A stretch of 47,126 nucleotides of DNA from an uncultured Gammaproteobacteria bacterium. GTDB lineage: Bacteria; Pseudomonadota; Gammaproteobacteria; DRLM01. Position 1 is the first letter of the stretch. Every line of letters starts with the position of its first letter. Below, one piece after another: positions 1-47,126 of the stretch. The notes beneath the pieces are model-generated. The model made no database searches. It worked only from the letters and a program-made list of their open reading frames with translations, and had not been told where the DNA came from. Made by a program: the position numbers and the translations under genes. The stretch lies in assembly GCA_947259075.1 (NCBI GenBank), contig CAMYKQ010000057.1, forward strand, positions 199,246 through 246,371, read 5' to 3'.

Positions 1-88
1 CCTTGCTGGCGACCAAGTCTTGTTTCAAATAGGGATCGGTAAATCCCTTCAGCGCCACTTCCACTTGCAGGCGCGATACGTCAGCCAT
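1..88 (-). CDS. apbC: Iron-sulfur cluster carrier protein ApbC/Mrp, N-terminal fragment
   Basis: Only the first 29 codons are inside the window; the rest lies beyond position 1. The translation begins MADVSRLQVEVALKG and continues FTDPYLKQDLVASK, which matches the N-terminal helical region (DUF59/MIP18-like) of Mrp/ApbC P-loop ATPases. These proteins bind and transfer Fe-S clusters in the cytoplasm. The P-loop itself is off the window, so the call rests on the N-terminal pattern and on context: apbC is commonly divergent from metG in gammaproteobacteria, and metG is indeed the next conserved housekeeping gene on the other strand, though here 9.6 kb away. Confidence 0.72.
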   Translation of the reverse strand, partial: MADVSRLQVEVALKGFTDPYLKQDLVASK

Positions 89-234
89 TGCCCGTCACTC
101 CTTCAATCATTCAATCATTGAGCGCGCCCAGACCCGGCGCGCCGCGAGACCGGTTAGTGTACACCATGGCCACCGCTGAATGAGCATGTCCGCCGCCCCG
201 GCCAACGCCGGCGGCGGGGGCATCAGTCCGGGGC

Positions 235-502
235 TCAACGAGGCGGGAGCGGGCCGAAAGCAGCACAAGCGGTTAATTTAGCAGCCGGATACGCCCGCTT
301 CGTCCAGGCCTGCTGTCGAAACGAAAACGAAATAGCCCCGGGTCCAAAAATTCTCAGCCGTGAAATTACGCTGGCGGCCTGCGTATTTCCTGGCAATTTG
401 TATGGCGCGCTTGCCCTTGACACAACGATCCCTCGTGCCCCGCCAGCTCGTGTAGCGCCCCGCCCAATGCTGCCGCAACACACCGAAAACAGGTTTCCTC
501 AT
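235..502 (-). pseudogene. Remnant of an IS200-type (tnpA) transposase with internal deletion
   Basis: Reading minus from 502, the peptide starts MRKPVFGVLRQHWAG, then RYTSWRGTRD, and then runs straight into VKGKRAIQIARKYAG, RQRNFTAENFW and TRGYF. Intact IS200-family TnpA proteins have the same blocks (GVLRQHL..., KGKSAIxIAR, RNFTGxHFWARGYFVSTVGLDE), but with roughly 40 residues between the first two. That missing stretch carries the HUH metal-binding motif, so this copy cannot be an active Y1 transposase. The C-terminal part has an extra Phe inside the GYFVSTVG-like block and stops early, at 278. A second minus frame continues to 235 with ...AAFGPLPPR, which may be the original 3' end after a frameshift. 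A GC-rich hairpin lies just outside at about 190-217. The remnant sits at the apbC-proximal edge of the accessory block. Confidence 0.7.
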
Positions 503-886
503 TTACCCGCGGCGGAACGGCCCTTGTGAATGATTAAGCTGCCATGGCGGTGAACTTGAATTGCAACCAATAGCGGCAATAGTAATTCGCGGCTAAGGCC
601 ACTATTTCTCTCAACCTCAGCAGACGCGCCGCCGGCCACGCTGCGCTAAGGTCAAGCGGCACCGAAGAATATCAGCATCGCGCTAAAATCGCGGCAGATT
701 TTTTTTGCTTTAGTGTTTCGTGCCAGGGCGTAATCCGCCGTGCGCCCGGCCGGAATTTCATCACACCGCTCTAAAGCTTCATGCCGTTGCCGCCGCTATA
801 GGATTTGTATGATGAATGAGGTCCGTCACTCCGGCTGGACCTCCGTGCTTCACGGCATGATCTGCTATAACTAACGCGGTGTACGC
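503..886. other. Intergenic stretch without a recognisable gene
   Basis: This 384-base stretch separates the IS200 relic from the first exported-protein gene. I see no coding region with family character. A weak CGCG-based hairpin followed by a run of eight T (about 678-710) could be a degraded terminator reading rightward. Near the right end TGCTATAAC (863-871) resembles an extended -10 element but has no convincing -35 partner. The rest is unremarkable and may be remains of older insertions. Confidence 0.5.
863..871 (+). promoter_or_regulatory. Possible extended -10 promoter element for the secretion cassette
   Basis: TG-C-TATAAC gives an extended -10 (TGn plus 5 of 6 TATAAT positions). 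The region 17 bp upstream (CCGTGC) is not a -35 match. Transcription starting here would leave a leader of only about 8-10 nt before the ATG at 887, which has no good Shine-Dalgarno. Real use is therefore uncertain. Confidence 0.3.
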
Positions 887-2110
887 ATGAGAAAATCAAT
901 CAGTTCTCTCCGCGCAGGATGCCACTTCGACAAACCAGGATCATTAAGCTTCACCCTCTCCGGCCTCATGCTGGGCTTGGCTTTGCTGTTTAGTGCCGGA
1001 GCGGCCCAGGCGGCCTTCGAACTCAACTTCCAAAAACACTCGACTGGCACCATGAGCGACAAGACCGAACACAGCTGCGGCAACTTCGCTGGTGGCGGCG
1101 GCAATCAAGAATGCGAGTGGGACAGCGGCGGCGGCAGCTTCGACAACACCACCAAATGGCGCAATGAAATCGTCGTCGAAGGCGGCCAGCAATACTGGCA
1201 TCAAGTGGTCGGTGACACCACCACCCCCGGCTTCCATCAAGAGGCCTATATCCGCATCGGCACCCTCTGGAACTACATCTCCAACTCCGAACCCGGCAAC
1301 GAATTCAGCAGCGGCAGCACCTCCTTTTCCGACTCCGGCGGCTTTCCCGGCGGATTGGAAGGTCAAAACGGCGCCAGCGGCACCAACCATTACGATTGCG
1401 AAAGTTATATGGGCCTAGGCTGCGACCCCCTTGGCAAAAACAACAGTGTCTCCAGCCATCAGGGTAACAACACCTGGACCGGCAACGGCACCGGCAACCC
1501 CACCAGGGCGGTGTTCCGCATGGAGATCAATACGATCTCCACCGATGGCTTTTATATGGAAGTCCTCAAGGACAGCTTGAGCCAAAAGCAACGCATCACC
1601 CAGACGCTCAACAACGGCGGCATGCTCTCGGAGTTTCAGGCCGATATGCGCAACAGCACCTTTGCGGACATGAATTCGCCGCTCACCGTGGTGAGCGCCA
1701 TGAACAGCGGCCCTGGCACCTTCGTGAATAAATTAACCTTCACCCCCACGGTCAACGCCGAATACGCCAATAACGCCGATTTCGATATGGCCAATGTCAT
1801 CAACACCAATCAGGCCGTTCAAGGCACGGTGGGTGTTCAGGCGGGCGCGTCCCGGGTCACCGCCGGCCGTTATACCTTCACCGCGGGCGGCGGCTGGCTG
1901 GCGCCTGGTTCAACCCCCACGTATTACTCTGTCTTTTATCAAGGCAAAGCCGGGGTCAACTCCGGTGATTTCTACAACAACGGCAATTACCCCATCTACG
2001 ACCGCGGCACCTACACCTTCTTCGACGGCGGCTTCGACCAGCACGCCGTGGACTACTACAGATACTTTATCTCGGCGCAGAACCCCTGCGGCGGCGATCC
2101 GTTTTGTTAA
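887..2110 (+). CDS. Exported protein of unknown family, paralogue A of the secretion cassette
   Basis: The 407-residue protein has a long N-region, a hydrophobic core (LSGLMLGLALLFSAG) and a signal-peptidase I site after AAQA at about residue 43, so it should leave the cytoplasm. The mature part starts AFELNFQ and is rich in Gly, Asn, Ser, Thr and aromatic residues, which is typical of secreted beta-rich proteins. No known domain was recognised. Blocks such as GQQYWHQVVG, QEAYIRIGTLW, GNPTRAVFRME, RITQTLNN, QADMRN, VTAGRYTF and YTFFDGGFD recur in order in the protein at 8627-9535, so the two are homologues. Three Cys are spread in the N-terminal half and two lie at the extreme C-terminus (CGGDPFC). 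It ends 46 bp before the TpsA gene and is probably co-transcribed. No PEP-CTERM or LPXTG sorting tail is visible. Confidence 0.75.
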   Translation: MRKSISSLRAGCHFDKPGSLSFTLSGLMLGLALLFSAGAAQAAFELNFQKHSTGTMSDKTEHSCGNFAGGGGNQECEWDSGGGSFDNTTKWRNEIVVEGGQQYWHQVVGDTTTPGFHQEAYIRIGTLWNYISNSEPGNEFSSGSTSFSDSGGFPGGLEGQNGASGTNHYDCESYMGLGCDPLGKNNSVSSHQGNNTWTGNGTGNPTRAVFRMEINTISTDGFYMEVLKDSLSQKQRITQTLNNGGMLSEFQADMRNSTFADMNSPLTVVSAMNSGPGTFVNKLTFTPTVNAEYANNADFDMANVINTNQAVQGTVGVQAGASRVTAGRYTFTAGGGWLAPGSTPTYYSVFYQGKAGVNSGDFYNNGNYPIYDRGTYTFFDGGFDQHAVDYYRYFISAQNPCGGDPFC

Positions 2111-2156
2111 AAAACATAACTTGAGTTGATGCAAAAAATATAAGGGGTCTTCTTAA

Positions 2157-5100
2157 ATGATTATTACCGTGCCACAACGCGACCTGTTCCACTGGCGCCG
2201 CACCCGGCGCGGCAAAAGGGAAGTTGCCATCTGCCGGCGTATCACCATCGCCACCTTAATTAGCTTTGGCGTCGCTACCTCCGCCGCCGCCGCCCCCGCT
2301 GGCGGGGTCGTGACCTCGGGCACGGGCGCTATTTCGCAAACGGGCGCGGTTACCGCTATCACGCAAGAGAGTCAGCGCCTCGATATCGACTGGAACGGCT
2401 TTTCCATCGCCGCGGGTGAAACGGTGAATTTCGCCCAGCCAAACGATTTAGCGGTGGCCGTCAATCGCGTAATAGGCGGCGCGCCCAGCGAACTGAGCGG
2501 CGCGCTCAATGCCAACGGCCGCGTCTTCATTCTCAATCAAGCCGGCGTGGTGTTCCATCAATCGGCGCAAGTGAACGTGGGCGCCTTATTGGCCACCACC
2601 GCCACCGCCGTGAATGTCAGCGCCTTGATCGGCAGCGAGAGTTACAACTTCAGCGGCGCGAATTCCGGCAGCGTGGTCAATCACGGCAATATCACCATTT
2701 CCGATGGCGGCTTTGCCATCCTCGCCGCGCCTCAGGTACACAACACCGGCATGATCCAAGCCGATTTGGGTGAAATTCATCTCGCCGCCACCACGGCCTA
2801 TACCCTCGATTTGCGCGGCGATGGCTTGATTAATTTCGCCATCCCCGCCGAGGCGCTGCAAAACGCCGTGGGTGGCGTGCAAGCCGACGGCACGTTGCGC
2901 GCGCGCTCCGGCCTGGTGACGCTCGACGCCCGCACCGCCACCGATGCGGTCAAAGGCGTGGTGAATCTCGACGGCGTCATCGACGCCGATGCCTTGGTCA
3001 GCGGCGGCCAGGGCGGTAAGGTGATGCTCGCGGCCGCGGGCGATATCGTCATGGGCGAGACCGCCGCCATTCATGCCGATCACGGCGCCACGGGCGATAT
3101 CGTGTTCGATGCGGGCGGCGATATCGATGCCGGAAATCTTGGCGTTAATGTCAGCGGCACGGGTGATGTCAGCGCCAATGTGAGCATGCGGGCGGGCGGA
3201 CATCTTAATGTCGCTCACATTGATGTGAGCGCGGTTTCAAACCACTTGGCCGCCGCCAGAATCGATCTCCAAGCCAGTGGAGACATCACGGTTTCCAACG
3301 GCCTCAGCGCGACCTCTCTCGCCTCTACGGATAAAGACAAAGCGCCCTACTCGGCCGCCGACATCGCGGTTTATTCCGGCCACGGCGGTATTACTCTCAG
3401 CGGCGATACCCTGGCGCTATCCACGGTCAATGGCCGCGACGGCGCCTATGAATTCGGCACGGCCGAAGCGCATACCAACATCAATGTATCCGCGGCGCGG
3501 GCGCTCACCGCGCACGGCAATATCGCCCTGCGTACGGACGCGTATTTCGGCGGTGAACGCGGCGACTCGGAGGCCCACACTAACTTGGGACTGCATAGCC
3601 GCGACAGCGGCGATATCACCCTCAACGGCGATATCGCCATCGACAATCTGGCCACGCGGAATGTGTACCGCAGCGCCGAAGCCATCATCAATGCGGACAT
3701 CAGCGCCGCGCACAACGTCATCATCAACGGCGGCCTGAGCATGAGCAACAAAGCCCTGGCCATCAGCGTGGGCCGTTCGGGCTACTACACCGACGGCGCC
3801 TGCATGGCCTCGGCCGACACCACGCTGAACATCCATGCCGGCACCGCTGGCAGCGGTGATTTAATCATCACCAAAGGATTGAACGTCGATGCTTACGCCA
3901 GTCTGCAATTCGGCGGCACGCACAGCGCCAACGCCTTTATCACGGCGGATTTAACCGCCGCGAATGACATTATGATCTCGGGCGCGAGCGATGCGATAAA
4001 CCTCAGCGCCATCGGCTACAACACGGCCCAAAGCGCCACCAAGTCCTTCGCCTATATTGATCTCGGCATGACGGCGGGCACCGCCGGGGCGGGCGATGTC
4101 CGCGTCAATGGCAATCTCAGCGCCAACGCCGATGTGTATATGAAGGATGGTAAATTCCTCAATGGCGCGGCCACCACCGTCGACATCCAAAGCCCCGATG
4201 ATATCTACATCGCTGGCGATGTCAGCCTCACCAGCACCCTGGACGCCACGACCCGCCGACGTTACTCGCGCGCGGAAACCCTTTTCATTGCCACGGCCGG
4301 ACACGACGGCAGCGGTCGACTCACCATCACGGGTGACACCCATGTCAGTGTCGCGGCAAAGACCGCCGGCACCATTGAGGCACACACCACCACGGCCCTG
4401 ACGCAACTCACGGCGCCCGGCGATATTCAATTGGGGGGACTGAGCGTCTCCGCGCGCGGTGATTACAGTCCGGCGTCGGGCAGTGATGCCGATGTCGATG
4501 CCCATGCCTTCATCACCAGTTCGGGCAATGGCGATATAACGCTCGACGGCGACCTCCTCGTGACCGCCCATGCCGTGCAACGGGCCGCTAACAAGGCCGA
4601 TGCCCAGGCATGGGCGCGGCTCGACGCGGCCAGACATCTCAGCATTAACGGCGACATCACCGTCCGCGCCGACGCGCTGAGCGATACGGGCGCCACGGAC
4701 GCCCTGTCCGCGGCCAACCTTGTTGTGCAAGCGGGCATGGGCGGCAGCGGTAATCTGCATATCACCGGCGATATCGTCAGCGCGGCGAGCGCGCACGCGG
4801 AGAGCGGCATGAAATCGGCCATCGCCGCCGTGACACTGGGTGCGGCGGACGACCTCACCGTACATGGCGCCGATCCACTGGCGCAGGCCTCGAGCGCCTT
4901 CGTACAAGGGCGTGAAAGTCTTGCGGACGATCAATCCGCCGCTGGCGATACTGACCTTGCCAGCCTGAGCTTGAACGCGGGCGGCATCCTCACCGTTGCA
5001 ATCGCGCCTCCGCCTTCCGCGCCCGAACCCGTGATTGAGCTCGCGCCTGACACAGGCCCGGACGACAGCGTCGCGCAAACCCCGTCCGCCGCGCCGGAAG

Positions 5101-5498
5101 AAACCGCAAACGCCGGCAATACGGGCACGGGAGAGATTAATCACGAGACACCCCGTAATGACGCCCACGTCACCAATGACACGCACGCGGCCAATCCCAA
5201 CTCACCCGCCCCGCCCCTTGCCGCGAGACATTCGTCCGGCAAGGTGAATGTCAGCGTGATCTCGGCCTTCAACGCCACATCCGGCCCGCGCGGCCATGTT
5301 ATTTCCGTGTCCTCGCACGCCGCGGAACACGGCGCGATGAACTCAGACTCAGCCTCAGCGCTGGACGGCGTGATCTTCGAAATCGATTGGGGCAACGTGG
5401 ATATGCCGGGAAAAACAATCGGCCCCGTTTCCGCTTTGAGCACACCGCTCAACGAAGACGGGTCCGCCGCCGATACAGGAGAACGTAAGCGCCGCTAA
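2157..5498 (+). CDS. TpsA-type exoprotein with filamentous haemagglutinin N-terminal secretion domain
   Basis: The 1113-residue product starts with a long basic N-region and an Ala-rich cleavage zone at about residues 40-46, the extended signal peptide style of TpsA proteins. Residues from about 47 to 300 form the TPS secretion domain: GGVVTSGTGAISQTG, then VNFAQPNDLAVAVNRV and NANGRVFILNQAGVVF (NANG at 118-121, the counterpart of the conserved NPNG/NQxG motifs). The remainder is built of imperfect repeats such as GDITLNGDIAIDN and GDITLDGDLLVT, as expected for a right-handed beta-helix. A Pro/Ala/Glu-rich segment (about 945-1025) precedes a last globular-looking piece. The mature protein has a single Cys, and tyrosines are few. 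It is short compared with FhaB-class adhesins. A stem-loop follows, then tpsB. The receptor or function (adhesin, biofilm, other) cannot be told from sequence. An AAGGGG ribosome site supports the ATG at 2157. Confidence 0.9.
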   Translation: MIITVPQRDLFHWRRTRRGKREVAICRRITIATLISFGVATSAAAAPAGGVVTSGTGAISQTGAVTAITQESQRLDIDWNGFSIAAGETVNFAQPNDLAVAVNRVIGGAPSELSGALNANGRVFILNQAGVVFHQSAQVNVGALLATTATAVNVSALIGSESYNFSGANSGSVVNHGNITISDGGFAILAAPQVHNTGMIQADLGEIHLAATTAYTLDLRGDGLINFAIPAEALQNAVGGVQADGTLRARSGLVTLDARTATDAVKGVVNLDGVIDADALVSGGQGGKVMLAAAGDIVMGETAAIHADHGATGDIVFDAGGDIDAGNLGVNVSGTGDVSANVSMRAGGHLNVAHIDVSAVSNHLAAARIDLQASGDITVSNGLSATSLASTDKDKAPYSAADIAVYSGHGGITLSGDTLALSTVNGRDGAYEFGTAEAHTNINVSAARALTAHGNIALRTDAYFGGERGDSEAHTNLGLHSRDSGDITLNGDIAIDNLATRNVYRSAEAIINADISAAHNVIINGGLSMSNKALAISVGRSGYYTDGACMASADTTLNIHAGTAGSGDLIITKGLNVDAYASLQFGGTHSANAFITADLTAANDIMISGASDAINLSAIGYNTAQSATKSFAYIDLGMTAGTAGAGDVRVNGNLSANADVYMKDGKFLNGAATTVDIQSPDDIYIAGDVSLTSTLDATTRRRYSRAETLFIATAGHDGSGRLTITGDTHVSVAAKTAGTIEAHTTTALTQLTAPGDIQLGGLSVSARGDYSPASGSDADVDAHAFITSSGNGDITLDGDLLVTAHAVQRAANKADAQAWARLDAARHLSINGDITVRADALSDTGATDALSAANLVVQAGMGGSGNLHITGDIVSAASAHAESGMKSAIAAVTLGAADDLTVHGADPLAQASSAFVQGRESLADDQSAAGDTDLASLSLNAGGILTVAIAPPPSAPEPVIELAPDTGPDDSVAQTPSAAPEETANAGNTGTGEINHETPRNDAHVTNDTHAANPNSPAPPLAARHSSGKVNVSVISAFNATSGPRGHVISVSSHAAEHGAMNSDSASALDGVIFEIDWGNVDMPGKTIGPVSALSTPLNEDGSAADTGERKRR

Positions 5499-5507
5499 AT
5501 TCGCGCC

Positions 5508-5544
5508 ACTGGGGCGGCACGCGAAAACGCGCGGCCGCCCCAGT
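5508..5544 (+). terminator. Stem-loop between tpsA and tpsB
   Basis: ACTGGGGCGGC (5508-5518) pairs perfectly with GCCGCCCCAGT (5534-5544), and the loop contains a second small GCG-AAAA-CGC pairing. No T-run follows, so it is not a classical intrinsic terminator. It may reduce read-through or stabilise the upstream message, giving more TpsA than TpsB, which suits a secreted protein and its pore. Confidence 0.6.
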
Positions 5545-5563
5545 AACAAGGGATTGTGATTCG

Positions 5564-7276
5564 ATGCACCGGGCCAGCCTTGATATTCATCACAGCACGC
5601 CACCCCGCTACCGGGGTGGCATTACTCATTTATCTTTATGCCTCGCCGCCGTGTTGCTCGCCGCGCCCGGGTTCGCCGCTGGAGAAAGTCGCGCGCCCGG
5701 CGTCATCGACCGCCCCTCCGGGTCATTGCCTGACTTGGAGCGCGGCGCGCCGGGCGAGTTGCCCGCCACGCCCCGGCCCGCGCCGCCGTCCACGGACGAA
5801 ACGGATACGCCGATCGCGACCTTCGACGCCGTGACGTTCGCGGGCATGAGCGTGATTTCCGCGGCGGAACTGTCGCGCGTGGCGGCGGCTTATCTCCATC
5901 GCCCTCTCAGCAGCGCCGACCTCGCACAACTTAAATTCGATCTCACCCGTTTGTATTTCGAACGCGGTTACGTGCTGGTGAAGATCACCACGCCGCCGCA
6001 AGACATCAGCGGCGGCATTTTAAAAATCGTCATCCACGAGGCCCGTGTCGGGCAACTGCAGCTCAATTACGAAGGACTGTTGCGCGAGCGCATCGCCACC
6101 GCGCTGGCGCGGCAACTGAAACGCGATGCGGTGTTCCATGAAGGCGATATTGAATCTTTGGCCAACGACTACAACGATCTCACCGGCTTGCGCGCGGCGC
6201 TCACACTGCACAAAGGCGCGGCACCGGGCACCACGGATTTGACTTTGAATCTCACGGAGGAAGACGAAGACATTCAGCAATTCACGCTCGACAACTACGG
6301 CAGCGATCTCACGGGAAACTGGGTGGGCGGCGCACGCCTGCAAACCAGCAATCGCTTGCGCCTAGGCGAGACCCTGGGCCTGCAGCTGCGTGCCTCCGGC
6401 GGCGATTTGTGGAGCGCGGGCATAGATGCGCGCTCACCGCTGGGCCTAAATAATATGTGGCTGCAATTCGAATACAGTCACAGCGAAAACACCATCGGCG
6501 GCAGTCTCGCCTATCTCGACGCCAGCGGCAGCTCGGACCGGGCCAGCCTCTCGCTCTCCAGCGCCTTAATCAATACACGTTCGCGCAAGGCTACTCTGCG
6601 CAGCGGTTTGGAAATACGCAGGCATGTATCCGAACTCGCCCAGGTCACCGAAAGCCGCGATCAAATTCGCCAATGGCTGGTCGAAGGCAGTTATCTGCTG
6701 CGGCAAACAAACTGGATGACGTACGGCGCCGTCACGCTGACGAAAGGCTTGAACCTTCTCGGCGCCAGCGAGCAAGGTGACGCACTCGCCTCGCGCAGCC
6801 ACGGCGAACCCGCGGCATGGCGCCTGCAACCCTTGCTGTATGGTGTGCTTCGGCTCGGCGCGGACAAACATGTCAAGGCGGTTTTTTCCGGGCAAATCGC
6901 CAGCCATACCTTGCTCTCCTCCGACTTGTTCGCCCTCGGCGGCTACGGCAGCGTGCGCGGCTTTCAACCCGCCGAAAGCACCGGCGAAACCGGCGCACAG
7001 TATTCATTGGAATACCTGCAGCGTCTGGGCGCGTGGTCCACGGCGCAATGGACGGCGGGGATATTCAGCGACGGCGGCTGGGTATGGAATCGCGAAGACA
7101 ATAGCGTCGCCGATGACACGCTCATCAGCGCCGGCCTCTCCGTGGAAGCCGCATTCCGCGCACAGACGCGCCGCGGCACTACGCTGCGCGTCGACGCCGC
7201 CGCGCCGCTCGGCGAGTATCAAGCAAAAACCGTGGACGACTTCCAAATCCTGGTGCGGCTCACACACTTGTTTTAA
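5564..7276 (+). CDS. TpsB outer-membrane transporter (ShlB/FhaC/HecB family)
   Basis: This 570-residue protein should be the two-partner secretion pore for the TpsA encoded just upstream. The N-terminus has a signal peptide (hydrophobic LSLCLAAVLLAAPGFAAG). A Pro-rich linker follows, then a ShlB-type POTRA domain from about residue 87 (FDAVTFAGMSVISAAEL...LYFERGYVLVKI), a second POTRA-like section (about 165-240) and a 16-strand type beta-barrel region. The conserved L6 loop motif is present as GSVRGFQ (VRGF at 464-467), and the protein ends in ...FQILVRLTHLF with a terminal aromatic residue, the usual outer-membrane barrel signature. AAGGGA about 10 nt before the ATG supports the start. The order tpsA-tpsB and the 65-bp gap match known TPS operons. 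Specific pairing with the upstream TpsA is inferred from linkage. Confidence 0.92.
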   Translation: MHRASLDIHHSTPPRYRGGITHLSLCLAAVLLAAPGFAAGESRAPGVIDRPSGSLPDLERGAPGELPATPRPAPPSTDETDTPIATFDAVTFAGMSVISAAELSRVAAAYLHRPLSSADLAQLKFDLTRLYFERGYVLVKITTPPQDISGGILKIVIHEARVGQLQLNYEGLLRERIATALARQLKRDAVFHEGDIESLANDYNDLTGLRAALTLHKGAAPGTTDLTLNLTEEDEDIQQFTLDNYGSDLTGNWVGGARLQTSNRLRLGETLGLQLRASGGDLWSAGIDARSPLGLNNMWLQFEYSHSENTIGGSLAYLDASGSSDRASLSLSSALINTRSRKATLRSGLEIRRHVSELAQVTESRDQIRQWLVEGSYLLRQTNWMTYGAVTLTKGLNLLGASEQGDALASRSHGEPAAWRLQPLLYGVLRLGADKHVKAVFSGQIASHTLLSSDLFALGGYGSVRGFQPAESTGETGAQYSLEYLQRLGAWSTAQWTAGIFSDGGWVWNREDNSVADDTLISAGLSVEAAFRAQTRRGTTLRVDAAAPLGEYQAKTVDDFQILVRLTHLF

Positions 7277-7293
7277 TCAAACACGAGGCAATC

Positions 7294-8379
7294 ATGGGCC
7301 TGACATTGACATTGACCGACACCGAATTACCCGCGTCACCGGCGTTCATTGAATTTTTACACGCGACCATCACCGGCGGCGACTACCACGTCGGCACGTG
7401 GTATCTGCAACAAGAAGAGCTTTTAGATCACGACGGTGAACGTTTCGAGGGCCTGGCGGATAAAGTCCGCGCCGTGATGCAACACCCGCAGGGTACGCAA
7501 GCCATCATGCGTTCCTACCGTTTCTTCAAGGAAATGTTGACGGGCAAAATGGACACCTTGCGTGATCTGCGGCGTTTCCATTTCATCTTCGTCATCGGCA
7601 TCCCGCGCACCGGCGGCACCTATCTCACCAAGCAGTTCTACCGCGCCGCGGGCATTGATTACACTAAGGTGCAAAATGCCTTGGCGCATGACGGCTTCCC
7701 GCACTTGGCGACGCTCAGCTTTCCGGACAATCGTTACAACGTCCACACCACCAGCCTCTTGCAACTGGCTGAATACCTCACCATGGTGGAAATATATTTC
7801 ACGCGCCATGGCCGCCTCGCCTATCAAGGCGGCATCGTAGTGCCTAAAAAATTCACCAAGGCGGTCTACAACTTCCCGCTCATTCGCGCCTTGTTAGGCG
7901 CGCAGGCCAGTTTTCTCTTTACCGTGCGTCATCCGCTCGCCGTAATTCAGTCCGTGCTGGATAAAAGCGGGGGCATGCCTGAAAACGAACGTTTTGCCGT
8001 ACGCAGCGCCATCGAGCGCTGGGCCTTGGACGATTGGACCCAGTGGCAGGTACCGGAAGCTGAAGTGATGCGGCGGAATTATGTGGATGTCATGCTGCAA
8101 TATTGGAAACGCTTCCATTTTCAAGCCGCCATGTCGGGCATACTCGCCATGACGAACACCCAAGTCGTCCCCTACACGCCCAGCGCCATGAGTAACATCG
8201 TGGTGGAATACTACCGCCAATTTGGTATCGCGCTTGAACCCGAACCCTTCAAAACCTCCACTCCACCGCACTTCCCCGATAAAGAAGCGGCCGCGCAACA
8301 AGTTATCAACGAAGTGGAACAATGCTGGCACTATTTGGGCTCGCCATTTCCCACTGAGGCCTTGGCCGGAAAATCATAA
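7294..8379 (+). CDS. Sulfotransferase family protein linked to the TPS cassette
   Basis: The 361-residue cytoplasmic protein carries the two PAPS-binding signatures of sulfotransferases. The 5'-phosphosulfate loop is IFVIGIPRTGGTYLTK, with GIPRTGGT at 102-109. The 3'-phosphate block is FTVRHPLAVIQSVLDKSGG, with R212 and a downstream Ser. It would move a sulfuryl group from PAPS onto a hydroxyl or amine of an unidentified acceptor. No signal peptide is seen. The start follows GAGG with good spacing, 17 bp after the tpsB stop, so co-transcription with tpsB is likely. In other TPS systems a third gene can encode a modifying enzyme (for example the HMW1C glycosyltransferase). By analogy this enzyme could modify TpsA, the exported paralogues, or a surface glycan. 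That role is inference. Confidence 0.85.
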   Translation: MGLTLTLTDTELPASPAFIEFLHATITGGDYHVGTWYLQQEELLDHDGERFEGLADKVRAVMQHPQGTQAIMRSYRFFKEMLTGKMDTLRDLRRFHFIFVIGIPRTGGTYLTKQFYRAAGIDYTKVQNALAHDGFPHLATLSFPDNRYNVHTTSLLQLAEYLTMVEIYFTRHGRLAYQGGIVVPKKFTKAVYNFPLIRALLGAQASFLFTVRHPLAVIQSVLDKSGGMPENERFAVRSAIERWALDDWTQWQVPEAEVMRRNYVDVMLQYWKRFHFQAAMSGILAMTNTQVVPYTPSAMSNIVVEYYRQFGIALEPEPFKTSTPPHFPDKEAAAQQVINEVEQCWHYLGSPFPTEALAGKS

Positions 8380-8546
8380 TAATAGCGCCGCCACACGCCT
8401 AGACTGACGGGCCAAAAAATTGTAAGCCATTGACCTGAAGTAGTTATAAAATAAAACATATTCAATCTGCGGGACAAAGCACATAATTAGAATGACGCAC
8501 ACCGCTTAGGCAACATCACCCCATCATCCCCGCTGCAGCCTACGGG

Positions 8547-8576
8547 TTGACTTTTGATAGGGTTCTAAGTTAAAAA
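8547..8576 (+). promoter_or_regulatory. Putative sigma-70 promoter for exported protein B
   Basis: TTGACT (8547-8552, 5 of 6 to the -35 consensus) is followed by TAAAAA (8571-8576, 4 of 6 to the -10) at 18-bp spacing. It lies 50 bp ahead of the start at 8627 and would give this gene its own transcript, separate from the tps operon. Confidence 0.45.
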
Positions 8577-8626
8577 TAGGCCCAGGTGGGGGTATACAAT
8601 CCGGATATAACCGGGGGATGAGGTTT

Positions 8627-9535
8627 ATGTCTAATTATAAGAAAACGCTTGCCATTAGCACGGGATTCTATTGTCTTCTGCTAGGCGCACCAGCCAGTCA
8701 AGCCGATTTTGCCCTTAATTGGGCGGCTCGGGGCGATATCTTCGGAGTAAACAACCCTGCTGCAAACTGCAATAGGGCTGAAGGCTCGGTGCAGTGCAGA
8801 ATTCAATCCGCCCAAGTAAGTATTCTCGATCCCGATAATACGCCTTTCTTGCAGGAACGCATTACCGGCAGCGACGGCCAGACGTACTATCACGTCATCG
8901 TCGGGCTTCCTACCGATAAATTCTCCCAAGAAACCTTCATACGCGCCGGCGGCACAGTGTGGGCACCCTCGTTTGTGAGCGCGGTTGGCTCTTCAAGCGG
9001 TGGCTCGTTCACTTTTCAAGGTTCTGGCCCCAGATCTACCGTCTTCAACAATCAAAGACCTCTGGACGCGGACGAAAATATTTCAGGCAACTCCACAGGT
9101 AATCCGAAACGCGTAGAGATGCGGCAGGTTAATAACGACGGCGAATTCTTTCAGGAATTCGTGAAAGAGAGCGTACTGGTAAGCACAGTTGGCGGCGTAA
9201 ATGTTTTCAACAACAAGCCTAGAATAACTCAAACTCTCAATAATGCCGATATCAGCGCCACCTTCGTCGCGGATATGCGGAATCTAAATTACGATGACAT
9301 AAATACCGGTGTTCCGATTACTAACACCATCGTATTTGCAGATGGTGCAGGTAATTTCGACATGGCGCTTGATGGGCAATTGGTCAACGTCACCGCCGGT
9401 AAATACCGTTGGGTACCCGGTACGGGTCCCGATCAAAGCAGTGGCACGTATCAATATCTTGAGGGTGGTTATGACCCTTATCTTGAAAATTGGCAGTCCT
9501 ACCGCAGTCCTACCGAAAACATTACTAAACGATGA
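8627..9535 (+). CDS. Exported protein of unknown family, paralogue B of the secretion cassette
   Basis: The 302-residue protein has a signal peptide (MSNYKKTLAISTGFYCLLLG, cleavage after about ASQA) and a mature start DFALNW that mirrors AFELNF of the protein at 887-2110. Shared blocks in the same order include GQTYYHVIVG, SQETFIRAGGTVW, GNSTGNPKRVEMR, PRITQTLNN, VADMRN, VTAGKYRW and GTYQYLEGGYD. It is about 100 residues shorter. I chose the ATG at 8627 because GATGAGG lies 4 nt before it; an in-frame ATG at 8618 would add three residues and overlaps that ribosome site. Base composition is more AT-rich than in the tps genes. The gene ends before a strong terminator. Function is unknown; homology and linkage suggest it works with, or is a substrate of, the same secretion and sulfation cassette. 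Confidence 0.75.
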   Translation: MSNYKKTLAISTGFYCLLLGAPASQADFALNWAARGDIFGVNNPAANCNRAEGSVQCRIQSAQVSILDPDNTPFLQERITGSDGQTYYHVIVGLPTDKFSQETFIRAGGTVWAPSFVSAVGSSSGGSFTFQGSGPRSTVFNNQRPLDADENISGNSTGNPKRVEMRQVNNDGEFFQEFVKESVLVSTVGGVNVFNNKPRITQTLNNADISATFVADMRNLNYDDINTGVPITNTIVFADGAGNFDMALDGQLVNVTAGKYRWVPGTGPDQSSGTYQYLEGGYDPYLENWQSYRSPTENITKR

Positions 9536-9575
9536 ACCATATCTCCCAGGCTAGTTAACGAGATGGCATCAAACG

Positions 9576-9606
9576 GAAAAAGGGGCTTAATGCCCCTTTT
9601 TCTTTT
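9576..9606. terminator. Bidirectional intrinsic terminator before metG
   Basis: GAAAAAGGGGC (9576-9586) and GCCCCTTTTTC (9592-9602) form a perfect 11-bp stem with a TTAAT loop, followed by TTTT on the plus strand and A-runs that give a U-tract on the minus strand. It closes the exported-protein transcript and insulates metG from the accessory block. Confidence 0.9.
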
Positions 9607-9717
9607 GCGGCATTCAATTGCAGTGAACACGCGGCCAAGACCGTCGCATCATACTTCAGCGCTTGGGGTATACTTTGACCCTTTGTAATTTACTGAACAA
9701 TTGCCGCGACTGAGAAT

Positions 9718-11742
9718 ATGAACGCCACCCAACGCACCATCCTGGTCACCAGCGCCTTACCCTACGCCAATGGCCCCATCCACCTCGGTCATTTGGTGGA
9801 ATACATTCAAACTGACATCTGGGTGCGCTTCCAAAAAATGCGGGGGCACCGCTGCAGCTATGTCTGCGCCGACGACGCCCACGGCACCCCGATCATGCTG
9901 CGCGCCCAGCAGGAGGGCATCTCGCCCGAAACCCTGATCGCGCGCATCGGTGAAGAACACCGCGCCGATTTCGCCGGTTTCGCCATCGACTTCGACAACT
10001 ACCACAGCACCCACTCGCCGGAAAATCGCGAGCTCGCCAGCCTGATTTACAATCGCCTGCGTGAACAAGGGCACATCAGCACACGGACCATCACCCAAGC
10101 TTTTGATCCGGAAAAACAGATGTTTTTGCCGGATCGCTTCATCAAGGGCGAATGCCCGCGCTGCGGCGCAGCCGATCAATACGGCGACAGTTGCGAGGTA
10201 TGTGGCGCCACGTATTCACCCTCGGATTTGAAAAATGCCGTCTCCGCCCTCTCTGGCGCACGGCCCATCGAAAAAGAATCGCTGCACCATTTCTTCAAAC
10301 TCGGTGAGTTTAGTGACATGTTGCGCCGCTGGACCAGCGGCGGCCACCTGCAGCCAGAGGTCTCCAACAAACTCAATGAATGGTTCGAGGCCGGCTTGCA
10401 GGAATGGGATATTTCGCGCGACGCGCCCTACTTCGGCTTTGAAATCCCCGGGGCGCCGGGCAAATATTTCTATGTGTGGCTCGACGCGCCCATCGGCTAT
10501 ATGGCCAGTTTCAAGGCCTACTGCGCGCGCAGCGGTTTATCCTTCGACGATTACTGGGCCAAAGACAGCAAAGCGGAACTGTATCACTTCATCGGTAAAG
10601 ACATCGTCTACTTCCACGCCTTGTTCTGGCCCGCGATGCTGGAAGGCGCGGGCTTTCGCACGCCCACGGCGATCTTCGCCCACGGTTTTCTCACGGTCAA
10701 CGGCCAAAAGATGTCGAAATCTCGCGGCACCTTCATCAAGGCGCGCAGCTACCTCGACCAGCTCAACCCGGAATACTTGCGCTATTACTTCGCCGCCAAA
10801 TTGAGCAGCGGCGTCGATGACCTCGACCTGAATTTGGACGACTTCGCCCAACGCGTGAACGCGGATTTAGTGGGCAAGGTGGTGAATATCGCCAGCCGCT
10901 GCGCCGGCTTCATCAGCAAACGCTTCGACGGACGCCTCTCGGCCAACCTGGCCGACGCCGCGCTGTATCAAGAATTCACCGCCGCGAGCGAGGCCATCGC
11001 CGCCAGCTACGAAGGCCGCGACTACAGCCGCGCGGTGCGCGAAATCATGGCCCTCGCCGACCGCGCCAATCAATACATCGACGAGAAAAAACCTTGGGTC
11101 ATCGCTAAAGAGGCCGGCCGCGAGGCTGAACTCCAAGCCGTATGCAGCCTCGGCCTCAATCTTTTCCGCGCGCTCATCACCTATTTAAAACCCGTGCTGC
11201 CACGCACCGCCGCGCTCGCCGAGCATTTTTTGCAGTGCGGTGAACTCCAGTGGGACAGTCCGCGCACGCCATTGCTCGATCATGCCATCGCCCCTTTTCA
11301 AGCACTGATGACCCGCGTCGAAGCCCCACAGGTACAGGCCATGCTCGACGCCTCCAAGGAAAATCTGCAAGCCACCGCGGTCTCTGATAAATCCGCGGCG
11401 TCGGAGCCCATATTAGCGACCATCAGCTACGACGACTTCGCCAAGATTGATCTGCGTGTCGCCCGCATCGTCGCCGCCGAGGCCGTGGCGGAGGCGGATA
11501 AATTGCTGCGCTTGACCCTGGACCTGGGCGGCGAACAACGCCATGTCTTCGCCGGCATCAAATCCGCTTACAGCGCCGAGCAGCTGGTGGGCAAACACAC
11601 GCTAATGGTAGCCAATCTCGCGCCGCGCGAGATGCGTTTCGGCGTTTCCGAAGGCATGGTGCTCGCCGCCGGGCCGGGCGGCAAAGACATCTGGCTGCTG
11701 GAACCGCACGCCGGTGCTCAAGCGGGCATGCGGATCAAATAA
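9718..11742 (+). CDS. metG: Methionine--tRNA ligase
   Basis: The 674-residue class I synthetase charges tRNA-Met in the cytoplasm. The N-terminus contains the HIGH-type signature in [16 protein letters not shown]. The connecting peptide has the four-Cys zinc knuckle CPRCG...CEVCG, and the second ATP site appears as [12 protein letters not shown]. An anticodon-binding helical domain follows. The C-terminal about 110 residues ([15 protein letters not shown]...[25 protein letters not shown]) form the appended tRNA-binding/dimerisation domain typical of the long bacterial MetG. Length matches the E. coli-type enzyme. The downstream neighbour is the rsx operon, a common gammaproteobacterial order. 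Confidence 0.97.
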
Positions 11743-11954
11743 AATCAACGCGCAATCATGCTTTCTATAAGCCTGCCGTCTTTACATATACGAAACTTGT
11801 CTAAATCATCGCCATCAACTTATGGTTTAATATTATGCCTTGATGTCATTGGGCAGAATACGGATCGATAAAATCCGCCGAGTGTCCCCGTTTAAACCCG
11901 AGATAGCGGTCGAACAACGTGGGGCGCATTTGAGATAGGAATTAAGCCAAGCTC

Positions 11955-12536
11955 ATGTCCGAATACGCCTTATTGCTGGTGAGCACCGTGCTGGTCAATA
12001 ACTTCGTCCTGGTGAAGTTCTTGGGCCTGTGTCCGTTCATGGGTGTATCACGCAAACTGGAAACCGCCACGGGCATGGCGCTCGCCACCACCTTCGTGCT
12101 CACCCTCTCCTCGGTGTGCAGCTACATCGCCAATGAATACTTGCTGGCGCCGCTGGGCCTGGAATACCTGCGCACCATCACCTTCATTTTGGTGATCGCC
12201 GTCGTCGTCCAATTCACCGAGATGGTCATCCACAAATCCAGCCCGCTGCTCTATCAAGTGCTGGGTATTTTCCTGCCGCTCATCACCACCAACTGCGCGG
12301 TGCTGGGCGTGGCCCTGCTCAACGTGCAGGCGCAACACAGCTTCATGCATTCCTTGGTCTATGGCTTCGGCGCCGCTGTGGGTTTTTCCTTGGTGCTGAT
12401 CCTCTTCGCCGCGATGCGCGAACGCATCGCCGCCGCCGACGTGCCCGTGCCCTTCCGCGGCGCGGCCATTGGTTTAATCACGGCGGGTTTGATGTCCATG
12501 GCCTTCATGGGCTTCTCCGGTCTGGTCAGAGGTTAG
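11955..12536 (+). CDS. rsxA: Rnf/Rsx electron transport complex subunit A
   Basis: The 193-residue membrane protein has about six hydrophobic helices and the family signature [24 protein letters not shown] near the N-terminus. RsxA and RsxE are homologous and pack together in the membrane core of the Rnf complex, which moves electrons between NADH and ferredoxin coupled to ion flow (in E. coli, Rsx also keeps SoxR reduced). It is the first gene of a tight six-gene operon and ends 6 bp before rsxB. Confidence 0.96.
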
Positions 12537-12542
12537 GCTGCC

Positions 12543-13106
12543 ATGTTTGAAGCAATCATCGCGCTCGCGATCCTGGCGCTGGTCTTCGGCCTCGTCCTCG
12601 GCTTCGCCGCCATCCGCTTCAAAGTGGAAGGCGATCCGCTCGCCGACAAGATCGACGCCATTCTCCCGCAGACCCAATGCGGCCAGTGTGGTTTTCCCGG
12701 CTGCCGGCCCTATGCCGAGGCGATCGCCAAGGGCGAAGCGGACATCAACCAATGCCCGCCGGGCGGTGAGGCGGGTGTGCATGCCCTGGCTGAGTTGCTG
12801 GGCGTGGACCCGAAACCGCTCAACCCCGAGAACGGCGAGGCCAAGCCCGAAAAAACCGTAGCCGTCATCGATGAAGCGACCTGCATCGGCTGCACCTTGT
12901 GTATCCAGGCCTGCCCGGTGGACGCCATCCTCGGCGCGGCCAAACAAATGCACACCATCATCGAGAAAGAATGCACGGGCTGCGAACTGTGCGTCGCCCC
13001 CTGCCCAGTGGACTGCATCACCATGGTGCCGCTGAAACAAAGCATCGACACCTGGCAATGGCCTTCACCCGAAGAACAAGCCAAGAATGCGAGAAAGCAG
13101 GCATGA
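12543..13106 (+). CDS. rsxB: Rnf/Rsx complex subunit B (multi 4Fe-4S ferredoxin-like)
   Basis: The 187-residue subunit has one N-terminal membrane anchor ([21 protein letters not shown]). Next comes a four-Cys cluster motif of the Fer4 type (CGQCGFPGC...C at about 40-65) and two bacterial ferredoxin motifs, [16 protein letters not shown] and [15 protein letters not shown]. It acts as the entry or relay for electrons from ferredoxin on the cytoplasmic face. Its stop overlaps the start of rsxC (ATGA), indicating translational coupling. Confidence 0.96.
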
Positions 13107-14701
13107 GTGTCCGCCTGTGGCGTTTTAACGGCGGCGTGCATCCGCCGCAGCACAAAGCCGAATCCACCACGGAGGCCCTGCGCGCCGCGCGTTTACCGAA
13201 ACGCTTGATCTTGCCGCTGCACCAGCACATCGGCGAGGCGGCCGAGCCGGTGGTCAACATCGGCGACACCGTGCTCAAAGGCCAATTGATCGCGCGCGCC
13301 AAAGGCTATGTCAGCGCCGCGGTGCATGCCCCCAGCTCGGGCACGGTCAGCGACATCGGCGACTACCCCGTGCCGCACCCCTCCGGCATGAGCGCCAGCT
13401 GCATCGTCATCCAAACCGACGGCGAAGACCGCTGGGGCGAACGCCCGGACTACGGCGATTACACCCAAATCGACCCCAGCCATCTGCGCAATATGATCCG
13501 TGATGCCGGCATCGTCGGCCTCGGCGGCGCGGGCTTTCCCTCGTTCATCAAGCTCAACCCCGGCTCGCGCAAACACATCGACACACTGATTCTCAACGGC
13601 GTGGAATGCGAGCCCTATATCACCTGCGACGATATGCTGATGCGCGAACGCCCGCGGGAGATCATCGCCGGCATCCGCATCATGCAACACGCGCTGCACG
13701 CCCGCGAATGCCTCATCGCCGTGGAAGACAACAAACCGGCGGCCTATCGCATCATGTGCGAGGCCATCGCGAAGGAAGCGGGCATACGCGTCGCCCTCTG
13801 CCCCACCATTTATCCGCAAGGCAGTGAGAAGCAGCTCATCAAAGTGCTCACCGGCAAGGAATCGCCCAGCAACGGCCTGCCCATCGACATCGGCGTGGTG
13901 CTGCACAATGTCGGCACCGCCTACGCGGTGCATCGCGCCATTCAGCACGGCGAACCGCTGATCTCGCGCACCGTCACCGTCACCGGCGGCGCCGTGGCGC
14001 AACCGCGTAATGTAGACGTCTTGTTCGGCACGCCGGTAATCGATCTGCTCGACGAATGCGGCGCCGACCTCGGCCAGGCCGACCGGCTGCTGATGGGCGG
14101 CCCGATGATGGGCTTCGCCCTGCACAGCATGAACGTGCCGGTGATTAAAACCACCAACTGCGTGCTCGCCACCACGCCGGCGCAAACGCCCGCGCCGCGC
14201 GACGCACTGCCCTGCATCCGCTGCGGCGCCTGCATGGACGCCTGCCCGGTGCATCTGCTGCCGCAGCAACTCTACTGGCACGCCCACGCCAAGGAGTTCG
14301 ACAAAACCCAGACCTATAATCTTTTCGACTGCATCGAATGCGGCTGCTGCGCCTACGTCTGCCCCAGTCAAATCCCGCTGGTGCAATACTACCGCTACGC
14401 CAAGGCGGAAATCTGGGCGCAGGAACGCGATAAAGAAAAAGCGGATCTCGCGCGCAAGCGCCACGACTTCCGCCAGGAACGCATCGAGCGCGAAAAGGCC
14501 GAACGCGCCGCGCGCTTGCACAAAAAAAAGACCGAAACCGTCACGGCGGATAAAACCGAAGCTAAACCCAGCGCGGGTGATGAACCCAAGGCCGCCATCC
14601 TCGCCGCGATCGAACGCGCCAAGGCCAAGCGGGAAGCGGCGGCCACCGCGGCGGAATCCAGCGAAGAAAAACCCGGCCAGCCACCCGATGGCGGCACCTG
14701 A
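13103..14701 (+). CDS. rsxC: Rnf/Rsx complex subunit C
   Basis: The 532-residue subunit is the peripheral NADH/FMN-binding, NuoF-like part of the complex. The start at 13103 ([15 protein letters not shown]) matches the family N-terminus and overlaps the rsxB stop by 4 bp; a longer reading frame opens upstream but only inside rsxB. The glycine-rich nucleotide site [15 protein letters not shown] is present. Two 4Fe-4S motifs follow: [12 protein letters not shown] (first Cys at 371) and [12 protein letters not shown]. The C-terminal tail of about 100 residues is a charged Lys/Ala/Glu helix. Such tails vary greatly in length between species, and this one is short compared with E. coli RsxC. Confidence 0.96.
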
Positions 14702-14785
14702 AAAAACCGCATGCCTCCAAGTTCGTTACCAAACCTGCGCATGATGTATCCTTTGCCCTACTCAAAATAACACCAGACTATCCCC

Positions 14786-15823
14786 ATGCCCTTGCACACA
14801 CCGACTTCGCCACACATCCACTCCGGCATCACCGTCACCACGGTGATGCTGCGCGTGCTGCTGGCGCTGGTGCCGGGCATCGCGGCGTACATCTGGCTGT
14901 TCGGCACCGGCGTGCTCATCAACATCGTGCTCGCCATGGTGTTCGCCCTCGGCGCCGAGGCCGTGATGCTCAAACTGCGCGGCCGGCCGCTGCTGCCCTT
15001 CTTGACCGATGGCAGCGTGGTGGTCACCGCCGTGCTGTTCGCGCTCACCCTGCCGCCGCTGGCGCCGTGGTGGCTGAGTTTCCTCGGCATTCTTTTCGCC
15101 GTGGTGATAGGCAAACACCTGTTCGGCGGCCTGGGGCACAATCCCTTCAACCCCGCCATGCTCGGCTACGTCATGCTGCTCATCTCCTTCCCGCGCGAGA
15201 TGACGATGTGGGCGCCGCCGTTGAGCCTCGCCACGCATCCCCTCGCCTTCGCCGACACCTTGGCCTATGTCTTTCTGGGCCACTTACCGGACGCGCTTTC
15301 TTTAGATGCGGTGACCATGGCCACGCCGCTGGATCACGTCAAAACCGAGGTGAGCCGCAGTCACGAGATCAGCGCGGTGATGAGCGGCAGCCCGCTGTTC
15401 GGCACCCTGGCGGGCACGGGTTGGGAATGGCTGGGTCTCGCTTATCTCGCCGGCGGTCTGTGGCTGATAAAGAAACGCATCATCGGCTGGCAGATTCCGG
15501 CGGCGATGCTCGGCGCGCTGGCGCTCATGGCCGCGATTTTTTACGCGGTGGACAACGCGCGTTATGCCTCGCCGCTGTTTCACCTGCTCAGCGGCGGCGC
15601 CCTGCTCGGCGCCTTCTTCATCGCCACCGACCCGGTGACCGCCGCCACCACCCCGCGCGGGCGCTTGTACTACGGCGCGGGCATCGGCGTGCTTGTTTAT
15701 GTGATCCGCACCTGGGGCGGCTACCCCGACGCCGTGGCCTTCGCGGTGTTGCTGATGAACATCGCCGCGCCCACCATCGACCATTACACCCAGCCGCGGG
15801 TGTTCGGCCACCGCAAGGACTGA
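14786..15823 (+). CDS. rsxD: Rnf/Rsx complex subunit D
   Basis: The 345-residue integral membrane subunit is homologous to NqrB. Multiple hydrophobic helices and the family blocks NPFNPAMLGYVMLLISFP and GAFFIATDPVTAATTP are visible. The Thr that carries covalent FMN in this family lies in VTMATPLDHVKT; by count it is T180. An 84-bp gap after rsxC is the longest in the operon, but I see no terminator there. The C-terminus PRVFGHRKD closely matches the E. coli pattern. Confidence 0.95.
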   Translation: MPLHTPTSPHIHSGITVTTVMLRVLLALVPGIAAYIWLFGTGVLINIVLAMVFALGAEAVMLKLRGRPLLPFLTDGSVVVTAVLFALTLPPLAPWWLSFLGILFAVVIGKHLFGGLGHNPFNPAMLGYVMLLISFPREMTMWAPPLSLATHPLAFADTLAYVFLGHLPDALSLDAVTMATPLDHVKTEVSRSHEISAVMSGSPLFGTLAGTGWEWLGLAYLAGGLWLIKKRIIGWQIPAAMLGALALMAAIFYAVDNARYASPLFHLLSGGALLGAFFIATDPVTAATTPRGRLYYGAGIGVLVYVIRTWGGYPDAVAFAVLLMNIAAPTIDHYTQPRVFGHRKD

Positions 15824-15827
15824 ACAC

Positions 15828-16469
15828 ATGCTGGCCAAACACATGATGAAAACGGGTTTACTGCTGGGACTGTTCGCCATCGTCGGCACCGCCATCGTCG
15901 CCGTCACCTTCGATGGCACCGCCGAGAAAATCGCCGACAATGAACGGGAGTTTCTGCTGCGCAGCCTGCACGGTTTGATTCCCGAGCGGTTGCACGACAA
16001 CGACATCTACGCCGATATGCTCCGCGTCACCGACCCCGCGCTGCTCGGCACCCGCGACCCGGTGCCGGTCTACCGCGCCCGCAAGGACGGTGCGCCGGTG
16101 GCCCTGGCCCTCACCCCGGTCGCGCCGGACGGCTATAGCGGCGACATCAAATTGCTGGTGGCCATCGCCGCCGACGGCACGCTGCTGGGGGTGCGCGTGG
16201 TCTCGCACAAAGAAACGCCGGGTTTGGGTGACACCATCGAGATCGCACGCTCGCCGTGGATCACCGCCTTCGACGGCCGCTCGCTCGCCAATCCCGGCGA
16301 AGCGGGCTGGCACGTGAAAAAGGACGGCGGCATCTTCGACCAATTCACCGGCGCCACCATCAGCCCGCGCGCGGTGGTCAAGGCGGTGCGCAAAAGCTTA
16401 CAATACTTCGCCGCTCATCAAGACGCGCTGTTCGCGGCGCCCACCACGGAGGCCCAGCCCCATGGCTGA
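15828..16469 (+). CDS. rsxG: Rnf/Rsx complex subunit G
   Basis: The 213-residue subunit has one N-terminal transmembrane helix and a periplasmic FMN-binding domain. The flavinylation motif appears as [12 protein letters not shown], where the Thr of the S/T-GAT motif receives FMN. The block [10 protein letters not shown], conserved in NqrC/RnfG, is also present. It starts 4 bp after rsxD and overlaps rsxE by 8 bp, so the whole set is translated as a coupled unit. Confidence 0.95.
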
Positions 16470-17154
16470 AAAAACCTACGGCAGCATCGTTCGCGACGGT
16501 CTGTGGACCAACAACCCCGCCCTGGTGCAAATCCTCGGACTCTGCCCCCTGCTGGCCGTCAGCTCCACCGTGGTCAACAGCCTTGCCCTGGGCCTGGCCA
16601 CCGCGCTCACCATGGCGCTGGCCAATCTCATCGTGTCCCTGATCCGCAATTACGTCTCGCCCGAAATCCGCATCCCGGTGTTCGTGATGATCATCGCCTG
16701 CATCGTCACCGCCATCGAGCTGGCGATGAACGCATATATGCACGAGCTCTATCTCATCCTCGGCATCTTCATCCCGCTCATCGTCACCAACTGCAACATC
16801 CTCGCGCGCGCCGAGGCCTTCGCCTCCAAAAACGCGCCCGTGCCCGCCCTGCTCGACGGCCTGTTCATGGGCCTGGGCTTCACCGCAGTGCTGGTCGCGC
16901 TGGGCGCCATGCGTGAAGTGCTGGGCAAAGGCACGCTGATGGCGCAGGCCCAGCTCATGTTCGGCGACGGCGCGCAGTGGATGACCCTCACCCTGCTCGA
17001 CGACTATCGCGGCTTCCTGCTGGCCATGCTGCCGCCCGGCGCCTTCATCGGCCTGGGGCTGCTCATCGCCTTGAAAAACATCATCGACGCCCGCGGCAAA
17101 AAGAAAACCGCGCCCGCCGCCGCCCATGCCGCCCAGACGGCGCAAGCCGCTTAA
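16462..17154 (+). CDS. rsxE: Rnf/Rsx complex subunit E
   Basis: The 230-residue membrane protein resembles RsxA (compare [23 protein letters not shown] with the RsxA signature) and has about six helices. Blocks such as [18 protein letters not shown] and [13 protein letters not shown] are typical of RsxE. The C-terminal tail is Ala/Lys-rich and low-complexity. It is the last rsx gene; nth follows after 38 bp. No rnfH gene is present in the cluster. Confidence 0.95.
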
Positions 17155-17192
17155 GCATGCGGCACGGTGCGGCCTGATCGCGCAGGCACGGC

Positions 17193-17831
17193 ATGAATGC
17201 GCAAAAACGCCTGGCGATCTTCGCGCGCTTCAAGGCCGCCAACCCCAAACCGACCACGGAACTGAATTACCGCACGCCGTTTGAATTGCTGGTGGCCGTC
17301 ATCCTCTCCGCGCAAGCCACCGACAAGGGCGTGAACAAGGCCACGGAGAAACTCTTCAAGGCCGCCCGCACCCCGCAAGCCATATTGAAGCTCGGTGAAG
17401 CGGGCTTGAAAGACCACATCAAAACCATCGGCCTGTTCAACAGCAAGGCGAAAAACATCATCGCCACCTGCCAGATGCTGGTGGAACGGCATCACGGCAA
17501 GGTCCCCAACACGCGCGAAGCCCTCGAAGCCCTGCCCGGCGTCGGCCGCAAAACCGCGAATGTGATACTCAACACCGCCTTCGGCCAGCCCACCATCGCG
17601 GTGGACACCCACATCTTCCGCGTCACCAATCGCATCGGCCTGGCCGCGGGCAAAACCCCGCTGGCGGTGGAAAAACAATTGCTGAAAAACGTGCCCGAAG
17701 CATACCGGCACGACGCCCATCACTGGCTGATCCTGCATGGCCGTTATGTCTGCGTCGCGCGCAAACCCAAATGCCCGGCCTGTCTGATTCACGACCTGTG
17801 CGAATACCGCGCCAAGACCCCGGCTGCTTGA
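17193..17831 (+). CDS. nth: Endonuclease III
   Basis: The 212-residue DNA glycosylase/AP lyase removes oxidised pyrimidines. The helix-hairpin-helix LPGVGRKTANVIL contains the catalytic Lys at exactly position 120, and the catalytic Asp is D138 in IAVDTHIFRV, the same numbers as in E. coli Nth. The C-terminal 4Fe-4S loop is complete (C-x6-C-x2-C-x5-C, CVARKPKCPACLIHDLC). Linkage of nth directly behind rsxABCDGE is widespread in gammaproteobacteria. Confidence 0.97.
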   Translation: MNAQKRLAIFARFKAANPKPTTELNYRTPFELLVAVILSAQATDKGVNKATEKLFKAARTPQAILKLGEAGLKDHIKTIGLFNSKAKNIIATCQMLVERHHGKVPNTREALEALPGVGRKTANVILNTAFGQPTIAVDTHIFRVTNRIGLAAGKTPLAVEKQLLKNVPEAYRHDAHHWLILHGRYVCVARKPKCPACLIHDLCEYRAKTPAA

Positions 17832-17852
17832 GCCGCCACGAAGGAGGAATAC

Positions 17853-18281
17853 ATGATTTTTTCCCAAGACCGTAACGAACTGCGTCAGGTATTCATCGAC
17901 AGCTGGCGCAAATTCCGCGCGGGTGAAACCCTGCAACCCTTGGAGCAATTGATCGCCCAAGCCATCAAGGCCCACCCCGAATACCACGCGCTCTTCGACG
18001 ACCCGCAGGCAGCGCAAGACCAGGACTACACCCCGGAGATGGGGCAATCCAATCCCTTTTTGCACTTGGGCCTGCACATCGCCGTGCAGGAACAAATCGC
18101 CGCCGACCGCCCGGCGGGCATCCGCGAACTCTATCAAAAACTCGCCGCGCGCAGCGGCGACGCCCACGACAGCGATCATCGCATCGCCGAGTGCATGGCC
18201 GAGGCGCTCTGGAGCGCGCAACGCAGCGGCAGCGAGCCCGACGAACAGGTGTATCTGGAATGCGTGAGAAAATTGCGTTGA
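17853..18281 (+). CDS. DUF1841 family protein
   Basis: The 142-residue cytoplasmic protein starts MIFSQDRNELRQVFIDSWRK and contains NPFLHLGLHIAVQEQ followed by DRPAGIR, which is the DUF1841 signature. The family is of unknown function and is often found right after nth, as here (gap 21 bp). A strong GGAGG ribosome site precedes the start. No catalytic motif is apparent. Confidence 0.88.
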   Translation: MIFSQDRNELRQVFIDSWRKFRAGETLQPLEQLIAQAIKAHPEYHALFDDPQAAQDQDYTPEMGQSNPFLHLGLHIAVQEQIAADRPAGIRELYQKLAARSGDAHDSDHRIAECMAEALWSAQRSGSEPDEQVYLECVRKLR

Positions 18282-18296
18282 TGCGCGGGACGGATC

Positions 18297-18755
18297 ATGG
18301 ATAAAAAAACCAAATCCCTGCTTACACTCGCCGCGCTGGCCACGGCCCTGCTACTCTCGTATTTCGTCAGCGAGCCGCCGCCCGCAACACAACCCGTCAA
18401 TGGCAGCGCGGGGCTGTCCAAGGGCGACGACGCCATCACCACGGCCTTTCGTGAACGCCGCTCCGATGTCTGGGTGGAGACACAGGGCACGGTCATAAAA
18501 ATATTGAGCGACGATAACGAAGGCTCACGCCACCAGCGCTTCATACTGCGCCTGGGATCAAACCACACTGTATTGGTCGCGCACAACATCGACCTCGCCC
18601 CGCGCATCGACGAACTGAAAGTGGGTGACACGGTAAACCTGCGCGGCGAATACGAATGGAACGAACGCGGCGGCGTGATTCACTGGACCCATCACGACCC
18701 GCAAGGACGGCATGAGGGTGGGTGGATACGGCATGAGGGGGAGACTTATCAGTAA
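18297..18755 (+). CDS. DUF3465 domain protein, exported or membrane-anchored
   Basis: The 152-residue product has an N-terminal hydrophobic segment (LLTLAALATALLLSYFVS) acting as a signal or anchor. The small beta-rich domain that follows contains LAPRIDELKVGDTVNLRGEYEWNERGGVIHWTHHDP, which I recognise as the DUF3465 pattern; it looks like an OB-fold, but that is an inference. It is probably the last gene of the rsx-nth run; the intergenic stretch behind it is distinctly AT-richer. Confidence 0.78.
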   Translation: MDKKTKSLLTLAALATALLLSYFVSEPPPATQPVNGSAGLSKGDDAITTAFRERRSDVWVETQGTVIKILSDDNEGSRHQRFILRLGSNHTVLVAHNIDLAPRIDELKVGDTVNLRGEYEWNERGGVIHWTHHDPQGRHEGGWIRHEGETYQ

Positions 18756-18996
18756 GGGATGTGGCGTGTGGGTTAGTATTCATTTGTAGTAGCACCAGCT
18801 CGCGCTGAAAATCCGCGCCAGGTAAATCTGAGTTTTTATGTGGACTGAATTCTCCTAGTTCGGTCATTTGCAGCAAGTAGCCTGGTTAAGGCTTCCGAAC
18901 GCTGCGCATCCCCGATTACGTGTCTCCATGCACAGCAGGCTCCCTACGGATGATCTATAACAGAAGCATACCTGCTTTCTGGATAATCAATATTAA
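18756..18996. other. AT-richer intergenic stretch at the left edge of the retron island
   Basis: No coding region with family character is visible here. Base composition drops clearly from that of the rsx-nth genes. This is the likely left junction of the inserted retron locus. I found no attachment-site repeat shared with the right side (20870-21001). Confidence 0.5.
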
Positions 18997-19025
18997 TTGA
19001 CTCACAGTCACATTTATGCTCTAAT
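18997..19025 (+). promoter_or_regulatory. Strong sigma-70 promoter for the retron leader
   Basis: TTGACT (18997-19002), a spacer of exactly 17 bp and TCTAAT (19020-19025) give 5 of 6 matches at each hexamer. TGC just before the -10 adds an extended -10 element. The predicted start at about 19031-19034 falls right at the first base-paired leader element and about 310 nt before the first start codon, which fits production of a structured RNA. Confidence 0.7.
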
Positions 19026-19030
19026 TGCCG

Positions 19031-19341
19031 AAGGCTGAGCGTTACCGCTCAGTTCGTTCTTTAATAGCTAGGCTCCTAATCCCCCCATGGCGCGAGACTG
19101 TTCGTTACGCCTGAATAAGTTTTTTCAGGCAGCTCCATCATGTATGTCAGTTGGAGAATGCCCGGTGCGCTCGTTCATGTATGGATGCACGAGACGTGGG
19201 AAGCCCCGATGCTACACAGGTAGTTAAGGGGACTTCCATTTAGCCGGGAATCAGATGATGTAGGGCTTGTAGCATCGAGATGGCTCCTTTCGGTCCAGCG
19301 CTGTATGGGGACACGGCACTTCTGCCGAAAAGGAGCGATAT
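19031..19341 (+). ncRNA. Structured leader RNA, candidate retron msr-msd region
   Basis: Between the promoter and the 79-codon gene lies about 310 nt packed with inverted repeats. They are CTGAGCG/CGCTCAG (19035-19041 with 19046-19052), GCCTGAA/TTCAGGC (19109-19115 with 19124-19130), CTCCA/TGGAG (19133-19137 with 19152-19156) and CTCGT/ACGAG (19170-19174 with 19189-19193). Next are GGAAGCCCC with GGGGACTTCC (19199-19207 with 19228-19237, one bulge), CGATGCTACA/TGTAGCATCG (19207-19216 with 19268-19277, perfect) and GCTCCTTTCGG with CCGAAAAGGAGC (19283-19293 with 19325-19336, one bulge). Short 5' hairpins followed by longer pairings resemble an msr then msd layout upstream of retron genes. I could not fix the a1/a2 ends or the branching guanosine, so the exact limits are uncertain. 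The last hairpin hides the ribosome site of the next gene. Confidence 0.55.
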
Positions 19342-19581
19342 ATGAAAGCTAGTACATTGAAGAACTGCATCGCAACGCTTGTAAAGCTGCGCGATGTATA
19401 TGAAAGCCAACTCGATGCCCGTGTTTTAGAAGAGTTAGATGAAGTGATCGCTGCGCTTAAAGGTAAGGTAAGCGATAACAACCAATGTGAAGAAAACCTG
19501 AGCGTTATCGGTTTTCGAGCACTGGTACTCATCGAATGCATCATCAATATCGTGACAAACGTCACCACCCTGATGAAGTAA
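19342..19581 (+). CDS. Small unknown protein of the retron locus
   Basis: The 79-residue product starts MKASTLKNCIATLVKLRDVY, continues with an amphipathic helical stretch (LDARVLEELDEVIAALK), has a short polar linker and ends with a hydrophobic helix (VLIECIINIVTNVTTLM). No family name can be given with certainty. The ribosome site AAGGAG (19330-19335) is 6 nt before the ATG and lies inside a predicted stem. It shares its orientation and probably its transcript with the HTH and reverse transcriptase genes, so it may be the effector or an accessory factor of the retron. The C-terminal helix contains a Glu and so is not a clean transmembrane segment. Confidence 0.65.
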   Translation: MKASTLKNCIATLVKLRDVYESQLDARVLEELDEVIAALKGKVSDNNQCEENLSVIGFRALVLIECIINIVTNVTTLMK

Positions 19582-19641
19582 AAACGACGCTAGAAACACA
19601 GCAAGCCCTAACATTATTTATTAAGTTTTCAGGAATACTCT

Positions 19642-19944
19642 ATGAATATCGGTCAAGCCATCAAAATGTGTCGTACGCAACGATCGCTATCACAAAAAAT
19701 ACTCGCGCAGCGCGCAGACTGTTCGGTGTCTTATCTTTCATTGTTAGAAAACAATCAGCGTGATCCAACGCTGTCGACAATCAAGAAGATTTCTCTTGCT
19801 CTCAATATACCCATAGGAATTCTTTTTTTCCTCGCGGCTGATCGAGATGATATTTCCGGCATGGATAAGGAGCTAGCGGGTCAAATTGCAAGAACAGCTT
19901 TGGAGCTTCTCAGTGAGCCGGATACCCAACCGTCTTTTTTATAA
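19642..19944 (+). CDS. XRE-family helix-turn-helix protein of the retron locus
   Basis: The 100-residue protein has a classical Cro/C1-type HTH at residues 3-60 (IGQAIKMCRTQRSLSQKILAQ, then SVSYLSLLENNQRDPTLSTIKKISLAL). A short tail (ELAGQIARTALELLSEP) follows. AGGA 8 nt before the ATG supports the start. It overlaps the reverse transcriptase reading frame by about 30 nt, a sign of a single operon. The published retron classification includes a type (type VI, from memory) whose accessory gene is an HTH protein; membership is inferred here. It may repress the promoter at 18997-19025 or act in phage sensing. Confidence 0.85.
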   Translation: MNIGQAIKMCRTQRSLSQKILAQRADCSVSYLSLLENNQRDPTLSTIKKISLALNIPIGILFFLAADRDDISGMDKELAGQIARTALELLSEPDTQPSFL

Positions 19945-20869
19945 CTGCAAGACAATTTCTAATTTAACCGCCCTTTCAAAGGCGCTTGGCGCATCTGAGG
20001 TACAGCTGTGCGAACTAGCACGCACGGCCAACACACAGTATCGTTTAGCCAAAGCGAACAAAAAAAGCGATGGCTCAATCCGGCAAACCTTTGATGCCCA
20101 TCCGCCGTTGAAGGATGTTCACTCCCGCATCAAGAGAAATATACTGTCTCGCGTCAGCTTTCCTAACTACCTCACCGGTAGCCTAAAGGGAAAGGATTAC
20201 AAAATAAATGCGGCCCTACACTCAAACGCAAAAATTGTTATTTGTGAAGATATTAGTACTTTCTTCCCCTCCACTAAATCTGATATCGTTTTTGATATTT
20301 GGCGGTTTTTCTTTGGTTTCTCAAACGAAGTTGCGGATTGCCTTACCCGCTTAACCACCAAGGACTGTGCCTTACCCGAGGGCGCGATCACAAGCTCATA
20401 TTTGGCCAACCTTGCGTTCTGGCGTGAGGAACCGCGCGTCCACGATTATTTCGCACAGATAGGGGTAACCTATTCACGCTATGTTGATGACATAGGACTT
20501 TCTTCGCGAAGTTTTATCACCGCCGAGGAGAAAGCTTCATTAATTTCGACTGTGTATGGCATGCTTGCGTCGAAGGGCTATAAGCCAAAACGCCAAAAGC
20601 ATGAGCTTCAGACCAGCAATAACAGGATGTTTATAACTAAACTGCTAGTTAATAAACGCCCAGCTTTAACCAGGAACGAGCGCTCTGCTATCCGAGCAGC
20701 GGTGTTCCAATTAGAAAAACAGATGTGCGGCAGTAGTTCCCGGATAATCTCCATGAAGGAATACAACAGTATTCATGGTCGAGTGACAAAGCTATCTCGA
20801 TTTCACGAAAAACAAGGTAAAGAGCTGATGCAACGCATGCATATCTTACGTCCGTTTATTGAGCAGTGA
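19913..20869 (+). CDS. Retron-type reverse transcriptase
   Basis: From the GTG at 19913 (GGAG 7 nt upstream) the protein has 318 residues; an alternative TTG at 19886 lacks a ribosome site. The N-terminal helix RLFYNCKTISNLTALSKALG is typical of retron reverse transcriptases. The retron-specific NAxxH motif reads NAALH (99-103). Domain A is VICEDISTFFPS. Domain B is LPEGAITSSYLANL. The catalytic box is YVDD (190-193), a variant of the usual YADD. The VTG motif of region Y is changed to ITK in MFITKLLVN. Length is normal for retrons and no fused effector domain is present. It would copy part of the leader RNA into msDNA. Lower GC than the flanks and its position between housekeeping blocks point to transfer. 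Confidence 0.9.
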   Translation: MSRIPNRLFYNCKTISNLTALSKALGASEVQLCELARTANTQYRLAKANKKSDGSIRQTFDAHPPLKDVHSRIKRNILSRVSFPNYLTGSLKGKDYKINAALHSNAKIVICEDISTFFPSTKSDIVFDIWRFFFGFSNEVADCLTRLTTKDCALPEGAITSSYLANLAFWREEPRVHDYFAQIGVTYSRYVDDIGLSSRSFITAEEKASLISTVYGMLASKGYKPKRQKHELQTSNNRMFITKLLVNKRPALTRNERSAIRAAVFQLEKQMCGSSSRIISMKEYNSIHGRVTKLSRFHEKQGKELMQRMHILRPFIEQ

Positions 20870-21001
20870 TAAACAAAGTATGGTAATTTTTCTATTCTTC
20901 GAGACATCTACCTTGGTTCGTTCTGGAACATACGCGATCTGACAGTACCAATAGATCAAGCGATGAAGTTTGAAACCCAACCATTCACTACACGGTGTAC
21001 C

Positions 21002-21442
21002 TCACAATTCCAAATCCGGCCTTGCCCGCCCCAGGGCTTGTTGTAACACATCGCTTAATAAATTCTTGAGCCGCGGCTCATCCACCGGGTGTGGGACGCC
21101 GGCGCGGTGCGGCGTGGACCACACCGAGTCGGGGAAGTGGGCGTCGTCTTCGAAGCGGGGGATGACGTGCCAGTGCAGGTGCGGCACTTGATTGCCGAGG
21201 GATGCGAGGTTGATCTTCGCGGGCCGCAGCAGTTCGCGCAGTGATTCTTCCACCGCCCACACCACGGTCATGAAATGCGCGCGCCGCGCCGGCGGCAGGT
21301 CGGTCATTTCGCTGACATGGGCTTGCCACACGACGCGGCAAAAGGCGGGATGCTCCGCGTTGCCGGCGAGGATGACGCGGCAGTATTCGTCGCGCCACAA
21401 TTCTTTCTCGGCGGCGGGCTGGCAAAGGGGGCAAGCGGTCAT
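21002..21442 (-). CDS. HIT family (histidine triad) hydrolase
   Basis: The 146-residue protein contains HLHWHVIPRFEDD, the histidine-triad active site of nucleotide-binding HIT proteins, and an N-terminal CPLC pair. I chose the ATG at 21442 (MTACPLCQPAAEKEL) because GGGAG lies about 9 nt upstream; an in-frame ATG at 21484 has no ribosome site. HIT proteins hydrolyse or transfer nucleotidyl groups on AMP-linked substrates. The exact substrate is unknown. The next minus-strand gene upstream starts 124 bp away. Confidence 0.88.
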   Translation of the reverse strand: MTACPLCQPAAEKELWRDEYCRVILAGNAEHPAFCRVVWQAHVSEMTDLPPARRAHFMTVVWAVEESLRELLRPAKINLASLGNQVPHLHWHVIPRFEDDAHFPDSVWSTPHRAGVPHPVDEPRLKNLLSDVLQQALGRARPDLEL

Positions 21443-21565
21443 GGCGAAGTTCTCCCTCAAACACGGTGGACACCGCTTAAACATAGCACAAGGCGATGGA
21501 GGGAGACGCGACGGCGTATAAGAAAATTCGCCGCCGCGATTACGGCCGCGACGGCCGCTGTCCGC

Positions 21566-22216
21566 TCACGCTTCGCGGCGGCGGAACCAGCCGGTGAGGC
21601 TGTGACGCGGTTTGCGCGCGGGCAGGACTTCGTGCTCGAAGACGCTGCTGAGAAAACACACCAGGGTGCCGCCACGCGGCGCGATGTCGAGTTCGCCCGG
21701 CTGCGCCTGCGGCAGATACAGACGCAATTCGCCGCCGTCGCCCGGCGTCCAGCCCGGATTGAGATACAGCACGCAACTCACCACGCGGCTGTCGCTGTCT
21801 TGATGTTGATCCAAATGGCGGCGGTAAAACGCGCCGGGCGGGTATTCCGCCAGATGGCCCTCGAAATCGAACAGGCCGAGGAACAGACCGCGGTTCAAAC
21901 TCAGCCGCAGGCTTTCCAGTTCCCGCAGATAGGTCTGGGTGGCCGGGCCGGTGTCCACGCCGTCCAGCCAGACGATGCGGTCGCCGCGCAACTCCGGCCG
22001 CAGTTGCTGCGCATCACCGCGGCCGACGGCGGCGCGGCGATAGGCCCCGGCGTCGCGCAACAGCAGGGCCTCGGCCTTGAGCGCGGCGGTCAGCGCATCG
22101 GCGATAAAGCCGTCCTGCACCGACCAGCCTTGCCGCGCCAGATCATCGGCAATGCGGCTGTATTTGTCGGTGGGAGGTGGCGTGCCGCTAAAGTCGAGCG
22201 CGAAGGAGGCACTCAT
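21566..22216 (-). CDS. 2-oxoglutarate/Fe(II)-dependent oxygenase
   Basis: The 216-residue protein has a double-stranded beta-helix oxygenase core. The iron ligands appear as RRHLDQHQDSDSR (His and Asp) and, further on, SSVFEHEVLPARK (distal His), with the 2-oxoglutarate-binding Arg in RHSLTGWFRRR. The block VLYLNPGWTPGDGGELRLY is typical of SM-20/prolyl-4-hydroxylase-like bacterial oxygenases. The substrate is unknown. The start MSASFALDFSGTPPP is the only good one but has no obvious Shine-Dalgarno. It is divergent from the exopolysaccharide genes. Confidence 0.87.
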   Translation of the reverse strand: MSASFALDFSGTPPPTDKYSRIADDLARQGWSVQDGFIADALTAALKAEALLLRDAGAYRRAAVGRGDAQQLRPELRGDRIVWLDGVDTGPATQTYLRELESLRLSLNRGLFLGLFDFEGHLAEYPPGAFYRRHLDQHQDSDSRVVSCVLYLNPGWTPGDGGELRLYLPQAQPGELDIAPRGGTLVCFLSSVFEHEVLPARKPRHSLTGWFRRREA

Positions 22217-22516
22217 GGCGTTGCATACTCAACAAGACCCGAGACGGGTCGGCGCAGTATCGCAGCTCGCCACCTCGCCGGGAAGCCCCCTCTTGCAACG
22301 CAGGCCCCTGCGCGCGGCATCATGCAAATTAATGTTAAGCCCCCCGTTCTCACCTAGTACAAGCATGCCCTATCGTATATGCTGCACCGGCGATTTTGTC
22401 CTCTCTCTGGAATGCCATTGTTATTCGGGAGAGGTCATCACCCTAAAGGACTAGGGCCAATAAGCCTCATCTTCATGATGAATTCGTAAGGACACGACTC
22501 GTCGGCATTCGTCTGC
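22217..22516. other. Divergent intergenic region
   Basis: These 300 bases separate the oxygenase gene from the glycosyltransferase gene and must hold both promoters. I see no credible gene and no sharp consensus promoter. AAGGA near 22485-22490 is too far from the ATG at 22517 to be its ribosome site. Confidence 0.4.
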
Positions 22517-23857
22517 ATGCAAAGCAACTCACGTAAACTATACATTCCGGTACGGTATAAACTCGTGCTCGCCTCTCTCGGGGCCTTGGCATGGTTTGCC
22601 TTCAGTATTTATTTAGCCCTGCCTTGGGTGGCCGATTTGTCGGCGCTGATTACCCCGCTGGGCGCATGGCTGGCGGTGGCGGGCGTGGCATTGATCCCCG
22701 GTCTGGCCAATGCCTTTTTGGTGGCGGGTTTGTTATTGGACAAACGGCCCGTCTACCCGATGGAACATCCCCTGCCTCCCGTCTCGGTGCTGGTGGCCGC
22801 GTTTAACGAAGAAATGGTCATACGCGACACCCTGCTCACACTCATTCAACAGTACTATCCCGGCACGCTGGAAATCATCGTCATCGACGACGGCTCCAGC
22901 GATCGCAGCGCCAACGTGGTCGAGGAACTTATCGCTGAAATGCAGCTTGGTCCCGCCACGTCGTTGCAACTAGTGCGTATGCCGCAAAACGGCGGCAAGG
23001 CCGCGGCCCTCAACGCGGGACTGCGCGCCGCCGCCCACGAAATCATCGTCACCGCCGACGCCGACACCTATGTGCGCGCGGGCAGCCTCGCGGCCTTGGT
23101 ACATCATTTGGTGGACGGTCCGCCCAACACCGCGGCGGTGGCCGGCACGGTGCTGGTGCGCAATTCCAGATCGAATTTTATCTCGCGCTTGCAGGAGTGG
23201 GATTACTTTCACGGCATCGCGGTGGTCAAACGCATTCAATCTTTATTTCAAGGCACCTTGGTGGCGCAAGGTGCATTTTCCGCTTACCGCCGCGAGGTCC
23301 TGAACGAACTCAACGGCTGGCACGACAGCCTGGGTGAAGACATCGTGCTTACCTGGGGCATGCTCGCGCGCGGCTACCGGGTCGGTTACGCCGAAAACGC
23401 CTTCGTCTTCACCAACGTGCCCGAAAATTACAAACAGTTTTACCGCCAGCGCAAACGCTGGTCGCGCGGCATGATAGAAAGCTTCAAGGCCCACCCGGAG
23501 ATTCTGCTGAAGCCGCGCTTCAACACCCCGTTCATCTATTTAAACCTGCTGTTCCCCTATATGGATCTCGCCTTCGTCCTGGTGTTCATCCCCGGGCTGA
23601 TCGCCGCGCTGTTTTTTCAATTTTACGCCGTGGTCGGCGCCATGACCTTGATCCTGTTGCCCCTGTCGCTCTTCATCAATGGGGTCATGTATATCCATCA
23701 ACGGCGCATCTTCCGCACCTATGGACTTAAGGTGAGAAAAAACTTTTCGGGCTTTTTATTTTATATCCTGGTGTATCAAATCATCATGGCACCCGCGACC
23801 ATCATGGGTTATCTGGCCGAACTCTTACACCTGAGAAAACTATGGGGCACCAAATAA
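22517..23857 (+). CDS. GT2 glycosyltransferase, PgaC/IcaA-like polysaccharide synthase
   Basis: The 446-residue membrane enzyme has two N-terminal transmembrane helices, a cytoplasmic GT-A domain and three or four C-terminal helices. The donor-binding and catalytic motifs are present: VIDDGSSDRS, TADADTYV (DxD), GEDIVLTW (catalytic Asp) and QRKRWSRG (the Q/RxxRW product-binding motif). This is the architecture of processive synthases of poly-beta-1,6-GlcNAc and related exopolysaccharides, which couple polymerisation to export. No PgaD or PgaB deacetylase gene lies next to it, so the polymer is uncertain. The stop overlaps the start of the next gene by 16 bp. Confidence 0.87.
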   Translation: MQSNSRKLYIPVRYKLVLASLGALAWFAFSIYLALPWVADLSALITPLGAWLAVAGVALIPGLANAFLVAGLLLDKRPVYPMEHPLPPVSVLVAAFNEEMVIRDTLLTLIQQYYPGTLEIIVIDDGSSDRSANVVEELIAEMQLGPATSLQLVRMPQNGGKAAALNAGLRAAAHEIIVTADADTYVRAGSLAALVHHLVDGPPNTAAVAGTVLVRNSRSNFISRLQEWDYFHGIAVVKRIQSLFQGTLVAQGAFSAYRREVLNELNGWHDSLGEDIVLTWGMLARGYRVGYAENAFVFTNVPENYKQFYRQRKRWSRGMIESFKAHPEILLKPRFNTPFIYLNLLFPYMDLAFVLVFIPGLIAALFFQFYAVVGAMTLILLPLSLFINGVMYIHQRRIFRTYGLKVRKNFSGFLFYILVYQIIMAPATIMGYLAELLHLRKLWGTK

Positions 23858-24774
23858 GCAAGCTCACCGCCGCCTTGTGTCTGCTGCTCGTGAGCGGTGA
23901 GGCATGGAGCGCGCGGATAGTCATGGACAACCGCTACGTCAATGACAGCGACGGCGCGCGCCAATACTCCTATCTCCTGGGCGCGGATCAAGACAGCGAC
24001 ACCCCCTTCAGCGGCGGCAACGCCGGTTTTCGCGCCGGCCAGTGGCGCATCAAGGACCGCGCGGGCGAGGAAACCTTCGAGGTAGTGAAACTCAACTACG
24101 ACAGCGGATCCGCGCGCCCATGGCGCGCCCGGCTCGGCGCCACGCAATTACTCGGCGACTGGTCACCCAGCCTGGGTGAGGCGATGCTCAGCGCGACACC
24201 GGCTAAGCGCTGGTATCTCGAGGCCGCGGCGCAACGCGAAATCATCGACACCGTTACCGCGGTGCGCGCCCATTACCTCGCCGACACCTTGAGTGCCTCC
24301 GCTGATTATCAACTCAATGACGAGTTCACTCTCGTAGGCGGCTTATTCACCCAAAGCATCTCCGATGGCAATCAACGCCTGGGTAAAATCGGGCGGCTAA
24401 TATACAGTCCCGCCCGCTGGGAAGGCGTCAATCTCCAGGGCCGCGTCAAGATCGTCGATAGCGATTTCAACGGCACCGGCTATTTCAGCCCCGGCCAGCT
24501 CAGCGAGTACATGCTGCTCGCCGGTATGAGTACCAGTCTCTTCGCGGAGAGCTGGGTCATAGGCGGACAACTCGGCATCGGCGCACAACAAATCGATAAC
24601 AACGATTACGACGGCCTCTACTATGGCGAAATAAAGGCGCGCGGCTGGTTCAGCGAGCGCTTGGGCTTGGACGGCAAGTTCAGCTGCTCCAACGCCGGTG
24701 AAGCCGGCTTCGGCCAAGGCGCCGCCAACTACCGTTATTGCCTCATGCAACTTTCCCTCATCGGTGTCTGGTAA
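23842..24774 (+). CDS. Outer-membrane beta-barrel protein, probable exopolysaccharide export partner
   Basis: The 310-residue product has a signal peptide (LTAALCLLLVSGEAWSA) and alternating-residue beta strands, ending with LMQLSLIGVW and a C-terminal aromatic residue as in outer-membrane barrels. Segments such as RWYLEAAAQREIIDTVTAVRAHYLADT and FTLVGGLFTQSISDGNQR resemble the porin domain of PgaA-like secretins, but there is no TPR domain. Its 16-bp overlap with the PgaC-like synthase suggests the two work together, the barrel letting the polymer cross the outer membrane. That role is inferred from context. Confidence 0.65.
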   Translation: MGHQISKLTAALCLLLVSGEAWSARIVMDNRYVNDSDGARQYSYLLGADQDSDTPFSGGNAGFRAGQWRIKDRAGEETFEVVKLNYDSGSARPWRARLGATQLLGDWSPSLGEAMLSATPAKRWYLEAAAQREIIDTVTAVRAHYLADTLSASADYQLNDEFTLVGGLFTQSISDGNQRLGKIGRLIYSPARWEGVNLQGRVKIVDSDFNGTGYFSPGQLSEYMLLAGMSTSLFAESWVIGGQLGIGAQQIDNNDYDGLYYGEIKARGWFSERLGLDGKFSCSNAGEAGFGQGAANYRYCLMQLSLIGVW

Positions 24775-24881
24775 ACAACGCCGCGCTCCCTTGACACCAC
24801 ACCCGCGAACAAGGGCACAATGCCGCTCAGGGCGCGATGGCACGCGACCGCCCGAGTGATTCACGGCAACGAGGATGAACC

Positions 24882-25412
24882 ATGATGCATTATTTAGTGA
24901 TCTCCGCCCTTGGCAAAGACCGGCCCGGCATCGTCAATCAGCTCTCGAATATTCTGCTCGACGCGGGCTGCAACATCGCGGAAAGCCGCATGGCGGTGCT
25001 GGGTGGCGAGTTCGCGCTGATGTTGCTTATCAGCGGACAAGAAGAGACGCTCGGCGGAATCAAGCAGCGGCTGGCCGAATTGGAATCACGCATGGGTTTG
25101 ACCCTCATCGCCAAGGCCACCGAGCCGCGCCCGGCCAAACACAGCATGGCGCCCTACCAAGTCACGGTGGTGGCCATGGACCACCCCGGTATCGTGCGCA
25201 ACGTCTCTCAATTCTTTTCCGGGCGCGATATCAACATCGAAGAATTGGACACCGAAACCTACGCCGCCGCCCACACCGGCACAACGATGTTCTCTTTGAG
25301 CATGACCATCAGCCTGACTAACGATGTCGTGCTCAGCGAATTGCGCGAGGAATTTCTCGATTTTTGCGACACGCTGAATTTGGACGCGACGCTCACGCCA
25401 ATGCGCCGCTAA
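24882..25412 (+). CDS. gcvR: GcvR-like regulator with two ACT domains
   Basis: The 176-residue protein consists of two ACT domains: the first begins YLVISALGKDRPGIVNQLSN and contains CNIAESRMAVLGGEFALMLL, and the second begins VTVVAMDHPGIVRNVSQFF. This matches GcvR, which in E. coli antagonises GcvA and represses the glycine cleavage operon according to glycine supply. A GAGG ribosome site 7 nt before the first of two adjacent ATG codons supports the start. No gcv or gcvA gene lies nearby. Confidence 0.85.
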   Translation: MMHYLVISALGKDRPGIVNQLSNILLDAGCNIAESRMAVLGGEFALMLLISGQEETLGGIKQRLAELESRMGLTLIAKATEPRPAKHSMAPYQVTVVAMDHPGIVRNVSQFFSGRDINIEELDTETYAAAHTGTTMFSLSMTISLTNDVVLSELREEFLDFCDTLNLDATLTPMRR

Positions 25413-25462
25413 ACCAGCGGCGCGCACGCAAAATCCAAACCGCGCGCGACACAGCACACCAC

Positions 25463-27259
25463 TTACTCGGGTTTTAATGAAGCGCGTTTCTCAGCCTTGG
25501 AGGATTTATTCACGGACGACTGCCCCGGCCCGCCGTCCCACATGCCCGTCAAGAATTGCCGGGCATTCACGCCCAGGGTGCGCGTGAGATAGCCCCCTTC
25601 TTGCACGATTAAAGTAGGCAATTTCAGTGCCCCGATTATCATGCCGTTCTGATGGAAATCACCGGCCTGCAAATCCCAGCTGCCGGTCGGATCACCCTTC
25701 GCGGTATCCAACCCCAGCGACAACACCAGATAGTTCGGCGCGAACGCGCTGATCTGTTTCAGCGCCTGCCGCAGCACCTTCTGATAGCGCTCGACGCTGA
25801 CGTGCTCGGGCAAGGGGTAGTTGATATTGAAACCCTCACCCGCCTCCGCGCCGCGCTCATCCTCAAAACCGTTGAAGTAAGGATAGGCATCGCGCGGATG
25901 GCCATGTATGGAAATGGTGAGGACATCGGCACGTTTGTAAAAAATATCCTGCGTGCCATTGCCGTGATGGAAATCCACATCCAGCACCGCCACCTTACCG
26001 AAACGGCTGAGATATTCGGCAGCGACCGCCGCGGAATTGAAATAACAAAAACCACCGAAGGCGCGCCGCTCGGCGTGATGGCCCGGCGGCCGCACCAGGG
26101 CGTAGGCATAATGATAGCCATCCAACAAGGCCTCGGCGCCGGTCATCGCGCAATCCACCGCGCCCTTCGCCGCGAGATAGGCGTTCTTATTCAAGGGCGT
26201 AAAAGTATCGATGCAATAAAAACCGGCGCGCATCGGCAAATCCTTGGGCGGACGCGTGGCGTTACGCACGGGAAATACCGCGGGATAAATCGATTTTCCC
26301 GGCGCCAGACTTTCACAGGCGTGGCGCAGATAGTCCACGTAGTCTTTATCATGCACCGCCAAAATAAACCGTTCTGAATATTTATTCGGCGGCAATTTGC
26401 GGAACAAATTGGTCTTCTCGATTTCCTTGAGTATCACCGGCAGACGCACCGGCGCTTCCACATAACCGCGATCGCGCACATGATGAATATCATGGCCGGA
26501 GTTCACTATCAGCGCGATGGGCCGGGACAGCCGCGGCTTATGCGCGGAAGCGGCAAGCAGCTCCGGCTTAACGTAACGGAAGGGACGCAGCTTTATCGGC
26601 TCGTCCTTAAAAGACGCCGCCACTTCTTTTATCTGTTCCGGCGCGCACAAGTGCGCGTATTTGCGCTCCAACAGCGCGGTGACGATTTTACGCGCCTCCG
26701 CGCGCTTAAGCGCGCGGCCAGTCCCCAAGTCGTCAAACATCAAAAACGGCGCGTTGTCATCATCTGGCTTGGCGGGCTTGTCGTAGAGCGTGTTGATGAT
26801 GGGCCGCACGCCATACCGCTCATAGAAACGCATGCGCGCGATATTCTGTTTTAAGGTTTGCGGATCACGGCACAACGCAGCCTCGTCAGGCAGGCACTCG
26901 AAGAACAAACCAAGCACGCCAAGCGAGGCCGCCTCCTCGCGCATACGCTCGTACAATACCCCGCCGATGCCGCCACCGGTCCGCCCCGGCGCGGCGGAAA
27001 TGAAATCAAGGTAACAAAACTTCAGATCAGTGAAATGCAATAATAAGGCAAATCCTTTCACGCGCAGCTCGGCATCTTCCGCCACGAATAGTATGGAACG
27101 GAATTGATATTTCATGGGGTCATGCAGCTGCAGCGGCAATTTTTCGATTTCACCCTCGGTGATCAGCGGAAATTGCCTGCGCATGATACTCACGACCTGC
27201 TCTATGGCCGTGCGATTGACCTGACTCAGATCGTCGTAAATCTTGCGGATTCTAAACAT
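25463..27259 (-). CDS. Fusion of GNAT acetyltransferase-like domain and histone-deacetylase-family hydrolase
   Basis: The 598-residue protein has two parts. Residues 1-200 resemble a GNAT N-acetyltransferase, with YLDFISAAPGRTGGGIGGVLYERMREEA matching the acetyl-CoA-binding motif. Residues from about 255 to 580 are a histone deacetylase/acetylpolyamine amidohydrolase fold: RPPGHHAERRAFGGFCYFNSAA (tandem catalytic His), AVLDVDFHHGNGTQD (zinc Asp and His), LGLDTAKGDPTG (second zinc Asp) and QEGGYL (catalytic Tyr). All zinc and catalytic residues look intact. A linker region (200-255) is rich in charged residues. The substrate could be acetylated protein lysine or an acetylated polyamine. An AGGAAG ribosome site lies just before the ATG. 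The C-terminus ends in a Lys-rich tail. Confidence 0.87.
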   Translation of the reverse strand: MFRIRKIYDDLSQVNRTAIEQVVSIMRRQFPLITEGEIEKLPLQLHDPMKYQFRSILFVAEDAELRVKGFALLLHFTDLKFCYLDFISAAPGRTGGGIGGVLYERMREEAASLGVLGLFFECLPDEAALCRDPQTLKQNIARMRFYERYGVRPIINTLYDKPAKPDDDNAPFLMFDDLGTGRALKRAEARKIVTALLERKYAHLCAPEQIKEVAASFKDEPIKLRPFRYVKPELLAASAHKPRLSRPIALIVNSGHDIHHVRDRGYVEAPVRLPVILKEIEKTNLFRKLPPNKYSERFILAVHDKDYVDYLRHACESLAPGKSIYPAVFPVRNATRPPKDLPMRAGFYCIDTFTPLNKNAYLAAKGAVDCAMTGAEALLDGYHYAYALVRPPGHHAERRAFGGFCYFNSAAVAAEYLSRFGKVAVLDVDFHHGNGTQDIFYKRADVLTISIHGHPRDAYPYFNGFEDERGAEAGEGFNINYPLPEHVSVERYQKVLRQALKQISAFAPNYLVLSLGLDTAKGDPTGSWDLQAGDFHQNGMIIGALKLPTLIVQEGGYLTRTLGVNARQFLTGMWDGGPGQSSVNKSSKAEKRASLKPE

Positions 27260-27384
27260 GGACTTCCTGCTTTAGCGCCGTGGAATAATGGCTAGGTTAT
27301 GCCCTATCAAGCCGCGGCCAAAAGCGGCAAAAAGCCCGGACCGCGAACACGGTCCAGGCGCACAGGCCCCATTGACCCGAACAA

Positions 27385-27804
27385 CTATTCCGGCCACTCA
27401 AGAAGATAGGGCACGGATATCAAGTGGGTGCCGGAGCCGCACGTTAATTTAAATTCCAATTCCCAATCACCGCCCATGGTGAACTCACTGCCGCGCGCGC
27501 GGAACATATCCTTACCGACATGCTCCATATCGTGCCAGGTTTCATCCGCGCTCATTTCATGCTCGGGCATGAATTGACGGAAATGCATTTGGCACGCACT
27601 CAGCGCCTGGTCACTGTTTTTAAAGCGCGTCGTCACTTCGGCATCTTCACCCACTTCGGGCGGACTGGGATCTGTCGCCACCGTAATCTCGTAGTGTCCC
27701 AAGGGAAAGGTTTGCGCGATTTCTCCCGAACAAGCGGCCAAAGCGGCAATAAACCCTAGCGGCGCTACGCTTCTCCAGCCTATCATATGAGCCAATCCGT
27801 TCAT
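27385..27804 (-). CDS. Lipoprotein with YtkA-like domain
   Basis: The 139-residue product has a signal sequence ending in the lipobox LAAC (APLGFIAALAACSGE), so it should be a lipid-anchored envelope protein. The rest is one beta-sandwich with the end motif GSEFTMGGDWELEFKLTC, characteristic of YtkA/FixH-like domains. Several His and Met residues (QMHFRQFMPEHEM) could bind a metal such as copper, which is speculative. The gene starts 22 bp after gloA and is co-directional. Confidence 0.7.
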   Translation of the reverse strand: MNGLAHMIGWRSVAPLGFIAALAACSGEIAQTFPLGHYEITVATDPSPPEVGEDAEVTTRFKNSDQALSACQMHFRQFMPEHEMSADETWHDMEHVGKDMFRARGSEFTMGGDWELEFKLTCGSGTHLISVPYLLEWPE

Positions 27805-27826
27805 TACTTTTTTCCCATTCGTTTAG

Positions 27827-28210
27827 TTAGCGGCCTTCAATCAATTCGAGCTTATAGCCATCCGGATCCTCGACGAAGGCGATGACCGTGCTGCCATGCT
27901 TCATCGGACCAGGCTCGCGCGTGACCTTGCCGCCGCGTTTTTTAATTTCGGCGCAGGTCACGTGGATATCGTTCACGCCGATGGCGATGTGGCCGAAGGC
28001 ATTGCCCAATCCGTAGCTATCCACGCCCCAGTTGTAGGTGAGCTCTATCACCGCGTGCTCGGCCTCGTCACCGTAACCAACGAAGGCCAGCGTGAATTTA
28101 CCGTCTGGATAATCCTTGCGGCGCAGCAGCCGCATACCCAGCACCTCGGTATAGAACCGCAGAGAACGCTCCAGATCACCGACGCGGATCATGGTGTGTA
28201 GCAGTCGCAT
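27827..28210 (-). CDS. gloA: Lactoylglutathione lyase (glyoxalase I)
   Basis: The 127-residue enzyme isomerises the methylglyoxal-glutathione hemithioacetal to S-lactoylglutathione. All four metal ligands sit at the same positions as in E. coli GloA: H5, E56, H74 and E122. The start [20 protein letters not shown] is the family N-terminus, and the short length without insertions indicates the Ni/Co-type class. The lipoprotein gene follows on the same strand. Confidence 0.95.
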
Positions 28211-28325
28211 AACATCTCCTTAAAAGCTTGGAACCACCGGGACCGGAGAAAATAAAATCATGTTTTTGGAACGCGGAAAAGCTAGGGCTAGCCGGTGTTC
28301 GTTTCGCTGTCCGCACTCTCACCTA

Positions 28326-28486
28326 CTTAAGGAAGCTCTGAATAATTCCATCCTGGAATTCTCAGAGCACGGCAAGCGAAAAATGTGATTTTCGCTTGCC
28401 TTCATTTTCAATGGCCCGCTGCCATTGAAAATGAAGGCACATCCGTGTGCCGCAGGAACCTCTGAATAAATCAGAGGTTCCTTAAG
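28326..28486. repeat. 161-bp palindromic element with terminal inverted repeats (MITE-like)
   Basis: The ends CTTAAGGAAGCTCTGA (28326-28341) and TCAGAGGTTCCTTAAG (28471-28486) are inverted repeats with one mismatch in 16. Between them the element is almost entirely foldable. GCTCTGA/TCAGAGC (28335/28362) encloses AATTCCA/TGGAATT. A 12-bp stem GGCAAGCGAAAA/TTTTCGCTTGCC spans 28371-28400. An 18-bp perfect stem spans 28398-28438 with loop CCGCT. GGCACA/TGTGCC spans 28436-28451. A 12-bp stem AGGAACCTCTGA/TCAGAGGTTCCT spans 28454-28482. No open reading frame is inside and no clear target-site duplication is seen. It lies between argG and gloA, whose transcripts on the minus strand would carry it as a row of hairpins. 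Confidence 0.75.
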
Positions 28487-28534
28487 CATCTCCGTGGCCT
28501 CCGTGCCCTCCGTGGTCCATCTTCGTTTTCCCTT

Positions 28535-29749
28535 TTATCTCCCCTTCTTGGCCGCGATGCGCATGCGCAAGGCATTGAGCTTGATAAAGCCGCCGGCATC
28601 GGCCTGATTATAGGCGCCCGCATCCTCCTCGAAGGTGGCGATGGTAGCATCGAACAGACTATTGTCGGATTTGCGGCCGGCCAGCACGATATTACCCTTG
28701 TAGAGTTTGAGACGCACCACGCCGTTCACGTTGGCCTGCGAGGCATCGATCATCGTTTGCAGCATCTTGCGCTCCGGCGCCCACCAATAACCGTTGTAGA
28801 TCAGACTGGCGTAGCGCGGCATCAAATCGTCTTTCAGATGCGCGACCTCGCGGTCGAGGGTGATGGACTCGATGGCGCGATGCGCCTTCAGCATGATGGT
28901 GCCGCCCGGCGTCTCGTAGCAGCCGCGCGACTTCATGCCCACGTAACGATTCTCGACGATATCGGCGCGGCCGATGCCGTGTTTGCCGCCAATTTTATTC
29001 AGCGTCGCGAGCACCGTGGCCGGGCTCATCTTCTCGCCGTTGATGGCGACGATATCGCCTTGCTCGTAACTCAGCTCGATGTATTCGGCTTGATCCGGCG
29101 CATTCTCGGGCGACACCGACCAGCGCCACATATCCTCTTCCGATTCCGCCCATGGGTCTTCCAGCACGCCGCCTTCGTAGGAAATATGCAACAGGTTGGC
29201 ATCCATGGAATACGGCGAACGCTGGCCCTTTTTCTTTTCGATGGGAATGCCGTGTTTCTCGGCATAACTCAACAGCTTTTCGCGCGAGCTCAAATCCCAC
29301 TCGCGCCACGGCGCGATGACATGCACATTGGGCTTGAGGGCGTAATAACCCAGTTCGAAACGCACTTGATCGTTACCCTTGCCGGTCGCGCCGTGCGACA
29401 CCGCATCGGCACCGGTGGCGTTGGCGATCTCGATCTGGCGCTTGGCGATCAGCGGCCGCGCGATGGAGGTGCCGAGCAAGTACTCGCCCTCGTACAAGGC
29501 ATTGGCGCGGAACATGGGGAAGACGAAATCGCGCACGAATTCCTCACGCAGATCGTCGATGTAGATTTCCTTCACGCCCATTTGCTGCGCCTTGGCGCGA
29601 GCGGGCTCGACCTCCTCGCCCTGACCGATGTCGGCGGTAAAGGTCACCACCTCGCAGTCATAATTTTCCACCAGCCACTTCAATATCACCGAGGTATCCA
29701 AGCCCCCGGAATAGGCCAAAACCACTTTTTTCACTGACGATTGCGACAT
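28535..29749 (-). CDS. argG: Argininosuccinate synthase
   Basis: The 404-residue enzyme joins citrulline and aspartate with ATP in arginine synthesis. The N-terminus [21 protein letters not shown] holds the N-type ATP pyrophosphatase P-loop (SGGLDTS). Further family blocks are [35 protein letters not shown] and [17 protein letters not shown] chose the ATG at 29749 (MSQSSVKK) because AGGA lies 9 nt upstream and the family starts here; an upstream in-frame ATG at 29770 adds only seven residues. The gene is divergent from the histidine kinase at 29993. Confidence 0.96.
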
Positions 29750-29992
29750 ACGATGGGTCCTGTGCGGCATATTCAAAAGAGCGGGTATTATAGCGGAAAG
29801 CGCGCTGCAACGCTGCGGCCCGGGCTGGAGGCGGCGCATTTTACCGAGCCGCCCGAACCCCCTTCGGTTTGGTGTAAAACTAAAGGCCTCTTGTGTATTA
29901 CCGCGCCCGGGACGATATACTTGCCCAACACCGCGGATCCAGCCGCCACATCGGCGCCATGCAAACACAGCCAGGGAGCAACCCCGCCACCC

Positions 29993-31198
29993 ATGAAAAG
30001 CGCACCCCTGCCCGAGAACGAGAGCGAACGGCTGGCCTGGCTGCATGAACTGGATATTCTCGATACCATCGAAGAGCAAGCCTACGACGACCTCACCCTG
30101 CTCGCCGCGCAAATCTGCGACACCCCCATCGCCCTCGTGAGCTTGGTCGATCGCGAGCGTCAGTGGTTCAAATCCCATCACGGTCTCGCGGCGCGCGAAA
30201 CCCCGCGCGAACTCGCCTTCTGCGCCCACGCCATCCTCGGCGATGAACCCTTCGTGGTGGAAGACGCCGGCCGTGATGAACGCTTTCACGACAACCCCTT
30301 GACCACCGGCGCGCCCCACGTGAAATTTTACGCGGGCGCGCCCCTGCGCCTGCGCAACAACATCCGCGTCGGCACCTTGTGCGTCATCGACGATCACGCC
30401 CGCGGCATCAGCGATGAGCAACGCGCCGCCTTAACGGCCCTCGCCCGCCAAGTCGTCAGCCAGATGGAGTTGCGGCTCAAGATTCAAGCCTTGCATAAAC
30501 TCGACCGCGCCAAGGACGAATTCATCTCCATGGTCAGCCACGAACTGCGCACCCCGCTCACCGCCATTAGCGGCGGGCTCGGCCTGCTGCACAACAAGGC
30601 GGTGGGCGCGCTCGACGGCCAAGCGAGCGCGCTGGTCGAGCTGGCCTTGCGCAACACCGGCCGCCTGCTGGGCACGGTCAACGACATCCTCGACATCTCG
30701 AAGATCGAAGCGGGGCGGCTGGAACTGCGCCTGGCAGCCGTCGATCTGGCGGCGCTGGCCGCCCACGCCGTGGAGCTCAACGAACCCTATTGCGTGAAAT
30801 GCGGCTGCACTATTTCACTGCTGCCGCCCACGGGGGCGACACCACTATTAATCAACGGCGACGAACAGCGGCTGGCGCAAGTCTTGACTAACTTCATCTC
30901 CAACGCCGCCAAATTCACTAACCAGGGCGACGCCATCGAAGTGACGGTGAACGGCGCTGGCGAGCGCATCGAAGTCAGCGTCACGGACCACGGTCCCGGC
31001 ATTCCCGCGACCCGCCAAGACCAGCTATTCCAACGCTTCGGCCGTCTGGGCGAGAATAGCGATGCCAAACTGCCCGGCACCGGCCTGGGGCTGCACATCT
31101 GCAAAAAGATCATCGACCTGCACGGCGGCGAGATTGGCTGCGTCTCACTCCCCGGGCAGCAAACCCGTTTCTTTTTCAACCTGCCACGTTTACCCTAG
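29993..31198 (+). CDS. Soluble GAF-domain histidine kinase
   Basis: The 401-residue protein lacks a transmembrane segment and should be cytoplasmic. The N-terminal half is a GAF sensor domain ([31 protein letters not shown], then [17 protein letters not shown] and [19 protein letters not shown]), a form common in bacterial kinases and diguanylate cyclases. The HisKA dimerisation helix has the phospho-acceptor His in [18 protein letters not shown]. The ATPase domain shows the N box ([13 protein letters not shown]), G1 (DHGPGIP) and G2 (GTGLGLHI). No response regulator gene is adjacent. It is followed 102 bp later by a cyclic-di-GMP protein, a possible output partner. The start is set by domain onset; AGGGAG lies 14 nt upstream, a bit far. 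Confidence 0.88.
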
Positions 31199-31300
31199 GA
31201 AAGCCCCTCAACTTGTGAGTGAGAACTCCCAGAGGCGGCACTACATACTTTTTAAATTACGCTTATCTCTCGCGTGTGTTGTGCCGCTGCAATCATCAGT

Positions 31301-33919
31301 ATGAATATGTCGTCTTCGAAGTCCAGCCACCTCGCCCATATCTCTCTGCTTGCCGCGCTGTATTACCTAGCGGCTGAGTTGGGATTATCCCTCTCCGTAG
31401 TGGGCGAAAGCGTCAGCTTGATCTGGCCGCCCACCGGTTTAGCCCTCGCCGCCTTACTGCTTTTCGGCCGCCATTTGTGGCCCGGCGTAGCCCTCGGCGC
31501 ACTGCTGGCCAATGCCGCGACCGATGTCCCTTTATGGACCGCCGCGGGCATCGCCTGTGGTAACACCTTGGAGGCCCTCGCCGGTGTCTATCTCTTGCGG
31601 CGCATCCCCGGTTTCGACACCTCCTTAGAAAGAGTTCGCGACGTATTCGGGCTGGTCTTTCTCGCCGCCGCGGGCAGCACCGCCATCAGCGCCAGTCTCG
31701 GCACGCTGAACCTCGCCCTCGCTAACGTCATCCCCTGGGAGCAAGCGGGGTTGACCTGGCTCACATGGTGGATGGGTGATGCCATGGGCAATCTCGTCTT
31801 CGCCCCCGCGCTGCTGGTCTTAGGTGGACGCCAGCGCAACGGCACATGGCAGCCCAGCCGCTACTTCGAGGCCATTGCACTGCTAGCTGGCCTGATATTC
31901 ATCAATCACCTCATCTTCAACTCACCCAGCGATGCCGTTCCCCTTCCCGCTTACCTAGCCTTTCCCTTCGCCATCTGGGCGGCCCTGCGTTTCGGCCAGC
32001 GCGGCGCCGCCCTGGCGGTGTTGCTGACCACCTCCATCGCCCTTTTGGGCACCCTCCGCGGCAGCGGCCCCTTCTTCAGCCACGGCCTCGCCACCGTGGA
32101 AAGCCTCGGCCTGCTCTGGCTCTTCGCCAACGCCCTCGCCATTACCAGCTTGGTGCTGGCCGCCTCCCTCAGCGAACGGCGGCGCGCCCAGCAATCCTCC
32201 CATGACAGCGAACAGCGCTACCATTCACTGATTCAACAATCACCCGACGGCATATTCCTGTTTGATCCGCGCACGGGCATGCTGCTGGAAACCAACGCGC
32301 GTTTTCTCACGATGACCGGGCTCACCGAACACAAGTTAATTGACAGCACCATAGACAGCCTCGCATTCGAACCGGCGATCACCACCACAGCGGAGCTCCT
32401 GACGCGGTTACACGCGGGGCCCGCGACCCTAGGCGAATTCAAACTGAGAAACGCGGATGAACACACGCTGGACGTAGAACTGAGCGCCTCTCTCATCACC
32501 CTCTCCGGCAAACAAGCGCTCATGATCAATGCCCGCGACATCAAGGAACGCAAACAGGCCGAGGCGCGCATCCAGCATCTCGCCGAGCATGACGCCCTCA
32601 CCGGCCTGCCCAACCGCCTGCTGCTGCGGGAACGCGCGGAGCAAGCATTGCTGCACGCCCGCCGTCACGGCCACTGCACCGCCCTGCTCTTCATCGACCT
32701 CGATCGTTTCAAGGTCATCAATGACACCCTCGGGCACAAAACCGGCGATATCCTGCTGGAACAAGTCGCCGGCAGATTACGCGGCTGCATGCGCGAGGAA
32801 GACACCGTGGCGCGCCAAGGCGGCGATGAATTCGTGATGGTACTCACCCAGCTCACGGAGCTGCGGGATGCCGGCACGGTGGCGCAAAAAATCCAAAAAA
32901 CCTTCTCACAAGCCTTCAAGTTTGACGCTTATGAATTCCACATCAGCCCCAGCATCGGCATCAGCGTATTCCCCGGCGACGGCGATAGCGTGGACACACT
33001 GATGAAAAACGCCGACATCGCCATGTATCACGCCAAACGCGCCGGCGGTAATGGCTATCACTATTACACCGCGCAAATGAACGCGCGCGCCTTCGAGCGC
33101 CTCACCGTGGAACACGCCCTGCGGCAGGCTCTGGATAATCAAGAGATCACCCTGCATTATCAACCGCAACTCGATCTCGCCAGCGGGCGCATCACCGGCA
33201 TTGAGGCCTTGGCGCGATGGCAGCATCCGCAAATGGGCTGGATTCCCCCCGACATATTCATTCCCATCGCCGAAGAGTGCGGCCTCATCGCTCCTCTGGG
33301 TGAGTGGGTGCTGCGCGAAGCCTGCCGCCAGATCAATCACTGGCGCGCCGCCGGGCATACCGAGCTGCGCATGGCGGTCAACCTGTCGGCGCGCCAATTC
33401 ACGCAGGGCACGTTACCCGCCATTCTCGGCGCGGTATTGCGCGACTGCGGCACTGATCCCGCCGCGCTGGAACTTGAAGTGACCGAGAGCGTGCTCATGC
33501 AACACACCGAAGACAATATCACCACACTCAAACACCTTCACGATATGGGCATGCTCATTGCGATGGATGACTTCGGCACGGGCTATTCCAGCCTCAGCTA
33601 TTTGAAACGTTTTCCCATCGATAAACTAAAAATCGATCGCGCCTTCATCCGCGACCTCCCCACGGACACCGACGACGCCGCCATCACCACCGCCATCATC
33701 GCCATGGCACGCTCATTAAATCTAGGCGTCATCGCCGAAGGCGTGGAGACCGCCGAACAATTGGCTTTCTTACAAGGGCTCAACTGCGATGGCATCCAAG
33801 GTTATCACCTGAGCCGCCCGCTGCCCGCGGCGGAGTGCGGCCATTTCCTTGACGAATATGCCGGATTTGACGCGATAAAATCCAACCGTCGCGTTATTTA
33901 TAAAAACCCGTCGGTGTAA
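31301..33919 (+). CDS. MASE1-PAS-GGDEF-EAL cyclic-di-GMP enzyme
   Basis: The 872-residue inner-membrane protein begins with a MASE1 sensor of about eight helices (YYLAAELGLSL, LIWPPTGLALAALLLFG). It continues with a PAS domain (about 310-420, YHSLIQQSPDGIFLFDPRTG), a GGDEF domain with an intact RQGGDEFVMVL signature, and an EAL domain with IEALARWQHP and DDFGTGYSSLSYLKRFPIDKLKID, ending VIAEGVETAEQL and GIQGYHLSRPL. Both catalytic signatures are intact, so it could make and degrade cyclic-di-GMP. I chose the ATG at 31301 (MNMSSSKSS) since the sequence before it is not family-like. It may control the exopolysaccharide unit at 22517-24774 or other surface systems, which is inference. Confidence 0.92.
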   Translation: MNMSSSKSSHLAHISLLAALYYLAAELGLSLSVVGESVSLIWPPTGLALAALLLFGRHLWPGVALGALLANAATDVPLWTAAGIACGNTLEALAGVYLLRRIPGFDTSLERVRDVFGLVFLAAAGSTAISASLGTLNLALANVIPWEQAGLTWLTWWMGDAMGNLVFAPALLVLGGRQRNGTWQPSRYFEAIALLAGLIFINHLIFNSPSDAVPLPAYLAFPFAIWAALRFGQRGAALAVLLTTSIALLGTLRGSGPFFSHGLATVESLGLLWLFANALAITSLVLAASLSERRRAQQSSHDSEQRYHSLIQQSPDGIFLFDPRTGMLLETNARFLTMTGLTEHKLIDSTIDSLAFEPAITTTAELLTRLHAGPATLGEFKLRNADEHTLDVELSASLITLSGKQALMINARDIKERKQAEARIQHLAEHDALTGLPNRLLLRERAEQALLHARRHGHCTALLFIDLDRFKVINDTLGHKTGDILLEQVAGRLRGCMREEDTVARQGGDEFVMVLTQLTELRDAGTVAQKIQKTFSQAFKFDAYEFHISPSIGISVFPGDGDSVDTLMKNADIAMYHAKRAGGNGYHYYTAQMNARAFERLTVEHALRQALDNQEITLHYQPQLDLASGRITGIEALARWQHPQMGWIPPDIFIPIAEECGLIAPLGEWVLREACRQINHWRAAGHTELRMAVNLSARQFTQGTLPAILGAVLRDCGTDPAALELEVTESVLMQHTEDNITTLKHLHDMGMLIAMDDFGTGYSSLSYLKRFPIDKLKIDRAFIRDLPTDTDDAAITTAIIAMARSLNLGVIAEGVETAEQLAFLQGLNCDGIQGYHLSRPLPAAECGHFLDEYAGFDAIKSNRRVIYKNPSV

Positions 33920-33939
33920 CGGCAAACCCGACCGCCAAC

Positions 33940-34752
33940 TCAGCCCGCTCCAGCCGCGGCGGATTTCTGTTGCGTCGTGGTATAGACCAACGAGCACAGC
34001 ACGATACTCATGCGCGAATAAGTGCCCAAAGTAATCAGCGCCGAGACAGCGAATAACACCACGGGCACCCCAATGGACGTCAGCGCGAAACTCAAGGTGG
34101 CCGCATGATTGTCCGGCGTGTGCACCAAGGGTGTGAAGTTGAGCAGACAACCCAGCACCACCATGGACGTCGAAATCGCGCGGCTGGTGCGCCACAGATG
34201 CACGCGATCCATCAACTCTTCCAGACTGGCGGCCTTGGAGAACACCATGACCTGCGAAAGCATAAAGGTCCATAATTTATTGTAAGAGCGCCGCCGTTCA
34301 AACCAGGCAAAGGGTTTTTTCCAGTTAAAGGCGCAGTCCTCGATGAAGATGCGGTAATCCTCGCCGATAAACTCGCGGTTATCCGCGATCAATTGATCGA
34401 GCCATGGACGATTCTTCGTGACCAGCCATTTATGAAAGAACATCATCTCGATGGAGATAAAGAATACGGGGCCGAGCAGATCAAGAATGATGCCCGAGAA
34501 AAAAATCACAATGATCGCCAGCGCGGCCAATAAGGTGCTGATGGAGCCCTGCAGAGAATTTGAAAGTCCCTCAAAGGCCGTGCTGAGAGGGGCCATGGCG
34601 CTAATCCACTCGCCCCACAGGCGCATGACACTCACCATGGAAATGTCATCTTGATTCATTTGCAGATTGAGCACGGTGGCGAATAAAAAGGCGCTGACCC
34701 ACAGCAAACCGCCAGTGATGCTGTATTCAGTGATACGGGTACTGATGTTCAT
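33940..34752 (-). CDS. Membrane protein of unknown family
   Basis: The 270-residue protein has about four hydrophobic helices: two near the N-terminus (LLWVSAFLFATVL and LLAALAIIVIFFSGIILDLLG) and two near the C-terminus (AISTSMVVLGCLLNF and VPVVLFAVSALITLG). A central charged, aromatic-rich loop (YRIFIEDCAFNWKKPFAWFERRR) lies between them. No family was recognised. It is convergent with the cyclic-di-GMP gene. The smaller exported protein gene lies upstream on the same strand with a 32-bp gap. Confidence 0.7.
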   Translation of the reverse strand: MNISTRITEYSITGGLLWVSAFLFATVLNLQMNQDDISMVSVMRLWGEWISAMAPLSTAFEGLSNSLQGSISTLLAALAIIVIFFSGIILDLLGPVFFISIEMMFFHKWLVTKNRPWLDQLIADNREFIGEDYRIFIEDCAFNWKKPFAWFERRRSYNKLWTFMLSQVMVFSKAASLEELMDRVHLWRTSRAISTSMVVLGCLLNFTPLVHTPDNHAATLSFALTSIGVPVVLFAVSALITLGTYSRMSIVLCSLVYTTTQQKSAAAGAG

Positions 34753-34784
34753 GCGTCACCATCAGACTAACAAACGCATTCGCT

Positions 34785-35093
34785 TCACAAGGCCGCTTGC
34801 GGGCGCCGCGCGGCTTCACTCTCGCCATCTTCGTGGCCAAACCACCAACCCGCCAAGCCACCCACCACGCACCCCACCAGATTGCCGAATATGGGAACCA
34901 CCGTACCGATCACCGCCCCGCCCACGCACCCGCCCGTCACCGCGATGCCGGTACGCAGGGTTTGATCACTCGCGTTCTGTTCCGCGAGTGCAACGCCGGG
35001 TGTTCCCGTTTCGGTTTCCGCGCTCCAGGCGATGGGATGGAGCAGCAAGGCCATGACCAAAAATAGTTGCACGAATAAGTTACGGCAAGGCAT
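34785..35093 (-). CDS. Small exported glycine-zipper-like protein
   Basis: The 102-residue product has a signal peptide (NLFVQLFLVMALLLHPIAWSA). It also has a Gly-rich hydrophobic region (TGGCVGGAVIGTVVPIFGNLVGCVVGGLAGWWFG) resembling glycine-zipper membrane proteins. AAGGGA 8 nt before the ATG supports the start. Two Cys lie in the zipper. The function is unknown; such proteins often associate with the envelope. Confidence 0.65.
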   Translation of the reverse strand: MPCRNLFVQLFLVMALLLHPIAWSAETETGTPGVALAEQNASDQTLRTGIAVTGGCVGGAVIGTVVPIFGNLVGCVVGGLAGWWFGHEDGESEAARRPQAAL

Positions 35094-35105
35094 GGCGGTT
35101 ATCCC

Positions 35106-35300
35106 TTATGAGCTGTAAACCACAGTGCATGGAAACGGACGGCCCGGCACATCACCCGAGACGGCACACGCAAGCGCCCCGGGGCCGATATTCAAAACCG
35201 GGATAGATAAAAAAACAAAAAGAGATGAGCACGCGGGACCCGCGCTGAAATGCCGCTGAAGTCTCAGGCTGAAAGGAAACACCCGTCCATTTGGCGCCAT
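35106..35300 (-). CDS. Small ORF with an exceptionally strong ribosome binding site
   Basis: Minus-strand AAGGAGGTG sits 5 nt before the ATG at 35300, nearly full complementarity to the 16S rRNA tail. The 64-residue product (MAPNGRVFPFSLRLQRHFSA...) has one moderately hydrophobic stretch (CSSLFVFLSIPVLNIGPG) and no known domain. It ends 12 bp before the glycine-zipper gene, so the two could form a bicistron. Codon use looks unlike a typical conserved protein, so it may be a leader peptide or a young gene. Confidence 0.4.
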   Translation of the reverse strand: MAPNGRVFPFSLRLQRHFSAGPACSSLFVFLSIPVLNIGPGALACAVSGDVPGRPFPCTVVYSS

Positions 35301-35488
35301 GGTGACACCTCCTTGTGATCGGAGCGGACGAACCAGAAACATCGCCGAACGGACAAGCTGCCACTCGCCGCACTCAACACCACCATAACACGAGGCAATA
35401 CGCAGGGAAAGCGGTCAGTCCGCACGTATAAAAACCTAGCAGCCGCGGTTAAATTGCGGCCTATCACCGCCGGAAAAGACACGCCCGC
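35301..35488. other. Intergenic region upstream of the small ORF
   Basis: Together with the small ORF this makes a stretch of nearly 400 bases between the exported protein gene and the amylosucrase gene. I see no further gene and no clear terminator for the amylosucrase neighbour. Confidence 0.4.
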
Positions 35489-37438
35489 TCAACGCGCCCC
35501 AGCCAGCACCATGAATTGATAGGGCTCGATCACCAGTTCCTGAGCGGCGGTGATGGTCCGTCCCGCGATCAAGTCCACCATGGTTTTGCGTAGACCAATC
35601 AAACGCAGGCGGCGGGCATCGATATGTTGAGTATTTTCGGAAAAGTTGGCGAGCACGAACACGCTGTGCGACTCATGGGTGCGGAAAAAGGCGAAGACGT
35701 GAGGATTGCCCGTATCGGCAATTTCCGTTTCGGCGCGGGTGAAGGCCAGATTTTGCTGGCGCAATTGAATTAACCGCAACAAGCCTTTGTATATTTTTCC
35801 GGGAATACTCTCCTGATTATTGCGCAAGGCGGCGCGCACTTCATCAAAGGCGGCACGATGGATCCAACGGCTGTCCCCGACCTTGCTCGGGTCTTGATCG
35901 TAGGTGTAATCATTGAGCACGCCCAGCTCGTCGCCCAAATACATGAGCGGGATGCCGCCAATGGTCATGATGACGCCGTGCAACAGCATAATTTTGCGGA
36001 TCGCGAAGTCAATTTCCCGTTCATCCTCGGCCTGCAGACCCTTCTCCAAACCCGTCAACGAGGCGCAGGTGCCGGAGATACGCGCATCCCCGGTCATCGG
36101 GTTTTCCTGAAACGGCAGGCCGCGAGCAAAACTGCCCGGGTGGCGCCCGGTGTAAAACTCCGCGAGAAAACGCCGGTGTTCCCGCGGGCTGATGCCAAAC
36201 TTGGTCAAATCATCATCGGAAAACGCCCAGCCGATGTCGTCGTGACAACGCACATAATTGACCCATGCACAGCCGGGATCAATCTTGAAGCGCCGTTCCA
36301 TGGCATGACGCAAAACCCGCACATCGCGCGTAGCCAGTGCTTCCCACAACAGCGCCATCAATTGGGGGTTATAGGAAAGCTGGCACTCGCCTTCACTAAT
36401 GTATTTTGCAACATCATCGGGATGAACGATGGCCTCGGACTTGAACACCATGGCGGGCGCCGCGATGCGGGCAACGGTATTGAAGGCCTGGATGAGCGTA
36501 TGAACCTCGGGCTGATTCTGCGAGGCGGTGCCCAAGCGCTTCCACAAAAAGGCCACGGCGTCCAAACGCAGAATCTCCACGCCTTGATTGGCGAGAAACA
36601 GCATTTCTTCCAGCATGCGGGTGAACACCACCGGGTTCTCGTAGTTGAGATCCCATTGATAATTGTGAAAGGTGGTCCACACCCATTTGCGGATGCGGCT
36701 GCGATAGGTGAAACAGCCAGGGTGCTCATCGGGAAACACCGCGATGATGCTGTTCTCGAAGGCGTCGGGCATCTCACGGTCGGGGAACATGCGGTAATAG
36801 TCTTGATAGTCCGCGTCACCGGCGAGCGCCTGTTTCGCCCACTCATGTTCATCCGAGGTGTGATTAAAGACGAAATCCAGCACCAGTGAAATGCCATGAT
36901 GGCGCAACTCGGTCGCCAGAGCCGCCAAGTCTTCCATGGTGCCGAGTTTGGGGTTGATCTCGCGATAACTGCTCACCGCGTAACCGCCGTCGTTGTCGCC
37001 CTCCGGTGTCTTGAACACCGGCATGAGATGAAGATAGTTCACTCCCAGCTCGGTGAGATAGGGAATGCGCGCGCGCAGGCCTTCAAGATTGCCGGCGAAT
37101 AGATCCACGTAACACATCGCCCCGACCATGCGGTGGGACTGATACCACTGCGGGTCCACTTCGCGCAGCGCGTCCAGCGCCTTGAGTTCCGCGGGACGGC
37201 TCAACCACATCTCGGTAGCGGCGGCGAGGATACTTTCCAGGTGGTAAAAAAAATCGTAGTGCTGCCCATAGATGGGATGCAGACATTCGAAGAGGCGCGG
37301 AAAGTGCCGCTCCAGGCGCTGCACATAGGCCTGCCATTCAACCGCCTCGGTTTGATGGCTGAATCGCGCCTCCAGCCGCGGCAATAAACGCCGCAAAGAC
37401 GAAGCGCTGTGCTTGGACAACCAATTGGAATTACTCAT
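35489..37438 (-). CDS. Amylosucrase (GH13 glucosyltransferase)
   Basis: The enzyme of 649 residues builds alpha-1,4-glucan from sucrose, releasing fructose. The N-terminal helical domain (about 1-100) and the GH13 barrel follow the amylosucrase pattern: LMPVFKTPEGDNDGGYAV, LDFVFNHTSDEHEWA, EILRLDAVAFLWKRLG (nucleophile Asp, about 293), VFKSEAIVHP (acid/base Glu, about 335) and YVRCHDDIGWAF (transition-state Asp, about 400). Length is close to the Neisseria enzyme. I chose MSNSNWLSKH at 37438; an in-frame ATG at 37468 adds ten residues. No sucrose phosphorylase, sucrose synthase, transporter or glycogen gene is adjacent. No signal peptide is seen. Confidence 0.92.
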   Translation of the reverse strand: MSNSNWLSKHSASSLRRLLPRLEARFSHQTEAVEWQAYVQRLERHFPRLFECLHPIYGQHYDFFYHLESILAAATEMWLSRPAELKALDALREVDPQWYQSHRMVGAMCYVDLFAGNLEGLRARIPYLTELGVNYLHLMPVFKTPEGDNDGGYAVSSYREINPKLGTMEDLAALATELRHHGISLVLDFVFNHTSDEHEWAKQALAGDADYQDYYRMFPDREMPDAFENSIIAVFPDEHPGCFTYRSRIRKWVWTTFHNYQWDLNYENPVVFTRMLEEMLFLANQGVEILRLDAVAFLWKRLGTASQNQPEVHTLIQAFNTVARIAAPAMVFKSEAIVHPDDVAKYISEGECQLSYNPQLMALLWEALATRDVRVLRHAMERRFKIDPGCAWVNYVRCHDDIGWAFSDDDLTKFGISPREHRRFLAEFYTGRHPGSFARGLPFQENPMTGDARISGTCASLTGLEKGLQAEDEREIDFAIRKIMLLHGVIMTIGGIPLMYLGDELGVLNDYTYDQDPSKVGDSRWIHRAAFDEVRAALRNNQESIPGKIYKGLLRLIQLRQQNLAFTRAETEIADTGNPHVFAFFRTHESHSVFVLANFSENTQHIDARRLRLIGLRKTMVDLIAGRTITAAQELVIEPYQFMVLAGAR

Positions 37439-37546
37439 CTGTGAACATCCACTACTTTCATGGGGCACGAGCCACGCGGCTAAGCCCGCGAAGAAAAAAT
37501 CATGTCAATATTGTATTGACGCCACGGCCTATTACATAGCAACGGA

Positions 37547-38143
37547 TCATAACAGCACCGCCAAGGCCGCGTTGATGGCCTGTAATTGCTCCGTGTCGCC
37601 GCCACGGTCGGGATGATGCGCCATCGCCAAACGCCGGTAGGCCTGTTTAATAGCGGCGTCATCCACCGGGTCGGCCAGGCCCAAGCGGGCCAGCGCCTCG
37701 GCACGGCGTTCTCCACCTTGCAAGCGCCTCCAAAACGAGGCGATGAGTTCATCCACGTCGCTTGCCGCGGTCTCTCGCAAATTGGTGAGATCGAGATAAT
37801 AAGCACGCAACGGATCGGGGCGCCCCACCGCGGCCTTCGCGGCTTGATAGGGCCGCCATGTAATCTTAAGCACGCTGATCTCTAGCTCCGCCTCCCGTGC
37901 CTGCCGGGCGCGATCACGCAGACGATACAAAACATGAAACAACAAAAAATGTGCGCAGAATAATCGGTGATGCGGCACCGGCGAGGGGCCCATGAAGGAA
38001 AAATAACCCGCCGCGCGTAAGGCGCTAATCAAGTCATATTCACTGAGACCCGCGGGATGCCGCTCCAGCTCGCGCGCCACCGCGGCGGAAAACGCCGCGT
38101 CGATATGTAACTCCGTCTGGACTTCCGGCTCGGCGTGCCTCAT
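37547..38143 (-). CDS. DnaJ-related protein with C-terminal J domain
   Basis: The 198-residue protein has an N-terminal domain typical of the DNAJ_related family (LHIDAAFSAAVARELERHPAGLSEYDLISALRAAG, then FLLFHVLYRLRD). The last about 50 residues form a truncated J domain with the diagnostic HPD (IKQAYRRLAMAHHPDRGGD), which stimulates Hsp70 ATPase. It starts directly after the stop of the GIY-YIG gene, so the two are co-transcribed. Confidence 0.87.
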   Translation of the reverse strand: MRHAEPEVQTELHIDAAFSAAVARELERHPAGLSEYDLISALRAAGYFSFMGPSPVPHHRLFCAHFLLFHVLYRLRDRARQAREAELEISVLKITWRPYQAAKAAVGRPDPLRAYYLDLTNLRETAASDVDELIASFWRRLQGGERRAEALARLGLADPVDDAAIKQAYRRLAMAHHPDRGGDTEQLQAINAALAVLL

Positions 38144-38437
38144 CTAGTCCCGCGCCTTTGAGCTGAGATCACGGCGATCCATACTGATGCCGGCGAGCCG
38201 CCGCTTCGCCACCGGCCGCAAGCGTTTGATGACGCATTCCCGCCGTAAAGCCTCCCCCCGCGCCGCGAGTGTTTCTTGATAAACCAGCTCAACCGGCCGC
38301 CGCCCGCGGGTATATTTCGCACCTTTGCCCGCATTGTGCGTGGCGATGCGCGCCGTGATGTCGGTCGCGACGCCGGTGTACAAGGTATTATCGGCGCAGC
38401 GCACCATATAAACATACCATGCCACTGTTGTTTTCAC
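38144..38437 (-). CDS. GIY-YIG nuclease superfamily protein (YhbQ-like)
   Basis: The 97-residue single-domain protein has the GIY-YIG core as WYVYMVRCADNTLYTGVATD, the conserved Arg in ITARIATHNAGKGAKYTRGR, and the usual RPVELVYQE strand. It lacks any fused domain and matches the YhbQ/UPF0213 group, whose cellular role is not settled. The gene abuts the J-domain gene and lies 13 bp after the yajD stop. Confidence 0.88.
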   Translation of the reverse strand: MKTTVAWYVYMVRCADNTLYTGVATDITARIATHNAGKGAKYTRGRRPVELVYQETLAARGEALRRECVIKRLRPVAKRRLAGISMDRRDLSSKARD

Positions 38438-38450
38438 CGGGCGCGCTTCA

Positions 38451-38834
38451 CTATTTTTTCTCTTTCAACATCGCTTTCAAATCGGCGAAGGGATTGTGGG
38501 TTGCACGCGCGGCCGCGGCACCCGGCTGAGCGGCGCCGCCTTGCCGCGCGGCCTCGGTCAAACGGCTGTGTTCGTTGTCATGGCAATAAAGACACAGCAG
38601 TTCCCAATTGCTACCGTCGGCCGGGTTGTTGTCGTGATTATGGTCCTTGTGATGCACCGTGAGTTCGCGCAGCGTCGCGCGGTCGAATTCCCGCGCGCAG
38701 CGGCCGCACACCCACGGATACAGCTTGAGTGCTTGCTCGCGGTAATCTCGCTCACGCTGTTCACGCTGGCGCTGCGCCGTAGCCACGATCTCGTTCAAAC
38801 GCCCGGGGCCGGTGGAGGGCGGTTTAGATGGCAT
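38451..38834 (-). CDS. yajD: HNH endonuclease family protein YajD
   Basis: The 127-residue protein shows the HNH zinc-finger nuclease fold: CGRCAREF, then ELTVHHKDHNHDNNPADGSNWELLCLYCHDNEH. Both CxxC pairs and the HH...N core are intact. The surrounding pattern (YPWVCGRCAREFDRATLRELTVHH) matches YajD. The C-terminal part is Ala-rich and ends in NPFADLKAMLKEKK. Function in vivo is not known. Confidence 0.88.
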   Translation of the reverse strand: MPSKPPSTGPGRLNEIVATAQRQREQRERDYREQALKLYPWVCGRCAREFDRATLRELTVHHKDHNHDNNPADGSNWELLCLYCHDNEHSRLTEAARQGGAAQPGAAAARATHNPFADLKAMLKEKK

Positions 38835-39013
38835 ACGCTATTCCTTCAGAATTCACGGCAAGTTGACCGCGACACGGGGTCTTTCGCGGCATTATATGCC
38901 AGCCGCGCCCGCCACGTAAAAAACACCGCCGGATAGCGTATAATGCGCGGCCATCAGCCCGCGAACCGCCCGCGCCCGCCGTATTTCCCGGGCATTCAAC
39001 CACAGGTCCCTTC

Positions 39014-40816
39014 ATGTCTACCGAAGCCATCACCCATTTTTCACAGCTAGCCTTAGCCGCGCCCATACTTCAAGCCGTCAACGAAGTCGGCTACGAGTCA
39101 CCTTCGCCGATCCAGGCCCAGGCCATTCCGCCCTTGCTGGCGGGCCGGGACCTGCTGGGCCAGGCCCAAACCGGCACCGGCAAAACCGCCGCCTTCGCCC
39201 TGCCCATTCTGAGCCGGATCGATCTCAGCCTGCATCAACCGCAAGTGCTGGTGCTCACCCCCACCCGCGAATTGGCCATTCAAGTCGCCGAGGCGATGCA
39301 GACCTACGCCCGCCACTTGAAAGGCTTTCATGTGCTGCCCATCTACGGCGGACAAAGCATGGAGGCGCAACTGCGCCCGCTGCGCCGTGGCGTACACGCG
39401 GTGGTGGGCACGCCCGGCCGCATTCAAGATCATCTGCGCCGTGGCACCTTGAAACTCGACCGCCTCACCACCCTGGTCCTCGACGAAGCCGATGAAATGC
39501 TGCGCATGGGTTTCATCGACGACGTAGAGCAAATTCTCGAACACACGCCCAAGGAAAAACAGGTCGCGCTGTTTTCCGCCACCATGCCCAGCGTCATTCA
39601 AAAGGTCGCGCAAAAATACATGCGTGACCCCGTGGAAATTAAAATCAAGGCCAAGACCAGCACGGTGGCGACCATTACCCAGCGCTACTGGCAAGTCACT
39701 GGTCTGCACAAACTCGACGCCCTCACCCGCATTCTTGAGGTAGAAGAGTTTGATGCCATGATCGTCTTCGTGCGCACCAAAACCGCCACCGTCGAACTGG
39801 CGGAGCGCCTGGAAGCGCGCGGTTTCTCCTGCTCCGCGCTCAATGGCGATATGAATCAAGCTCTGCGCGAACGCACCATCGAGCGCTTGAAGAAAGGCAG
39901 CCTGGATATCGTCGTGGCCACCGACGTCGCCGCGCGCGGTCTGGACGTGGAACGCATCAGCCACGTCGTGAACTACGACATTCCCTACGACACCGAGGCC
40001 TATGTGCATCGCATCGGCCGCACCGGCCGCGCCGGACGCAAGGGTGAGGCGATACTCTTCGTCGCGCCGCGGGAAAAACGCATGTTGCGCGCCATCGAGA
40101 CCGCCACGCGCCAGCCCATCACGCCGATGCAATTACCCAGTCACGCCGACATCGCCGGCCGCCGCGTCGCGCAATTCAAAGATGCGCTCAGCGCGGTCAT
40201 CGAATCACAGGAACTGGGCTTCTTCGAAGAAGTGGTCGCCAGCTACGAACAGGAACACAATATTCCGGTCACTCAAATCGCCGCGGCCCTTGTCTATCTG
40301 GTACAAAAAGAACGCCCGCTCTTACCCGCGGCGGAGAAAGAAACGGCGCCTCGCGAGATACGTCCAGAAAGGAGCGAACGCCCCGATAAACCACGGGCAC
40401 GCGACGAACAACGGCGTAGCTCCGGCGCGGAAAGGGCCGTGGAAGCGGGCATGGTGCGTTATCGCATGGAGGTGGGACGCAATCACGGCGTGCTGCCCAA
40501 GAACATCGTCGGCGCCATCGCCAATGAAGCGGGCATGGACAGCCAGCACATCGGCCATATCAAACTCCATGACGATTACAGCACCGTGGACCTGCCCGCG
40601 GGCATGCCCAAAGATATTTTCCAGCATCTGACCAAGGTCTGGGTATGCGGCCATCAGCTGCGCTTGAGCGTGGATTCCGGCAAAGACCCGCAAGGCGATC
40701 ACAAACCCGCTCATGCGCCGGCGCCGCGCAAGGACAAACCCAAACACGGCAAAGCCCTCCCGAAAAAAGCGGCTAAACCCAAGCCCAAAGAAAAAAGAAA
40801 AGTGAAAGAATCATAA
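39014..40816 (+). CDS. deaD: DEAD-box ATP-dependent RNA helicase (DeaD/CsdA type)
   Basis: The 600-residue helicase has all core motifs: AQTGTGKT (I), PTRELAIQV (Ia), GTPGRI (Ib), DEADEML (II), SATMP (III), VATDVAARGLDVERI (V) and HRIGRTGRAG (VI). After the helicase core comes a linker and a DbpA/CsdA-type RNA-binding domain (YRMEVGRNHGVLPKNIVGAIANEAG...QLRLS). A basic, Lys/Pro-rich tail ends the protein. This domain order is that of DeaD, which helps ribosome assembly and mRNA decay, especially in the cold. A weak GC-rich hairpin follows the stop (40820-40852). Confidence 0.94.
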   Translation: MSTEAITHFSQLALAAPILQAVNEVGYESPSPIQAQAIPPLLAGRDLLGQAQTGTGKTAAFALPILSRIDLSLHQPQVLVLTPTRELAIQVAEAMQTYARHLKGFHVLPIYGGQSMEAQLRPLRRGVHAVVGTPGRIQDHLRRGTLKLDRLTTLVLDEADEMLRMGFIDDVEQILEHTPKEKQVALFSATMPSVIQKVAQKYMRDPVEIKIKAKTSTVATITQRYWQVTGLHKLDALTRILEVEEFDAMIVFVRTKTATVELAERLEARGFSCSALNGDMNQALRERTIERLKKGSLDIVVATDVAARGLDVERISHVVNYDIPYDTEAYVHRIGRTGRAGRKGEAILFVAPREKRMLRAIETATRQPITPMQLPSHADIAGRRVAQFKDALSAVIESQELGFFEEVVASYEQEHNIPVTQIAAALVYLVQKERPLLPAAEKETAPREIRPERSERPDKPRARDEQRRSSGAERAVEAGMVRYRMEVGRNHGVLPKNIVGAIANEAGMDSQHIGHIKLHDDYSTVDLPAGMPKDIFQHLTKVWVCGHQLRLSVDSGKDPQGDHKPAHAPAPRKDKPKHGKALPKKAAKPKPKEKRKVKES

Positions 40817-40880
40817 ACCGGGCCGCGCCACGCAAGCGCTCCGCTCCGGCCCACTCACGCCTAATAGTCTAAGAATTCAT

Positions 40881-41423
40881 ATGGCACTCAAAGCGACTAT
40901 TTACAAAGCCGAACTCCACGTTGCCGACCTCGACCGGCATTACTATGAGACCCATGCGCTCACCCTCGCGCGTCACCCTTCGGAAACCGACGAACGTTTG
41001 ATGCTGCGGCTACTCGCCTTCGCTCGCCATGCGCATCCGGACCTCGCCTTTACCAAAGGACTGAGCAGTCAAGACGAACCTGACCTGTGGCAATTGGATT
41101 TAACCGGCGCGATCGATACCTGGATAGATTTAGGTCAACCGGATGAAAAACGTGTCCGCAAGGCCTGCGGTCGCGCAAAACACGTATTCATTTACAGTTA
41201 TGGCGGTCACGGCGCCGAGCTGTGGTGGGAAAAAATCCGCCCTCAATTGGAACGGTTTAATAATCTGACGGTGATCAATCTGCCACGCAGCACCGCGGCG
41301 GCCCTGGAAAAATTAGCGCAACGCACCATGCAGCTCAACTGCACCCTGCAAGATAAACAAGTGTGGCTCGCCAATGACGCCAGCAGCGTCGAGGTGGAAA
41401 TGACGATCTGGCAGCAGCCTTGA
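40881..41423 (+). CDS. yaeQ: YaeQ family protein
   Basis: The 180-residue protein begins MALKATIYKAELHVADLDRHYY and contains HPSETDERLMLRLLAFARHA, GLSSQDEPDLWQLDLTG and LWWEKI, all characteristic of YaeQ. The fold is PD-(D/E)XK nuclease-like, and the acidic and Lys positions of that core appear in DEPDLWQ and the following strands. The gene product has been described as suppressing rfaH defects; the biochemical role is unclear. It is convergent with ybiT, with only 9 bp between the stops. Confidence 0.92.
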   Translation: MALKATIYKAELHVADLDRHYYETHALTLARHPSETDERLMLRLLAFARHAHPDLAFTKGLSSQDEPDLWQLDLTGAIDTWIDLGQPDEKRVRKACGRAKHVFIYSYGGHGAELWWEKIRPQLERFNNLTVINLPRSTAAALEKLAQRTMQLNCTLQDKQVWLANDASSVEVEMTIWQQP

Positions 41424-41432
41424 ATAACGCGC

Positions 41433-43025
41433 CTATTCCACGCCCTGGCTGCGCAGATAATCGTCATAATTACCATTGAAGTTGACCACACCCCGCGGCG
41501 TCATCTCGATGATGCGGGTGGCGAGGGACGAAACGAACTCACGGTCATGGCTGACGAAGATCAAGGTGCCGGGATAATTTTCCAAGGCGGTATTGAGTGA
41601 CTCGATGGATTCCATGTCCAAGTGATTGGTCGGCTCGTCCATCACTAAAATATTGGGCTTGAGCTGCATGAGTTTGCCGAACAGCATGCGGCCTTGTTCA
41701 CCGCCGGAAATATGCTTCACGGATTTCTTAATATCATCTTGAGAAAACAGCAAGCGCCCCAGCGTGCCGCGTATCACTTGCTCGTCTTCACCCGCTTGTT
41801 GCCATTGGCTCATCCAATCGAACAAAGAGGTGTTAGCGGCGAAGTCAGCGGCGTGATCCTGCGCGAAATAACCCACGTTCGCGTTCTCCGACCACTTCAC
41901 CACGCCTTTGTCCGGCACGAGCTCACCAACCAGCGTGCGCAACAGCGTGCTCTTACCGATGCCGTTCGGCCCGATCACGGCGATACGCTCCCCCACTTCC
42001 ACCATTAAATCGACGCCGCTAAATAGCGGCGTTCCGCCGTAGCCCTTACTCAAATCCGTTACTTCCAAGGCCAAACGATAAAGTTTTTTCGCCTGCTCGA
42101 AACGGATATAGGGATTGACCCGGCTCGAAGGTTTCACATCTTCAAGCTTGATCTTTTCAATCTGCTTGGCGCGCGAGGTTGCCTGCTTGGCCTTGGAGGC
42201 ATTGGCGGAAAAGCGGCTGACGAAGGTCTGCAAATCGGCGATCTGAACCTTTTTCTTGGCGTTATCGGCCAAGAGACGTTCACGGACTTGGCTCGCCGCG
42301 GTCATATATTCATCGTAGTTCCCGGGATAGACACGCAGCTCGCCATAGTCGAGATCGGCCATATGAGTGCACACACTATTAAGAAAATGCCGGTCGTGGG
42401 AGATGATAATCATGGTGCTGGTGCGGGCGTTAAGCACACCCTCTAACCAGCGAATCGTGCTAATATCGAGGTTATTGGTAGGTTCGTCCAATAACATGAT
42501 GTCCGGATCGGCGAATAAGGCCTGCGCCAGCAACACCCGCAGTTTCCAACCCGGCGCCACCGCGCTCATCGGACCCGTATGCTGCTCGATAGGAATGCCT
42601 AAACCCAACAACAACTCACCGGCACGCGACTCGGCGGTGTAACCGTCCATCTCGGCGAAGGCCACTTCCAGATCGGCTACCTTCATGCCGTCGTCATCAC
42701 TCATCTCGGGCAGCGAATAAATACGGTCACGCTCCTGCTTCACGCGCCACAACTCAGCGTGCCCCATAATCACGGTATCGAGCACCGTGAAATTTTCGAA
42801 GGCGAACTGGTCTTGCCGCAGCTTACCCAGCCGCTCATTGGCATCCACGCTCACCGATCCCGAACTCGGCTCCAAATCACCGCCGAGGATTTTCATCAAG
42901 GTCGATTTGCCGCAACCGTTGGCGCCAATCAGGCCATAACGATTGCCGCCGCCGAATTTGACCGAGACATTTTCAAACAGGGGCTTGGCCCCAAACTGGA
43001 TAGTGAGGTTGGCTGTAGAAATCAA
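41433..43025 (-). CDS. ybiT: ABC-F family ATPase YbiT
   Basis: The 530-residue protein has two ABC domains in tandem (Walker [10 protein letters not shown] and GPNGIGKST; Walker [11 protein letters not shown] and [10 protein letters not shown]). The charged interdomain linker is typical of ABC-F translation factors. It aligns with E. coli YbiT along its length ([27 protein letters not shown]-like block, [12 protein letters not shown]). I chose the TTG at 43025 because it gives exactly the family length and GGAA lies about 7 nt upstream; upstream in-frame residues (FCCKPFWNS) are not family-like. ABC-F proteins act on the ribosomal E site. Confidence 0.92.
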
Positions 43026-43363
43026 GGTACTGTTCCAAAAAGGTTTACAACAAAAAGCTCTATTAATAGTAGCGATGCGCCACCGTGGCCCAAACCCAGC
43101 ACGAACCACGACCCGCTCTCGCTGCGGCAAAGGAAAACACGAAGCGGAAAATGGCGGCAGGTATGCGCAAGGGGCGCATTGTCGCACAAATCAGCTTAAA
43201 AAAGCGATGCCGGAACTGGCCGCGCTAGACGCCGGACCCGGGCATGAAGGCAGGATGGAGAAATTTCAGCTAAAAAGGGCGGAACACATAAATACCAGAA
43301 CTTAAAATAGCCAAGCCGGCGCTTTAAATGCGCTCTCGTACAATACGTACCCCGCCCTCGATA
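43026..43363. other. Intergenic region between ybiT and the H1-like gene
   Basis: These 338 bases show no supported gene. They should hold the promoter for ybiT on the minus strand and the 3' end of the H1-like transcript. No clear hairpin terminator was found. Confidence 0.4.
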
Positions 43364-43822
43364 TCACGCCGCTTTTTTAGAACGGCGGCGCTTCTTCTTC
43401 GGCTTTGCCGCCTTGGCCGCCGCCTTTTCCGCGGCCTTCATCGCGCTGGCCAGGGCCTTATCGACCAGCTTGAATAATTTCAAATCCGCCTGGGCGGCGT
43501 CATGAGCGACGCGTTTAGGATCCAGGTCGGCCTTTACCACCGCCAAATCGGACAGTATTTGTTTGCGCGCATCACGCGCCTTGGCTTTGGCGGCGGGACC
43601 TTTCGCGCTTTTCACCCGCGTCAATGCCTTGGCCGCCCGGGCCTTCTGCGCGGCGGCTTTTTTAGCTACGGCGGCCATTTCTTTTCCCGTCGCCGTCACG
43701 GCGGCGGCAATCGCCTTTGCCCAATCCGCGTGGGCCTTCACCGCCAGCTGCTCAGCGGCCTGACTCTGTTGTACCGCTGCCGCTCCGCGCGATCCAGCGA
43801 CAGTCTTCTTAAGTGCTGCCAT
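43364..43822 (-). CDS. Histone-H1-like Lys/Ala-rich protein
   Basis: The 152-residue product (start MAALKKTVAGSRGAAAVQQ, GGAG 7 nt upstream) is dominated by Ala and Lys. It ends in a strongly basic tail (AEKAAAKAAKPKKKRRRSKKAA), reminiscent of histone H1 C-terminal domains and of AlgP-like bacterial proteins. A helical middle (RKQILSDLAVVKADLDPKRVAHDAAQADLKLFKLVDKALA) is less repetitive. It is probably a nucleoid-associated DNA-binding protein. Low-complexity composition limits the family call. Confidence 0.6.
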   Translation of the reverse strand: MAALKKTVAGSRGAAAVQQSQAAEQLAVKAHADWAKAIAAAVTATGKEMAAVAKKAAAQKARAAKALTRVKSAKGPAAKAKARDARKQILSDLAVVKADLDPKRVAHDAAQADLKLFKLVDKALASAMKAAEKAAAKAAKPKKKRRRSKKAA

Positions 43823-44003
43823 AAATTCACTCCATGTTAGATAAAAAACGCGCGCAGTATAACACCAACGCCACGCGAGATGTTCACTCATGGCAATAAC
43901 TCAATTTGAAAAAATTGAAATGCTGAAAGTGAACTCCATTCACTTCCTGCCTAAGTCATTTCTGAACGCGCGGCGACCTGTCATTTCCATTATGCGCGAT
44001 TGT

Positions 44004-44327
44004 TTAATTGCGGGTTTGATCCGATGTTATTTCCTGTACCAAGACCCATGGCGCGACCACCACCGCCCAAAACACCGGGCCGCGCGCCGCCCAATCCGCG
44101 GCATGAGCATCATTGGCGCGAATGACATCACCGGCACACAACCACGCCTCGAAGGCCGGCTTATCGTCTATTGATAAACGCAGGGCGGCTTCGATTAAGT
44201 CCACCGCTTGCGCAACACGGATCACTACGCCGCGGGCATAATGAGGCTGCAATTCCCGCCAATGGATCTTACCGGTTTCACTGTTGAGCTTGGCGCGCAA
44301 CGCCGCTTCATCGTACTGTTCGCTCAT
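44004..44327 (-). CDS. DUF2288 family protein
   Basis: The 107-residue protein contains LNSETGKIHWRELQPHYARGVVIRVAQAVDLIEAALRL and ends with FWAVVVAPWVLVQEIT, the DUF2288 signature at both ends. Function is unknown. The gene is isolated, flanked by the H1-like gene and the two-component system on the same strand. Confidence 0.85.
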   Translation of the reverse strand: MSEQYDEAALRAKLNSETGKIHWRELQPHYARGVVIRVAQAVDLIEAALRLSIDDKPAFEAWLCAGDVIRANDAHAADWAARGPVFWAVVVAPWVLVQEITSDQTRN

Positions 44328-44432
44328 GATGGGATGCCCTGCTGGTCAATGTTTGCAATGAAATTGGGTTTATTTTCGCTTAGTCGCGCGGCAATCTCAA
44401 TCCGGCATCCTGGCGAATAGAGTAATTAAACT

Positions 44433-45899
44433 TCAAGTCAGCAGCGGCAAGGTGAATGTGAAAGTGGCGCCTTGGCCGGCCGTGCTCGTCACTCTGATGC
44501 TTTGTTGATGCAGCTCGATCACCCGTTTGGCAATCGCCAAACCCAGACCGGCGTGCCCTTTACCGCCGTCTTCATGATGCGCACGATAGAAACGGTCAAA
44601 GACGCGAGGCAGATCGGTTTCACTGATACCACAACCGCTATCGCTGATACTCACCAGGGCCCGCGCCGCGTCTTTCCGCAAGGACACGCGCACCCGGCCT
44701 CCTTGCGGCGTGTGTTCCAATGCATTCTCGATGAGATTCTCCAACACCCTCTCGATGAGGCCGATCTCCGCCAAGACCATGGGCGGCTCACCATCATATT
44801 CCATCGCAAGATCGACACCGCGCCGCTGCGCCTGTAATTGAAATTTTTGCACTACGTCTTGCGCCAATTCCGCCGGGGAAAAGACCTCGCAGCGCGGCGG
44901 CGTCTGCGCGGCATCCAGCTTCGCCAGTTCAAATAAATCCATAACCAAGCGCGTGAGACGGTCGCTCTGCCGCAAGGCGATGGTCAAATATTCATCACGG
45001 TCTTTCTCGCTCAGCGACGCCGCCTTGAGTTGCAGTGTTTCCAAATAGCCGCGCAATGAGGCCAGCGGCGTGCGTAAATCATGGGAGACCTGCGCCACCA
45101 ACTCACGGCGCAGCGCATCTTGCTGTTTCAACTCGCCGACTTGTTCAATAATGCGTTCCGCCATGTGATCGAAGGTTATGCCAAGACCATCGATCTCATC
45201 GGCCTTGGGCCGCCCGGCCTTGCCGTAAGGTTTATGCACGCTGAGATTGCTGAGACGAAAACCCTCCATCAAGGCCGACAGGCGATGTAAGCGGCGGGTG
45301 AGTACATGAAAGATCAACAGACCCGCTAGCAAACCGAATATCAAGCTAGCGGCGACGGCCAAACTGCTCAGCCGCAAAAAATAACTTTCCTTGATGGCAT
45401 TGTTGACCGCATCGTACTCCTCGCCTTGCAAGACGATGTACAAATAACCTTGCGGATGTTCGGCGGAAGGCACCGGCGTGACGGAAAATGCCTTGCGGAT
45501 ATCATGACTGCGCGGATCGTCGCCCAGGACTGGATAAGCCTCATCGCGTAAAAAGGCGTGTATCGGCTCCAAGGAAACGCGTTTGCGCTTGACCTTTCCC
45601 GGGTCAGCGGAATAGGAAAGGATATTGCCCTCAATATCCAGCAAATAGATTTCAATGCTCGGGTTGATGACCATGTATTGATGAAAGGTTTCCTTGAGTG
45701 AATCCTCGTTGAGCCGCCCCTGTTCGACGAGATTGCGATCCGCCACCAGATTGCGGGCGAGATCGCGGTTGAGTTGCTGATTCACCTCACCAAGATAGTG
45801 GCGCGTCGCCGATACGGTAATCAGCACATAGGTCAGACCGACAGAAAGCAGCAAAAGAAACAGGACTAAGGCGAGTTTGCCATACAGGGTGCGCAACAT
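44433..45899 (-). CDS. Sensor histidine kinase
   Basis: The 488-residue membrane kinase has two transmembrane helices (LALVLFLLLLSVGLTYVLI near residue 10-30, and LAVAASLIFGLLAGLLIFHVL at about 180-200) around a periplasmic sensor region of about 150 residues. A HAMP linker, HisKA (VAQVSHDLRTPLASLRGYLETL) and HATPase domain follow (NLIENALEHTPQGG, DSGCGIS, GHAGLGLAI). It is translated 2 bp after the response regulator gene and is its cognate kinase. The stimulus cannot be inferred. Confidence 0.93.
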   Translation of the reverse strand: MLRTLYGKLALVLFLLLLSVGLTYVLITVSATRHYLGEVNQQLNRDLARNLVADRNLVEQGRLNEDSLKETFHQYMVINPSIEIYLLDIEGNILSYSADPGKVKRKRVSLEPIHAFLRDEAYPVLGDDPRSHDIRKAFSVTPVPSAEHPQGYLYIVLQGEEYDAVNNAIKESYFLRLSSLAVAASLIFGLLAGLLIFHVLTRRLHRLSALMEGFRLSNLSVHKPYGKAGRPKADEIDGLGITFDHMAERIIEQVGELKQQDALRRELVAQVSHDLRTPLASLRGYLETLQLKAASLSEKDRDEYLTIALRQSDRLTRLVMDLFELAKLDAAQTPPRCEVFSPAELAQDVVQKFQLQAQRRGVDLAMEYDGEPPMVLAEIGLIERVLENLIENALEHTPQGGRVRVSLRKDAARALVSISDSGCGISETDLPRVFDRFYRAHHEDGGKGHAGLGLAIAKRVIELHQQSIRVTSTAGQGATFTFTLPLLT

Positions 45900-45901
45900 C
45901 G

Positions 45902-46612
45902 TCAGCCGCCCGCCTCGGTGAATTTATAGCCGACGCCCCACACCGTCAGCACATAACGCGCTTGAGCGGGGTCCGTTTCAATCTTGGCGCGCAGGCGATT
46001 GATATGCGAATTGACGGTGTGTTCATACCCGTCGTGACCGTAACCCCAAACCTGGTCGAGCAATTGATTGCGGCTGTAAACCCGGCCGGGATGGCGCGCG
46101 AAATACAAGAGCAGGTCGAATTCCTTGGCGGTGAGCGCGACCTCGCGCCCGCGCACGCTCACTTGACGCTTGGCGACATCGATCGCGAGCTCACCGAATA
46201 CCAGCCGCTCACATGATTCCACGGTTTCCGGCGCGGCGCGCATTGCCTCGACGCGGCGGAACAAGGCCTTTATCCGTGCCTGCAATTCCGGAATACTAAA
46301 AGGCTTGGTGAGATAGTCATCGGCACCGACCTCCAAACCCAACACCCGGTCAAGCTCGGTGGACTTGGCGGTGAGCATTAAAACCGGCACGTAACCGGGC
46401 ATGGCGCGCAATTTCTGACACAGCGCGAGGCCGTCCATCACCGGCAACATCAAGTCCAGAACCACTAAATCGAAATGCTCGTTTTGAAAGATTCGTAAGC
46501 CTTCCGCACCGTCGCGGGCGATAAGCGATTCGCACTCGATATCGCGCAGATGCAGCGCTACCAGCCGCGCGATATCGGCGTTGTCTTCGATGATGAGTAC
46601 CTTGCGAGTCAT
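45902..46612 (-). CDS. OmpR/PhoB-type response regulator
   Basis: The 236-residue regulator has a receiver domain (KVLIIEDNADIARL, phospho-acceptor in LVVLDLMLPVMDG, VLMLTAKS, GADDYLTKPF). A winged-helix DNA-binding domain (LTAKEFDLLLYFARHPGRVYSRNQLLDQVWG, then HINRLRAKIE) ends with VWGVGYKF. It forms an operon with the kinase gene immediately downstream. Confidence 0.95.
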   Translation of the reverse strand: MTRKVLIIEDNADIARLVALHLRDIECESLIARDGAEGLRIFQNEHFDLVVLDLMLPVMDGLALCQKLRAMPGYVPVLMLTAKSTELDRVLGLEVGADDYLTKPFSIPELQARIKALFRRVEAMRAAPETVESCERLVFGELAIDVAKRQVSVRGREVALTAKEFDLLLYFARHPGRVYSRNQLLDQVWGYGHDGYEHTVNSHINRLRAKIETDPAQARYVLTVWGVGYKFTEAGG

Positions 46613-46935
46613 ATGTTAGCTAATCCACCGTGCCGGACAATTCATAGCGCGGCCCTCCCGCGATTTTTCAGCGGAGATAGGGCTTCAACAAGTTTACGGG
46701 TAAGCAAATCGTCTAGCCAAGCTTAAAACCGCATGCGGAATAGCAATAGCCATTCAATCAGCTATTAAGCTATCGATCCGAGCCAGTACAGCTCTGATCG
46801 GAGCGTGGGAGAAGGACTGTCTTTACGTACTGGGTTAATAGCATCAATAAGAAGCGGTCTTGCATGAAGCTAGCGGAAATGCGCGCACCGGGGATCAAAT
46901 CCCGGTGCGCCTTCACGCAGGGCCGTGATACGCGA
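46613..46935. other. Intergenic region upstream of the two-component operon
   Basis: No gene is supported here. CGATCCGAG (46774-46782) and CTCTGATCG (46792-46800) form an imperfect inverted repeat that could be an operator or weak hairpin. The stretch should hold the promoter of the two-component operon on the minus strand. A hairpin at 46883-46910 is listed separately. Confidence 0.4.
46883..46910 (-). terminator. GC-rich hairpin after the last gene
   Basis: GCGCACCGGG (46883-46892) pairs with CCCGGTGCGC (46901-46910) in a perfect 10-bp stem with an 8-nt loop. It lies 26 bp after the stop of the truncated gene at 46936 on the minus strand. No U-run follows, so termination efficiency is uncertain. 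Confidence 0.55.
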
Positions 46936-47126
46936 TTACTTCACGGTCACGACTACCCGGGCCACTGGATTCAACCAACGGTGGACGCGGCTATCCACAT
47001 CACTGAAACCGCCGCTGGGGTCCATGTCGCCGAGATTACCGCGATGAATATGGACCGTGGCATTGCCGTCGGCGCCCGCCGCGCCCGTGGCGCCGCTGCC
47101 CCCGCCACCGCCCGGCGCCGCGGGAA
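46936..47126 (-). CDS. C-terminal fragment of a probable secreted spondin-like protein
   Basis: Only the last 63 codons are in the window; the start lies beyond 47126. The visible part is Gly/Ala-rich (PGGGGGSGATGAAGADG) followed by NATVHIHRGNLGD and SRVHRWLNPVARVVVTVK, then TAA. The ending W-x-NPVARV together with VHIHxG resembles the C-terminus of bacterial spondin-N-domain proteins, but this is from memory of the pattern and needs a profile search. The frame shows clean coding character up to the edge. Confidence 0.45.
   Translation of the reverse strand, partial: PAAPGGGGGSGATGAAGADGNATVHIHRGNLGDMDPSGGFSDVDSRVHRWLNPVARVVVTVK

Follow-up and report, generated by a model that had tools for sequence, protein, structure and literature searches.

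The window, the whole stretch of 47,126 nucleotides that was analysed, comes from an uncultured gammaproteobacterium and contains three genes in succession on the forward strand: tpsA, tpsB and a sulfotransferase-fold gene, here called ST. They are separated by gaps of 65 bp (tpsA-tpsB) and 17 bp (tpsB-ST). The tpsA gene (2157-5498, +) encodes 1113 aa with a two-partner secretion (TPS) domain, a repetitive beta-helix-like passenger and an extended signal peptide, the last judged by eye. Pfam places the TPS domain (PF05860, 5.3e-28, residues 45-279) near the N-terminus, and the protein thus qualifies as a type Vb cargo. The adjoining tpsB gene (5564-7276, +) encodes a 570-aa outer-membrane protein with POTRA domain and ShlB barrel (Pfam: PF03865 ShlB, 1.1e-26; PF08479 POTRA_2, 1.5e-15); by these domains and its position beside tpsA it qualifies as a type Vb transporter. 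ST (7294-8379, +) encodes a protein of 361 aa without an apparent signal peptide, classed as a PAPS-type sulfotransferase on the basis of fold, invariant motifs and linkage. The original prediction that the three genes are consecutive, with 17 bp between tpsB and the sulfotransferase gene, held against ORF coordinates, Pfam and fold. In the host genome (3.1 Mb, 99.9% complete), there is a single TPS-domain protein and a single ShlB protein, so the cargo of the TPS system is unambiguous.

Exported genes lie on both sides of this trio. A gene for a 407-aa exported protein of unknown family and without Pfam match (887-2110, +) is located 46 bp upstream of tpsA. The nearest locus-bearing relatives of the host genome are gammaproteobacterial metagenome genomes, some labelled Chromatiaceae. 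In a member of the same genus (G001, 81%) and a member of the same family (G003, 77%), the upstream exported gene, tpsA, tpsB and ST are all present in the same order, with the exported gene in front of tpsA at 82% and 64%, respectively. Because this gene is only 46 bp from tpsA and has been kept there in both nearest relatives, the local unit probably consists of four genes, of which 887-2110 is probably the first. An exported paralogue of its product (8618-9535, +; 305 aa) begins 238 bp after ST; G003 has kept it, and in G001 it does not adjoin the operon. The two groups are 28-29% identical to each other, and the downstream paralogue is less likely to belong to the operon unit. More copies of this family, which has no Pfam match, occur elsewhere in the host genome and in relatives without the operon. 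Outside the host's bacterial group, the family of 887-2110 is not found beside ST, except for a paralogue in one locus (L020). The operon genes are under purifying selection (dN/dS 0.14-0.28 against G001 and G003). A scan for promoters and terminators gave a result at chance level.

The assignment of ST rests on structure and motifs. Against PF13469 (Sulfotransfer_3), ST scored 20 bits (E 8.7e-4), under the curated cut-off of 27, and no NCBIfam match was obtained. In the set of 39 ST homologues, which extends down to about 33% identity, 7 members match PF13469 at E<=0.01. ST lies outside Sulfotransfer_3 as curated in Pfam and is placed in the PAPS sulfotransferase superfamily by its fold and motifs. 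An AlphaFold2 model built with the 39-homologue alignment was confident (pLDDT 90.1, pTM 0.90). When this model was searched with Foldseek and VIA-align, human TPST2 and TPST1 came at the top, followed by other PAPS sulfotransferases; the match to TPST has a Foldseek E of 1.8e-4 and a VIA Z of 12.2 (rmsd 4.3, 215 residues), and all 50 VIA-align rows shown are sulfotransferases (Z 9.7-12.2). TPST is first in the ranking, yet within Z 1 of others, including the mycobacterial STF9. Since the fold ranks are tied within this margin, kinship with TPST is not proven. Sequence searches of the PDB with the ST protein and the ST profile gave nothing useful, including no TPST match by profile, and a scan of viral contigs found no ST relative. 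The model thus predicts, with high confidence, a PAPS sulfotransferase fold; sulfate transfer itself is inferred.

Both regions expected to contact PAPS are conserved in the ST family. The 5'-PSB region (residues 101-112, IGIPRTGGTYLT; 7594-7629, +) contains the invariant R105, G107, G108 and T112, and its loop is a PRxGG(S/T) variant of the usual PRSGT(T) form. In the 3'-PB region (residues 212-220, RHPLAVIQS; 7927-7953, +), the invariant R212 and S220 are eight residues apart, the same spacing as in known sulfotransferases. In total, R105, G107, G108, T112, H132, D133, E160, K186, R212, S220, R237 and E241 are invariant in 39 of 39 homologues. The pair H132-D133 (7687-7692, +) is a candidate for the catalytic base by position only; it and K186 may be catalytic residues, again an inference from position alone.

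Supply of the sulfate donor was considered from the APS kinase genes. The host genome has an APS kinase (3.9e-61) and, elsewhere, other sulfotransferases, and sulfation is therefore not confined to the tps locus. With only strong matches counted (E<1e-20), APS kinase was present in 31 of 35 genomes that carry ST, compared with 75 of 137 ST-free relatives (Fisher p=1.7e-4); some of this association may stem from genome size and kinship. In one betaproteobacterial locus (L052), an APS kinase gene (11097-11678, -; 2.6e-48) is located between ST and tpsB on the opposite strand; its gene content implies that donor synthesis is encoded inside the ST/tps locus.

The association of ST with TPS genes is not limited to the window. 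Scanning the genome collection with six aligned ST homologues as query yielded 42 loci, and profile searches for the neighbours placed 33 of these beside TPS genes: 20 with tpsA or tpsB by HMM and 13 with sapC. The 13 sapC-only loci were counted as TPS-linked; most also contain fecR and a long ORF cut off where the contig stops. Among the remaining loci, six are intact and unlinked (L041, L046, L051, L053, L054, L055), ST is broken in two (L057, L059), and in one (L058) it sits at the edge of a contig. An evenly drawn sample of 369 genomes from the class contained 15 with ST and 56 with tpsB at E<=1e-15; ST was found in 11 of the 56 genomes with tpsB versus 4 of the 313 without (p=3e-7), and it adjoins tps genes in all 11 sampled genomes that have both. 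The four closest TpsB proteins (>=36% identity), separated by a wide score gap from the remaining TpsBs, all have ST adjacent.

Further intact homologues without linkage occur in another genome (G126) and on an Acidithiobacillus caldus plasmid; the existence of such homologues shows that the ST family is not restricted to TPS. The A. caldus copy, on a megaplasmid (L105, NZ_CP005987.1:119686-120834), has no TPS genes near it and several YajG-family lipoprotein genes close by. In Mesorhizobium (L051:8322-9457) and Nonomuraea (L055:11062-12264), the unlinked ST genes have in common a pair of convergent genes whose family is unknown, which gives the ST family a conserved context of another kind.

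Gene order varies among the linked loci. In clade I, the type found in the window, the order is tpsA-tpsB-ST. In clade II, it is tpsB-tpsA-fecR-sapC-ST, with one member having tpsB between tpsA and sapC. The genes that follow the clade II ST, for example ffh and malic enzyme, are unrelated housekeeping genes, which makes ST the last gene of the unit. A Solimonas genome (L104, L029, L103) has sapC-ST-tpsA, without a tpsB in the roughly 10 kb upstream of the trio or the roughly 15 kb downstream of it. The betaproteobacterial locus reads ST, APS kinase, tpsB, tpsA, and a divergent locus (G395) reads tpsB-tpsA-small ORF-divergent ST-TPR/glycosyltransferase-like gene. In the ST tree, clade I forms one group (100/99), and clade II forms one group except for two nested rows without linkage. 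The deep ST lineages differ in gene order yet keep TPS linkage. This linkage outlasts reordering and thus points to function, and TpsA is the constant partner of ST across the gene orders.

Decay of ST can also be observed. Genome G364, of the same genus as the operon-bearing G115 and G266, has no tpsB match and only a remnant of ST (L102:9471-11240), which lies beside the conserved downstream ThiF gene. In L057 (3784-4876), ST is frameshifted, the usual downstream genes are kept and no TPS genes are adjacent. In both cases ST has probably lost its use together with the operon; it is possible, however, that the frameshift in L057 is a sequencing error. A functional coupling of the tps genes with ST had been inferred from sequence alone in the original prediction, and it is supported by the recurrent linkage, the several gene orders and the decay where the operon is missing. 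The neighbourhood survey named beforehand as a possible refutation has been run and, with 33 of 42 ST loci TPS-linked, was passed.

Several clusters contain additional or rearranged genes. In G039 (L014:3648-3964, 4431-4584, 18498-19690), ST is split into two ORFs by a segment repeated upstream of tpsA; the split gene is next to TpsA and TpsB, and a degraded second ST copy is near. This split counts against the role in TpsA sulfation favoured below. Tyr makes up 5% of the TpsA at that locus, which has roughly one hundred Tyr-Gly pairs. Two related clade I loci (L024:7314-7880, L025:8213-8794) encode an AAA_28 P-loop kinase-like protein that starts about 10 bp after ST. In the divergent locus (L096:9613-12400), a very distant ST relative is followed 8 bp on by a TPR protein with a glycosyltransferase-9-like end. 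In clade II, the gene immediately before ST encodes SapC (PF07277; L034:9256-10008 and some two dozen loci). SapC was modelled with confidence (pLDDT 91), and PDB searches gave no match; it may be a second modifier of TpsA, of unknown chemistry.

The sequence of TpsA was examined for a possible acceptor. Of the 16 Tyr in the window TpsA, 14 belong to the passenger, where they occur at about one per 40-aa repeat, and several are next to Asp or Glu. The earlier statement that it has no obvious acidic tyrosine sites was too strong. Passenger Tyr residues show 8 pairs at a lag of 35-43 versus 2.0 expected, and both near relatives retain 8 of the 14. This periodicity is the strongest of all residues in the window TpsA, with Glu close, and the homologues vary; it is possibly meaningful and is offered as a lead only. 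Between 25 ST-linked and 15 unlinked TpsAs, no difference was found in Tyr content (median 1.73% vs 1.97%, p=0.64) or in the acidic context of Tyr. Twelve features, Tyr included, gave nothing in the same comparison of linked and unlinked TpsAs except slightly less Lys+Arg in the linked group (p=0.008, uncorrected). Some clade II TpsAs are nearly without Tyr (<0.5%), and this, with the absence of a Tyr difference between linked and unlinked cargos, makes one Tyr site common to all ST-linked TpsAs unlikely. Ser/Thr or an attached sugar could be the sulfate acceptor instead. The original prediction had left the acceptor unsettled, holding a glycan hydroxyl equally possible; the acceptor remains unproven, as does sulfation itself.

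Clade II TpsAs (L026, L030, L031, L034, L036, L038, L093-L095, L100) have a mostly acidic C-terminal tail in which a single Cys lies close to the terminus. Two of these genomes encode further TpsAs at other sites (L081, L082, L083), and these have a similar tail. From this common tail, it is possible that one ST/SapC set serves several cargos in trans.

For the operon, gene content, fold, conserved PAPS motifs, recurrent linkage and APS kinase are shown. We favour, with a rough probability of 0.58, the reading that ST is a cytosolic third partner which sulfates TpsA before export; catalysis, substrate, acceptor residue and benefit are all inferred. TpsA would be made in the cytoplasm, where ST, without an export signal, would draw sulfate from PAPS provided through the APS kinase of the host genome. 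ST would then sulfate hydroxyls of TpsA, most likely on side chains of the passenger repeats, either ahead of Sec export or while it proceeds. Since no signal peptide is apparent in ST and PAPS is cytosolic, the modification would naturally be expected to precede Sec export, as it does for HMW1C (PMC3983070). The modified TpsA would cross the outer membrane via TpsB, and the outcome may be a surface or released beta-helix filament with more negative charge. The benefit of sulfation may lie in charge, stability or ligand binding. In a bolder reading, which we could argue as easily against as for, these operons would be a widespread and unrecognised type Vb class with at least three partners, in which a dedicated cytosolic ST sulfates the TpsA polypeptide itself, in one lineage alongside the putative second modifier SapC.

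Two other substrates should be considered, both unlikely. ST could sulfate a sugar on TpsA, with a glycosyltransferase acting first and ST second. Sulfate is often put on sugars, and in G395 a glycosyltransferase-9-like TPR gene directly follows the divergent ST beside tpsB-tpsA. However, clade I operons have no glycosyltransferase gene, neither the host genome nor the two relatives that carry the operon have a GT41 (PF13844) enzyme, and G395 represents a single locus whose branch is very long. Alternatively, ST could sulfate a TpsA-bound surface glycan, lipid or small molecule, or else a different exported protein, for instance that encoded by 887-2110, in which case the operon would reflect a shared task rather than an enzyme-substrate pair. 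The additional sulfotransferases of the host genome, the intact ST homologues without TPS and the exported gene adjoining tpsA speak for it. Against it, the family of 887-2110 does not accompany ST outside the host group save in L020, and ST accompanies TpsA in several different gene arrangements and has decayed where the operon is absent. That ST is a sulfotransferase-fold chaperone or export factor for TpsA which has lost sulfate transfer is very unlikely: the sub-threshold Pfam score of the window ST, the 7 of 39 members matching Sulfotransfer_3 and the unusual PRxGG(S/T) loop would fit, but R105, H132, D133, K186, R212 and S220, invariant in 39 members, would hardly be needed by a non-catalytic scaffold, and one locus (L052) has an APS kinase gene inside it.

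Coupling of ST and the tps genes is likely and well supported by comparative genomics; sulfation of TpsA is not shown. With a recurrent link of this kind, kept through rearrangement, type V secretion would gain a new chemical modification and an unnamed sulfotransferase family would gain a role. If the bolder reading is true, it would mean protein sulfation of giant bacterial surface proteins. Solimonas fluminis and Sinimarinibacterium sp. are culturable carriers of the link.

Extra partners are known from other TPS systems. A review of TPS lists glycosyltransferases, CdiC acyltransferase-like proteins, a TonB-dependent transporter and proteases, and no sulfotransferase (PMC5422565). In the open-licence literature searched, no TPS-linked sulfotransferase was described, and only passing co-mentions of both were found. 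The hmw1ABC and hmw2ABC loci of Haemophilus influenzae combine TPS with the cytoplasmic glycosyltransferase HMW1C (PMC5422565, PMC3983070). By analogy, hmw1ABC and the window operon are both TPS units of three genes, the third of which codes for a cytosolic enzyme with a predicted role in modifying TpsA ahead of export. ST, however, is a PAPS-type sulfotransferase and not a GT41 glycosyltransferase, which the host genome lacks (PF13844), and its acceptor is unknown. CdiC, an acyltransferase-like extra protein of cdiBCAI operons with unknown function (PMC5422565), is likewise a predicted modifying enzyme inside a TPS operon; the enzyme class differs, and the cdi cargo has toxin delivery and an immunity gene, neither of which was noticed at the window locus. 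TPST1 and TPST2, the best fold matches of ST, have a similar P-loop-like motif and Arg/Ser pair, but ST has no sequence-profile match to them and no proven Tyr substrate.

Bacterial protein sulfation is known from very few systems, with RaxST as the model. In the raxX-raxSTAB cluster of Xanthomonas, the RaxST sulfotransferase is encoded with a type I secretion system (PMC4216712, PMC6637879). RaxST is, by analogy, the closest earlier example of a sulfotransferase associated with a secretion system (PMC4216712). Both RaxST and ST are bacterial sulfotransferases encoded with a secretion system and fed by APS kinase, and the exported product of the rax system is sulfated. Secretion in the window is of type Vb, however, and the cargo is not a small peptide but a protein of about 1,000 to 5,700 residues.
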